IMG/VR virus record: IMGVR_UViG_3300030044_000035
Location: 1 to 45,579 of that record
Reading direction: 5' to 3' (one strand)
Source of the DNA: a virus
DNA: 45,579 nt
The notes beneath the pieces were generated by a model, which worked only from the letters and a program-made list of their open reading frames with translations, made no database searches and was not told the origin of the DNA. Made by a program: the position numbers and the translations under genes. Positions 1 to 45,579 of the stretch are shown piece by piece. Each line of letters opens with the position of its first letter. Positions within the stretch are counted from its first letter, which is position 1.

Positions 1-2
1 GC

Positions 3-1295
3 CAGCCGCTGCTGCACCAAGAAGCCGGTACCGCACACATGCCGGGTGGAGATACACAGACCCCAGGACGACCCGACTCCTACTATAAAGACCAAAACCC
101 AAGCGCTGCCGTGCTCGCTGCTCAGGCTAACTCGCGAGGGGCGGATACTGTCTCTGCGCCGACAACCCCAGCGCCGACAACCCCAGCGACCCCCAGCACC
201 CCAGCGCCGACCGTAGCCTCTGCTCCTGTTCCTGTTCCTGACCCCATCGTCGGTAAAGACGGTATGGCGACAGATGGTAGCGGCAACCCTATCCCCGGCT
301 ACGGCTCAATGACCAATTCGAGCGGGAAGCGCGTGTTTTTCTCCCCCGGCTCCGGTACGCAGCAGGGGTCATCCCCCGGCTCCGTGGCTGCTAACCTGCG
401 CGCAGCCTACGCGCCGACGCAGTACGCCGACGACAGGCCGGGTGAGGCGATGCGAGATTTCGCAGCCGGGCGGGGGCTTCAATCAGGCAACTCTGGTGGT
501 CTTGGTCAAGGCGACTCACTCGCCGATCTCGCTTACCGTGGGGGCATGCAGAAAGCCGCTATGCGCCAGCAGGGGCTGAACATTCAGCAACAACAGGTTA
601 CTGGCGATCAAGGGCTGCGCAGCCGGGAAATCGACTCCCGTTACGGCTCGGAAATGTACGGCCATGACGTGCAGCGCGAAAACAACCAGAGCACTGTGCA
701 AGCCAGCATGATCAATTCCGCAGCCCTGCGTGATCAGGCGCGGGCGCAGATGGCTATCGCGCAGATGAACCACCGCGATCTGCTCGGTCAGCAGGATATA
801 ACCAACAAGCGCGAACAGGATGCGCAGAACTTCGAGCAGAACCAAAAATCCGATACCCAGTTGACGACTGACCTCCAGAAGCAGAACCCCGGCTCCGAGC
901 CAGGGAAGTTCGACGACGCTACCGTGGCGCAGCAGAGAACTGGCATTGGTCAGTCAATGGCTGCGCTTGGCATCAAGAGCTATGCCGCGCTCGATCCGCT
1001 GAAGCGCCAGCAGCTGCTGGCTGGGAGCAAACTGATTTCCAAGATCAACTCCAACGCTTCGACCTGGAACCCATTCATGGCGGATTACATGAAGACGGTA
1101 ATGCCCCATAACCTCGTAGGTATGAAGAGGATGACAAACGGTGACTACCAGACGCCAGATTATACTGATGCCTCTGGGGCAAAACGCTCCGGTCAGGTTA
1201 TCCCTGGTCGTATTGTCGACAAGGTGAACTCCGACCGTATCATGGGTCAGCCGTCAGGCGACGAATTCTCCTCGCTCATGCAAGGAGGTCAATAA
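3..1295 (+). CDS. Virion/ejection protein, 5'-partial
   Basis: The reading frame is open to the left edge. The first ATG (39) has no Shine-Dalgarno, so the true start probably lies outside the window. The visible part (about 430 residues) has a Pro/Thr/Ala-rich low-complexity stretch near residues 40-70 of the ATG-39 numbering, encoded in part by a tandem 15-bp repeat. A Gln/Asn-rich helical segment (about 175-285) follows, with a more globular C terminus. It overlaps the next gene by one base (TAATG). The position just before a giant polyvalent protein, and the Gln-rich helical make-up, resemble podovirus internal or ejection proteins. No catalytic motif is seen, so the role is inferred from context. 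Confidence 0.7.
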   Translation, partial: QPLLHQEAGTAHMPGGDTQTPGRPDSYYKDQNPSAAVLAAQANSRGADTVSAPTTPAPTTPATPSTPAPTVASAPVPVPDPIVGKDGMATDGSGNPIPGYGSMTNSSGKRVFFSPGSGTQQGSSPGSVAANLRAAYAPTQYADDRPGEAMRDFAAGRGLQSGNSGGLGQGDSLADLAYRGGMQKAAMRQQGLNIQQQQVTGDQGLRSREIDSRYGSEMYGHDVQRENNQSTVQASMINSAALRDQARAQMAIAQMNHRDLLGQQDITNKREQDAQNFEQNQKSDTQLTTDLQKQNPGSEPGKFDDATVAQQRTGIGQSMAALGIKSYAALDPLKRQQLLAGSKLISKINSNASTWNPFMADYMKTVMPHNLVGMKRMTNGDYQTPDYTDASGAKRSGQVIPGRIVDKVNSDRIMGQPSGDEFSSLMQGGQ

Positions 1296-4200
1296 TGGCT
1301 GGCCTCCAGGACTTGATGCCAGCTCCGACCTACTCCACGGACGCGACGGGTGGGGATGGATCATTAGTTAAGGGTCTCCGTGCAGGCTGGGAAGGCGTCA
1401 AAAGCCAAACCCACCAGCTGCTCGGTCAGGCCGGTGAGGGCTTAGGGGCCGATCAGTTCGCCGCAGACCAGCGTGCGCAGTCCGTAGCCAACCAGCAGGC
1501 AGCTGCGGCTGACTCTCAAGGTGCAGTGCAGCATTTCTCCGATGTGCATGGCCTTCGCGACTTCGGTAACTGGGGCATGTACAACCTCGGCGCGATGGCA
1601 CCGACCGTCGCCGCAGGCGCAGCCGGAGCACTCGCCGCAAGGTATTTCCCCGGTGGAGTGTCCGCAGAGGGCGCGGTGCTCGGCAACGCTGCCGGTATGG
1701 CTCCCGGCATGATCGGAGAGCAGCTTCAGGCCCAGCAAAACGACCCAGAACAGGCTAAAAAGCCGTGGCTGGACCGAACCCTTACCGCAGGCGTTGGCGG
1801 GGGCCTACAGTCCCTTGTTACGGCTGCTGCCCCTGGCACGATTGAGAGTAAGTTCTTGGCTCCCGCCGTCGAAGGTGTTGCTAAAACTGCTACGCCATTC
1901 CTTGAGGGACTGGCCCACAACGTACCGGGCGCGGTGGCCGGCAACGCTGCAGCGATGGCTGCGTCAACGGAGATCGGCCATCAGGCGGCGAGCCATTTAA
2001 ACCCTAACCGCGACGCGTCGAACGATCTGGAAGAGGACAAGCAAGCGGCTATTGAGGGCGGTGCTATGGGTGCGCCGTTCGGCGTGCTGGGCGCTGCCGG
2101 TGACATGCGGGGCGCGAAAGCCGAACCAAAACCCGGTGAAGCCGCCAGCGGCAGCATAACCAGCAAGGTGTTCGGCAATGGGAAGGATGGAGCGGTCAGC
2201 AAGAGCAGCGGAGTGCCGGTGGCGCTGGACAAACCAGCGGTGCCTGCACCCGATGATTTGGGTACGTCGGAGTCCGCGCCGCTCGGTGCGCGCATGGACG
2301 CAGCGACGAAAGTGTTCACTCCGCCCGCGCCTCCCGATCTCGCAGCAGCGGCTGAAGGCAAGCCGCCTGAAGAAGCCATGATGGCGATGGACCAGCTGCA
2401 GGCCGATATCAAGGCCAAGGACGACGCGACGAATGCAGCGATGGCTCGCCGTCGTGCGGAGAGAGCGCCGAAGAACCTGCCTGCTGATGAGCCGCCGCTG
2501 CCGGATGAACTGCCCCCTGATGTCAGCATGAGCATGATGAGCACCAACGCTCCTGAAGGTGCGGCTGCGGACGACGCTAAAACACTGGCGGCGTTCGTGG
2601 CGAAAGCCAAGGCAGGCAAGGTTGAACCGTGGCGTGTGCAGGATGTCGCCGATATGCTGCAGGATAACGGCAAGCCGCCAACAGCGCTAGTTCACATGTA
2701 CGGTGAGATGGAGCCGGGGGAGGGCAAAGACAATTTCCTGACGGCGGTAAATCAGGTCATGAAAGCGGCGAGCGACAAGAAGACGCTGACGGACAGCCTG
2801 ACCGGCATGCTGAAAGACAAAGACGTGCAGCCCGGTTACGTTAATCAGTTGATCCCCTATTTGAAGTCGTATTTTAACGACGACTTGACGAGAGGGCTGA
2901 ATCCTGCCGAGAGCAAGATGTTGACGGAGCATATCGACAACGTGATGCGGGACACCTTCAACGATCCTCGGCAGGTCAGCGATTTGTTCGAGAGCGAAAA
3001 AGGCAGCGAGATCAGCGACGAAGGTTCGTCCGTTACCGGCGCGGCCAAGAGCGAGAGCGAGCTGAGTGATGCCCCCGGAGTAGACCCCGGCGCGTCGTTC
3101 GACGCAACTGACCCGGAGTACACGAACTATTACGGCCAGGGCAAGGACAAGGCGAACCCGCAGTACATGCTGAGTGACGAGGCCCACAAGGCCGAATATG
3201 GCGACGCCACACGCAGCACGGCGTCGGATGTCGCAGCACAGGCCGCAGCTGCTCATCCTGACGCAGCCATCGGCTGGGTTTCCGCTACGGACCACGCCAG
3301 AGAGAATGGCGTACCGGCCACGAAACTGAACGCGCAGACGAAGGGCAAGCCGGAGAACTACGGGCTGGTCACGGCGAAGGGGCGCACGAGCCGCGACGCC
3401 TTCACTGCCGACGACGTGCAGAACATGAAGTTGGACACGGACAAATACCCGAACTCCGACAGCCGCATGGAGGTCAAGGGCGGCGACGGCAAGACGCTCA
3501 ACCTGGACGCCAAGCGGATCGCTGGTGTCATTCAGCGCAAGATGGGCCACAGTGATGTCAGCGAGAGCGTGGGCGATCCGGCGCAAGCGAGGAACGAGAA
3601 GCTGCACGCGCTGCGAGATAACTTTCATGCGGGCGTGGCTGCTCTATCTGATCGCCTTGGTGCCCGCATCGAGCCGAGCGACAGCACAGTGGTTGCCAAG
3701 GGTGTGACTTACGGCGACCTGAAAAATCTGCCGGCGCTTGAGCGGCCTGATATGGGCAGTGAGCTGGACAAGGCCGACGCCACCGGCAAGACTGCTAAAG
3801 AGCCGATGTCCAACGCCGAACAGCGTCGCGCCATATCCACGCTGGATGTGGAGGCGAGCAACCATCAGGCCAACGTATCCAAGGTGCAGAAGAAACTCGG
3901 CATGTCGGACGCTGAGATCAAAACCACCGTCGAAGCCGTGAAAAAGGTCAGCGCGGCTAAGGGGCTGGGGCCGAAAGCTGCCGCCGAGGCGAAACATTGG
4001 CTGAATGAAGTGACCGCCAGAATGAAGGCCGCTGGGTTTAAAGGGGCTGACGCTTACGACCTCGGGTGGGAGAAGGTCAACGCCGACCAGAAAAGTGCCA
4101 GCGCTGACAGAATCCAGGCCGGGGCTGACGCACGCGCGGAGACCGCTCGATTCGAAGCGGTCAAGAGCGGCGACCCACAACGGGTAAAACCAGCTGACTG

Positions 4201-7200
4201 GGCACCGGACTTTCAGGGCGGCGACCAGATCAAGGAAGCTGGCGAGCCGGGGTTAGGTAGAACCGAGATTGACCCCAACGACGATAATATCCACCTCGCC
4301 GACAAAGAGCATGGTGACGATCTCGGTAGGGTTTCCGCTGCGGTGCGCGGGATCGACGCTGCCGACGCTGTGCCGAACCACGCCATCGCTGATAAAGCGA
4401 GAGGACTAGACAAGAACGGCGAGGTCAACGCTCTGGGCAAGTCCCTCGTGGAGACCAAGATTAACTCACTTGGCGTCGGTGCCAAAAGTGCGAGCGACCG
4501 CGCCGTCATCGCGCAGGCGCGTGGGCTGCTGAAGAACTGGGATAAGATGCCGCCGAAGGATCAGGCCAAGCTGTACAGCGAGCTGAAAGACACCAAGCGG
4601 ATCGAGGCTGTGGGCGGCACGATAGACGGCTTAACCAAGTCCCTCGATGCCAGCCAGAACAAGCTCGCCAAGAGCAACGCCGCCCTCGCTGCGGAAGGTA
4701 AGCCGCGCGTGTTCCCGAAGACCGAGGCGCAGGTTGCCAAGGCATTCAGAGATACCGTTAAGACCGACGCAGGCCGTGACGCCACGCTTGAACGCGTGAA
4801 AGCGTCCACCGACGCGAAAAGTCTGCAGTCTGCCGTGTCCCGACTGGTCGACAAAAAAGGCTGGGAGCGCGATGCCAACACCAAGCAGGTTGTCGATGCC
4901 CTCAACACAAAAATCTCCGACCTGATCGCTCACGATCCTGATCAACTGATCGGCATGGACCCGGCGAAACAAGCGCTGGCCGGGGAGTGGAAAGCCGACG
5001 CTTCCAAGTCCGACACAGCGATTGGTACCGGGCGAATCACCGACGCGCAGAAAGCCGAGGTCGCCAAGATCATCAATGACCGGCTCGGGCCGCTGGTGTC
5101 CAGGATGTTCAGCAGCACCATGAAGCACGCGGGAGAATTCACGCCGCAGCTTGCTGACGGGCTGGCCCGAGCTGGGATCAAGGTGTCAGTCTTCGCAAAA
5201 GACCCTGGGAGCGTGGCGCTGCATGAGTCCATGCACGCGCTCTTCGACCACATGCGCAAGATGGGCATGAAGGAGGTCAACGACGCGCTGGCGAAAACGG
5301 CTTCCTCCCCGTCCGTCAGGGGCCAGCTGCGCGAGCTGCTGAAGGATGAGCCAGCTGCGTGGAAGCAGTGCCAGGATAGCGCCGAGGAGCGTGCTGCCTA
5401 CATGTATCAGTTCCACGAGGCCGGCAAGCTGAAGGTCGGCGGCGAGGTCAAGGGCATATTCCAGCGCATCGGCGACTTCATCAAGCGCACGCTGGGTATC
5501 TGGACTTCCGACGAGCGTGCCGTGCAGATCATGAAGTATTTCAGCTCCGGCGACGTGGTGAGGAATATCGGCGACCGCAGCGCCGTGCATAACGCGCTGA
5601 TCAGAGCAGGCAGGAACGAGTCGCTGCACCACATCGGCGAAGCGATGAAGCCGATGTACAACCTCGGACAGCGGGTGTTGGGGATCGGTAGCCAAGGTAT
5701 CCGGGACATGAACATCGACCCGCTGACGAAAATGGTGGACTTGACCGGCCAGCACGCCAATCGTACAGGCGAGGATCGCGGGTTCATTCCGACTTACACG
5801 CAGAAGGCGCGTGACACGATGAATCAGTTGGCGGCTTCATTGTCGAAGTTCTCCGACGCCGACAAGAAAGCGGCGTGGGCGCAGATGCAGACCAGAGAAA
5901 AAGGGCAGGTCGATACTCCTGAGCACGCGGAGATCAAGGCGATCCTGCGCAAGACGCTCACGGACGTGTATGACGGCATGACGAAGGCTGGGGTGAAGAT
6001 CGGGTTCATCAAGGACCACACCCCTGTGCAGTGGGACGCTGCTTACATTGCCGGCCACCAGCCCGAGTTTCTGAAGATGGCTGCGGAGGCGATCAGGCGC
6101 GAAGGGTTCGACGGTACCCCGCAGAGTATCATGAATCACCTGATGCGCAACGACGGCAACGAGCTGGGCATCCAGGACGTGCGCCCCGATACGAAACCCG
6201 GCAACGTGTTCGCCAAGGAGCGAGTATTCAAGCACTTCACCGCCGCCGAGCGCGCACCATTCTTGATCGACGACCCGATGCGCGTGATGTCATCCTATGT
6301 TCACCAGGGCATCAAGCGGGCAGAGTGGGCGGCGCGGTTCGACGACGACAACGGGAAGATCAACGCTGCACGGCAGCAGGCTATTCTCAAACACGGTGCC
6401 ACGGACGAGCAGATCAAACAGTTCGACAACTACATGAACGGCGTGAACGGCTCGCTGGGTAGTGAGCTGTCACCGAAGGCCCGCAGGCTGATGTCCGGCC
6501 TCATGGTCGCCAACAACCTGCGCGTGCTGGGGTTGGGCTGGTTCTCCGGGATGGTTGACCCGATAGGCATCAAGGTACGCGGCGGTACATGGGGCGACGC
6601 GGCCAGCGCGTACAAGGACGGCATCTTTAAGATAGCCAAAAATCTGATCACCGACTCGAAGCCTGACGCCAAGGATAAATTCGCCGAGGACATGGGCGTG
6701 ATCGAGAACGCCATGCTGGGCCATGCGGTGCAGTCGGCTTACGGTGTGACTGGGCTGGGGAACTGGTCGCGCAGAGTCAACGACATGCTGTTCAAGTATA
6801 ACCTGATGGAGCAGCAGGGCCGGAACATGCGCGCAGGCGCGGCGGTGGCGGCGGCGAAGTTCATCGCTCGTCACAACGACGGCTACAACGGGCACAGCGC
6901 ACGGTACATGGAGGAGCTGGGGCTGAAGAAGGGCGAAGCGGTCGTGAAGAACGGCGAGCTGGTTACGGACGCCGACGAGCTGCGGGAACACTTTAAGACG
7001 CAGGGGATTTCCGGCGACGCGCTAGAGGCGAAGGTCGACACGCAGGTCGCCAAGATGAAGATGGCGGTCAACACTTGGGTGGACGGCGCGGTGGTTCGGC
7101 CTGACGCCACGAAGAAGGCCACATGGATGAACGACCCGTACTTCGCGTTGATGGCGCACATGAAGTCGTACACCTACGCGTTTCACGACACGATCCTCAA

Positions 7201-7624
7201 GCGCGTGGCCCATGAAGCTGCGCACGGAAACAACCAGCCTCTCGTCGCGCTCGGCGCTTACGTACCGGTGATGTTCGCTGCGGACATGATGAAGGCGTAT
7301 ATAATAGGCGGCGGGTCGATGCCGGCGTACCAGCAGAACTGGGACACGGGCGACTGGCTGGCACACGAGACTTCACGAGCGGGGCTGCTGTCCACTGGTC
7401 AGTACGCCGCTGACGAGTTCAACGGCATCCGGTCACACGGTGGTTATCTCAATGCACTCGGGCCTGATGTGTCGGAAATTGAACGGCTGGCGAGAGCGGT
7501 GGGCAGTGGTGGCGGGTCGTCGCAGTACGCCAACGCACTCATGCCTGTACCGTTTAATGACTGGCTGGACACAGGCGGTAAGGGTCATTCAGCGGGTGGG
7601 CCGTCCGAGCCAGTGTCGGAGTAG
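1295..7624 (+). CDS. Giant polyvalent virion protein with HExxH metallopeptidase motif
   Basis: This 2109-residue protein starts after a strong AAGGAGG site, with the ATG overlapping the previous stop. Residues about 90-275 hold Gly/Ala-rich hydrophobic stretches like the membrane-active N termini of injected proteins. A long Lys/Asp/Ala-rich helical middle follows. HESMH at 1310-1314, with a downstream SAEERAAY segment, looks like a zinc metallopeptidase site (two His plus a later Glu). The C-terminal ~700 residues resemble the 'large polyvalent protein' architecture of podoviruses (LPD38-like region). Known relatives are packaged and ejected with the DNA, and their enzymatic domains act early in the host. 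Injection and proteolysis here are inferred. No vRNAP motifs or lytic transglycosylase were recognised. Confidence 0.85.
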   Translation: MAGLQDLMPAPTYSTDATGGDGSLVKGLRAGWEGVKSQTHQLLGQAGEGLGADQFAADQRAQSVANQQAAAADSQGAVQHFSDVHGLRDFGNWGMYNLGAMAPTVAAGAAGALAARYFPGGVSAEGAVLGNAAGMAPGMIGEQLQAQQNDPEQAKKPWLDRTLTAGVGGGLQSLVTAAAPGTIESKFLAPAVEGVAKTATPFLEGLAHNVPGAVAGNAAAMAASTEIGHQAASHLNPNRDASNDLEEDKQAAIEGGAMGAPFGVLGAAGDMRGAKAEPKPGEAASGSITSKVFGNGKDGAVSKSSGVPVALDKPAVPAPDDLGTSESAPLGARMDAATKVFTPPAPPDLAAAAEGKPPEEAMMAMDQLQADIKAKDDATNAAMARRRAERAPKNLPADEPPLPDELPPDVSMSMMSTNAPEGAAADDAKTLAAFVAKAKAGKVEPWRVQDVADMLQDNGKPPTALVHMYGEMEPGEGKDNFLTAVNQVMKAASDKKTLTDSLTGMLKDKDVQPGYVNQLIPYLKSYFNDDLTRGLNPAESKMLTEHIDNVMRDTFNDPRQVSDLFESEKGSEISDEGSSVTGAAKSESELSDAPGVDPGASFDATDPEYTNYYGQGKDKANPQYMLSDEAHKAEYGDATRSTASDVAAQAAAAHPDAAIGWVSATDHARENGVPATKLNAQTKGKPENYGLVTAKGRTSRDAFTADDVQNMKLDTDKYPNSDSRMEVKGGDGKTLNLDAKRIAGVIQRKMGHSDVSESVGDPAQARNEKLHALRDNFHAGVAALSDRLGARIEPSDSTVVAKGVTYGDLKNLPALERPDMGSELDKADATGKTAKEPMSNAEQRRAISTLDVEASNHQANVSKVQKKLGMSDAEIKTTVEAVKKVSAAKGLGPKAAAEAKHWLNEVTARMKAAGFKGADAYDLGWEKVNADQKSASADRIQAGADARAETARFEAVKSGDPQRVKPADWAPDFQGGDQIKEAGEPGLGRTEIDPNDDNIHLADKEHGDDLGRVSAAVRGIDAADAVPNHAIADKARGLDKNGEVNALGKSLVETKINSLGVGAKSASDRAVIAQARGLLKNWDKMPPKDQAKLYSELKDTKRIEAVGGTIDGLTKSLDASQNKLAKSNAALAAEGKPRVFPKTEAQVAKAFRDTVKTDAGRDATLERVKASTDAKSLQSAVSRLVDKKGWERDANTKQVVDALNTKISDLIAHDPDQLIGMDPAKQALAGEWKADASKSDTAIGTGRITDAQKAEVAKIINDRLGPLVSRMFSSTMKHAGEFTPQLADGLARAGIKVSVFAKDPGSVALHESMHALFDHMRKMGMKEVNDALAKTASSPSVRGQLRELLKDEPAAWKQCQDSAEERAAYMYQFHEAGKLKVGGEVKGIFQRIGDFIKRTLGIWTSDERAVQIMKYFSSGDVVRNIGDRSAVHNALIRAGRNESLHHIGEAMKPMYNLGQRVLGIGSQGIRDMNIDPLTKMVDLTGQHANRTGEDRGFIPTYTQKARDTMNQLAASLSKFSDADKKAAWAQMQTREKGQVDTPEHAEIKAILRKTLTDVYDGMTKAGVKIGFIKDHTPVQWDAAYIAGHQPEFLKMAAEAIRREGFDGTPQSIMNHLMRNDGNELGIQDVRPDTKPGNVFAKERVFKHFTAAERAPFLIDDPMRVMSSYVHQGIKRAEWAARFDDDNGKINAARQQAILKHGATDEQIKQFDNYMNGVNGSLGSELSPKARRLMSGLMVANNLRVLGLGWFSGMVDPIGIKVRGGTWGDAASAYKDGIFKIAKNLITDSKPDAKDKFAEDMGVIENAMLGHAVQSAYGVTGLGNWSRRVNDMLFKYNLMEQQGRNMRAGAAVAAAKFIARHNDGYNGHSARYMEELGLKKGEAVVKNGELVTDADELREHFKTQGISGDALEAKVDTQVAKMKMAVNTWVDGAVVRPDATKKATWMNDPYFALMAHMKSYTYAFHDTILKRVAHEAAHGNNQPLVALGAYVPVMFAADMMKAYIIGGGSMPAYQQNWDTGDWLAHETSRAGLLSTGQYAADEFNGIRSHGGYLNALGPDVSEIERLARAVGSGGGSSQYANALMPVPFNDWLDTGGKGHSAGGPSEPVSE

Positions 7625-7642
7625 GGAAATTGGGCTTGAAAC

Positions 7643-7770
7643 CGGAAGAACGGAAGTAGCAAATCGCCCGCAAACCCTTTATCTATATACCTCTTCTATT
7701 CTTCCATTCTACTTTAAATAAATTAATAGAAGAAGAGAAGAGAAGGGAGTAATAATATGTATATAGAAGG
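7643..7770. repeat. AT-rich pyrimidine/purine element, copy 1
   Basis: This lies in the convergent intergenic region 7625-7870. The order is CGGAAGAACGGAA, a ~35-bp spacer, a pyrimidine tract with CTTCTATTCTTCC (7693-7705), an AT core (TTTAAATAAATTAAT), a purine tract (AGAAGAGAAGAGAAGGG), then ATATGTATATAG. The same order and 13-bp tract recur in the same orientation at 33190-33320. The pyrimidine and purine tracts form an imperfect inverted repeat around the AT core. Function unknown; candidates are an origin or a regulatory site. The rest of 7625-7870 holds only the hairpin at 7848. Confidence 0.6.
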
Positions 7771-7847
7771 TAGAGGTGGATCAAAAATGGAAGTGGTATA
7801 TTTCCGGGCTATGCGCCGCGATTATAAATGATCGCCCAGTGTTTGTG

Positions 7848-7867
7848 TAAAGCCCGTGAGGGCTTTA
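7848..7867. terminator. Hairpin between convergent transcription units
   Basis: An 8-bp perfect stem (TAAAGCCC/GGGCTTTA) with a GTGA loop lies between the end of the plus-strand giant gene and the end of the minus-strand operon. Neither side has a clean U-tract (GCTTTAG on the plus side), so termination is plausible mainly from its position. Confidence 0.45.
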
Positions 7868-7870
7868 GCT

Positions 7871-8122
7871 TTAGTATTTAAGTCGTTGCGCGAGCGCGTA
7901 GGCTAAACATTCTTGATGGTACCCGCTGCCGCTGGCAGCACGCTCCATGACGAAGGCAACAGCGTCCTCGTCAGTCGCGAACGGCCTTTTCGCGTCGCGG
8001 TCTTTCTTGTTGCCGTAATACTTCTTGATGACGACCCGTTCGTCGCCAGCGAATCGTGGGCGCGTGCTGAACTTCCACCCTTCAGCACGCCCGCGAGTAT
8101 CGTTAGGATAGAGCACGCTCAT
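7871..8122 (-). CDS. Small hypothetical protein, paralogue of the upstream gene
   Basis: An 83-residue protein. The start at 8122 was chosen because its ATGA overlaps the stop of the preceding gene. The C terminus (PFATDEDAVAFVMERAASGSGYHQ, split here for description: PFATDEDAVAF then ERAASGSGYHQECLAYA) closely matches the C terminus of the gene at 8119-8352, so the two are tandem paralogues. No known domain is recognised. It is the last gene of the long minus-strand cluster. Confidence 0.75.
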   Translation of the reverse strand: MSVLYPNDTRGRAEGWKFSTRPRFAGDERVVIKKYYGNKKDRDAKRPFATDEDAVAFVMERAASGSGYHQECLAYALAQRLKY

Positions 8123-8352
8123 TTTGTCATCCTCTCCTGCATGATGTACGCGAGACACACCTGATGATACTCGCTGCCCTCGGCGGCACGCTTGACGACG
8201 AAGTCGCGGGCTTCTTGATCGGTGGCGAACGGCGTGTCGCTCGCATACCCTATGATCCTGTTCGGATGCAGGCGGCTACGCCGACCAATCGGTGACTGGA
8301 GGAACGACCAGCCTTCACTGAATCGTGTTTCATGGTCTTCGAACGGGTTCAT
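8119..8352 (-). CDS. Small hypothetical protein, tandem paralogue
   Basis: A 77-residue protein. The internal ATG at 8352 overlaps the upstream stop (ATGA), so the longer frame from 8433 is unlikely. The C-terminal half (PFATDQEARDFVVKRAAEG, then SEYHQVCLAYIMQERM) aligns without gaps to the gene at 7871-8122. The N-terminal half (EGWSFLQSPIGRRSRL) aligns loosely with EGWKFSTRPRFAGDE. Function unknown. Confidence 0.75.
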   Translation of the reverse strand: MNPFEDHETRFSEGWSFLQSPIGRRSRLHPNRIIGYASDTPFATDQEARDFVVKRAAEGSEYHQVCLAYIMQERMTK

Positions 8353-8543
8353 AAAATCCCCAGTTCCCTTTCCTTGGCCCGATTTCGGCGAAGCAGAGGT
8401 GCCCACGCAATGAAGCTGCCGTCGTCCACCCACACGCCCGTGACCTGAACCTTGCCCTTAGTGAGCAGGGTTAGCTTCACACCGCGTGGTGGCTTGTCGG
8501 TGTAATTGAACCCGGTCGGTTCGGCTGCGAGGTGGTCGATCAT
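8349..8543 (-). CDS. Small hypothetical protein; source of a duplicated segment
   Basis: A 64-residue protein that starts at the ATG overlapping the upstream stop (ATGA, 8540-8543). Its first half (AAEPTGFNYTDKPPRGVKL) is encoded by 8451-8532, a stretch nearly identical to 30066-30147 in the same orientation (80 of 82 positions). The second half has a WxxDGSFIAWAPLLRRNR pattern. No domain recognised. The other copy has lost this second half, so this is the likely intact version. Confidence 0.75.
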   Translation of the reverse strand: MIDHLAAEPTGFNYTDKPPRGVKLTLLTKGKVQVTGVWVDDGSFIAWAPLLRRNRAKERELGIL

Positions 8544-8686
8544 GACGCAGTCGCTTTCATCGCTGCATAGACCACTTCCTCGAAAGTCATCTTGAGGATC
8601 ATGGCTCTGCAGGCAGTGCGGCAGATCAGCGGCCACTGCAGCCGGAGCTGCATATCGATTGGTTCTTCGGGGATGATTGGGTTCAT
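8540..8686 (-). CDS. Small hypothetical protein, 48 residues
   Basis: A short gene between ligase and the 64-residue gene. Its ATG overlaps the ligase stop, and its TGA overlaps the next ATG. Coupling on both sides is the main support. The protein is MNPIIPEEPIDMQLRLQWPL followed by a Cys-containing helix-like segment ending YAAMKATAS. Function unknown. Confidence 0.7.
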   Translation of the reverse strand: MNPIIPEEPIDMQLRLQWPLICRTACRAMILKMTFEEVVYAAMKATAS

Positions 8687-9573
8687 GACATATCCAAAGG
8701 TGAGCGAAACGAAATGAACACAGGGTGACGGGGCGCATCCTTCACGCCGACCAGGAACGACTTGTACTTGATGGTCTTGCCTTCGTGCTCGGGCCGGTTT
8801 GCCCAGATGTGATCGCGCATGCAGTCGTTCAAGCCGGTACCCACGTTGAACTGCACACCGGAAACGATATCCTGCACAACCAGCGCACCCAGCGTTCCTT
8901 TGCCGACCTTGCCAGCCTTGTGGCTTGATCGCTTGGAACGACCGAGTTCGTTGACCTGCTTCTCATTGGTGTTTTCGAGCTGCTCCTCGAACCCGATCAC
9001 TTTGGCCTCGCTGTCGGTAAATCTTTTCACCTTCATCAGCAGGCCCTCATTGCATGTTGAGCGACCAAATTTATAGCGCCCGTGCAGTGACCGCAGGATC
9101 AGCCCCTCATACCCTTTGGTCAGACACTCAGCTTCATACTCCAGCAGTTCGGCCTCATCGTTGATCAGCCGACGTTCGTGGAGGCGCAGGTTCATGCCAA
9201 TCGTAGCGGCTCCGTTGAACCGCTTGATCAGGGCATCGTGGCGGGCAATGTACGGTTCGTCAGGGTCGTTGTGCAGGTCGAACACAAAGAACGTGAAGTC
9301 GTCGGAGACCTTATCCCGCGCCATGAAAAAGCTGGTCGCCTCCTGCATGGCGTTGGGTGAGGTCGGCGAGCCGGCAATCAGCTCACCGTCCATACCCTCG
9401 AACATGGGCTGCGACAAGATCGCCTGGACGTGCTTGTTCGGGATCAGCTTCAGACTTCGTGACAGCAGCTTACCTTCATGTACCAGACCGCGCAGGCCGT
9501 CTAGCTTGGGGCTGGCGTAGCATGGATACTTCAGTTTCATTGGATCATGATCCACGGCGAGCATTGGTTTCAT
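8683..9573 (-). CDS. ATP-dependent DNA ligase
   Basis: A 296-residue T7-like nucleotidyltransferase ligase that seals nicks during phage replication and recombination. Motif I KLDG is at 23-26, with Lys23 the expected AMP-accepting residue. An RSL motif follows near 53-55, a FVFDL segment fits motif III, EGLILR fits motif IV, and LLMKVKR fits motif V. The C-terminal part, with GKGTLGALVV, looks like the OB-fold region. The length is typical for small phage ligases. The start at 9573 overlaps the upstream stop (ATGA); the longer frame from 9618 runs into the neighbour. It is co-transcribed with small unknown genes on both sides. Confidence 0.93.
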   Translation of the reverse strand: MKPMLAVDHDPMKLKYPCYASPKLDGLRGLVHEGKLLSRSLKLIPNKHVQAILSQPMFEGMDGELIAGSPTSPNAMQEATSFFMARDKVSDDFTFFVFDLHNDPDEPYIARHDALIKRFNGAATIGMNLRLHERRLINDEAELLEYEAECLTKGYEGLILRSLHGRYKFGRSTCNEGLLMKVKRFTDSEAKVIGFEEQLENTNEKQVNELGRSKRSSHKAGKVGKGTLGALVVQDIVSGVQFNVGTGLNDCMRDHIWANRPEHEGKTIKYKSFLVGVKDAPRHPVFISFRSPLDMS

Positions 9574-9869
9574 TCCGTCATCCTTTTGGCTACGTGCTCG
9601 GCGATGAACGCCGACCACTTGGTTGTGAAAAATTCATCTAGTTCTTGGAGGTAATCCCCGATTTGCGGGTCGGTTTCCTTGAGTCGGTACATCGTTTCGA
9701 ACTCCTCTGCCCATAGGACAGCCTGTTCTGCAAGACCCCTGGAACCACCAATAGTGTCCAATATGTATTCCTGCGCCTCCAGGGTCTGTTTGCTCCACGC
9801 GTACCCCATCTCAAACGAGACATCGAACAGGGTTTCTTTGGCGCGGTAGGGGTGCTCAGAACGCTTCAT
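9570..9869 (-). CDS. Hypothetical acidic protein
   Basis: A 99-residue, largely helical and acidic protein rich in Glu, Trp and Tyr (QEYILDTIGGSRGLAEQ, LWAEEFETMY). It has ATGA overlaps with both neighbours. No family recognised. Position directly before ligase gives no firm clue. Confidence 0.75.
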   Translation of the reverse strand: MKRSEHPYRAKETLFDVSFEMGYAWSKQTLEAQEYILDTIGGSRGLAEQAVLWAEEFETMYRLKETDPQIGDYLQELDEFFTTKWSAFIAEHVAKRMTE

Positions 9870-10084
9870 AGCGGCCCCGCACCCGCCAGCTGGCGGATAC
9901 GTTCAACCGACCAGCCGGTGCGGTCGTAGACCTTCAGGATGAGGCCAGCGCCTATGTCACGATCCTTGGCGCGCATCATGCTCAACATTGACCTTGGAAT
10001 GCCGAGCCATGCCGCTAGGGTAGTGTCTGTTTTGAAAGAGTTGTATTCTAGTAACTCATTGAACAGGCGGTTAGGAGTTGTCAT
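9866..10084 (-). CDS. Putative HTH DNA-binding protein
   Basis: A 72-residue protein that starts at the ATG overlapping the stop of the gene at 10081-10305. DTTLAAWLGIPRSMLSMMRA is a plausible helix-turn-helix of the Cro/YdaS-like kind. GLILKVYDRTGWSVERIRQL fits helices 4-5, where such proteins define when a domain is complete. It is a possible Cro-like or operon regulator next to the integration region. Assignment rests on motif shape only. Confidence 0.65.
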   Translation of the reverse strand: MTTPNRLFNELLEYNSFKTDTTLAAWLGIPRSMLSMMRAKDRDIGAGLILKVYDRTGWSVERIRQLAGAGPL

Positions 10085-10305
10085 TTTGTCTTGCTCCTGA
10101 ACGCGAGTGCCCATGCCTTCCGGCAGAGGTCGTTGATATTTGAAAAAGTTTTAACGTGCAGACGGGCGGCTTCGTCGGACAAAAAGATGTTGGATTTATC
10201 ATTTTTCTGTATCTCGTACTCCAGCCTCCCGTCCCAGATTTCAAACACATCCCAGCCTTGGGAGCGGGCTGCGGTAGAATCCTGATTTGTCCATTCGTTG
10301 TTCAT
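10081..10305 (-). CDS. Hypothetical protein downstream of the attP-like region
   Basis: A 74-residue protein with WDVFEIWDGRLEYEIQKNDKSN, which reads as beta strands, followed by a helical C terminus. No good Shine-Dalgarno is seen before its ATG, which directly follows the attP-like region. Its promoter is unknown, and it may depend on read-through from integrase. It overlaps the next gene by ATGA. Confidence 0.7.
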   Translation of the reverse strand: MNNEWTNQDSTAARSQGWDVFEIWDGRLEYEIQKNDKSNIFLSDEAARLHVKTFSNINDLCRKAWALAFRSKTK

Positions 10306-10312
10306 GGTGATT

Positions 10313-10538
10313 TTCGTTAAAATAGATTCGTTAAGTCATTGATTTTACAGCCTCTTATTATCACGTTAGATTGCGTAAGATAGCGTTAGATTGTTAGACG
10401 CAAATGCACTAAGTATTTGATTTTGTTGCATAATGTTATTTTTAGAGCGGGTTTATACCATGAAAATGTCGGGAGGCCGGGAAGCCACGGCCTGAGCCAT
10501 TGTTGGTCGCTTCGTTAAAAATTCGTTAAATAGATTCC
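10313..10538. other. Candidate attP with integrase arm-type repeats
   Basis: This is most of the 246-bp non-coding gap after the integrase stop. TTCGTTAA occurs four times, as two pairs at the two ends: 10313-10320 and 10327-10334 on one side, 10511-10518 and 10522-10529 on the other. Each side also has an ATAGATTC extension. Between them lie tandem 10-bp units (CGTTAGATTG at 10364 and 10384, with a CGTAAGATAG variant between). Paired arm sites flanking a core next to int and xis are the expected lambda-type attP architecture. The core crossover site cannot be fixed from this window. Confidence 0.6.
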
Positions 10539-10551
10539 AAAAACGAAGGTG

Positions 10552-11655
10552 CTACTTGGCGCTAATAACTTGCCAGCCGGAACCGCGCAAATCGTCATAT
10601 TCCGCCGTCATGGTAGCATTCTTATGCCCCAACATTGCCTGGGCGAACTCAGGACCATACTGATCCCGATACAATCTTTCGGACAAACTGCGTATTTCAT
10701 GGAAAGAAGCAGGCGTTCGTCCAACTGTCGGCACAACCTTGGCTTTTTTATAAGCTGTACTGAACGCATGGGTGATTGCTGCTACCGAAAGCCCGTCACC
10801 GGGCTTCGCTGTCGCGTGGCGTTTCTGGTGGTGGACCATGAATTGGCTGACCGCACGGTTTCGGCACTGCTTGATCACATCGGCAATTGTCCTGTTCACA
10901 ACGGCAAGACCGATGCTGGCGTCCTGCTGCAGCCGCACTTTTCCCTGCATCTTACCAGGGACGAAGTAGATGAACCCATCACGGAAGTCGGCGAACATAG
11001 CTCCAGCGATCTCTTCCCGGCGCTGTGCAGTCAGCAGGGCCAAGTCCATCGCATCGACCAGCCACGGCTGCGCGACTTCCCTGACAGCATGATACTGCTC
11101 AAGCGATAGTCGGTCGCGCTTGACTTCGTATGCTGGCCGGTAAGTGGAATCGACGGGGTTTTTACCGTCCGCTACCTCGCCCTTGGAGATTGCCATCTTG
11201 AATACGTCGCTGAGACGGGACCGAATAAAACCAGCAGTGGCAGCACCACTTTCTTGCTCGACGGCATCGACGAATTTAGCGACATGCGCCGTGGTAACAG
11301 CCTTCAGTTCCATCCAGGAAAACTCGGCGTTAGCGATACGGTCAAGGTAGGTGAGCTGCATGCGCAATGTCTGTTCGGCGGGTTTCTTCTTCCCGATCCA
11401 CAGCTCCTTGTACAATGGCACCCATTCTTTGAGGGTATGCTGCTTGACGCCGGATACCCAGTCGACCAGCGGAGAGGGGGCCTGGGTGGCCACTACCGCG
11501 TTGGCGTTTCGCGCCTCGCGGAAGGCATTGGCTTTGTCGCGCCCGAGTCCTTTGGTCTTGCCGTTCAGCGTGTTTCGGTAAAAGAAATACCCGGCGCTAT
11601 TAATGTACAGGTTGGGGGGAAACCCCTTGTGCTTCGGGTCGCGCAGTCGGCTCAT
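10552..11655 (-). CDS. int: Tyrosine site-specific integrase, lambda type
   Basis: A 367-residue integrase that catalyses insertion and excision of the prophage. The N-terminal PPNLYINSAGYFFYRN and GLGRDK match the arm-binding domain of lambda/HK022 Int. A SAM-like core-binding domain spans about 75-175. The catalytic residues are visible: Arg212 (TAQRREE), His319 and Arg322 (HEIRSLSERLY), His344 (LGHK) and Tyr353 (AEYDD). The start at 11655 was chosen because AAGGTGACTGAAATG follows the excisionase stop; an in-frame ATG at 11691 would overlap that gene. It sits next to the candidate attP. The full catalytic set suggests an active enzyme. Confidence 0.95.
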   Translation of the reverse strand: MSRLRDPKHKGFPPNLYINSAGYFFYRNTLNGKTKGLGRDKANAFREARNANAVVATQAPSPLVDWVSGVKQHTLKEWVPLYKELWIGKKKPAEQTLRMQLTYLDRIANAEFSWMELKAVTTAHVAKFVDAVEQESGAATAGFIRSRLSDVFKMAISKGEVADGKNPVDSTYRPAYEVKRDRLSLEQYHAVREVAQPWLVDAMDLALLTAQRREEIAGAMFADFRDGFIYFVPGKMQGKVRLQQDASIGLAVVNRTIADVIKQCRNRAVSQFMVHHQKRHATAKPGDGLSVAAITHAFSTAYKKAKVVPTVGRTPASFHEIRSLSERLYRDQYGPEFAQAMLGHKNATMTAEYDDLRGSGWQVISAK

Positions 11656-11656
11656 T

Positions 11657-11842
11657 TCAGTCACCTTGATATTTGGCGTGCCGTTCGACAAAGTACAACT
11701 TGCCGTATTTGACCGGCTGCGGGGTGATTCTGCCTTCCCTGGCCCAACGGCGCAGCGTGGTAATACATGGGGCGTGCTCCCCGCATATTGTTTCCGCCCA
11801 TGCGGCGAGTGTCAGTAGGCGTGGGGTGGAGATACTGTTCAT
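11657..11842 (-). CDS. xis: Excisionase-like protein
   Basis: A 61-residue protein with LLTLAAWAETICGEHAP, TTLRRWAREGRITPQPVKYG and KLYFVERHAKY. This is the winged-helix pattern of small phage excisionases (lambda Xis/P22-type family), which bend attachment-site DNA and direct integrase to excision. It lies immediately before int, whose start follows its stop, and overlaps the upstream HTH gene by ATGA. The 10-bp tandem repeats in the attP-like region could be its binding sites (inference). Confidence 0.85.
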   Translation of the reverse strand: MNSISTPRLLTLAAWAETICGEHAPCITTLRRWAREGRITPQPVKYGKLYFVERHAKYQGD

Positions 11843-12132
11843 GTGAACTCCTTATTGGGTGTAGGCTTGGACTTGTGCGCGAGACCTGCTTTCAGGAAGA
11901 TATCTCGAAGCCCGCTGCTCGGTGATAACGCGACTAAACGTGAGCTTCCTACGCTTTCCGGGTTTAATGGGGCGCACCGGCATGATTGTTTATACTCCTC
12001 AATATCTGACATCTCGAACCGAACAGCACGTCCCACGCGATAGCACGGTAGCTGGCCGGCTGGGGCGGCGATGCCATACACTGTGCTCGGGCTGATCCCA
12101 AGCACTTCGGCGGCTTGTTTCACGGTCAGCAT
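11839..12132 (-). CDS. Excisionase/MerR-type HTH protein
   Basis: A 97-residue protein whose first 45 residues (LTVKQAAEVLGISPSTVYG, then LPCYRVGRAVRFEMSDIEEY) are a clear HTH_17/MerR-like DNA-binding domain. The remaining half is not recognised. It lies two genes before int and may be a regulator of integration or a second recombination directionality factor. The overlap with xis suggests shared control. Confidence 0.85.
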   Translation of the reverse strand: MLTVKQAAEVLGISPSTVYGIAAPAGQLPCYRVGRAVRFEMSDIEEYKQSCRCAPLNPESVGSSRLVALSPSSGLRDIFLKAGLAHKSKPTPNKEFT

Positions 12133-12135
12133 GGC

Positions 12136-12531
12136 TCATTTCATCCGTATGGTCAGGGTCAATTGCGGTAGGTCGATCACGATCAGGTTGCCGTTTTCAC
12201 TGATCTCGATACCGGGCTTGCTCAGGATCGACCGAGCGTTCGGCACAAGGCTTAAATGCGACTCTTCGCCACTCAGGCGCGGAGCTTTGCCTGGCTTCTG
12301 GCTTACCACTGAATACGCCCAGCGTGCGTTGTCGCCTTCGACTTTTGGAGCAGCCGAGCGCGTGACTCGACCTTTGCGCCAGAGACCGCCAAGGTAATCG
12401 GATACTCGGTGCGCAGACTCGGCGAATAACTTAACTTCTGCGCGGTCGTACAGCATGTTACATGTCATTGGCTGATCGGCTTCTTTCAGTATTTTTTCGA
12501 GGAGGGCAAAAAGCCCAGCTTCTGTTCTCAT
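12136..12531 (-). CDS. Hypothetical winged-helix-like protein
   Basis: A 131-residue protein. The N-terminal 60 residues (LLEKILKEADQPMTCNMLYD, RVSDYLGGLWRKGRVTRSA) look like a winged-helix domain that senses or binds DNA. The C terminus (NGNLIVIDLPQLTLTIRM) is beta-rich. GGGAAAGACC precedes the ATG. This is the nearest large DNA-binding candidate to int, but nothing identifies it as the lysogeny repressor. Confidence 0.65.
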   Translation of the reverse strand: MRTEAGLFALLEKILKEADQPMTCNMLYDRAEVKLFAESAHRVSDYLGGLWRKGRVTRSAAPKVEGDNARWAYSVVSQKPGKAPRLSGEESHLSLVPNARSILSKPGIEISENGNLIVIDLPQLTLTIRMK

Positions 12532-12544
12532 GGTCTTTCCCTGG

Positions 12545-12691
12545 TTAATAGCGGTGTTGGCGGAGGCATTCAGATTCGAGTTGGCCTTGTCTTGCCCGCG
12601 AAATCAGACAGTATATTAGAAGAGCGGTCACGATTAGCCGATGCGTGGCGGTTAATACCCGCACGGCGGTGAATAAATGTACGAAGTTCAT
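12545..12691 (-). CDS. Small membrane protein, 48 residues
   Basis: A short gene whose ATG lies one base after the stop of the nuclease-like gene, preceded by GGAAGTTAAC. Residues about 9-30 (VRVLTATHRLIVTALLIYCL) form one likely transmembrane helix, and the C-terminal tail is charged. Function unknown; superinfection or envelope roles are common for such phage peptides but not shown here. Confidence 0.55.
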   Translation of the reverse strand: MNFVHLFTAVRVLTATHRLIVTALLIYCLISRARQGQLESECLRQHRY

Positions 12692-12692
12692 G

Positions 12693-13088
12693 TTAACTTC
12701 CGGTAAGCTCGACGATGGCCCTCGCCAGTTCTGCTCGGGTTTGGAGTAATGCTTTGAATTCGGCGCAGGAGATCGGCAGTTCCCACCGTCTGTTTCTGAA
12801 CAGGACGCCGCCTTCCCTGCAGCCGACGATGACGGCGAGGTTGCGGCCTTCGAGGTGTCTGTTCTCACCCCATTGCAGTTGCAGAGGGGAAAGTGTGATG
12901 TCGATCATGGTGTTGTCGCGCTTGGGGAGGACAAGGAATTTATATTCCACCCAGAGGTCGTGCTTGCCTGAAATCCAAAAATCAAAAATCCCCCCGACAA
13001 ATGGATTGTACATTTTTACCTTGTACAGCCAAGTCGGGAGGTATTTATGGACACCTGTATAAAAGGTGGTTTCGGGCTTACTTGCCAC
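12693..13088 (-). CDS. VRR-NUC/PD-(D/E)XK-like nuclease
   Basis: A 131-residue protein starting at GTG (13088), 11 bp inside the upstream gene, behind AAGGTAGCGC. GGIFDFWISG (Asp36), LWVEYKF (Glu48, Lys50) and a later SPLQLQWGENRHLEG form the D...ExK...Q core of VRR-NUC-like phage nucleases. This family includes structure-specific and resolvase-like enzymes. A role in recombination or replication-fork processing is inferred from neighbours. Confidence 0.75.
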   Translation of the reverse strand: MASKPETTFYTGVHKYLPTWLYKVKMYNPFVGGIFDFWISGKHDLWVEYKFLVLPKRDNTMIDITLSPLQLQWGENRHLEGRNLAVIVGCREGGVLFRNRRWELPISCAEFKALLQTRAELARAIVELTGS

Positions 13089-13377
13089 GCGCTACCTTCA
13101 ACGGTTCTTTCGGTGCCTGATCGGCAAGCATGCGAGTCTCGACCAGCTTCGCGTACCCGATCACATCGTGCCAGTTATCGATCCAGTCCGGATCACCGTT
13201 CAACATCCTGGCGATCTTGTCAGCAATGACGGTCAGCGCCTGCTTCTGGTCTGAGGCCAACCGGCCCCAGCCAGGAACTACTCGCATCACATCTTGAATG
13301 TTCTGCGCGATGGCGGCATGTTCAACGAACATGCCGTACCGCTTGCCACGTTCAGCGAGGGTGTCGTCAATGTTCAC
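13078..13377 (-). CDS. DUF6378-like phage protein
   Basis: A 99-residue protein starting at GTG (GTGTGA overlap with the previous stop). TLAERGKRYGMFVEHAAIAQ and ADKIARMLNGDP, WHDVIGYAKLVE match a widespread family of small helical phage proteins (DUF6378). Its all-alpha fold with conserved His/Asp recalls MazG-type pyrophosphatases, though the activity is not established. It is found in replication-gene neighbourhoods, as here. Confidence 0.8.
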   Translation of the reverse strand: MNIDDTLAERGKRYGMFVEHAAIAQNIQDVMRVVPGWGRLASDQKQALTVIADKIARMLNGDPDWIDNWHDVIGYAKLVETRMLADQAPKEPLKVARGK

Positions 13378-13568
13378 ACGACCACCTTGTTGTCATTCAG
13401 CCACTTCAACAAGCCGACCTTGTCGGTCGGGATATCATACTCGTGGGTTTCGATTCTGCCGCAACCCGCTTTCTTCAGTACCACGCGGTCTTTGCTGGAG
13501 TCGGCCTGCGCGCCGGACCAGTGGGATACAACCTCGCCGTTTTCTCCTGTCGTCTGATAAAGCCTCAT
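13374..13568 (-). CDS. Small hypothetical protein
   Basis: A 64-residue, beta-rich N terminus (MRLYQTTGENGEVVSHWSG) with a helical C-terminal tail. ATGA overlap with the exonuclease gene upstream and AAGGAAAGCAGC before the ATG support it. Not recognised. Confidence 0.7.
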   Translation of the reverse strand: MRLYQTTGENGEVVSHWSGAQADSSKDRVVLKKAGCGRIETHEYDIPTDKVGLLKWLNDNKVVV

Positions 13569-14131
13569 GCTGCTTTCCTTCCGTAAATGATTTTAAAATA
13601 CTGCTGGAGTTGTTTCGCCTGCGTGAGCGCGTCCGACAGTGCGTTGTGTTTGCCTGGGTTGAGAACCTTCGGTGCGTTTTTACACATCGGTAAGTTCTTG
13701 ATGGTGCGGAAGCAGCGGTTGTCCCAGAAGTCCCACGGTATTTCCTTGCCGTGCGTCACAAGTGCGTGGCCGATCATCGGGATGTCGAAGTCCGACCCGT
13801 TGCTCCACATCTGATACTTGCCGGGGCCAATCCAGTCCACGAAATTATCGAGGGCAGAAGCCAGCGTGTTTTTTGGCTCTTGAAACACCGCGCGTGCGTC
13901 AAGAGGTTGTTCCATCCACCAGTTTAACGTCGCTTCGCTGATATGGCGGCCTGCTTCGGTATTACTGTCAACCGACACTGACGAGTAGAACCCGTTATTG
14001 TCGTGAGCGTCGGAGTTTGGGTCGAACTTGACCGCTCCGATGCTAATGATTACAGCGTCAGCACGAGTGCCTAAAGTTTCAAGGTCAATCATGATGGCCG
14101 GATAGTTCATCTTAATCATGCCTACATCCAT
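13565..14131 (-). CDS. DEDD-type 3'-5' exonuclease, Rv2179c-like
   Basis: A 188-residue DnaQ-fold exonuclease. IMIDLETLGTRADAVIISIG carries Asp16 and Glu18 (Exo I), WSNGSDFDIPMI holds the Exo II Asp, and HNALSDALTQA gives the Exo III His and Asp (DEDDh). The pattern and length fit the Rv2179c-like/T4 DexA-like group of phage 3'-5' exonucleases acting on RNA or single-stranded DNA. The start is uncertain: ATGs at residues 5 and 8 are alternatives and the Shine-Dalgarno is weak at each. Confidence 0.85.
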   Translation of the reverse strand: MDVGMIKMNYPAIMIDLETLGTRADAVIISIGAVKFDPNSDAHDNNGFYSSVSVDSNTEAGRHISEATLNWWMEQPLDARAVFQEPKNTLASALDNFVDWIGPGKYQMWSNGSDFDIPMIGHALVTHGKEIPWDFWDNRCFRTIKNLPMCKNAPKVLNPGKHNALSDALTQAKQLQQYFKIIYGRKAA

Positions 14132-14187
14132 TTAGTTGTCCATTCCCCCGACGCCAGAGGTCGGGGTGGTACTACGGTGCTGCGGTA

Positions 14188-14568
14188 TTACGCTGCTGCT
14201 TGGCGTTGCGCGTCGTTCGCTGCTGGTTTTGGAGGCATTGCCTTCTCAGCGACAGCCACAGCCTTGTCAGCGGCTGCTGCGGCCTTGAGCAAGTCCTTCG
14301 ACGCTACGTTGTGCGCCTTGACGAAACCAGCCACGTTCTTGTTGTACGCAGCGGTAGCGGCCTCAGCCTCCTTCGTGTGCGCCTTGAGAAACGCTGTATA
14401 CTCCTTGTGAGCAGCGGCAACGGTGGCGTCACGCGCCTTCAGCGCAGCCCCGACTGCATCCCGCGCAGCCTTTTGCGCCGCTTTGGCTTCTTTCAGCTTG
14501 GTGGCGGCAGCAGTGTTGACGGCCTTGATTTCGGTTTGGGACAAGATTTTTGATTGAGTACGTGCCAT
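14188..14568 (-). CDS. Ala/Lys-rich helical protein
   Basis: A 126-residue protein, almost all Ala, Lys, Glu and Thr with heptad-like spacing. It is a long coiled coil resembling histone H1-like or tail-anchor low-complexity proteins. AGGAAGAAAATC precedes the ATG. It could bind nucleic acid or act as a structural rod. Composition makes homology calls unreliable. Confidence 0.75.
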   Translation of the reverse strand: MARTQSKILSQTEIKAVNTAAATKLKEAKAAQKAARDAVGAALKARDATVAAAHKEYTAFLKAHTKEAEAATAAYNKNVAGFVKAHNVASKDLLKAAAAADKAVAVAEKAMPPKPAANDAQRQAAA

Positions 14569-14623
14569 GATTTTCTTCCTGTTGTGAACTACTTTGCGCG
14601 GGATGCGCGTTTACTTTGCCGGC

Positions 14624-14851
14624 CTAAAGGGACGCGGCATACTTGGACTGCAGTTTTAAAGCGAACTCAGCTGCATTGAGCTTGACAGCCCGTGCGATGA
14701 GTCGGACTACTATCGACTTGCGCCGAGTAGATTGGGATTCGAGATCGAGACAGGCATCGATCTCTACTGCAGTCAGCTCAGGCAATATCGCATTGAGACT
14801 GGAAACAGATAGGAGTGCTTGGTTGATGAACCACTCGCGGGGTTTTGTCAT
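14624..14851 (-). CDS. Hypothetical protein behind a poly(A) leader
   Basis: A 75-residue helical protein (WFINQALLSVSSLNAILPEL, ARAVKLNAAEFALKLQSKY). No Shine-Dalgarno is visible. Its ATG follows CAATATCTAAA, which follows an 18-base A run on the coding strand. Not recognised. Confidence 0.65.
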   Translation of the reverse strand: MTKPREWFINQALLSVSSLNAILPELTAVEIDACLDLESQSTRRKSIVVRLIARAVKLNAAEFALKLQSKYAASL

Positions 14852-14862
14852 TTTAGATATTG

Positions 14863-14880
14863 TTTTTTTTTTTTTTTTTT
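14863..14880. repeat. T18 homopolymer
   Basis: Eighteen consecutive T on the plus strand, read as A18 in the minus-strand leader 11 bases before the ATG at 14851. The rest of the gap 14881-14956 has no recognised signal. Such a run is rare in a balanced-GC phage and could be real slippage or a sequencing/assembly effect. Confidence 0.9.
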
Positions 14881-14956
14881 ATGGCTCGCACTCTATCAGG
14901 GGCTGACTAGAGTGCGGTATCCCATAAACATGGTAGAAACTGTGAACGATTGTTAA

Positions 14957-15721
14957 TTACTTGCGCCGGCCTGGGGACACTGCTTTCTTCGGCGGGGCAG
15001 GTGCATCGTACTGGGACACATCCGGCTCGGTCAACAACCGCGCCATCGCTTCTTCCTTGCGCCCGAAACAGACGACGAGGTTTTCGTTCGGTTCAGGATT
15101 GCCGAAGCGCAGCGACGCGTAGGTCACGCTGTCGTCGAATGACACTTCAGTGACAACACTGACTGGCGGTAGCTGGAACGAGCGTGCCACGCTGGTGACA
15201 TAGGCGTCGAACGACTTCAATGCAGTCGGTGAGACATTCAGTATCCAGAGTGGGGTGTCTTCAACAGCACCAGGAGGTAGCACGGCCAGCACGCGGCTGT
15301 TCTTGCATGCCTTGCCAGCACCAGCAGAGCCGAACTGATTCATCGCGCACGCCGAGCAGGACGAGCACTGAGCGACCGGGCTGTTCTTGCTGGGTACCAG
15401 TTGAGTCGGGTTTTGACCGATAGCGAAGCAGGCTGGCGGCACGATGGCGTTCGGGTCGTATGCGCCTTCATAGAACTTGTTGACGCTGACGAAATCGACA
15501 ATCACCAGCTTGATCGGGCCTGTGGACTTGGTGCCGTCGGGGAACTCGAATTTCTTGTCCTGCGTGACCTTGATGCTGTCACCACCGGGGGTACCGACGC
15601 GGGAAGCGAGGCCTTCGATTTCTTTCGCCAGCAGTGCGCGGATATCGACGATGTTGCCGGCTTTTTTGACCGCGACTGCGGTTCCTGTTTTTGCTGGTGC
15701 TGCGGGCTTTTTGGTTGCCAT
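14957..15721 (-). CDS. Cys-rich SSB-like replication protein (candidate)
   Basis: A 254-residue protein. A Lys/Ala-rich N terminus leads into a beta-rich body with ACFAIGQNP, AQCSSCSACAMNQFGSAG and KACKNSR. The four cysteines (CxxCxxC plus a later C) may bind metal. The C terminus is rich in Asp/Pro/Lys. Proteins with this CxxCxxC...GxGKACKN pattern are found beside DNA polymerase in many siphoviruses and podoviruses, and a single-strand-binding role is suspected. It forms a pair with the next upstream gene. Function is inference. Confidence 0.7.
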   Translation of the reverse strand: MATKKPAAPAKTGTAVAVKKAGNIVDIRALLAKEIEGLASRVGTPGGDSIKVTQDKKFEFPDGTKSTGPIKLVIVDFVSVNKFYEGAYDPNAIVPPACFAIGQNPTQLVPSKNSPVAQCSSCSACAMNQFGSAGAGKACKNSRVLAVLPPGAVEDTPLWILNVSPTALKSFDAYVTSVARSFQLPPVSVVTEVSFDDSVTYASLRFGNPEPNENLVVCFGRKEEAMARLLTEPDVSQYDAPAPPKKAVSPGRRK

Positions 15722-15731
15722 GATTTACTTT

Positions 15732-16145
15732 CTATTTGGAGAGGGAACGCAGGTTGATCTTGCGGGCGGTGAACGGGACGAGGCCGGGAACCTGCCCTTT
15801 CTGCTCGAAAATTTCACGAGCCGCCGTGACGCTCACACGGCGTTGAAACAGGTGGAAAAACTTGGTTTTCGCCACGTACTTGGCGAAAGCGTCGAAATCC
15901 GCGATGTTGAAAGTGACGGACTCCGTGATGCTGGCGGAAGCGCACTTGCCTTCAGCCTTCTTCGAATCCTCGGCATCCAGTCTATCTAACAGATTAGATT
16001 CCGAGGCGGCAATAAGCCCCTCGATTTCCTTGATCTCGGCTTCCTTCATGCGCTTCTTTTCGCGCAGTTCCCATAGGGTGTCGATGGTTTTACCGAGTGT
16101 CATTGGCTTGGCTTTGCTGATCGGTGTGATGGTTGCGGCATTCAT
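15732..16145 (-). CDS. Hypothetical protein, probable replication partner
   Basis: A 137-residue protein. A coiled-coil N-terminal half (LWELREKKRMKEAEIKEIEG) precedes a C-terminal half ending in QKGQVPGLVPFTARKINLRS. That half resembles a small phage family usually encoded next to the Cys-rich protein found here. GGGAGTAATATTC precedes the ATG at 16145. A possible -10 box lies upstream at 16179. Confidence 0.7.
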   Translation of the reverse strand: MNAATITPISKAKPMTLGKTIDTLWELREKKRMKEAEIKEIEGLIAASESNLLDRLDAEDSKKAEGKCASASITESVTFNIADFDAFAKYVAKTKFFHLFQRRVSVTAAREIFEQKGQVPGLVPFTARKINLRSLSK

Positions 16146-16178
16146 GAATATTACTCCCAATAATTAGATACGTGCAAG

Positions 16179-16184
16179 ATTATA
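16179..16184 (-). promoter_or_regulatory. Possible -10 box (TATAAT)
   Basis: A perfect TATAAT on the minus strand within the AT-rich 83-bp gap before the gene at 15732-16145. The matching -35 region (CTATTT at 17-bp spacing) is poor, so a host sigma70 promoter is only possible. Confidence 0.35.
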
Positions 16185-16228
16185 TTACGATCTATAAAAA
16201 TAAATAGAACGCGGCGTGCGAAAAAACA

Positions 16229-16546
16229 TCACGTATGTATGCTCCATCCGTGCTTTGACGAGTCGATTCCAATCCCCACAGTCAACGCTGGACCGGAGCC
16301 GTCAAGCGGTTGGCCTGGGCCGGAATAGATCAGTCCGCCATTGAACCAGCGCGAACCGTCTGGGCGCATCATCACGAACCCGAAGCTGTTCGGAGCGAAG
16401 TCTTTGTGCAAGTGGCAGACATTGTTGCCTTCCCCGTAACGAGCTAGGTAGTCAAGCCGTTCTGCCAACTTCAGTAGACATCCCTGGTTGACAGCGAAAT
16501 CCATTACTGCGGCGAAGTGTTCGGCGCATTCGATTTTGAGGGTCAT
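16229..16546 (-). CDS. DUF4120-like protein
   Basis: A 105-residue protein. IECAEHFAAVMDFAVNQG, DFAPNSFGFVMMRPDGSRW, GGLIYSG and the terminal HGWSIHT match the DUF4120 pattern found in phages and bacteria, of unknown function. It overlaps the upstream stop by ATGA. An 83-bp gap follows, so it may end a sub-operon. Confidence 0.75.
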   Translation of the reverse strand: MTLKIECAEHFAAVMDFAVNQGCLLKLAERLDYLARYGEGNNVCHLHKDFAPNSFGFVMMRPDGSRWFNGGLIYSGPGQPLDGSGPALTVGIGIDSSKHGWSIHT

Positions 16547-17226
16547 GCAAACTCCTTGAATTGAATTGTTTCTGACGCGCCGATACGACCGGCGAACCAG
16601 TGAGGTGATGCTCTGTCATACACGGCGTGCGGAGCGTCGGAATACACGTCATAGTTGATCCGGTCGAGCGGGGTATCCAGGTTGTACTGGAGCCATTGAA
16701 ATGAGAGCGAGTGTCTGCCGGTTACGCCCAGCTTATTGCGTAGTACCAACTGGTCGCAGATCGTCTTGGCCTTCTTGCGGGCTGCGCGGATCGCTGCGGA
16801 GTTCGTGATGATCGCGATATTCTGCCCGCGTACAGACGCGGTATCGACCTTACCATCAGGGCCGAAGCGCAGATAGCCGTTCACCCCGCTGAATACCACA
16901 CCATCGACAGCATGGAGCTTTTCTGGGTCGGGCTTGCGCTTATTGAATAGCGGCAAAGCTCTTGTGCCGACCCACTTGCCGGTCAGCCTGCCGATCTTGT
17001 CAAGAGTGCAGTACTGGGTGTGGCTGGTACTGATTTCAATCGACCCATCCGAGTAGTATCGAACGATGTCGGTGCTGTAATATTGCACTGCCAGATGGTT
17101 ATGGCGCTCGAAGATGCGCAGATTACCTGCTATCGGTTTGCCGTTGCTGCGATTGCGCGCCGTCTTTAGTGCTGCCTCGCAAGAGGCGTAGGTCATTCTG
17201 CCCGGTCGGGCGCAGCGGTATCCCAT
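16543..17226 (-). CDS. Hypothetical protein next to DNA polymerase
   Basis: A 227-residue protein. The start at 17226 was chosen for its AAGGAG and its position 12 bases after the polymerase stop. It is beta-rich (NLRIFERHNHLAVQYYSTDI, YSDGSIEISTSHTQYCTLDK, VVFSGVNGYLRFGPDG) with a basic helical C-terminal half. No family recognised. The conserved-looking GxYxRFxxDGSI-like strands recall unannotated phage proteins found near polymerase. Confidence 0.75.
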   Translation of the reverse strand: MGYRCARPGRMTYASCEAALKTARNRSNGKPIAGNLRIFERHNHLAVQYYSTDIVRYYSDGSIEISTSHTQYCTLDKIGRLTGKWVGTRALPLFNKRKPDPEKLHAVDGVVFSGVNGYLRFGPDGKVDTASVRGQNIAIITNSAAIRAARKKAKTICDQLVLRNKLGVTGRHSLSFQWLQYNLDTPLDRINYDVYSDAPHAVYDRASPHWFAGRIGASETIQFKEFA

Positions 17227-17237
17227 TGTCTTTCTCC

Positions 17238-19307
17238 TTATTTGCTGTAGTTGAAGGCGAAGCCACCCTCGGACATCATCGGCAGATCGGCGCACCACCA
17301 GGGCGGTGTACGCATGATCTTGTCCAGTTCGCGGTATGCGACTGGGGCGGAACGTGTGCGGGCGATAATGGCGATCTCGTCGTGGGTTGTCATAACGACA
17401 CGACGTTTCTGGCCGATCTCCACCATTTGATCCATGACGATGATGCGGGCAAGCGCCTGGACAATATTCTCATCGAGCAGGCCTGCATATATCTTCTTGC
17501 GGGCGAGCTTGGACTGGTACGACCATTCCTCCCAGCCCATGTCGCCCATGCTTTTTTTCAGGTCTGGGTATTTCAAGCACATCCCATTCGGGAGCCAGAT
17601 GCGCTCTTTCTCCCAGTGCAGGCACTTATATGAGCCAGTCCGTCCAGCAGCCATGTCTTCAATGATGCGTGTGCAGAACGCCCAGCCGTTGACGATCTTG
17701 TGGTTCTTGCGCCGGTAAGTATTGACAATGGCTTTGCAGCGGTCGAGATCGAAGAACACCGGAGGGCCACCGAGCGCACCCTTGGCGAGTGTGATCTGGA
17801 ACTTGGGAGCGCCCATTTGGAAGCCGAGGCCAAGAATGCAGACCTTACCGACGAACCGTTCCATCTTGTCTGCCTTGGTGATTTCACGGCCATAAACGAA
17901 ATCGGCGAAGTTGCAGTACGCGTCACGGCCAACACCTGCATCTGCTTGGCGAAAGGACTCCATCAGATCGTCTTGACCCCAGAGCCAACCATTAACGCGG
18001 CACTCGATCTGCCCAGCATCACCAACAATTATCTGGTGGCCCTGCGGCGCGAGAATCGACAGCCGCAACTCACCGCCGCGCTTGAGGTTCTGCATATTCA
18101 TTTTGTTGTTGCCGCCGAATCTGCCTGTATGCGCACGGTAGTAGGCATACCCAACCGGCAGCGGCATGCCGTCTGCACCGGCCTTCAAAAACCGTTCGGC
18201 GCGCGTGATATTCGTGGTGGATTTAACTGCGATCCGAACGTCGACAAGTTGTTGAATACGTGTTTGACGCGCAGCGAGCTTTTGAATGTCCGCTTTTTTG
18301 TTAAGGTCCAGATCACCAGACCATGTTTCTGTCCGACCCGGTAGCTCGATAAAATCCTGGTCGTCTTTGGCGAACGCATACGCATATTTACCCTCGTCAG
18401 TACGCTCCTCCTTTGGTTTTTTAATCCATGCGGGTGAGATTTTCGTAGGCGGCTCGATGTTTTCCGCACGGAGAAGATCAGCATATCTTTCATTGCTCCC
18501 TATGATTTTCTTGGCTTTGAGTAGCCGTTTGTCGTGATCCGGCAGCGAGCGCTCGGCGAGTTTCAGTTCCTTGTCTGGGACGTTACTGACATCGACGGAG
18601 AGCAGCAGGTCTTCCCGCTCTTTCAACTCCCGCGCCAATTCCTTTTCGACGCGGGGGATGTCAACTTTCAAGACCGGATCGCAGAACATGCGGATCGTCA
18701 TGTCGATCAGGTCAATCTCCCTGGCTGGGTAGACTTCCAGCATGCGCTTGAAGACGGACAGACATAGTTCAACGTCCTGAGCGCAGTATTCCGCGCAGGC
18801 GTTGTAGAGGGGCTTGGGCAAGTCTCGGACGCCTTTGGTCTGTTCGAGTACGTCGGCGATTTTGTTCCCAACTCCATAGTAACCAGCAACTTCGTCGAGA
18901 GAAGCACCAATATCGTTGCTGTGGAGACCGCGAGCCATTGATAACGTGTCGTGATAAACACGAGGTACAACACCAAAATGATGACTAAGGATAAAGCCGT
19001 CGAAGGCAGTATTGTGGCAAAGGAGATCATGTCGTTTCCAGTCAATAGCTCTAAGAACCGCACCGATCTTGTTTGTCGGCACGACTTTGGTTTTCCGGTT
19101 CCCAATCTTGATGCCGACCATATGCGCCTTGAAGCGCGGGTCACGGACGTATTCGGATGTGGATAATTTGGACAAGGTGTAATCTGCGTCATAATATGAT
19201 TCAAAATCAAGTGCGACGAGATGCGCCCAGTCTATCTTCGCAAGCTGGATAGCTGGGCGAGCGGAGACATCCTGCACTGGTTGGGTGACTGCGTTGGACC
19301 AGCTCAT
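17238..19307 (-). CDS. Family A DNA polymerase with 3'-5' exonuclease domain
   Basis: A 689-residue replicative polymerase. The N-terminal RNase H-like exonuclease has ALDFESYYD (Asp34, Glu36), HNTAFDGFIL and CAQDVELC. Polymerase motif A is GDAGQIECR (429-437; catalytic Asp430), motif B is RFVGKVCILGLGF and motif C is TTHDE (His642-Asp643-Glu644). Motif A has Ala-Gly where classic enzymes have Tyr-Ser. Motif B has Leu and Phe in place of Phe and Tyr, a pattern seen in a divergent phage group of Pol A enzymes. The ATGA overlap is with the small gene upstream. No thumb or 5'-exonuclease domain like that of E. coli Pol I is present. Confidence 0.95.
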   Translation of the reverse strand: MSWSNAVTQPVQDVSARPAIQLAKIDWAHLVALDFESYYDADYTLSKLSTSEYVRDPRFKAHMVGIKIGNRKTKVVPTNKIGAVLRAIDWKRHDLLCHNTAFDGFILSHHFGVVPRVYHDTLSMARGLHSNDIGASLDEVAGYYGVGNKIADVLEQTKGVRDLPKPLYNACAEYCAQDVELCLSVFKRMLEVYPAREIDLIDMTIRMFCDPVLKVDIPRVEKELARELKEREDLLLSVDVSNVPDKELKLAERSLPDHDKRLLKAKKIIGSNERYADLLRAENIEPPTKISPAWIKKPKEERTDEGKYAYAFAKDDQDFIELPGRTETWSGDLDLNKKADIQKLAARQTRIQQLVDVRIAVKSTTNITRAERFLKAGADGMPLPVGYAYYRAHTGRFGGNNKMNMQNLKRGGELRLSILAPQGHQIIVGDAGQIECRVNGWLWGQDDLMESFRQADAGVGRDAYCNFADFVYGREITKADKMERFVGKVCILGLGFQMGAPKFQITLAKGALGGPPVFFDLDRCKAIVNTYRRKNHKIVNGWAFCTRIIEDMAAGRTGSYKCLHWEKERIWLPNGMCLKYPDLKKSMGDMGWEEWSYQSKLARKKIYAGLLDENIVQALARIIVMDQMVEIGQKRRVVMTTHDEIAIIARTRSAPVAYRELDKIMRTPPWWCADLPMMSEGGFAFNYSK

Positions 19308-19537
19308 TCGACCTCCGATAATTCGATTACGCTTTTGAGGTCGTCCATTGTGATATCGTTTCCGCCGCTTACGGCGGCTGACTCAATCCATTCATGGATT
19401 GCATCACTAGCACGATCAGAGAGATCATCATCAACTTTTAACGCATGTTCCAGATTGCAGATTGCGTCCCAGTAAGCAACTTTTGCCTCGACTGCTGCTT
19501 GCAGTAGCTCGACATTTTCAGGCGTACTCAGATTCAT
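19304..19537 (-). CDS. Small hypothetical acidic protein
   Basis: A 77-residue acidic helical protein between helicase and polymerase, coupled to both by ATGA overlaps. VELLQAAVEAKVAYWDAICN and ASDAIHEWIESAA suggest an all-alpha fold. Its placement suggests a replication accessory role, but no family is recognised. Confidence 0.75.
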   Translation of the reverse strand: MNLSTPENVELLQAAVEAKVAYWDAICNLEHALKVDDDLSDRASDAIHEWIESAAVSGGNDITMDDLKSVIELSEVE

Positions 19538-20892
19538 GCCGCCTCCCCAAACAAGTCCAGTAAATTGCTCATTTTCGTGTTCTTCTCCATCAGTCGTGCG
19601 TAGACCTTCGTTTCAATCGTGCCTTCGGCCAAGATCACGATGATCTCGGTCTTGTCCTTCTGGCCGGCGCGCGCCTGCCGCTTGTTGCCCTGGCTGAAGT
19701 GCTCCAGGTCATACGTCGGTGAGGCCCAGATCGTAGTGCTGCCACGGGTCAGCGTCAGCCCATGTGCTGCGCTCTTTGGGTGGGCGAACATCACGTCGTA
19801 AAATCCTGCCTGATAGTGCTTGACCATTGCTGTGCGCTCGTTATCCGTGGCCTGTCCATCCAGCACGCAGTACGTCAGACCGCGCTTCTCGGCCTGTTTG
19901 ACGAGTTCGTCGCGCTGGTGTTTCCACAGGAAGAACACAAGCGGGTGTTTGCGGTCTTCGACGAGATCAAGGATCAGCTCATATCGGCCTGTATCGACAA
20001 CGTGATATTTCTCCGACGATTCATACACGGCACCGCTAGAAATTTGCAAAAGCTTTGTGGTGACGGCGGCTGCGTTGATCGCAGTTACCGCAGCTTCTTT
20101 CTTCAGCCACATGATCTGTGTCGACTCCATTTCGCGGTATGCCTTCTTCTGCCTGGGTGTCAGGTGGTAGGTCATCGTGTAGCTGTGCGTGGCCGGAATA
20201 TCGATGCAGTCCTCGAAGCGGTGCCGGATCGTGATATCGGCGATCAGTCCATACACCACTTCTTCGCTGCCTTCTTTGTCTGTCCATTTAAGCATTTCAG
20301 GACGTGGGCCGACTTGTTCCGGCGCGCAGACCGCTGCACGGAAGCCGAAGAACTGCCTGCCGAGCCGTTTGCCGTCGTCGAGAATCTGTACTGGATTCCA
20401 CACGTCGCAGATCGTGTTGCTGTTCGGCGTGCCGGACATGGCCGAACGGTACCGAAAATACTTCTTGATCTTGTTCAACGCCTTGGACCGGGCGCTGGTG
20501 TGGTGCTTATACGCGCTCACCTCGTCGATGATCAGAGTGTCAAACTTCTTGAAGAATGCTGGCTTCTGTTTCAGTAGCCATGTTACCGCGTCGATGTTAG
20601 TGATGTACACATCGGCGTCGGCAGCGAAGGCTTTATCCCGGTTCTCTGCATAGGCTACTGAGCAGATGATCTGCGGGGCGAATTTCCGAAAGTCATCCTC
20701 CCATGCCGAACGTAGCAGGGACTTCGGGGCGATGACCAGGGCGCAGCCGCCAGCACGTTTGCGACGTTTGGCGTAGGCCATGATCTGCACGAATGTCTTG
20801 CCCGATCCCGGATCACTCATGTCGAAAACGATGTCGGTCTTCTCCATCGCCTTCAGGGAGACTTTCTGATGGGCCATTGGTTTGTAGATCAT
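19534..20892 (-). CDS. SNF2-family DNA helicase/translocase
   Basis: A 452-residue protein. MAHQKVSLKAMEKTDIVFDM (Q-motif region), Walker A DPGSGKT (27-33), motif II DEVSAYK, motif III SGTPNSN and C-terminal motifs VLDGQATDNER, SAAHGLTLT and QARAGQKDKT show an SNF2/SF2 ATPase. Motif VI has QGNKRQARAGQ, with the arginine fingers. Phage SNF2 proteins act in replication or recombination. It is coupled by ATGA to genes on both sides and precedes the polymerase. Confidence 0.93.
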   Translation of the reverse strand: MIYKPMAHQKVSLKAMEKTDIVFDMSDPGSGKTFVQIMAYAKRRKRAGGCALVIAPKSLLRSAWEDDFRKFAPQIICSVAYAENRDKAFAADADVYITNIDAVTWLLKQKPAFFKKFDTLIIDEVSAYKHHTSARSKALNKIKKYFRYRSAMSGTPNSNTICDVWNPVQILDDGKRLGRQFFGFRAAVCAPEQVGPRPEMLKWTDKEGSEEVVYGLIADITIRHRFEDCIDIPATHSYTMTYHLTPRQKKAYREMESTQIMWLKKEAAVTAINAAAVTTKLLQISSGAVYESSEKYHVVDTGRYELILDLVEDRKHPLVFFLWKHQRDELVKQAEKRGLTYCVLDGQATDNERTAMVKHYQAGFYDVMFAHPKSAAHGLTLTRGSTTIWASPTYDLEHFSQGNKRQARAGQKDKTEIIVILAEGTIETKVYARLMEKNTKMSNLLDLFGEAA

Positions 20893-21107
20893 GTTGCCTC
20901 CTGGAATTTCAGAATTGCCGCCTGCATCTCTTCCGGCGAGAACTTGTTCTGGCTGGCACGGCGCGCTGATTCATAGTCGAGCTGACTGGCGATTTTCTTA
21001 GCCATGACCGCTCCCGTCTTTTCTTCCCTCTTGGCTTTAGCTTTTCCGGGGTTTCGCACGGAGGAAGCCAAGCCGCCAGTGCCTGATGCCCAGTCTGATG
21101 CACCCAT
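20889..21107 (-). CDS. Small basic hypothetical protein
   Basis: A 72-residue protein whose ATG at 21107 overlaps the nuclease stop (TGATG); a GTG one codon earlier is an alternative. Residues about 17-40 are Lys-rich and likely disordered. The C-terminal helix (QNKFSPEEMQAAILKFQEAT) precedes the SNF2 start. It is a possible nucleic-acid-binding partner of the neighbours. Not recognised. Confidence 0.7.
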   Translation of the reverse strand: MGASDWASGTGGLASSVRNPGKAKAKREEKTGAVMAKKIASQLDYESARRASQNKFSPEEMQAAILKFQEAT

Positions 21108-21826
21108 CACACACCCCTTTCACAGTGGCCGGTGCCGGTCGGTCCGTAGGGGCACCACTTGCAGGTAAAAATGTTGGGATTTGCAGGGAACTCAGTACAG
21201 TCGGTTAGCGCTCGCGCCTGGCGTTCGATGCCTGGTTTAAATCGCAGCCCCTGGGCACGAGTGAACGATGCCTGGGTCAGATCGTCCTGATCGAGGTACC
21301 AAAGTTCTACCGTTATAAATTCGAGCTTCGGGTAGCGTAGGAATGCGATCAGCTGATAAATCTGCATCTGCTGCATATGGCTGACTTCATTGCCAAACTT
21401 TTTGCCCGTCTTATGGTCCGCAATTACTGCCTCATACTCAGACAGAAAAACGATCACGTCGAGCTTCGCGCGAAGCCAGGCATCAGGAGACCGCCACTCG
21501 ACTGGAACCCATCGACGATCAAACGCCCACTCCTGCTCGATCTCTACTTTCCCATCCGCATAGAGCTGTTTCAGTGAGTCGAACTCGGGGCGGAATTTTG
21601 TCAGTGCCGGAGTAAGCTCGCCTTGCCCTTGCGCATAGTTTTCGGCCTCCAAATGGATGCGGCTGCCGCGTTCATTCGGAAATTCTGTTTGCCCGGGCTT
21701 CAACTCTCGTGGTGGCTCAGGAATCTTTTGCCCGTACTGAAGTTGAGTGCGGAGCTTGCATTGACTGAAGGTCTTGAGCTTTGAGGCTGACCACTGAGGG
21801 ATTGGGACTATCTGGATTGTTTTCAT
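21107..21826 (-). CDS. Cas4/RecB-like PD-(D/E)XK nuclease with Fe-S cysteines
   Basis: A 239-residue protein. The RecB-family core is visible: His58 (GSRIHLEAE), Asp123 (AKLDVIV), Asp137 and Lys139 (ADHKTGK), and a Gln-rich helix (MQQMQIYQL). Cys23 together with Cys222, Cys225 and Cys235 gives the N-C-terminal four-cysteine arrangement of Cas4/AddB-type 4Fe-4S nucleases. Such enzymes resect DNA ends, and here it is coupled to an SNF2 helicase. No cas1/cas2 or CRISPR array is present, so a phage recombination/replication role is inferred. Confidence 0.88.
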   Translation of the reverse strand: MKTIQIVPIPQWSASKLKTFSQCKLRTQLQYGQKIPEPPRELKPGQTEFPNERGSRIHLEAENYAQGQGELTPALTKFRPEFDSLKQLYADGKVEIEQEWAFDRRWVPVEWRSPDAWLRAKLDVIVFLSEYEAVIADHKTGKKFGNEVSHMQQMQIYQLIAFLRYPKLEFITVELWYLDQDDLTQASFTRAQGLRFKPGIERQARALTDCTEFPANPNIFTCKWCPYGPTGTGHCERGV

Positions 21827-22311
21827 ATCGGCGCCGTTGGGTGATATGCTGGTTTGGCGGCGAGGTACGCCGCAGAAGCTTGCTCTGGTGTGTCGAAATA
21901 CCCGAGGACTTTTCCGCAGTCATTCAGGGTGATCCTGGCTTCCCACTTGTTCATGTTCTTTGACCAGCTGACGCCTTTGAACCCAGAGGTGTTATGCGCC
22001 GCAAGCCCTGCGTTATGGCAGTTTTCGGCACGCGTCGCAGCCATTAAATTCTTGATCCGGTTGTTCGAGCGGTTACGGTCCCGATGGTCAACATCGTTCT
22101 TTGGCCATACACCATGAACCCAGAACCAAACGAGCCGGTGGAGCCGGTATTTTTTGCCGGCGATTGATACTTGAAGATAACCCTTACCATCGTCGTAGCC
22201 GGCGATCTCGCCTTTCTTGGCGCGGGCGGAAGGCGTAATGCGCCGGGTCATAACCCCGGTCTCTGGGTCATAATCGAAAAGCTCTCTCACTCTCTGCTGC
22301 GTTAGACTCAT
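21823..22311 (-). CDS. HNH endonuclease with AP2 domain
   Basis: A 162-residue protein. YRLHRLVWFWVHG, DVDHRDRNRSNNRIKNL and ATRAENCHNAG form the HNH nuclease core. SGFKGVSWSKNMNKWEARI and GYFDTPEQASAAY form a C-terminal AP2 DNA-binding domain. This is the usual freestanding homing-endonuclease architecture. The start at 22311 follows GTCTGGAAATCTAAG. Upstream lies a 24-base homopolymer, so the longer frame with a Phe run is not believed. It probably arrived as a mobile gene between the antitoxin-like and nuclease genes. Confidence 0.92.
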   Translation of the reverse strand: MSLTQQRVRELFDYDPETGVMTRRITPSARAKKGEIAGYDDGKGYLQVSIAGKKYRLHRLVWFWVHGVWPKNDVDHRDRNRSNNRIKNLMAATRAENCHNAGLAAHNTSGFKGVSWSKNMNKWEARITLNDCGKVLGYFDTPEQASAAYLAAKPAYHPTAPI

Positions 22312-22326
22312 CTTAGATTTCCAGAC

Positions 22327-22350
22327 AAAAAAAAAAAAAAAAAAAAAAAA
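22327..22350. repeat. A24 homopolymer
   Basis: Twenty-four consecutive A on the plus strand (T24 in the minus-strand leader of the HNH gene, 15 bases before its ATG). Length this extreme is unstable and may vary between virions or be mis-sized by sequencing. Confidence 0.9.
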
Positions 22351-22455
22351 TTCACCTGCTGAATCTCCCTTACAGAAGTTGGTCGAACGGGGTAGCACCC
22401 GCCATTCAGCATGTGAAGCCTTGCTAACAATGTCCGTGGTCGAGCGTTGAATCTA

Positions 22456-22484
22456 AGTATACCCTTCTATCTTTCTATTGTCTT
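22456..22484 (-). promoter_or_regulatory. Putative sigma70 promoter of the HNH gene
   Basis: On the minus strand, AAGACA (-35, 22484-22479) and TATACT (-10, 22461-22456) are separated by 17 bp. Two inverted TCTAAGTA half-sites (22452-22459 and 22484-22491 region) bracket it. It lies between the stop of the antitoxin-like gene and the HNH gene, whose 5' leader carries the T24 run. Confidence 0.5.
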
Positions 22485-22486
22485 AC

Positions 22487-23194
22487 TTAGACTTCAGAGC
22501 CGAATTCGTCATAAAGCGTCTCATACTGCTTGATCGACTCGTCGATACATTCATCGCTCATTAGGTAGTCATGCTCGGCTTCGAGGCGTCCGTAAATCCA
22601 GTCGGCGAATGATGAGACGTAGTCATCGAGGTCGAATTGTTCGTCGTCGTTATCCGTGCATGTGGCGTAATACCGGCTATTACCGATGATGCTGAAACGG
22701 CTGTATTCAGTCATGGCGTCCTCGCTTGCCACACCTTGCATACGTTGAGCGACACGGGCGACCAGAATGTCTCGAAACAAGGCTTCTCCATCTCTGGCTA
22801 TGCTGAGTAGAAGGGGGTCACTGCATTCTGCCTTGACCTTAGCCTCGCATCCTTGCAGTTGATCAATGTGGAGAGTGCCGGAGTAGCAGCAGCCGTCACC
22901 TTGATTGCAGAAGCCAGAGAAACTGATGTCTGGTTCAGTGTAGGATTTTCCGTTCTTCGGAGCTGATCTATTTGTCCCGACCTCAATACCGATTAATGCG
23001 CCGAGCGTTACAGCGTCCTCATATACATACTCCCACCATTCATAGTCGAGCTGGGTTTCGCGGTACCTACCGCGCACCTTTTCCTTGGCGCGTTCGGAAA
23101 GTTCATCGAATGTGAACTCGGTTTGTTCGACTTCGGCGAGTATGCAATCTGATAGAGCATACGCCACTTCCATTTGCTCCTTAATTCCGCTCAT
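22487..23194 (-). CDS. Phage 'antitoxin of TA stability' family protein
   Basis: A 235-residue protein. TFDELSERAKEKVRGRYRET, DYEWWEYVYEDAVTLGALIG and SFSGFCNQGDGCCYSG are hallmarks of a common phage protein family usually auto-annotated as an antitoxin of a toxin-antitoxin stability system. The true function is unknown and no toxin partner is visible. Its ATG overlaps the TGA of the upstream shifted frame (ATGA), which helps define that gene's real end. Confidence 0.8.
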   Translation of the reverse strand: MSGIKEQMEVAYALSDCILAEVEQTEFTFDELSERAKEKVRGRYRETQLDYEWWEYVYEDAVTLGALIGIEVGTNRSAPKNGKSYTEPDISFSGFCNQGDGCCYSGTLHIDQLQGCEAKVKAECSDPLLLSIARDGEALFRDILVARVAQRMQGVASEDAMTEYSRFSIIGNSRYYATCTDNDDEQFDLDDYVSSFADWIYGRLEAEHDYLMSDECIDESIKQYETLYDEFGSEV

Positions 23195-23599
23195 GCTGTC
23201 TCCCGTATATCATGCTCTTTTCCAAGATTCAGATCAATGTTGAGGCTACGACTAATCGATAAACGGCTCCAAAGCTCAAACTCACCATCCCCCAAAATTA
23301 TCATTGGTGATGTCGTTGTCGTCTTCTCCGATAATGCACTTTTGACCTTCCAAGGTTTCTTGGTCTTGGGCGAGACTCCAAAGAACGTCATGACATTTAA
23401 CGTCTTCGTAATTAGGACACCACTTCACATCGCTGGCGCAGAACCCGATGAAAAGCACGCCTTTCTCCAGTCTTCCGATTGTACATTCGTCGATAGCGAG
23501 GTTGACCTCAGGGTGATCCATTTTGCACACCAGCAGGAAGGCAATGATGGCTTCCTTCTTGCCGGCGATCACGTATGCGACATCTGAACGGTAGCCCAT
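23191..23599 (-). pseudogene. Conserved phage protein split by a +1 frameshift at G5
   Basis: Frame 1 starts at 23599 (AAGGGGCTAGATA-ATG) with MGYRSDVAYVIAGKKEAI and stops at 23282 after DNDITNDNFGGW. Shifting +1 at the TTTTGGGGG run (about 23287-23296) continues GDGEFELWSRLSISRSLNID to a stop at 23191, whose TGA overlaps the next gene's ATG. The family of MGYRSDV phage proteins usually ends with an SRSI-type strand, which only the shifted frame supplies. The joined product would be about 136 residues. This may be a true mutation, a programmed shift, or an error in the G run. Confidence 0.7.
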
Positions 23600-23602
23600 T
23601 AT

Positions 23603-23815
23603 CTAGCCCCTTGAAATATAAACTGCAAAGCAGTCATGGTCGGCGCTATCGATCTCGTGCTCGCCATACCACCAATCTTCGTTGACGTTCAGTTTGAGGG
23701 GCTTGCGATCTACAATGTTCTGCACTTCGGTCACGCCCCCTTCGTAGCCGTCTACGACGACTATCAATTCAGGATCGCAGGCTTGCAAGCGCAAGATCAG
23801 TTCTTTGACTTTCAT
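23603..23815 (-). CDS. Small hypothetical phage protein
   Basis: A 70-residue protein. MKVKELILRLQACDPELIVV, DGYEGGVTEVQNI and DCFAVYI match a common small phage family in which a helix is followed by a DPE.EV..DGYEGG strand. Role unknown. GGAGTAGATAAA precedes the ATG and includes the stop of the upstream 58-residue gene. Confidence 0.75.
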   Translation of the reverse strand: MKVKELILRLQACDPELIVVVDGYEGGVTEVQNIVDRKPLKLNVNEDWWYGEHEIDSADHDCFAVYISRG

Positions 23816-23820
23816 TTTAT

Positions 23821-23997
23821 CTACTCCGGCCATTCTTCAACGGTATATCCACGCTTCTGGAAATTCTCTTTGGTTTTGTATGGCATGTGCGCCGCATCTT
23901 TCAGCAGTTTCTTCCACGCCTCGACCTCCGTTTTCGAGGCCAGATGTACACAGGCTGATCCTCCTGGAGTTATTGGTACGAATTGAGTTCTCATCAT
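23821..23997 (-). CDS. Small hypothetical protein, 58 residues
   Basis: This starts with a double Met behind AAGGAGAAAT, directly after the stop of glycine-rich mini-gene A. The sequence (MMRTQFVPITPGGSACVHLA, then KTEVEAWKKLLKDAAHMPYK, ending YTVEEWPE) is compact and ends in a VEEW motif common in small phage proteins. Its stop lies inside the ribosome site of the next gene. Confidence 0.7.
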   Translation of the reverse strand: MMRTQFVPITPGGSACVHLASKTEVEAWKKLLKDAAHMPYKTKENFQKRGYTVEEWPE

Positions 23998-24005
23998 ATT
24001 TCTCC

Positions 24006-24107
24006 TTAACTACCGCTGCCGTAGCCGTCGCCGTCGCCATCCAACGTCATTAATATCCCGTCGTCTAACCCCAATAGACGACGGGTTAGTTTAACGAGGG
24101 CACACAT
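24006..24107 (-). CDS. Glycine-rich mini-protein A (short copy)
   Basis: A 33-residue ORF that starts directly after the TAA of the VWA gene. The shared N terminus KLTRRLLGLDDGILMTLDGD is followed by a short GDGYGSGS tail. The RRLLGLDD part is encoded by a perfect 11-bp hairpin (24057-24067/24075-24085). The TAA runs into GGAG for the next gene. It is paralogous to 25615-25833 and 26914-27225. No family recognised. Confidence 0.6.
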   Translation of the reverse strand: MCALVKLTRRLLGLDDGILMTLDGDGDGYGSGS

Positions 24108-25205
24108 TTAAATCTCTATTCTTACGGTCTCGCCGAATGCCCCAACATTGTAAGTCGTGCAGCACCAGAGCGTCGGATAATCAGGAGGATCAAAAGAATG
24201 ATCCCCGTACAAGTCCGTCAAGTAGACGAGGCACACCGGACGGATGCCCAGTTCTTCGACCTTTTCAAATACGGGCGAGAACCGCGTGCCACCTCCGCCG
24301 CATGCTTCCAGTTTAAATGGCTCGCCGCGAGCGAAGACCTGTACCCGGTTTACAGCGGCATCACAATAGATGACATGCACGTTCGCCGGTCGCGTTTCAG
24401 CGATGATTCCGTCGCACTCCGCGCTGAATTTTTCCAGTACCTTGTTGCTGATGCTGCCCGATGTATCGATGCCGATCACGATGTCGCCCATGTTCTCGCT
24501 ATACAGGCTGGGCATGTACACGCCATGCACGATCATGTGCCGGTTCGGACGTGCCCAAGAGTAGTCGTCCTTGCTGCGTTCGTTGATGAAGCGGCGCAAG
24601 ACTTCTTTCCAGTCGACCTGTGCGGCCAGCAGGCCATCGATCAGGCGTTCGATTTCTTGTGGTAGCTTGCCCATGATCTTGGCAGCTTCCTTGGCTTGGA
24701 TGGTGGCAACTTTCCAGTCGCGCGCAGCTTCAGCCTTGGCCGCAGGGTCAGGATCGCCTGGGGTCATATTGTCGAGTGGGTCGCTCTGCCCTTCTGGGGT
24801 ATCCGGCAGGAGTGTGTAAATCTCGTCAGCGGATTTACCTTTGAATGCAGGGTTGAGAAGGCCGGTGCCTTCGAAGCTGAAACCGACATCTTCCAGAATC
24901 TGATTGATGGCGTAGTCTGCAGCCTGATTCCATTTACGGTGGTCGCGTTCGGCAAGCCGTCCCATATGATCAAGGACGCAGTGCATGACCTCATGGGCGA
25001 CGACGGCTTTGGTGAGGCCAGCGCTGCACTCGTTCACGAAGTCCGGGTTGTAGCGGATCGTCTTACCGTCCACAGACATGGTCTTTGTGTTTTCGTCTTC
25101 GACGAGGTGCAGGCGCAGAGCCAGCGCACCGAAGAACGGCTGATCGAGGATCAGCGTTGCTCGGGCGCGGGTGAGCTTGGTTTTGGCTTTGGCTTGTTCG
25201 TTCAT
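24108..25205 (-). CDS. VWA-domain protein with putative metallopeptidase domain
   Basis: A 365-residue protein. The N-terminal putative metallopeptidase domain has HEVMHCVLDH at 71-80 (HExxH plus a further His). The C-terminal VWA-like domain has the MIDAS motif DTSGS at 247-251 and a YLTDLYGDH segment. This is the DUF2201-type pairing that is encoded with MoxR AAA+ ATPases, including in N4-like phages (gp24/gp25). With the MoxR and DUF3150 genes upstream it likely forms a metal-dependent chaperone or remodelling complex. The phage substrate is unknown. GGAGAATAAG precedes the ATG. Confidence 0.9.
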   Translation of the reverse strand: MNEQAKAKTKLTRARATLILDQPFFGALALRLHLVEDENTKTMSVDGKTIRYNPDFVNECSAGLTKAVVAHEVMHCVLDHMGRLAERDHRKWNQAADYAINQILEDVGFSFEGTGLLNPAFKGKSADEIYTLLPDTPEGQSDPLDNMTPGDPDPAAKAEAARDWKVATIQAKEAAKIMGKLPQEIERLIDGLLAAQVDWKEVLRRFINERSKDDYSWARPNRHMIVHGVYMPSLYSENMGDIVIGIDTSGSISNKVLEKFSAECDGIIAETRPANVHVIYCDAAVNRVQVFARGEPFKLEACGGGGTRFSPVFEKVEELGIRPVCLVYLTDLYGDHSFDPPDYPTLWCCTTYNVGAFGETVRIEI

Positions 25206-25206
25206 C

Positions 25207-25386
25207 TTATTCTCCGCTTGTGTTTAGGTCGACGTCAATCGAAGTTCCGGTACGGACATCGTACACTGTGAAATAGGTGCATGTCGAGGAAGAGTCGCGC
25301 TGGGCCATCAATGCTACCTCTGCAGCAGCTTCTGGGGAGTCGGCGAAAATATCGATCTCCCAATATACTTTGTAATGTGTATTCAT
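25207..25386 (-). CDS. Small hypothetical protein, 59 residues
   Basis: The ATG overlaps the upstream stop (ATGA). The protein begins MNTHYKVYWEIDIFADSPEA and continues AAAEVALMAQRD, with a beta-strand end (TYFTVYDVRTGTSIDVDL). The HYKVYWEIDxFAxSPEEAAxxA pattern is common among small phage proteins of unknown role. It ends one base before the VWA start region. Confidence 0.75.
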   Translation of the reverse strand: MNTHYKVYWEIDIFADSPEAAAEVALMAQRDSSSTCTYFTVYDVRTGTSIDVDLNTSGE

Positions 25387-25604
25387 TTCGTCATCCTTAT
25401 CATCAATGCCTTGGCAACCAATTCAGTTGCCATTGGCAAGCCTTTAGCGGCTTCTTCCTCTACTCGCTTGATCCACCAGAGCCGCGTTTCGGGGTCCCAG
25501 TGGTTATATGTATTTTTGTTCGATATCCATTTCTTGTTTTCCAGTGCGAGTAGGGTAAGTGCCATATCGTAGTAGTGGGTCTTCGGTAATTCCGTTTTGG
25601 CCAT
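25383..25604 (-). CDS. Small hypothetical protein
   Basis: A 73-residue protein that starts at 25604 behind AAGGAGCAAGAA, directly after the stop of glycine-rich mini-gene B. YYDMALTLLALENKKWISNK and TRLWWIKRVEEEAAKGLPMA suggest a helical protein. Not recognised. Confidence 0.75.
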   Translation of the reverse strand: MAKTELPKTHYYDMALTLLALENKKWISNKNTYNHWDPETRLWWIKRVEEEAAKGLPMATELVAKALMIRMTK

Positions 25605-25614
25605 TTCTTGCTCC

Positions 25615-25833
25615 TTAATTGTCGTAACCTCTACCATGGCCGTCGCCGTCGCCGTAGCCGTTGTTGCCGTCGCCGCCTACGCCGCCGCCGCTGCCGCCGC
25701 CGTCGCCGTAGCCGCTGACGCCGTAGCCGCTGCCGTTGCCGTGGTAGCTGCCGTAGCCGTCGCCATCCAACGTCATTAATATCCCGTCGTCTAGCCCCAA
25801 TAGACGACGGGTTAGTTTAAAGAGGGTATCCAT
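25615..25833 (-). CDS. Glycine-rich mini-protein B
   Basis: A 72-residue protein with an excellent AGGAGG site five bases before the ATG, which makes this the clearest evidence that the glycine-rich frame is translated. FKLTRRLLGLDDGILMTLDG precedes about 45 residues of Gly/Tyr/Asp/Ser repeats (GYG, GDG, GSG). The hairpin 25783-25793/25801-25811 encodes RRLLGLDD. It sits between an 83-residue unknown and the 73-residue gene, and its TAA runs into AAGGAG. Function unknown. Confidence 0.7.
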   Translation of the reverse strand: MDTLFKLTRRLLGLDDGILMTLDGDGYGSYHGNGSGYGVSGYGDGGGSGGGVGGDGNNGYGDGDGHGRGYDN

Positions 25834-25834
25834 C

Positions 25835-26086
25835 TCATCCTCCTAGCCGCATCACCAATGTCTGCATCCGCACCTCGTTGATGAATGGGGTATTCATGCC
25901 GTTCTTCATGCGCCGATAGAAGGCTTTCCGTTGGCTGGTGTTCATCGTCAGAATCTGTGCCGCTTGTGTTGCAAATTGGTCGGTTCCATTGCGCATTCGA
26001 TGGAGGGCATTCTTCATGGCTGTGTAGCCTGGGTCTCTTGTCGGGTCCATATCGGTAAATTCATCAAGTATGATCGGCGATTTCAC
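25835..26086 (-). CDS. Small hypothetical protein, GTG start
   Basis: An 83-residue protein that starts at GTG (26086) behind AAGGGGTGCTGC, overlapping the DUF3150 gene by 23 bp. MKNALHRMRNGTDQFATQAA and MNTSQRKAFYRRMKNGMNTP are basic and helical. Not recognised. It follows DUF3150 and precedes mini-gene B. Confidence 0.65.
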   Translation of the reverse strand: MKSPIILDEFTDMDPTRDPGYTAMKNALHRMRNGTDQFATQAAQILTMNTSQRKAFYRRMKNGMNTPFINEVRMQTLVMRLGG

Positions 26087-26900
26087 GCAGCACCCCTTCT
26101 GCAGCCAGCGCCACGTCGTTGCGCATTCGTGCGCTTTTGCGTAGATAATGTGGCGAAGTTGAGTTGACGACTAAGGACACCTTTTTGCAGACTTCGTTTA
26201 ATGCAGGATCGTTCGTGATATTCAGCTTTGGCAGCATACTGATCAAGTCCTTCACGTTGTCGATGATGCTGTCACGAAAGATTGGCTTGTCCTTGATCAT
26301 CATGGTGTACAGCTTGCCGATTACATCGTTGAGCCGTACCCAGCACTCTTTGACTGCGCCGGCTTGACGTTCCGCTACGGCTTCGTTGATGCTCGCTTTG
26401 ATCTCAGCTAGAGCTTCGTCCCCCACATCGACGCGAAAGTCCTTAGCGTCAGGGACTGGTTGAAATGCCACGCGGATATCAAAGCGGTCGCGTATGTCGC
26501 TGATAGGGGGATAATCGTTGGCATCGTACATGGTGCCCAGGCGCTGCCGAGCATCGGCAACGAGTTGGGGGTAGGAAGCCTCAAATGTACGAGCATAGGA
26601 CGCATATTCATCTTTTAGTTTCCTCATAGTTGCGGTGTAGTCCATGTACGCCTTGGCTGGTAGTAGCCGGTCGCCGTTGTCGCCCCATGGCAAGGTGAGG
26701 GAATAGTGATATTCCCGTACACGCCCTGCATGCTTGGTGAGCGGGTCGAGTGCTGACTTATCGATCAGCAGCTTGTTGTAGCGTCCACCTTCCTGTGCGT
26801 TGTGAGCAGCGTCCACTTCGTTGGAGACAGCGCGGTCGTGCTTGCGCGCTGTCCAAGAGCGAATGTTGAGATTTGCTATCATGGCTTGGTTTTGTAGCAT
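26064..26900 (-). CDS. DUF3150-like protein of the MoxR/VWA module
   Basis: A 278-residue protein starting at 26900 behind AAGGAGAAAGAC. The frame stays open upstream through Ala/Thr codons, but that is a shadow of mini-gene C. LNIRSWTARKHDRAVSNEVD, AHNAQEGGRYNKLLIDKSAL and YHYSLTLPWGDNGDRLLPAK match DUF3150-type phage proteins. A long helical middle and LPKLNITNDPALNEV follow. The family is typically encoded with MoxR ATPase and VWA genes, as here. Role is probably in the same complex; biochemical function unknown. Confidence 0.85.
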   Translation of the reverse strand: MLQNQAMIANLNIRSWTARKHDRAVSNEVDAAHNAQEGGRYNKLLIDKSALDPLTKHAGRVREYHYSLTLPWGDNGDRLLPAKAYMDYTATMRKLKDEYASYARTFEASYPQLVADARQRLGTMYDANDYPPISDIRDRFDIRVAFQPVPDAKDFRVDVGDEALAEIKASINEAVAERQAGAVKECWVRLNDVIGKLYTMMIKDKPIFRDSIIDNVKDLISMLPKLNITNDPALNEVCKKVSLVVNSTSPHYLRKSARMRNDVALAAEGVLREIADHT

Positions 26901-26913
26901 GTCTTTCTCCTTA

Positions 26914-27225
26914 TTAGTTGCCGTAGCCGTCGCCGCTGCTGCCGCCGCCGTCGCCGTCGCCGTCGCCGCTGCCGTAGCCGTCGCCGTCGCCGCCGCCGCC
27001 GTAGCCGTAGCCGTTGCCGTAGCCGCTGCCGCCGCTGCCGTAGCCGTATCCGATGTCGCTGCCGCCGCCGTAGCCGTCGCCGTCGCCGCCGCCGCCGTAG
27101 CCGTAGCCGTTGCCGTAGCCGCTGCCGCCGCTACCGTAGCCGTCGCCATCCAACGTCATTAATAGACCGTCGTCTAACCCTAATAGACGACGGGTTAGCA
27201 AGGTCAGACTAAGTGGGGCTTCCAT
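26914..27225 (-). CDS. Glycine-rich mini-protein C (long copy)
   Basis: A 103-residue protein from the ATG at 27225, which lies inside the end of the upstream gene. No clear Shine-Dalgarno, so the start is uncertain. LTRRLLGLDDGLLMTLDGDG is followed by about 70 residues of GYG/GSG/GDG repeats. These include a near-perfect 75-bp direct repeat (26971-27045 and 27067-27141, one mismatch). The hairpin 27167-27176/27184-27193 encodes the RRLLGLDD part. Its TAA-TAA runs into the DUF3150 ribosome site. Confidence 0.6.
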   Translation of the reverse strand: MEAPLSLTLLTRRLLGLDDGLLMTLDGDGYGSGGSGYGNGYGYGGGGDGDGYGGGSDIGYGYGSGGSGYGNGYGYGGGGDGDGYGSGDGDGDGGGSSGDGYGN

Positions 27226-27608
27226 TTTGACTGGTTGCAATCAACAGTAAATAGCACAGCCCGCAATAGGGGGCGAACTGTACAGATCGCGTCGAGAACT
27301 GTTTCTTTCGTTGGCCCGTTCTTCAGTTCGCCAAGTCCATTCGTCGTTCCCCACTTACGGATACAACGGGCTTTGTCGATGTACATTTCAGTCTCGGTCT
27401 GAGTGACATAGCCGACGAAGACAAAGCCACGGTCGAGTATGACGATTTTGATTTCAGGTTCGACATTCGAGATTGCAGTTGTGTGGGTTATCCCAGCATT
27501 CCATGCGCTACGTGCCTCTTCGATAATCTCATCGCTGTACTGCTCTCCGTGCCTTCCGTATTTCTTATCGAAGTAGGCTTCAAATGCTTTGTCGTGTTGA
27601 TTACTCAT
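27204..27608 (-). CDS. Hypothetical protein, DUF6948-like C terminus
   Basis: A 134-residue protein. The helical N terminus (KKYGRHGEQYSDEIIEEARS, AWNAGI) resembles small phage ead/Ea-type leaders. The C-terminal domain (VFVGYVTQTETEMYIDKARC, IRKWGTTNGLGELKNGPTKE) matches a phage family where an IRxWGT...GLGEL...GP core recurs (DUF6948-like). AAAGGAAATTGAA precedes the ATG. Function unknown. Confidence 0.7.
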   Translation of the reverse strand: MSNQHDKAFEAYFDKKYGRHGEQYSDEIIEEARSAWNAGITHTTAISNVEPEIKIVILDRGFVFVGYVTQTETEMYIDKARCIRKWGTTNGLGELKNGPTKETVLDAICTVRPLLRAVLFTVDCNQSKWKPHLV

Positions 27609-27609
27609 T

Positions 27610-27864
27610 TCAATTTCCTTTCATTCGTTGTGCCATGAACTCGGCCAAAATTCCGAGTGCGACGGCATCGCCTTTATTGGCTAGTTTCTGGCAGTGGTCT
27701 AAACTGCGCCTGTCGACCGAGTTCATGGCGTTCGTTACTTCTGTAAAGTGGTGCAGAGTTGCTGCCCATGCTCGCTTCTGCGCTTCGGATTCGAAGGGCT
27801 GCGGGCCGGGGAGTGGTCGGTTTAGGTTGATCACATCGCGATTGATGCGTTGTTGATGCCCCAT
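27610..27864 (-). CDS. Small hypothetical protein
   Basis: An 84-residue protein that starts inside the 3' end of the MoxR gene (34-bp overlap). PFESEAQKRAWAATLHHFTE and HCQKLANKGDAVALGILAEF are helical. Not recognised. A GTG closer to the MoxR stop is an alternative start. Confidence 0.65.
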   Translation of the reverse strand: MGHQQRINRDVINLNRPLPGPQPFESEAQKRAWAATLHHFTEVTNAMNSVDRRSLDHCQKLANKGDAVALGILAEFMAQRMKGN

Positions 27865-28811
27865 TTCACAAACGCCTTCGTCGCCGAAATCGTATTGTTC
27901 TGCCGGATGGCGTCACGCACGGTCACGACCTGGAACTCGATAGGCATGCGCTCTACGTAGATCATCATTCGGTCGAATGTGTCTTTCTTAGATTTCGCGC
28001 CCAGCGCAGAGCTGAGGGCGTAAAGAGTCGCCGGGGAAGTTGGTACTGGTACGCTGTCCGGGTTTAGCATGATACTGTCGATGCTGGGCAGGTCACGATA
28101 CACCTGCAGGAACGCCACGAACTCACTGGCTGCACCTTCTCCGACCGTACCTTTCAGCACTTCATACTCAGTGTCGCGGTCCATGCTGGAGCCGATATCG
28201 CTGCTCACGAACGTCCAACTGCGTGGGTTCGGCGAGCTGCGCTGTGACGGGTCAAACGCGTGCAGCAGGTTTGGCCGGAAGCGGATAAATCCGATCAACT
28301 CCGTCGGCATATTGTTCTCCAGCGCCCAGGTGCTCCAGTCATCCAGACTGACATCCAGATCGAGGTGGGTGAAGCGTAGGGCGAGCGCTGATGGCATGCG
28401 GTTGACGACTGCACGATCTGACTCGCGGTTGCCGGCACCGATGATGCGCCAGCCTCCTGGTAGGGTGTAGTCGCCAATCTTGCCGGTGAGGGTCAGCTGC
28501 ATGGCCGCTGCCTGTGTGGCCGGCGCTGCGCTATTCAACTCGTCCAGGAACAGGATGCCCTTGCCTTTGGTGGGCAGTTCCCCGTCGCGGAAGAACTTCA
28601 TGGTCTTCGTGGTGGTGTCCGGCATCGGGAAGCCCTTGATGTCGGTCGGGTCGCGCAGGGCCATACGGAAGTCGATCAGATCGAGTTTGTCTTCCTTGGC
28701 GATGGATGCCACGATGTCACTCTTGCCGACACCTGGGGGTCCCCAGATGAAGGCAGCGCGGCGTTTGGACATCAAGTGGCGTAAAGCGGTTTTAAGCTGG
28801 GTAGGGCGCAT
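27831..28811 (-). CDS. MoxR-family AAA+ ATPase
   Basis: A 326-residue protein. Walker A GPPGVGKS is at 24-31, Walker B ILFLDELN (Asp90, Glu91) follows, and GAGNRESDRAVVNRMPSALA gives sensor 1 and the Arg finger. It belongs to the MoxR/AAA_5 group that works with VWA proteins as a metal-dependent remodelling chaperone. N4-like phages carry an equivalent pair (gp24/25). GGAGATTGCC precedes the ATG. It is the first large gene downstream of the operator-controlled promoter at 29084, so it is probably expressed early. Confidence 0.93.
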   Translation of the reverse strand: MRPTQLKTALRHLMSKRRAAFIWGPPGVGKSDIVASIAKEDKLDLIDFRMALRDPTDIKGFPMPDTTTKTMKFFRDGELPTKGKGILFLDELNSAAPATQAAAMQLTLTGKIGDYTLPGGWRIIGAGNRESDRAVVNRMPSALALRFTHLDLDVSLDDWSTWALENNMPTELIGFIRFRPNLLHAFDPSQRSSPNPRSWTFVSSDIGSSMDRDTEYEVLKGTVGEGAASEFVAFLQVYRDLPSIDSIMLNPDSVPVPTSPATLYALSSALGAKSKKDTFDRMMIYVERMPIEFQVVTVRDAIRQNNTISATKAFVKWGINNASIAM

Positions 28812-28847
28812 GGCAATCTCCGGCAGGACTCATCCTGCGTTCAAGGA

Positions 28848-29003
28848 TTAAGAAGGTTTGTTGAATTTCCGGTGGTCAGGGCCAGGGACGACGATGTAAT
28901 CGTCACCGAGCTTGGTGCGCTCGGCTTTGGCTTTCATCTTGTCGCTGAAGAAGGGCGGGGAGATGGATTTGTCGTCCCGGTGTTTAATGGCAAACAGGTT
29001 CAT
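28848..29003 (-). CDS. Small hypothetical protein, first gene after the promoter
   Basis: A 51-residue basic protein (MNLFAIKHRDDKSISPPFFS, DKMKAKAERTKLGDDYIVVP) that starts behind GGAGCATCACAT. It follows the sigma70-like promoter with a ~75-base leader that contains a 7-bp stem hairpin (29039-29063). Not recognised. Confidence 0.75.
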   Translation of the reverse strand: MNLFAIKHRDDKSISPPFFSDKMKAKAERTKLGDDYIVVPGPDHRKFNKPS

Positions 29004-29083
29004 ATGTGATGCTCCGCTGTAGTTTAAGGATTGCTGGTCCTCCACACTCTTACCCGGTGGAGGTTAGGCTATCGAAGAAAGCG

Positions 29084-29112
29084 ATAATATCTAAGTTAGA
29101 TATTAGAGTCAA
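29084..29112 (-). promoter_or_regulatory. Strong sigma70 promoter with palindromic operator
   Basis: TTGACT (-35, 29112-29107) and TATTAT (-10, 29089-29084) are separated by exactly 17 bp on the minus strand. A perfect 21-bp palindrome (half-site TAATATCTAA, single G centre, 29085-29105) covers the spacer and part of the -10 box. This is the classic layout for a dimeric repressor that blocks RNA polymerase. The predicted start is near 29077. A 12-bp match to its centre recurs at 36831-36842. Confidence 0.75.
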
Positions 29113-29115
29113 GCG

Positions 29116-29325
29116 CTATTTGAAACGAATGATATTGCTTGGCAACACTTCAATCATCTGCTCCTGGTGCATGCGCCCGATCTCGCTGCGCAGTCGGTTC
29201 GCTGCGATCAGGAAGTGTGCCTCGTGGCTGCGCGCCTCACGGAATACCTTGTTTTCGAATTTGGCGTTTCGCTCGGCTGACCTCAATTGCCAGTTCAGCC
29301 AGATCAATTTCAGTTTAGTTTTCAT
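29116..29325 (-). CDS. Small hypothetical basic protein
   Basis: A 69-residue protein. The start at 29325 is inside the end of the 48-residue gene (ATGAAAACTAA overlap). MKTKLKLIWLNWQLRSAERN and FREARSHEAHFLIAANRLRS are basic and helical. Its stop lies just upstream of the promoter/operator at 29084-29112. Not recognised. Confidence 0.7.
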   Translation of the reverse strand: MKTKLKLIWLNWQLRSAERNAKFENKVFREARSHEAHFLIAANRLRSEIGRMHQEQMIEVLPSNIIRFK

Positions 29326-29461
29326 TTGGTACCAGGTCGTCGACACGTTGATCAAATTCTTCAGAGGTGATATTTTCCTCATTCGATGCCATTTCCCGGA
29401 TTTTCCGGTAGCGCTCGGCGTCGCGCATTATGTCTGGTAGTTCATGATGGATGCTGATCAT
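29315..29461 (-). CDS. Small hypothetical protein, 48 residues
   Basis: The ATG at 29461 has a textbook AAGGAGATAAGC. The protein is acidic (MISIHHELPDIMRDAERYRK, IREMASNEENITSEEFDQRV) and overlaps the start of the next gene by 11 bp. Support comes from the ribosome site and coupling, since length alone is weak. Confidence 0.7.
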   Translation of the reverse strand: MISIHHELPDIMRDAERYRKIREMASNEENITSEEFDQRVDDLVPNEN

Positions 29462-29463
29462 GC

Positions 29464-29763
29464 TTATCTCCTTGTTGCTTCGCAGTTGGTTGCGAAGCTG
29501 CGCATACGGGCTTCGTAGCCGGACAGGGTTGGCCGCATCCAGACGGGTGTGGGTGGTGGATTGACTCTGCGGTTGGCCAGGATGAATTGGCCGGTGTTGA
29601 ATCGGTTCGTGGCTTCGAGCAGCTTGCCTTCAGACACCAAACCTCGCACGGCTTCGGTTATGACCCTGTGCGATATTTTAAGTGACTTAGAGAGGGTGGC
29701 GAGGGTTATGAATCCTCCTGGCAAATCTGTCATCAGCTCAAGGATTTTGATTCGGGCTGTCAT
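29464..29763 (-). CDS. Putative winged-helix DNA-binding protein
   Basis: A 99-residue protein. TARIKILELMTDLPGGFITL, ATLSKSLKISHRVITEAVRG and LVSEGKLLEATNRFNTGQFI form a typical winged-helix fold with a recognition helix. It lies two genes before the operator-bearing promoter and is a candidate regulator of it (inference). ATGA overlap with the gene upstream. Confidence 0.75.
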   Translation of the reverse strand: MTARIKILELMTDLPGGFITLATLSKSLKISHRVITEAVRGLVSEGKLLEATNRFNTGQFILANRRVNPPPTPVWMRPTLSGYEARMRSFATNCEATRR

Positions 29764-29990
29764 GAGTATTCCCTCGTTATGGTCCTTATTACCTGCCCAC
29801 GACGGCGACGACTGCGGCTGAAATCTTCTAGTGCGTCGCGAACGCGGTGGAGAACTTCACGGTCCATGAAGTTGAGCATGCTGACCCGTACATGAGTAAG
29901 CATGTGGTGGAGAGATTCAGCCTGTTCGTCGGTGAGCATCATGTCGATGACGTAGGGTTGTGTTTGAGAGATTGCGAGGCGGTTTTGCAT
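29760..29990 (-). CDS. Small hypothetical protein
   Basis: A 76-residue protein starting at 29990 behind AAAGGAAATTAAA. The frame is open further upstream into a chimeric repeat, but no credible start lies there. QPYVIDMMLTDEQAESLHHM and MDREVLHRVRDALEDFSRSR are helical. It resembles small phage proteins of unknown function. Confidence 0.7.
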   Translation of the reverse strand: MQNRLAISQTQPYVIDMMLTDEQAESLHHMLTHVRVSMLNFMDREVLHRVRDALEDFSRSRRRRGQVIRTITREYS

Positions 29991-30042
29991 TTTAATTTCC
30001 TTTGGTTGTTGCCAGCAGCTTGATTGCTTCGGCAATTTGTTC

Positions 30043-30147
30043 GTTGTTTCGATCCTGCGGTGGCCCTTGCCCTTAGTGAGCAGGGTTAGCTTCACACCGC
30101 GTGGTGGCTTGTCGATGTAATTGAACCCGGTCGGTTCGGCCGCGAGG
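30043..30147. repeat. Chimeric duplicated segment
   Basis: 30043-30065 is a 23-bp exact copy of 30893-30915 (the LGHRRIETT codons of the primase-helicase). It is joined directly to 30066-30147, which matches 8451-8532 at 80 of 82 positions (inside the 64-residue gene). Both are in the same orientation as their sources. No functional start or complete gene remains, so it looks like a rearrangement scar between two genes. Confidence 0.8.
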
Positions 30148-30148
30148 A

Positions 30149-30514
30149 TTAGATAGAACCTGGCGCCTGCGCTCCACCTCGATCGGACAGCTTCGACTTC
30201 AAACGATAGCCTTCTAAGGGCCATATTTTATTGACGGCATTTTCTCGCGCGATCTTGCGGCCAATAATTGCATCGAAGTTTTCAGGACTTACGCACGCTG
30301 ATTCGCCGGTAACAGTGAAGCCATTGGTAAGCTTTAATGCACAAATTGTCAGCAAGTCGAATGCGTCATCGGTCGGATGCCCAAGGGCGCGCAAGGCTTC
30401 GCCAACACTGAATATGTGTTCATGCGAAATGGTGCGTTCAATATCGTCCGGCGTAATGCGCGGCGCTGTCAGCCCTTTGGCTTGAATTTCCTGCTCAATT
30501 TCTTTGTCAGACAT
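30149..30514 (-). CDS. N4 gp49/Sf6 gp66-family protein
   Basis: A 121-residue protein. ITPDDIERTISHEHIFSVGE, TICALKLTNGFTVTGESACV and NFDAIIGRKIARENAVNKIW are hallmarks of the Phage_gp49_66 family. It is a small conserved protein of many phages whose role is unknown. The start at 30514 was preferred over an upstream Met by the spacing to the ribosome site. It ends next to the chimeric repeat. Confidence 0.9.
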   Translation of the reverse strand: MSDKEIEQEIQAKGLTAPRITPDDIERTISHEHIFSVGEALRALGHPTDDAFDLLTICALKLTNGFTVTGESACVSPENFDAIIGRKIARENAVNKIWPLEGYRLKSKLSDRGGAQAPGSI

Positions 30515-30568
30515 GTGTTTCTCCTGTTGTGCTACGTTAAAATTCAATAATTGCTTTGTGGATCGCTG

Positions 30569-30763
30569 TCAACCCATGCGTAAAAATTCTGGCGAGGATC
30601 GGGATTGTGATAGGGCAGCTTGCCACGCAGCCCAGGCGTACTTTGTTGCCGCGTATTTATAATGCGGAAGCCCTGTGGCGTGGCTGACGTTCCGCTGCAG
30701 CATCAGCATGTGCGGCAGTTGGATTGCCCACGCCTCGAATTTCTTGTTTTGTGCGGAGTTCAT
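30569..30763 (-). CDS. Small hypothetical protein
   Basis: A 64-residue protein that starts at the ATG overlapping the primase-helicase TGA (30760-30763). AQNKKFEAWAIQLPHMLMLQ and YKYAATKYAWAAWQAALSQS fit a family of short phage proteins ending in a WxAWQAA helix. Function unknown. Confidence 0.75.
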   Translation of the reverse strand: MNSAQNKKFEAWAIQLPHMLMLQRNVSHATGLPHYKYAATKYAWAAWQAALSQSRSSPEFLRMG

Positions 30764-33108
30764 ACCTTCACTACTTTCAATTTTGGTTGGGGTGGTTTCT
30801 GTTGGGTAAGCGCGTCGTGATCTAGGAATTCGTCGATATTTGTCCAGTCTACTCGTATTCCTGGCACTGACTTTCCATCTATCCACACTTTTGTTGTTTC
30901 GATCCTGCGGTGGCCTAAGTAGGTTGTGAATTTGTAGGGTGTCGTCGGTACGTCCCCTATCACATACTCGAATACGGGTCTTAGCTCGTCTCGTGAGACG
31001 TTGCATTTTCCTTTGTCGTCAGAGCGTGTAATGAGTATTTTCAGTACGTCGATATATGCTTGTAGTTTGTTACTCTCCTTGAAGTCAGTTTGGGGTGTTG
31101 TTCCTGTTGGTAGCTGCGAGACAAGGAACTCAAAGTCTCCCTCAGCCAAGGCACTACTCAGCCTGTCAGCTGATATTTCTGACAGTCGGATCATTTTATC
31201 TCTGTCTTCCGAGTCAAGGGGTGTTGACGCTTGAACTTTATTTACTGTCGAACTCATGAGGTAATCATGAAATCCTTGGAGTTCCTTCGGAATCAGTTCA
31301 TCGATTTCTTTTTGGCTGATGATTATTTTGGTCGGCTGGTATTTACCTACGTTGAATCGACGGTCTTCGCGGTCGATCTTGACTGGTTCGGGTTTGTTGC
31401 TGGCGAATATCCAGTTGGTGTGGTTTTTCACTTCGTAAGGAGCCATGTGCATGTGGCGGATTTCAATGAACTCTTCAGTGATGAAATTTTTCAGCTTCGC
31501 CATCATGCCTTTGCCGTCTTTCATTCCATCGCTGTCAACTTCATCAGCGAACACTAAAAAGCATTTCTCTGTGCTGCCATTGTATCTGTCGCTTAGAGTT
31601 TCAGCTCTGGTCGCTGAGGTTTGAGCGAATCCGAATATAGGTCGCAGGATGTTGTTCATCAGTATTCCCTTACCGGTGCCTTGCGTGCCGTGCAGTACCC
31701 ATGCCGTTTTTGTACGATCACGAAACTGAAGAATGAATGCTATCCAGTTTAGGAAGTGATCGGTGGCTGCTTGATCGCTACCAAGCGCGTGATGGATGAC
31801 TTTCAAAATGGTCTTAGGGCAGGTAGATACTTTTCTGATCGGTGCCAGCATATATACAGTGGGTTGGAACGTGTTGATTGTCTTATTGCCGATGTCGACG
31901 CGTACATTGTCTTGGGGGTCGAAAGCCATATCCCATTCTGGGATGGTGCCGCCTAGAGTTAGCCCATTCAGCTTTGCGAAATCTTTCATCATTTCTTTGG
32001 TTTTCGCCATGTGTATGTCAAGTGTGTCGGTTTGTGCATCGTGGGTACCACGCCAATAGGCTCCGCTTTTACGGTCGCAGAAGGCGAGGTAAGTGACTCC
32101 CTGGCTGGATGTGCGTATTGGTTGACTTGTAAGGGATTGCCAATATTCAGGTAGTAATTCCTTGGTGACGTAGCTTGGCTCGCCTTTGAAGTTGTGGATG
32201 TAGTCCGGATTGTCTTCGGGGTGGTAGTACCCCCAGCTGTCACCGCCGTTCAGATTGAAATACACGAAGCCGCGTTCGGCGCGCATGTCGGTTACTACGC
32301 AGGCGTCCGGTTTGTTCATGACTTCTATGTTGCCGTGCATCTTGTAAGTGGTTTTACGAGATGGGTATCCTTGGGCTTCCCGAATCTCGTTGATACGTTT
32401 GTTGGTGAGTTCACGGTTTTGCGCGGTAGAGTTGATTGTGATGATATTGAGGTGGTGCGATTTCTTGGGCACGTACTCGATGCGCTGCTTCTTTGCCATC
32501 GGGTCTTTAATCCCTTTCAGGATTGGTGGGGCGATGTACAGCAGTTTATCGTTTTGGCATGCGCTGATATCCAACGGCCATGAAATGCTGTTGCCTGTTT
32601 TGGTCAAGGTCATCGCATTTTTGAGTAGGGTGATGGAGTGGTTCATGCCGATCAACCATTGCTTGACCAACGGTGCGGCGAGCGGGGTGGCGAGCTGCAT
32701 GTATACATGGGCGCGCAGATCGTTGCTACTGATGCCGTGGCTCGCTGACCACTGAATGAGATAGCTGATATCGCTGAGGTTCAAGGCGCGAAGAAAATCT
32801 TCGACACTTGAACAATTCGGTACACCATCCAGATCAAGTACAATCCAGTCCGTGACTGCACCGCTGTCCGTGGTACCGGCGCGTGATTCGCATACGAGGT
32901 CGCGCATTGGATTTCCTTTGAGCAGACAATGACCGAGTGCGGCGTGCCCCTTCAAAAGTTTTTCCATGTTGCGCAGATCGGCACACGGTTCATTGATCGT
33001 CGTGACTTCGTACACGTTTGGATAACTGGACTTCTTGATGCTCCCGTCAGCTTGCTTGGTGAACGACTTTGTGAGCGATACAGGGGCTTTCAAAAATGTC
33101 AGTTTCAT
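30760..33108 (-). CDS. Primase-helicase (AEP-like plus DUF5906-type ATPase)
   Basis: A 782-residue protein; the start at 33108 was chosen because the frame upstream is AT-rich non-coding sequence. The N-terminal part has VLDLDG (Asp92, Asp94) and SASHG (His124), which fit motifs I and II of archaeo-eukaryotic primases. The C-terminal part has Walker A GTQGTGKG (474-481), Walker B FADEVDSDG and an N(x)WIFASN sensor, matching the SF3-like DUF5906 helicases. It would prime and unwind the phage origin. It pairs with the Pol A-type polymerase. The AT-rich element just upstream could be its origin. Confidence 0.85.
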   Translation of the reverse strand: MKLTFLKAPVSLTKSFTKQADGSIKKSSYPNVYEVTTINEPCADLRNMEKLLKGHAALGHCLLKGNPMRDLVCESRAGTTDSGAVTDWIVLDLDGVPNCSSVEDFLRALNLSDISYLIQWSASHGISSNDLRAHVYMQLATPLAAPLVKQWLIGMNHSITLLKNAMTLTKTGNSISWPLDISACQNDKLLYIAPPILKGIKDPMAKKQRIEYVPKKSHHLNIITINSTAQNRELTNKRINEIREAQGYPSRKTTYKMHGNIEVMNKPDACVVTDMRAERGFVYFNLNGGDSWGYYHPEDNPDYIHNFKGEPSYVTKELLPEYWQSLTSQPIRTSSQGVTYLAFCDRKSGAYWRGTHDAQTDTLDIHMAKTKEMMKDFAKLNGLTLGGTIPEWDMAFDPQDNVRVDIGNKTINTFQPTVYMLAPIRKVSTCPKTILKVIHHALGSDQAATDHFLNWIAFILQFRDRTKTAWVLHGTQGTGKGILMNNILRPIFGFAQTSATRAETLSDRYNGSTEKCFLVFADEVDSDGMKDGKGMMAKLKNFITEEFIEIRHMHMAPYEVKNHTNWIFASNKPEPVKIDREDRRFNVGKYQPTKIIISQKEIDELIPKELQGFHDYLMSSTVNKVQASTPLDSEDRDKMIRLSEISADRLSSALAEGDFEFLVSQLPTGTTPQTDFKESNKLQAYIDVLKILITRSDDKGKCNVSRDELRPVFEYVIGDVPTTPYKFTTYLGHRRIETTKVWIDGKSVPGIRVDWTNIDEFLDHDALTQQKPPQPKLKVVKV

Positions 33109-33189
33109 GATGTTTTCCAGGTGCGGCACAGGGTGGTAATCGTAAATCTTACTTGGAGCGAAGGCAAGAGCTTTTTTTCGTGTTTTTAA

Positions 33190-33320
33190 TCGGAAGAGCG
33201 GAATTTGTAAGTTGTTGATTTTATTAGCTATTATCTCTTTCCTTCTATTCTTCCGTTTTAAATTAATTGATTCAAGATAAGAAGAGAATAGAAGAGTAGG
33301 TAGTATATATATATAAGAAG
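33190..33320. repeat. AT-rich pyrimidine/purine element, copy 2
   Basis: The same order of blocks as copy 1 at 7643-7770: CGGAAGAGCGGAA, CTTCTATTCTTCC (33242-33254), TTTTAAATTAATT, AAGAAGAGAATAGAAGAG and a TATATATATATA stretch. It lies in the 279-bp leader of the primase-helicase. On the minus strand TTGTTT and TATATA at 17-bp spacing could be a promoter. Candidate replication origin or regulatory element. Confidence 0.6.
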
Positions 33321-33355
33321 CCCGGCAAACAACAGAAGTTTCCAAAAAGAAACAA

Positions 33356-33380
33356 GCCCACATCCTTGTGGGATGTGGGC
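33356..33380 (-). terminator. Intrinsic terminator after the 379-residue gene
   Basis: A perfect 10-bp stem (GCCCACATCC/GGATGTGGGC, five-base loop) is followed on the minus strand by TTGTTTCTTTTT. It begins 7 bp after the stop at 33388 and separates that gene from the primase-helicase. Confidence 0.85.
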
Positions 33381-33387
33381 GTTGTGG

Positions 33388-34527
33388 TTAGTGCAGTGGT
33401 GTGATCGCAGGCTGTGTTGCTGGCTGCGTGCTGACCAATCCGACGATGCCTGTGTCGGGTTCATCCTTCTTGTGCGGTACGCGACGAACCAGTTTTGATT
33501 TCATGTTGTTGGCGAGCAGGGTGGTCAGTCCATGTTCGGCTGGTTTCTTTTCGACTTCTGCCTTGATCAGTTCATGGCGTTCATCGAGCTTGCCGAGACC
33601 GAACGCTGTCTTGACCTGGGGGTCGCGTGACGCCAGATCACATTCAAGGTACATTGTCTGCACCAATGTTTTCAGACGGTCGTAGCTTGCGTCTGGAAAC
33701 TCTTCGGTGTTCTCGATGAACACGATTGCTTTGACTGCTTGTTGCATGACGCCGACCGTCCATTTATATTGCAGCCAGAGCGGTACCGTGTTCCACAGAT
33801 CATCGGTTAGCTCTCCTTGCATTGTCTTCTGCATTTCAGTCAGTATGTACTCTGCTTCGATCTTGTTGCTCGCAGCTTCGCGTAAAGTCTTCAGCTGCTG
33901 TTGTTTCGCGCGTTCAGCTTGGAGCATTGCCGATGTGCAGTCAGATTGTTTCTTTGTGAACGCATCATATGCTGCTTTGGTGTCGGTGGTGTTGTCGTTG
34001 TTCAGCATGTCGCTGAGTATTTCAATCGGTTGACGTGGTGGGGATTTCTGGCAGAACATAACGTTGCTGGCCTGTGCGCGAAATAATTTCTTGTATATGC
34101 CGATCAATGGTGTTGCGTCAAATGTTGGCAGCTGCGCGTCGAACCCGATCTCAACCATGTTCAGTGCTTTGCTTACTGCTTCGTCCTGTTCAGCCGATCC
34201 GTCATTGAATGGGTCAATCCCGCAGGCGACAACGAGTTTGGTTTTTGCCTTTGCTTTCCGGTAATTCCACAGCAGTTGATTCAAGCAGTAGAATCCGAGT
34301 GAGTTCACGATGCTGTTTTGCGCGAAGTATCCGTTGCTGGCTGCGAGCGTGTGCAGTTCGTCCAGATACTCTTGCACGTTGCTGATGATTGCTGTGACGG
34401 ATGCAGCTATCTGTTTGGCTGCGATTGCATTGATCGCGTCTTTCTTGATGCCGGTGATTTTCTTGGCGGCGTGAGTTTTCTTGGTTGTGATGATGCTGGC
34501 TGCGATTTCAGGTGTGATGACGTTCAT
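33388..34527 (-). CDS. Hypothetical protein upstream of primase-helicase
   Basis: A 379-residue protein starting behind AAGGAAATAACC. The N terminus is Ala/Ile/Lys-rich. The middle is helical (YFAQNSIVNSLGFYCLNQLL, then KQSDCTSAMLQAERAKQQQL, a coiled coil), with LWNTVPLWLQYKWTVGVMQQ later. The C-terminal tail is Pro/Thr-rich. No catalytic motif or family is recognised. It is the last gene of its transcript, as shown by the terminator at 33356. Confidence 0.75.
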   Translation of the reverse strand: MNVITPEIAASIITTKKTHAAKKITGIKKDAINAIAAKQIAASVTAIISNVQEYLDELHTLAASNGYFAQNSIVNSLGFYCLNQLLWNYRKAKAKTKLVVACGIDPFNDGSAEQDEAVSKALNMVEIGFDAQLPTFDATPLIGIYKKLFRAQASNVMFCQKSPPRQPIEILSDMLNNDNTTDTKAAYDAFTKKQSDCTSAMLQAERAKQQQLKTLREAASNKIEAEYILTEMQKTMQGELTDDLWNTVPLWLQYKWTVGVMQQAVKAIVFIENTEEFPDASYDRLKTLVQTMYLECDLASRDPQVKTAFGLGKLDERHELIKAEVEKKPAEHGLTTLLANNMKSKLVRRVPHKKDEPDTGIVGLVSTQPATQPAITPLH

Positions 34528-34736
34528 GGTTATTTCCTTGGTTGTGTATGTGTGGTTTGCCGGTTACAGCGTCCGGCGTGCTTTGGCTTTGAGCACTGCT
34601 ATCCTTGATGCTTACGTTCTGATGGTTGGCTGCGAGTCCGGTCGCTCTCTGCGCCAATTTGCCGGTCTGGTTCGTGTTCTGCGTATCACCACAAGGATAA
34701 CGAACCATATCCTGTGATCCGCTTGATTGATCGTCG

Positions 34737-34895
34737 CTACATTGGCTGTTTCTCCTTTGGCTTGGTGGCGAACAGTATTTGCAGGTTGGTGGCGGTGCGT
34801 GACGCGAGGGTTAATGCATCCTTGCTGTAACGCGCTGTAATTTGCACGAGTGCTGGCCTTCCGTGGTGCGTACACATGATGTGGTAAGTGGGCAT
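34737..34895 (-). CDS. Small hypothetical protein overlapping its neighbour
   Basis: A 52-residue protein (MPTYHIMCTHHGRPALVQIT, ARYSKDALTLASRTATNLQI). A strong AGAGGAAACAGG directly before the ATG supports it. Its first 85 bp overlap the 3' end of the gene at 34811-35029 in another frame. The stretch 34528-34736 downstream has only a weak open frame (from 34708) without a usable ribosome site. Confidence 0.6.
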   Translation of the reverse strand: MPTYHIMCTHHGRPALVQITARYSKDALTLASRTATNLQILFATKPKEKQPM

Positions 34896-35029
34896 CCTGT
34901 TTCCTCTTCCATCGCTGCGATGATGTCGAATGGGTCGCCGCTGTACTGACGTTCCGGGTCGATGCAATTCACCTCAAGCACGTCTTCGTCGTCTTGAGGT
35001 GCGTCGTAGTAGTATTCAGAATTGTTCAT
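34811..35029 (-). CDS. Small hypothetical acidic protein
   Basis: A 72-residue protein. The first 50 residues are acidic (YYYDAPQDDEDVLEVNCIDP, FDIIAAMEEETG). The last ~28 lie in the overlap with the next gene. The start at 35029 is inside the 3' end of the upstream gene, with a weak ribosome site. Not recognised. Confidence 0.55.
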   Translation of the reverse strand: MNNSEYYYDAPQDDEDVLEVNCIDPERQYSGDPFDIIAAMEEETGCPLTTSCVRTTEGQHSCKLQRVTARMH

Positions 35030-35186
35030 TCGGTTTTTCGCCAAACATGATTTTGATTTCTTCCATCGCGAGTCGAAGCTGTTTCAATGCGTACTGCTTG
35101 TCGGTGATGGTGTTCTTCACAACGACCAGCCGCGCATATATGGTTTCGATCCGTAGTCTGCCTATCTCCGCTGTGTCGTTGGTCAT
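35016..35186 (-). CDS. Small hypothetical protein
   Basis: A 56-residue helical protein (MTNDTAEIGRLRIETIYARL, KQLRLAMEEIKIMFGEK). AGAGGAGTTGAG precedes the ATG, which overlaps the upstream TGA. Not recognised. Confidence 0.7.
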   Translation of the reverse strand: MTNDTAEIGRLRIETIYARLVVVKNTITDKQYALKQLRLAMEEIKIMFGEKPNEQF

Positions 35187-35473
35187 CTCAACTCCTCTGC
35201 ATCCACTTGCCAAATCCCCGGATAATAAATCCGTGCATCAATGTGCCCGAGACATTTACGTCCGACAGTTATGAGTCCAGAACAAATCAGAGAACCAGTC
35301 GCTGCGACCATCACACCAGAAAATGAGCCCCAATGTAAAATGTTCAACATTATGAAAACTATGACATCCATTAGCAAAGGATTCGATAGCATCCACATTC
35401 TTTTTTTCCATGGGCACTTGAACCACATGAACGTGAGTCCGAGTGCTACGATCAAACCACTTTCTATAATCAT
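35183..35473 (-). CDS. Small membrane protein, three TM segments
   Basis: A 96-residue protein starting behind AAGGAGAGCATC. Likely transmembrane segments lie at about 3-18 (IESGLIVALGLTFMWF), 35-51 (MDVIVFIMLNILHWGSF) and 54-71 (GVMVAATGSLICSGLITV). It probably sits in the host inner membrane early in infection. Superinfection exclusion or takeover is possible but not shown. Confidence 0.7.
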   Translation of the reverse strand: MIIESGLIVALGLTFMWFKCPWKKRMWMLSNPLLMDVIVFIMLNILHWGSFSGVMVAATGSLICSGLITVGRKCLGHIDARIYYPGIWQVDAEELR

Positions 35474-35519
35474 GATGCTCTCCTTAACTGGCCGCGATGT
35501 TCTGCGGCCTGAGTTTTAG

Positions 35520-35984
35520 TTACGCTGTCTTAGGTGCTGCGCGAAATATTCCGAGCACCGATTCTTTAGCGTTCGACAGATGGCGATCAATCGCACCGGA
35601 GGAAATATATCCAGCCGCGACGTGACCGAGCTTCGACGCGGCCCACACCGCGATGCACATCGCGAGCAAGCCAACCACGAAGGCCAAGAACATCCCGCCG
35701 CTCAACGCAACCGCCCCGACCAACATCGAGTTGACCAAACTCCACGCGCCGATGGTGCCGACGGTGAGGATCGAAATGTGCGCGACGTATGCGATGATGC
35801 TGCGTGTGCTCGGCATCATGTTGCGCGTCAAATCCCAAACGATCTGCGCCATGCTTGGTTCGGCCAACTCTGCTTCGGTAGCAGCAACTGGTTTTGGTTG
35901 ATTGAGATTTGCGCCGAGATCAATCGGTTGTTTCTTTGCGTTGCGCATTGCTTCGATTACTTTAGTTTGTACAGCTGTGGCCAT
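35520..35984 (-). CDS. Membrane protein, early region
   Basis: A 154-residue protein starting at 35984 (MATAVQTKVIEAMRNAKKQ); the ATG follows a GAG-containing leader. A charged N-terminal ~65 residues precede two hydrophobic segments (about 70-95, IAYVAHISILTVGTIGAWSL; and 100-125, GAVALSGGMFLAFVVGLLAM). The C-terminal tail is cytoplasmic-like. Not recognised. Confidence 0.75.
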   Translation of the reverse strand: MATAVQTKVIEAMRNAKKQPIDLGANLNQPKPVAATEAELAEPSMAQIVWDLTRNMMPSTRSIIAYVAHISILTVGTIGAWSLVNSMLVGAVALSGGMFLAFVVGLLAMCIAVWAASKLGHVAAGYISSGAIDRHLSNAKESVLGIFRAAPKTA

Positions 35985-36036
35985 GATGATTCTCCTGAGT
36001 GATTGAATGATAGGGAACAACACAAAAGCAAAAAGA

Positions 36037-36065
36037 GCAAGGACGCAGCCTTACCGCGTCCTTGC
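36037..36065 (-). terminator. Intergenic hairpin H1
   Basis: A 10-bp perfect stem (GCAAGGACGC/GCGTCCTTGC) with a 9-base loop, followed on the minus strand by TCTTTTTGCTTTTGTG. It is part of a 48-bp exact repeat (36020-36067 and 36248-36295). It lies between two small genes and could attenuate or terminate transcription. Confidence 0.7.
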
Positions 36066-36070
36066 AGGGT

Positions 36071-36226
36071 TTAAGAAACAGCGCTCATCGCCAACTCGTC
36101 CATCTGTTCGTCGCACGCACCATCTGGGATTGCTACGCGCGTAACGTCATCGCTCCTGTGTTTCATTTCTGATAGTTCTGAGTCGAAGCACCACGACCCG
36201 TCTGCCCACACGTTGATGTATTCCAT
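36071..36226 (-). CDS. Small hypothetical protein, 51 residues
   Basis: The ATG at 36226 has AGGAGAACGAAC. The protein (MEYINVWADGSWCFDSELSE, then DVTRVAIPDGACDEQMDELA) has the compact beta pattern of small phage proteins that share a WADGTWC core. It is flanked by hairpins H1 and H2. Function unknown. Confidence 0.7.
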   Translation of the reverse strand: MEYINVWADGSWCFDSELSEMKHRSDDVTRVAIPDGACDEQMDELAMSAVS

Positions 36227-36264
36227 GTTCGTTCTCCTAGGTAATGAACACAAAAGCAAAAAGA

Positions 36265-36293
36265 GCAAGGACGCAGCCTTACCGCGTCCTTGC
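36265..36293 (-). terminator. Intergenic hairpin H2
   Basis: Identical in stem, loop and T-rich tail to H1. It begins 4 bp after the stop of the gene at 36298 and precedes the 51-residue gene. Confidence 0.7.
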
Positions 36294-36297
36294 AGAA

Positions 36298-36543
36298 TTA
36301 CCCAACCTTGGCAATGACGTGCTTGGTCATCGCCAACGCGCGCGCTGCTTCCATGGCGGCAGCACGATCTATCTGCCACTGGGGTTTGACGTATTGCGGC
36401 GCACCCGATGCCTGCTTGTGCATCCGGTTGACGGAGCTTGCTACTGACGCAGCATTGAGCGCCTGCTCCTTCAATGTCGCGATCTCTGCGCGTAGTGCTG
36501 CGTTCTCCGCTTCCAGCTGCGCCTTGGTGAGTGCTGATGCCAT
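36298..36543 (-). CDS. Small coiled-coil protein, first minus-strand gene
   Basis: An 81-residue protein that starts at 36543 after AAGGAGATAGTC. AQLEAENAALRAEIATLKEQ is a leucine-zipper-like coiled coil, and the C terminus is Ala-rich (AAAMEAARALAMTKHVIAKV). It may dimerise, and could bind DNA or host RNA polymerase. Not recognised. It is the promoter-proximal gene of the minus-strand cluster. Confidence 0.7.
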   Translation of the reverse strand: MASALTKAQLEAENAALRAEIATLKEQALNAASVASSVNRMHKQASGAPQYVKPQWQIDRAAAMEAARALAMTKHVIAKVG

Positions 36544-36589
36544 GACTATCTCCTTGGTTAATGTATAGACAACACCAAGGCAGACAGAC

Positions 36590-36616
36590 CAAGGACACAG
36601 CCTCACCGTGTCCTTG
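36590..36616 (-). other. Intergenic hairpin H0
   Basis: A 9-bp stem (CAAGGACAC/GTGTCCTTG) with a 9-base loop (AGCCTCACC) related to H1 and H2 (loop AGCCTTACC). It lies in the leader of the 81-residue gene and lacks a strong U-tract, so it may be a leader structure rather than a terminator. Confidence 0.6.
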
Positions 36617-36848
36617 TGGTTGGATGTGTGGTGGCGAGCGCCAAGAACTCGGAGCGGGGTTCGGAATGCTTGGAGTTCCTTGCTGCGTGGCCGGGGTAAA
36701 AGAGACTCCTTATCCGGGCGCTGGGTGCGGAAACCGAAGTGGGGGCGGCTGATGACGAGGGGTAGGTGAGGGACCCAGACCGACGTAACCCAGAAATTTT
36801 CATAAAAATTTTTCTGAAAAGATTTACGATCTAAGTTAGACTCGCGTG
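36617..36848. other. Divergent intergenic region
   Basis: A 232-bp gap between the early and late arms. The left two thirds are GC-rich with no clear motif. The right third (36794-36841) is AT-rich (ATAAAAATTTTTCTGAAAAG) and holds the operator-like site at 36831. Likely contains promoters for one or both arms, and a pac or cos site is possible because the small terminase starts here. No -35/-10 pair is convincing. Confidence 0.5.
36831..36842. promoter_or_regulatory. Second operator-like site
   Basis: ATCTAAGTTAGA is an exact 12-bp match to the centre of the 21-bp palindrome at 29085-29105 (core TCTAA-G-TTAGA is symmetric). It ends six bases before the small terminase start codon, so binding would affect late-gene expression. 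Confidence 0.5.
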
Positions 36849-37481
36849 ATGACCAAACGCAAAGACCCCGCCGACCTGAAAATCAGGGCCAGGGACGACC
36901 TCACCCCGAAACCCCGACTAAGGTCAAAACAAAATGCCTCCCCGGAAGGGCAGGCTAAGCGCATCGCTGCGCTCCGCAAGACACCGACCAACGGCGGCAA
37001 GATCGCCATCATCGAAACCCAAAACCCTAATCGACCGCTCACCGAAAAACAGAAAATTTTCGTCAAAGAGTGGGCTGCTGGCGAGACGATCCTGAGCGCC
37101 AGTTACCGCGCGGGTTATGCCGATAGTGGAGCAATGTGTTACCGGCTGGCAAAAGACCCGGCGATTTTAAGGATATACGACGCCGAAAAAGCCCTGTACG
37201 TGGCTGCGGCACAGATGACCCGTAAAAAGGTCATGGACGGCTTCCTGGAGGCTGCTGACATGGCTCGCACACTGGCCGACCCGACCGCTTTGACAGGCGC
37301 ATGGCGGGAAATCGGAAGAATGTGCGGATATTATCAAGAAAACACCAAAAAAATTGACATAAACATCACGGGCGACCTCACTATGAAGCGCCTCGAACGA
37401 GCCTCCGACGCCGATCTGCTGAAGCTGATCAAGGGTGAGATCGAGGATGTGGCGTTCGATGAGGTGATGCGTGACGACTAA
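36849..37481 (+). CDS. terS: Small terminase subunit
   Basis: A 210-residue protein. A basic N terminus is followed by PLTEKQKIFVKEWAAGETIL and SASYRAGYADSGAMCYRLAK (about 62-105), the HTH pattern of small terminases that recognise the packaging site. A helical middle and a C terminus with KKIDINITGDLTMKRLER follow, the latter typical of the oligomer's beta-barrel region. A GTG one codon earlier (36846) is an alternative start; no Shine-Dalgarno is seen before either. It overlaps terL by 11 bp. Confidence 0.85.
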   Translation: MTKRKDPADLKIRARDDLTPKPRLRSKQNASPEGQAKRIAALRKTPTNGGKIAIIETQNPNRPLTEKQKIFVKEWAAGETILSASYRAGYADSGAMCYRLAKDPAILRIYDAEKALYVAAAQMTRKKVMDGFLEAADMARTLADPTALTGAWREIGRMCGYYQENTKKIDINITGDLTMKRLERASDADLLKLIKGEIEDVAFDEVMRDD

Positions 37482-39021
37482 GCCCGCGCTCGCCGCCAAG
37501 CAGGAGATGGCGAGCCGGATCATGGCGCGCAGAAAGCTGCTGTCGTTCGTGCGGCGCATGAACCCGAAGTACATGGCTGGCTGGGTGCATGAGGATATCT
37601 GCAGGCGGTTGGAGAGGTTCAGCGACGACGTAGCGGCTGGCTTAAGCCCACGGTTGATGCTCTTGATGCCGCCGCGTCATGGTAAGAGTGAGTTGGCCTC
37701 CAAGATGTTCCCGGCGTGGCACCTTGGACGACACCCGGATCACGAATTCATCGCCTGCTCGTACAACATCTCCCTGGCGATGGGGTTCTCCAAGAAGATC
37801 AAGGCCCTGTTCGACGACCCTGCGTTTCAGACTGTGTTCGACGCCCGATTGAACCCCGACAACCGCTCCACGGAAGAGTGGGCTATCGCCGGGGACACAG
37901 GCGGCTACGTCGCAGCCGGTGTCGGCGGTGGGATCACAGGCAAGGGCGCGCACATCCTGGTCATTGATGACCCGATCAAGAACGCGGAAGAGGCGGACAG
38001 CGCCACCACGCGCGAGTCCCTGTGGGACTGGTACGGCTCGACGGCTTACACGCGCTTGGCCCCAGGTGCCGGCGTACTTGTCATTCAGACATGGTGGCAC
38101 GATGACGATCTGGCTGGCAAGCTGCAGCAGGCCATGATCGCCGACCCGGAGGCTGACCAGTTCGAGATCGTCAAATACCCGGCGATTGCGGAGCACGACG
38201 AGTATCTGGATACCGACACTGACTTAATCGTCTACGACACCGCCCCGGCGAACGGTCGGCTGCTGCGGCAGAAAGGCGACTGCCTCCACGAAGCCCGCTA
38301 CGATATCGTTAAACTTCGCCGGATCAAGGCGACCATCGCCAACCGCTTCTGGGCTGCGTTGTACCAGCAGAACCCGGTACCCGACGACGGCAGCTACTTC
38401 ACCAAGGATCAGTTCAAACGTGGGCCGATCCCGTTGCTACTCCAGAGCCGGGTCTACATCGCGTGGGATTTCGCCATCAGTGAGAAAGCTCACAACGATT
38501 ACACGGTCGGTACGGTAGGTCTGCAGGATTACGACGATGTGCTGCACGTAGCGGAGGTGGTGCGGTTCAAGTCTGCTGACGCTTTTTTTATCGTCGAATC
38601 TATTTTAAATCTATCTAAGAAGTGGTACCATGCGAGTCTAACGATTGGCGTCGAGGATGGGCAGATTTACCGCTCGATTGAGGCCCTGCTGAAAAAGCGC
38701 ATGCGGGAGACGAATTTCTACCCCTCCATCGTTGTCCTCAGACCGATTACGGACAAGCTGGCGCGAGGCAGGGCGCTTCAGGGCCGGATGCAGCAGGGCA
38801 TGGTGAGCTTCAACCACACAGGCGAGTGGTACGACACGGTCAGAAATGAGATGCTGCGCTTCCCGGCTGGCGTACACGATGATTGTGTTGACAGTATGGC
38901 GTGGATGGCGCAGATGGCAGTGGGTAGTGAGCCGCCGCAGATGCCGAAGGCGAAGGGCAAGAAGTCCTGGAAAGACAGATTACGCGGTACCCGCGCGAAC
39001 GCGTCGCACATGTCGGCGTAG
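37471..39021 (+). CDS. terL: Large terminase subunit
   Basis: A 516-residue protein starting at GTG (37471) within terS, behind GAGGTGATGC. Walker A PPRHGKSE is at 67-74 and Walker B ILVIDDP is at about 162-168. The nuclease domain has YIAWDFAISE (Asp333), GVEDGQ, and GVHDDCVDSMAW (Asp470, Asp471, Asp474). It cuts and pumps phage DNA into the prohead. Order and length fit P22-like and other podovirus terminases. The C terminus is Lys-rich. Confidence 0.95.
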   Translation: MTTKPALAAKQEMASRIMARRKLLSFVRRMNPKYMAGWVHEDICRRLERFSDDVAAGLSPRLMLLMPPRHGKSELASKMFPAWHLGRHPDHEFIACSYNISLAMGFSKKIKALFDDPAFQTVFDARLNPDNRSTEEWAIAGDTGGYVAAGVGGGITGKGAHILVIDDPIKNAEEADSATTRESLWDWYGSTAYTRLAPGAGVLVIQTWWHDDDLAGKLQQAMIADPEADQFEIVKYPAIAEHDEYLDTDTDLIVYDTAPANGRLLRQKGDCLHEARYDIVKLRRIKATIANRFWAALYQQNPVPDDGSYFTKDQFKRGPIPLLLQSRVYIAWDFAISEKAHNDYTVGTVGLQDYDDVLHVAEVVRFKSADAFFIVESILNLSKKWYHASLTIGVEDGQIYRSIEALLKKRMRETNFYPSIVVLRPITDKLARGRALQGRMQQGMVSFNHTGEWYDTVRNEMLRFPAGVHDDCVDSMAWMAQMAVGSEPPQMPKAKGKKSWKDRLRGTRANASHMSA

Positions 39022-39033
39022 CAGAGAGAAAAT

Positions 39034-41199
39034 ATGCCCCTTAACACCGAGTCGGCTTCAAAGGTCTGGTATCGCTATGCCTACTGTAGGGACAACGGGC
39101 ATGCCCAGTACGTCCTGAAAGCCGATACCTGCGAGCAATTTTTCCAGGGCAACCAGTGGACTGAGGCAGATCGAGCAGCCCTTCGCGCCGCGCGCCGCCC
39201 CGCGCTGACGATCAATAAAATCATCTCCACCATCGGCAACGTAATGGGGGAGCAGATATATAACCGCTCAGAGATCAGTTTCCGGCCTAAGTCCGGCGCT
39301 GACCCTGCCACCGCCGACGTGCTGACGAAGGTGTTCAAACAGATATCTGACAATAATCAGCTTGACTGGCGGCGTAGCGACATGTTCGCAGACGGGATTA
39401 TCACCAGCCGTGGGTATCTTGATGTCAGGCTGGACTTTAATGCCTCCATGCAGGGCGAAGTGCGGATCGAGACGATCAACCCGAAGAACGTGATCGTCGA
39501 CAACGACGCCGAGGAGCACGACCCGGACAGCTGGAACGAGGTGTTTGTCACGAAGTGGATGACTGCCGACGATATCGCCATCCTGTACAGTAAGGAAGAT
39601 GCGGAGTATCTGCGCAACCGCGACGACAGCTACTACCCCTACGGCTACGACTCCATTGACAACATCCGTGACAGGTTCGGCCTGCCATTCAACGCCAACT
39701 ACGGCGGGCAGGCTCAGGCATACGACGAGTCGCCGGTTGTGCGCAGTCTGCGCGTGATTGAGCGCCAGCACCGCATTATGGACCGCCAGAAACACTTCAT
39801 CGACCCAAAAACGGGGAATATGCGCCCGGTTCCAGAGGGTTGGGATCGTGACCGCATCGCCGCAGTCGTCCAGCAGTTCGGTTATCAGGTCATCCCTCGG
39901 CTCGTCAAACGTATCCGCTGGACGGTGATCTGTGACAACGTCGTGCTGCACGATGACTGGTCGCCATACAAGCACTTCACAGTCATCCCTTATTTCCCGT
40001 ACTTCCGGCGCGGCACCACTATCGGATTGGTCGAGAATCTGGTCGGCCCGCAGGAGCTGCTGAACAAGGTCACATCGCAGGAGCTGCACGTCGTCAACAG
40101 CAGCGCGAACGGCGGCTACAAGGTCAAGAGCGGGGCGCTTGCCACGATGTCGATAGAGGAGCTGGAGCAGCGCGGGGCCGAGACAGGGCTGGTGATCGAG
40201 ATGGCCAATTCACTGGACGATATTGAGAAGCTGCAGCCTAACGCCACGCCGCAGGGTCTCGACCGGATCAGTTACAAGGCCGAGGAGAGCATCAAAACGA
40301 TTTCTGGCATCACCGACAGCCAGCAGGGGCAGGACAGGGAGGATGTTGCGGCTAAGGCGATTCAGGAAAAGAAGAAAGCCGCCAACACGAACCTCGCCAA
40401 GCCGCTGGACAGTCTGGTGCGGACGGACTTCATGATCGCCCGGAACGTGCTGGACCTCGTACAGACCTTCTACACAGAAGAACGCATCCTCACCATCACC
40501 CATGACACGCCTGGGGGCGGCACAGAAAATGTCACGATCAATCAGGTGCAGCCCGACGGCACTGTCGTGAACGACTTGATGCTGGGCGAGTTCGACGTGA
40601 CGATCAGTTCGGTGCCGCAGCGCGAGACGCTGGAAGACAGCCAGTTCGATCAGGCGGTCTCCATGAAGAAAGACCTCGGCATCAACATACCTGACGCGTT
40701 CATCATCAACACGTCCCGGCTGCTCAACAAGAACGATCTCATCAAGCAGATGCAGGCAGCTTCCCAGTCGCCGGAAGCCCAGGAGCAGCAGAAGCTGGCC
40801 CTGCGCCAGCAGACAGCGGAGGTCACGAAGACTGAGGCTGAAACGAAGCAGAAAGACGCGGACGCTGTGCTGAAGGATGCCAAGGCGAGGAAAGAGGGCG
40901 TCGCTACCCAGAAAGAGGCCATGACCCCGATTGAAGGGCCGGAAGCAGAGTCCCAGGCAGAGCAGGCGAAAGTGCAGGCGGAGATCGCCCTGAACGAGCG
41001 GAAGTTCCAGCACGAGCAGCAGATGGCCCAGCAGAAATTCCAGCTGGAGCAGGAGAAGCTGCACGCAGAGCTGCAGATGAAGCGGGAAGAGATGAACATG
41101 AAAGCGCAGCTGGATCAAAAAGCAGCAGCGGAGAAGGCGGTCTCCGACAGAATCGCCGCGAGAAGCCAACCTAAACCACAACCAGGAACAAAGACATGA
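39034..41199 (+). CDS. P22-type portal protein
   Basis: A 721-residue portal, the dodecameric ring at the head vertex. KADTCEQFFQGNQWTEADRA, RPALTINKIISTIGNVMGEQ and GYDVRLDF-like strands (RGYLDVRLDF) match the P22 gp1-like portal family. FPYFRRGTTIGLVENLVGPQ and AGITDSQQGQ-type (SGITDSQQGQDREDVAAKAI) segments follow in order. The C-terminal ~150 residues are a long Gln/Lys/Glu coiled coil, as in P22's barrel. AGAGAGAAAAT precedes the ATG. It overlaps the scaffold gene by ATGA. Confidence 0.95.
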   Translation: MPLNTESASKVWYRYAYCRDNGHAQYVLKADTCEQFFQGNQWTEADRAALRAARRPALTINKIISTIGNVMGEQIYNRSEISFRPKSGADPATADVLTKVFKQISDNNQLDWRRSDMFADGIITSRGYLDVRLDFNASMQGEVRIETINPKNVIVDNDAEEHDPDSWNEVFVTKWMTADDIAILYSKEDAEYLRNRDDSYYPYGYDSIDNIRDRFGLPFNANYGGQAQAYDESPVVRSLRVIERQHRIMDRQKHFIDPKTGNMRPVPEGWDRDRIAAVVQQFGYQVIPRLVKRIRWTVICDNVVLHDDWSPYKHFTVIPYFPYFRRGTTIGLVENLVGPQELLNKVTSQELHVVNSSANGGYKVKSGALATMSIEELEQRGAETGLVIEMANSLDDIEKLQPNATPQGLDRISYKAEESIKTISGITDSQQGQDREDVAAKAIQEKKKAANTNLAKPLDSLVRTDFMIARNVLDLVQTFYTEERILTITHDTPGGGTENVTINQVQPDGTVVNDLMLGEFDVTISSVPQRETLEDSQFDQAVSMKKDLGINIPDAFIINTSRLLNKNDLIKQMQAASQSPEAQEQQKLALRQQTAEVTKTEAETKQKDADAVLKDAKARKEGVATQKEAMTPIEGPEAESQAEQAKVQAEIALNERKFQHEQQMAQQKFQLEQEKLHAELQMKREEMNMKAQLDQKAAAEKAVSDRIAARSQPKPQPGTKT

Positions 41200-42179
41200 A
41201 ATACTCCAAACTCCTAAAATTCCTCCTCGCCCCCTTCTTCATGTACGCCGCAGGCGACGAAGGCGGCGGCGCTGAAGACTGGGGCAACGAAGTCACCCTC
41301 GGCGACGGTGCTCCGGCAGACAAAGTCGATCCTGCCACGATTGTTGATCCGCTCAAAGATGACAAGGTCGTCGACGAGACGAAGTTAGACCAGACGGACG
41401 AAGAGAAAGCCGCCGAAGCGCTGAAAGCGAAGCAAAAACCCGTTCCTTTCGAGCGTCACGACGCGATCCTCAAGAAAGAGCGCGCAGAGCGCGCCGCGCT
41501 CGTCGCTGAATTGGCTAAGTACAAGCAGGGCGAGCAAGTCGTCAAGGTCAACCAGGACTTGAATGCCGCCGAGACGAAGATCGTCGGCCTGGAGGCGGAG
41601 TACAACAAGCTCCTGGCTGACGGCGAGATCGAAAAGGCCACTGCCAAGATGAGCGAAATTCGCCGTCTGGAGCGGGATGTGCGCGAGTACCAGTCAGATA
41701 TGAAGGTGCAGCAGGCGGAAGTGCGCGCAGTCGAGCGTGTGCGCTACGACACCGTCGTGGAACGGCTGGAGTCGGCGTACCCGGTGCTGAACCCTAACGA
41801 CGAGGCATATGACAGCGAGCAGGTCGAAGATATCCTGGACCTGAAGGCCACCTACGAGCGCAAAGGGCTGGCTCCCTCGGCGGCGCTGCAGAAAGCCGTA
41901 ACCAAGATGCTCGGTGCCGGCACGAAGAAGCAGGAGATCGCGACTGAAGTGACGCCGAACGTCAAAAAAGAAGACGTTGCTGCCGCCCGCAGGGAAGCCG
42001 CCCTGAAGGCAGGGATCGACGCAGTGAACAAGACCCCAGCCTCGCTGACGAAAGTCGGGGTGAATAGCGACGAGCAGGGCGGCGCGTTGACCGCTGAACG
42101 CGCTATGGCTATGAGCCAGAAGGACTTCGCGGCTATTGACGAGAAGACGTTAGCTAAACTGCGGGGCGACGAGCTGTAA
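41196..42179 (+). CDS. Scaffolding protein
   Basis: A 327-residue acidic, mostly helical protein between portal and capsid genes, where the scaffold gene is normally found. A coiled-coil segment (AERAALVAELAKYKQGEQVV, LEAEYNKLLADGEIEKATAK) and a C-terminal AMSQKDFAAIDEKTLAKLRG tail are typical. The first 17 residues are hydrophobic and signal-like (LLKFLLAPFFMYAAG), which is unusual. A start at Met16 would remove them, but the ribosome site (AGGAACAAAGAC) favours the first ATG. Confidence 0.85.
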   Translation: MKYSKLLKFLLAPFFMYAAGDEGGGAEDWGNEVTLGDGAPADKVDPATIVDPLKDDKVVDETKLDQTDEEKAAEALKAKQKPVPFERHDAILKKERAERAALVAELAKYKQGEQVVKVNQDLNAAETKIVGLEAEYNKLLADGEIEKATAKMSEIRRLERDVREYQSDMKVQQAEVRAVERVRYDTVVERLESAYPVLNPNDEAYDSEQVEDILDLKATYERKGLAPSAALQKAVTKMLGAGTKKQEIATEVTPNVKKEDVAAARREAALKAGIDAVNKTPASLTKVGVNSDEQGGALTAERAMAMSQKDFAAIDEKTLAKLRGDEL

Positions 42180-42221
42180 CCGGCCCCATACTTAACCGTA
42201 CCAACCACTTGAAAGAAAATT

Positions 42222-42629
42222 ATGAGCATCGGATCAAGAGACGCAGCAGAACAAGCCATGAACAGCCCACGAAACGCCGGGGGCAACATGTCCACCCCAG
42301 GGTTCTTCGTGGAGACCTACATGGATGCCGTAACAGCTCATGCTGGCGGCGGACAGACCACCGGGTATCCTATCACCACCCAGATCGCCCGTGTCACTAC
42401 AGTGGCCTCAGCAGGCGATTCGGTTCTGCTTCCCCTTGCGGTTGCCGGTAATTCGATTACCGTCGCTAATGCAGCTGCAGCGAACAGCCTGAATGTCTTC
42501 CCCGGTGTCGGCGATGCTATCAACGCGCTGGCTGTGAATGCCGCCTATGCGTTGGCGGCTGGGAAGACGGTCACGTTCTTCTGCGTGTCCGACGCACCGG
42601 CTGTGTGGCACGCACTACTAAGCGCCTAA
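42222..42629 (+). CDS. Head decoration-like protein
   Basis: A 135-residue protein between scaffold and capsid. IARVTTVASAGDSVLLPLAV, AGNSITVANAAAANSLNVFP and VGDAINALAVNAAYALAAGK form repeating beta strands like those in phage head decoration or fibre-base proteins. An intrinsic terminator follows 21 bp after its stop. Role inferred from position and pattern. Confidence 0.7.
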   Translation: MSIGSRDAAEQAMNSPRNAGGNMSTPGFFVETYMDAVTAHAGGGQTTGYPITTQIARVTTVASAGDSVLLPLAVAGNSITVANAAAANSLNVFPGVGDAINALAVNAAYALAAGKTVTFFCVSDAPAVWHALLSA

Positions 42630-42650
42630 ACCCAGCTTTACGAGTCTAAT

Positions 42651-42690
42651 AAAATAGATAGACTGCTTGCAGTCTATCTATTTTTGTTTT
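42651..42690 (+). terminator. Intrinsic terminator before the major capsid gene
   Basis: A 15-bp perfect stem (42651-42665 with 42670-42684, loop CTTG) runs straight into TTTTTGTTTT. The following 42691-42808 has no clear promoter, but a separate capsid transcript is implied. Confidence 0.92.
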
Positions 42691-42808
42691 AGAATCACGA
42701 ACATGTAGTACCCCGCTTGGCTCCCGATACGGGCCACCTCGTAGGTCGAGACGAAATTCGACACAGCAGCAGTTGTGACTAATTTCAATCAACTTACGGA
42801 GGTGCCAA

Positions 42809-43921
42809 ATGGCATTGACCAATTTTGGGCTTTTGACCAACAACCAGAAAACGATGTGGAGTCGTGATCTCTGGAAGAATGCCCGTAACCAATCATTCAT
42901 CGGCAAATTCCTGGGCAACGGCCCCGGTGCGATGGTTCAGCACATCACTGAGCTGAAGAAATCCGAAAAGGGCGCACGCGCCGTAATTACACTGCTCGCC
43001 GACTTGGTCGGTGACGGTATCGCAGGCGACCGCACACTGGAAGGCAACGAAGAAGCGATGCAGACCTTTGATCAGGTCATTCGCGTCGATCAGCTGCGTC
43101 ACGCTAACCGCCACGAAGGTCGCATCGCCGATCAGAAGTCTATTGTCGAATTCCGTGGCAATGCCCGCAACGTGCTGGCGTACTGGCTCTCGGATCGTAT
43201 CGACCAGATGGCGTTCCTGACGCTGGGCGGCATCTCTTACGCCTACCAGACCAACGGCGCACTGCGCGTTGGCTCCGATCTGCCGTACCTCGAATTCGCT
43301 GCCGATGTTACTGCGCCGACCAATCTACGCGTATTCCGCTGGGACAACACCAACAAGGTGCTGGTTGCCGGTGGTGCGTCGAGCACTGTTACTGCAGTTG
43401 ATACAGTGTCATGGGAAATGTTCGTCGGCCTTAAAGCAGCCGCCAAGAACAACTACATCCGTGGCGTAATGGAAAGCGGCGAAGAAACTTTCCACGCGTT
43501 CCTGACGCCTTCCGCGATGGCGAACCTGAAGCTCGATCCGACCTACCTGTTGAACTTGCGGCACTCGCAGAACAAGGACGTGAACGACAAGCTGTTCTCC
43601 GGTTCCTCGGTCAAGATCGATGGTATCTACCTGCACGAGTTCCGACACGTACCGTGTACCACTGGCGCTGCTTCCGGCTCCAAGTACGGCGCGTCCGGTA
43701 CCGTCGAAGGTGCTCAGATTTTGTTCTGTGGCGCTCAAGCGCTCGGCATGGCAGACATCGGTGCCCCAGAGTGGGAAGAAAAAGGATTCGACTTCGAGAA
43801 CCAACAGGCTATCGCCGTCGGCAAAATCCTGGGCTTCCTGAAACCACGCTTCGGCAACATCTACAACAACAACACCGTGCAGGATTTCGGTGTGTTGTCG
43901 TGCTACGTCGCTCAGAAATAA
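42809..43921 (+). CDS. Major capsid protein, N4 gp56-like
   Basis: A 370-residue protein behind ACGGAGGTGCC. SRDLWKNARNQSFIGKFLGN, GPGAMVQHITELKKSEKGAR and LVGDGIAGDRTLEGNEEAMQ match the N4 gp56/DUF4043 capsid family of HK97 fold. RVDQLRHANRHEGRIADQKS and FLTPSAMANLKLDP follow. The C terminus ends DFGVLSCYVAQK. It forms the icosahedral shell. It lies between two strong terminators with only one partner gene. Confidence 0.95.
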   Translation: MALTNFGLLTNNQKTMWSRDLWKNARNQSFIGKFLGNGPGAMVQHITELKKSEKGARAVITLLADLVGDGIAGDRTLEGNEEAMQTFDQVIRVDQLRHANRHEGRIADQKSIVEFRGNARNVLAYWLSDRIDQMAFLTLGGISYAYQTNGALRVGSDLPYLEFAADVTAPTNLRVFRWDNTNKVLVAGGASSTVTAVDTVSWEMFVGLKAAAKNNYIRGVMESGEETFHAFLTPSAMANLKLDPTYLLNLRHSQNKDVNDKLFSGSSVKIDGIYLHEFRHVPCTTGAASGSKYGASGTVEGAQILFCGAQALGMADIGAPEWEEKGFDFENQQAIAVGKILGFLKPRFGNIYNNNTVQDFGVLSCYVAQK

Positions 43922-43933
43922 GGATAACCAGCC

Positions 43934-44434
43934 ATGAATCTCATCGCATCCCGTTCTGCCCAGTACCCGCTGGTCGCTCAGTTCATCGGCAACTATAACA
44001 ATTGGGTCTATGACTCGGTTAGCTTGGTTGCTGAAACGCTGGGGTCCACGGTGGCCCTGGCTACTGACCCTACGCAAGCCGGCTTGACCGGCCCAGTAGC
44101 GAACACCATCACATTCGACTGTATCCCGATGCCAACAGGCGCGGTGATTACGGGTGGTGAGCTGATCGTCGACACCGCCTATGCCGGCTGTACCGCCGCC
44201 ACGCTCTCACTTGGTATCGCCGGTTCGACTACGGATTTACTATCCGCAGTCAATCTGATGGCAACTGGCCGTACAGCGTTGACCCTGACGTCTCTGGTCA
44301 CGGAAGACCCGAATACAGGCTCGAACCTGCGCATGACGCTCGCCTACACCGTGGCTAACGCCACAGCAGGCAAGTTCCGAATTCGCGTGATGTACACCAT
44401 CGACGGACGCGCTCAGGAAGTGCAGATCACCTAA
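43934..44434 (+). CDS. Capsid-associated or decoration protein
   Basis: A 166-residue protein 12 bp after the capsid gene. ITFDCIPMPTGAVITGGELI, VDTAYAGCTAATLSLGIAGS and GSNLRMTLAYTVANATAGKF read as a beta sandwich found in phage structural genes after the capsid. A role on the shell or as a cement protein is inferred. A UUCG-loop terminator follows. Confidence 0.75.
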   Translation: MNLIASRSAQYPLVAQFIGNYNNWVYDSVSLVAETLGSTVALATDPTQAGLTGPVANTITFDCIPMPTGAVITGGELIVDTAYAGCTAATLSLGIAGSTTDLLSAVNLMATGRTALTLTSLVTEDPNTGSNLRMTLAYTVANATAGKFRIRVMYTIDGRAQEVQIT

Positions 44435-44453
44435 GTTTCACTGGGTGAATAGC

Positions 44454-44477
44454 CAGGGGCTTCGGCCCCTGTTTTCT
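44454..44477 (+). terminator. Intrinsic terminator after the capsid unit
   Basis: A 7-bp GC-rich stem (CAGGGGC/GCCCCTG) with a TTCG tetraloop is followed by TTTTCT. It ends the capsid and decoration gene unit. Confidence 0.92.
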
Positions 44478-44497
44478 AATTACTTAGGACCATCGAC

Positions 44498-44875
44498 ATG
44501 AATTTCACACTGAATAGAGACAAGACGGTGCGATCCCTCTCAGGGCGCTCCGTCGAGTTCAAGAAGGGCGTCAGCACCCATGTGCCGCCTGGTATGTGGC
44601 CAGAGGTACTTGCCCTCGGCGCGCAGCCGGAGGAAGAACTACCCGAGCCAAAGACGTTCGAGTCGAGGGAGCCGTCAGACCCAGTCGCCCGCAGAGCCAC
44701 GATTATGGAAGCGTTCGAGCAGATGGTGAACGGCGCCAAGCGCGACAGCTTCATGGGTACCGGCGTACCGCATATCAAGGCGCTGACCGCGCAGCTGGGC
44801 TTCGTACTCGACAGCAAAGAGCGCGACAAGCTGTGGCAGGAGTTCAAAGAAGGCAAGGGCGGCAGCGAAGCATGA
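44498..44875 (+). CDS. Hypothetical structural protein
   Basis: A 125-residue protein. The N terminus (RSLSGRSVEFKKGVSTHVPP) resembles the short beta strands of phage head proteins. The C-terminal half is helical (IMEAFEQMVNGAKRDSFMGT, GVPHIKALTAQLGFVLDSKE). It overlaps the adaptor gene by ATGA, so it is likely a head-completion partner. AGGACCATCGAC precedes the ATG. Confidence 0.75.
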   Translation: MNFTLNRDKTVRSLSGRSVEFKKGVSTHVPPGMWPEVLALGAQPEEELPEPKTFESREPSDPVARRATIMEAFEQMVNGAKRDSFMGTGVPHIKALTAQLGFVLDSKERDKLWQEFKEGKGGSEA

Positions 44876-45567
44876 ACTCCGACGACCTGTACGAGATGTT
44901 CCGCACCGAGATGAACGATACGGTAGAGCCGTATCTTTGGTCCGATGAAGAAGTGTACGGGTTCGTCGATAGCGCACAGAACAAGTTCGTCAAGTTGATA
45001 GGGGGGCTGGCAGATACCACGTCGCCCTTCACGATGCTGCCGATGACGCTCACCACGGACAGGGTGAAGATCGACAAGCGGATTCTGAAGATACGTGATG
45101 CGTACCGGGTCTCGGACGGCAGGCTGATCGAGGTCATCAACTTCGAGGATATGCGTACCCGACGTATCCGATTCGACGGGCGAACGGGCATGCCAGAGTA
45201 TTTGATTATCGGCATGGAGCCGGAGTATGCGCGGTTTTACCCAGCGCCGGCCACTGTTGACACCGTGCAGCTGCTGGTAGATCGCCTGCCGCTGCACAGG
45301 ATTACCGACGAAGGCGACCAAGAGCTTGAGGTCGACGAGCAGCATAAAGATGGCCTGATGTACTGGATGAAGTATCGCGGCTACAGCAAGCAGGACGCGG
45401 AAACATTCGACAAGGGCAGGGCTGCGGACTTCGAGATGAAGTTCAAAGAATATTGCGGCGAGGCACTGAAGGAAAAAGCCCGCGCCATGCACAAGACACG
45501 CATCACGGCTTACGGCGGCATCCCGATGCACGGTGGAGGCTCTCACTACAGACCACGCGTTTATTAA
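44872..45567 (+). CDS. Head-tail adaptor protein (DUF6682-like)
   Basis: A 231-residue protein. MNSDDLYEMFRTEMNDTVEP and LWSDEEVYGFVDSAQNKFVK match phage adaptor proteins (DUF6682/P22 gp4-like position) that bind beneath the portal. A beta-rich middle (MEPEYARFYPAPATVDTVQL) and a helical C terminus (DEQHKDGLMYWMKYRGYSKQ, DAETFDKGRAADFEMKFKEY) follow. Another gene starts at 45576 behind TTAAGGCTGAAC but is cut by the window edge. Confidence 0.85.
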   Translation: MNSDDLYEMFRTEMNDTVEPYLWSDEEVYGFVDSAQNKFVKLIGGLADTTSPFTMLPMTLTTDRVKIDKRILKIRDAYRVSDGRLIEVINFEDMRTRRIRFDGRTGMPEYLIIGMEPEYARFYPAPATVDTVQLLVDRLPLHRITDEGDQELEVDEQHKDGLMYWMKYRGYSKQDAETFDKGRAADFEMKFKEYCGEALKEKARAMHKTRITAYGGIPMHGGGSHYRPRVY

Positions 45568-45579
45568 GGCTGAACATGT

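Follow-up and report, generated by a model that had tools for sequence, protein, structure and literature searches.

A widespread phage gene pair of DUF6948, a predicted Sm-like protein, and a downstream glycine-dipeptide tail gene

Results

Three mini-genes share a head and end in glycine-rich tails

The window, by which we mean the whole stretch of DNA analysed here, comes from IMG/VR as a virus record with a length of 45,579 bases; other IMG/VR contigs and samples contain the same phage at ~99.98% identity. The genes considered below are the following.

27831..28811, minus strand: MoxR-type AAA ATPase (phrog_1297, E=1.6e-96; AAA), context outside the cassette
27204..27608, minus strand: DUF6948-family gene, 134 aa, an N-terminal helical extension followed by a predicted Sm-like domain (residues ~51-133)
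26914..27225, minus strand: mini-gene A, 103 aa, ATG at 27225, head LTRRLLGLDDGLLMTLDG followed by a Gly-x tail of ~80 residues
26064..26900, minus strand: DUF3150 gene (PF11348, E=5.6e-4, below the cut-off), context
25615..25833, minus strand: mini-gene B, 72 aa, a paralogue private to this phage, with an AGGAGG ribosome site
24108..25205, minus strand: DUF2201 metallopeptidase-like/VWA gene (PF13203, E=4.1e-50; PF09967, E=3.3e-25), context
24006..24107, minus strand: mini-gene C, 33 aa, with the shortest tail and its ATG directly 3' of the VWA stop

A preliminary description of this DNA had reported three minus-strand ORFs with a common head and Gly-rich tails, and we verified ORFs of 103, 72 and 33 codons. 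The heads of A, B and C contain a 54-nt core that is 93-98% identical from copy to copy, and all three genes terminate in Gly-x-Gly-x tails of approximately 80, 50 and 12 residues, respectively. The placement that had been claimed within the MoxR/DUF3150/VWA module was also correct (A precedes DUF3150, B separates the 83- and 73-residue genes, and C directly follows the VWA gene), as were the AGGAGG of B, which lies 5 nt 5' of its ATG, and the abutment of all three stops on the next ribosome site. Each stop codon runs into the TAAGGAG of the following gene, and A ends at the Shine-Dalgarno (SD) sequence of DUF3150. None of the three was matched by any Pfam or PHROGs family, in agreement with the claim that no such family had been described. 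The reading of A-C as real small protein genes also stood; what it had overlooked is that A starts within the gene before it, its ATG lying 22 nt inside the 3' end of 27204-27608, and that this gene is a DUF6948-family partner.

The head is under protein-coding constraint in related phages

Relatives of this phage were found via the VWA gene and the head-peptide pattern. Three related Oxalobacteraceae-type phages or prophages carry the head peptide KLTRRLLGLxDGxLxTLDG at their A and C positions, namely a Herminiimonas sp. CN prophage (L021/L032; two mini-gene copies), L022 (four copies) and a Janthinobacterium MAG (L031; two copies). In L021, L022 and L031 alike, a mini-gene occupies both the A position, flanked by the end of the 27204-like gene and the start of DUF3150, and the C position, which lies between VWA and the counterpart of the 22487-23194 gene; the B position is occupied in this phage and in none of the three. 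Comparing this phage with its relatives, the 18 head codons carry 8-13 synonymous and 2-3 non-synonymous changes, and the head is therefore protein-coding. Mini-genes A-C are genuine protein genes. Three of the four tails of L022 lack the hexamer repeat at the DNA level and are still Gly-rich.

An exact search of IMG/VR with the core returned the same phage only, from other samples (99.98% identical), and matches to the head-peptide DNA pattern were limited to two viral relatives and two prophages. Across 394 host-family genomes, a profile of the head gave strong matches in two known prophages only, the others being near-threshold and inside long ORFs. Copies A and C hold the same places in related phages, which speaks against the suggestion that the mini-genes are a small mobile repeat.

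In this phage the three heads also contain stem-loops.

27167..27194, minus strand: stem-loop in the head of A, 10-bp stem and 7-nt loop, specific to the window
25783..25811, minus strand: stem-loop in the head of B, 11-bp stem, specific to the window
24057..24085, minus strand: stem-loop in the head of C, 11-bp stem, specific to the window

They have the form CCCGTCGTCTA-7 nt-TAGACGACGGG, with perfect pairing in B and C and a stem in A that is shorter by one pair, and zero such stem-loops are expected in shuffled sequence. The 11-bp stem is missing from the relatives even though these retain the head peptide, and the hairpin is thus a trait of this phage and not a conserved element. An RNA hairpin as the functional element was rejected for this reason, and the proposed leader role, in which the hairpin would control the next gene, is likewise not supported.

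The MoxR/DUF3150/VWA module is not the constant partner

We compared the association with the module against random 14-mer stretches and contigs. VWA genes were carried by 3/50 Gly-x-bearing contigs and by 3/50 random viral contigs, and divergent module genes were present in 7/120 Gly-x stretches among the matches listed, several of them directly adjacent, compared with 0/65 random stretches (p=0.10). Conversely, only one of 80 VWA loci had Gly-x mini-genes: L297, with three around MoxR whose different head again ends in TLD. The MoxR/DUF3150/VWA module is also present in more distant relatives (L023-L027), and these had no mini-genes. The expectation that such mini-genes sit beside MoxR/VWA genes was thus borne out in a few unrelated phages with divergent module genes, without being constant, and the module was dropped as the main partner after the comparison with random controls. 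Where the two are occasionally adjacent, this is fully in keeping with a location of both in early operons.

Gly-x tail genes are very common in phages

Scanning with (GGCNAC)6 yielded at least 120 viral stretches with Gly-x genes, making this class of tail very common in phages. They occur in reference phages of Rheinheimera, Rhodobacter, Pectobacterium, Vibrio, Eggerthella, Iodobacter and Chlorobiaceae. All are short genes that join a head, which varies, to a G-[Y/D/N/S] tail in which x is Tyr (0.38), Asp (0.24), Asn (0.16) or Ser (0.14). Head sequences differ greatly from phage to phage; a TLD-like motif stands at the head end in about half of the loci (38/73), the corresponding residues in the window being MTLDG. 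The Gly codon of the tails is GGC, GGG or GGT depending on the phage, while the dipeptide pattern is constant, which argues for selection on the peptide and, judging from these sequences, points to such selection combined with within-gene repeat expansion.

A DUF6948 gene lies directly upstream of most Gly-x genes

In a Pfam scan of 76 larger neighbours of Gly-x genes, DUF6948 (PF22253) was the top family with six members, every other family having at most one. We then used an iterative profile whose only seeds were gene 27204-27608 of the window and the homologue in L021. It gathered 99 genes; the 65 control loci gave none, and of the 80 VWA loci L297 alone was matched. Loci were considered testable if they had at least 500 nt upstream (95 Gly-x loci among the matches listed), and a gene was counted as directly upstream if the DUF6948 stop lay -60 to 350 nt from the Gly-x run (median 26). 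By this definition, 75 of the 95 testable loci among the matches listed had a DUF6948-family gene directly upstream and 7 further loci had one elsewhere in the stretch, compared with 0/65 random viral stretches (Fisher 4e-32, for contigs that are not independent). Of the 13 loci with no DUF6948 gene in the stretch, 4 are runs inside other proteins, leaving ~9 genuine-looking Gly-x genes with no detected DUF6948 neighbour among the matches listed.

The reverse search gave the same picture. Among 80 IMG/VR loci collected by DUF6948 similarity, a Gly-x gene lay just downstream in 75; three end too early to judge and two have no Gly-x gene (75/77 informative). What is counted here is contigs rather than lineages, since the 80 include the window phage and its relatives (four) and some near-duplicate contigs. 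Reference phages fetched by DUF6948 similarity had the downstream Gly-x gene in 7/7 cases. The nearest Gly-x start codon precedes the DUF6948 stop in 62/73 loci, and in one locus (L046) the two are naturally fused, with DUF6948 (PF22253, E=1.1e-22) and a Gly-x tail in one chain. In the window, copy A follows this cassette order, overlapping 27204-27608 by 22 nt, and copies B and C are not adjacent to any DUF6948 gene. Many cassettes adjoin replication/recombination genes. The DUF6948 profile had a single match among 398 Pseudomonadota genomes, the Herminiimonas prophage. A PF22253 search of 369 genomes gave 0 matches, as did the controls, and this zero is therefore uninformative about absence. 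A DUF6948 gene with a downstream Gly-x gene is a widespread phage gene pair, and apparently one that was previously undescribed.

DUF6948 is predicted to be a small Sm-like barrel

The window protein matches a 52-member family profile at E=5.2e-34 (it is itself among the 52). Against Pfam PF22253 it scores 13.7 bits (E=0.07), short of the curated cut-off of 27, while many of the upstream partners are far above that cut-off (E to 1.8e-31). It belongs to the DUF6948 homologous family by the iterative profile, which gathers clear PF22253 members. The AlphaFold (AF2) model of the window protein has a pLDDT of ~97 across the domain, and that of an 86-residue homologue (L045) has a mean of 92.8 and a pTM of 0.82. 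In BFVD, the top matches of the window model are DUF6948-family proteins, led by one with 40% identity and a TMt of 0.83; further down, at weaker E, are cyanophage proteins that bear the name Sm-like. Searching PDB with Foldseek, Sm/LSm chains dominate the best 50 for both models, led by 3BY7, with a probability of ~1, modest E (3e-3 to 0.1) and TM of 0.5-0.7. From these models, DUF6948 is predicted to be a small five-stranded Sm/LSm barrel. The Pfam scan gave DUF6948 only, with no Hfq/LSM match, and the PDB profile search returned no Sm chain; because of this lack of an Hfq/LSM sequence match, we call DUF6948 Sm-like by predicted fold and do not assign it to Hfq. Proteins with no RNA-binding activity also make use of the Sm barrel.

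Discussion

Sm proteins with Gly-rich tails are already known, and the two-gene phage version appears to be new. The acidic, disordered tail of Hfq competes with RNA for the basic Sm core, autoregulating RNA binding (PMC5606850), and the Hfq of Acinetobacter has a long Gly-rich C-terminal domain of GGFGGQ repeats that is required for function (PMC11617691). The phage pair resembles the Acinetobacter protein in combining an Sm-type fold (predicted for DUF6948) with a long, repetitive, acidic and disordered Gly-rich tail, and the L046 fusion has the same core-tail layout. It differs in that core and tail are nearly always two genes, nearly all in phages, in that the tails are G-x dipeptide repeats with Tyr, Asp, Asn or Ser, and in that no sequence relation was detected; the window tail is on a separate gene and not on the same chain as in Hfq, fusion being seen only in L046. 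The best Foldseek match of both DUF6948 models (TMt 0.70 and 0.66), 3BY7, is another small viral Sm/LSm barrel, described as a metagenomic Sm-like protein and a GOS homologue of a hypothetical viral gene product (PMC2530865). It is 16-17% identical and forms a separate sequence family. To our knowledge 3BY7 has no Gly-x partner. The DUF7666-headed Gly-x proteins of phages (L061, L084) have the same type of tail on a large, folded head, and no DUF6948 neighbour was detected within the stretch of L084. Pfam assigns no function to PF22253, whose members share the iterative profile with the window protein. Literature searches, which covered sources other than subscription literature, found no mention of DUF6948 and nothing on this pair under either the repeat motif or phage Sm-like proteins with Gly-rich partners.

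We suggest, at somewhat below even confidence, that the pair is a two-gene Hfq-like RNA-binding system with an Sm-like core and a separate acidic Tyr/Gly-rich tail, the tail gene being tripled in this phage. Gene 1 (27204-27608) would supply the small Sm/LSm-fold DUF6948 protein, and gene 2, probably translationally coupled to it, would supply a short head with a TLDG-like end and an acidic low-complexity Gly-[Tyr/Asp/Asn/Ser] tail. We infer that the Sm-like protein binds RNA during infection, probably in the form of an oligomeric ring. Our guess is that the head of the Gly-x protein docks the tail onto this core, where it may act like the disordered C-terminal domain of Hfq by competing with RNA, promoting release or forming condensed complexes. 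Mean charges are -9.3 for the tail, which has ~13 Tyr, and +1.2 for the slightly basic DUF6948 region, a charge pattern like that of Hfq. The three tail lengths would have arisen when the tail gene was duplicated into positions B and C within the early operon.

Other readings of the pair were weighed against this one. It is unlikely that the Gly-x protein is a condensate or fibre former that self-assembles through silk- or FUS-like stickers and spacers, with DUF6948 anchoring it to non-RNA cargo; the Tyr-, Asp-, Asn- and Ser-rich composition of the tails and the constancy of the dipeptide across Gly codons would suit such a protein, and amyloid-like filaments can form from the C-terminal region of Hfq (PMC10590398), but the ~12-residue tail of copy C is too short for assembly alone. 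Rather unlikely, too, is a Rof-like anti-terminator, in which an Sm-like DUF6948 monomer would bind host Rho (or RNA polymerase) early and the Gly-x protein would be its regulator or stabiliser. Phage early operons frequently require anti-termination, and the adjacency of many cassettes to replication/recombination genes would fit. Rof/YaeO is a small Sm-like protein in transcription control that inhibits Rho by binding, with no RNA-chaperone ring (PMC11018626). However, the Pfam scan of DUF6948 proteins showed no sequence link to Rof, Rof/YaeO has no Gly-x partner, and this reading leaves the near-constant downstream Gly-x gene unexplained.

The two remaining readings start from features of the window. 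A role as flexible scaffold or adaptor for the MoxR/DUF3150/VWA chaperone, which the preliminary description had envisaged, could draw on the module genes found in a few Gly-x stretches and on the arrangement in L297; it is nevertheless very improbable, being unsupported because VWA carriage was equal to that of random contigs, 79/80 VWA loci had no Gly-x genes and neither did L023-L027. Least credible, and already weakened, is the reading as a small repeat, mobile or selfish, or as a leader whose hairpin controls the next gene, translation being incidental. The near-identical copies, perfect stem-loops and stops abutting the next SD in this phage speak for it, but relatives keep the peptide without the stem, positions are fixed in four phages and the dipeptide pattern outlasts codon change.

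The Hfq-like reading can be extended beyond this phage, though we hold the wider form more tentatively: phages of Pseudomonadota, Chlorobiaceae and Eggerthella hosts may carry a split Hfq, in which a separately translated, length-variable acidic Gly-Tyr tail regulates an Sm-like RNA-binding core, with tail dosage and length evolving independently of the core. If so, many short phage ORFs now labelled hypothetical protein, 'lamprin' or 'adsorption protein' would gain a partner and a testable function, and the long-debated role of the disordered Hfq tail could be probed in trans, with the tail supplied, taken away or exchanged. The pair suggests that phages may carry a two-part RNA chaperone, in which case they would bring their own Sm-type RNA chaperone into the host.

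Gly-x runs in other protein contexts

Gly-x runs were also found joined to other domains or heads. In the human faecal phages L317 and L320, the run is internal to a longer protein whose C-terminal domain (FAHGETLxEA...LTGSCxxGR) is conserved, and a DUF6948 gene lies immediately before the gene for this protein, as it does elsewhere. A DUF7666 domain carries the Gly-x tail in phages L061 and L084. A common head with the motif DxxxxGACxDGV, which had no match to any head-specific Pfam family, bears the tails in eight of the compared stretches (L041, L050, L063, L068, L087, L090, L126 and L127). Another stretch, L035, has four Gly-x genes in tandem, in which the start MKEKHNM(N/S)N recurs; DUF6948 and MoxR come after them.

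Repeats in the window and annotation of phage DUF2201/VWA proteins

A 49-nt element containing a hairpin (CAAGGACGC...GCGTCCTTG) is terminator-like and occurs in three copies:

36019-36067, 49-nt hairpin element
36247-36295, 49-nt hairpin element
36571-36619, 49-nt hairpin element

Separately, an 83-nt direct repeat is present at 8450-8532 and 30065-30147 (98% identity between copies, spaced 21.6 kb apart), and the latter region is adjoined by a second repeat of 26 nt (30040/30890). The HNH/AP2 gene (21823-22398) has at its 5' end about two dozen consecutive A (22327-22350; T on the coding strand), which read as poly-Phe and are possibly a matter of slippage or assembly. Phage DUF2201/VWA proteins are labelled HNH endonuclease by PHROGs (phrog_1314) and GenBank, whereas their Pfam domains are metallopeptidase-like and VWA.
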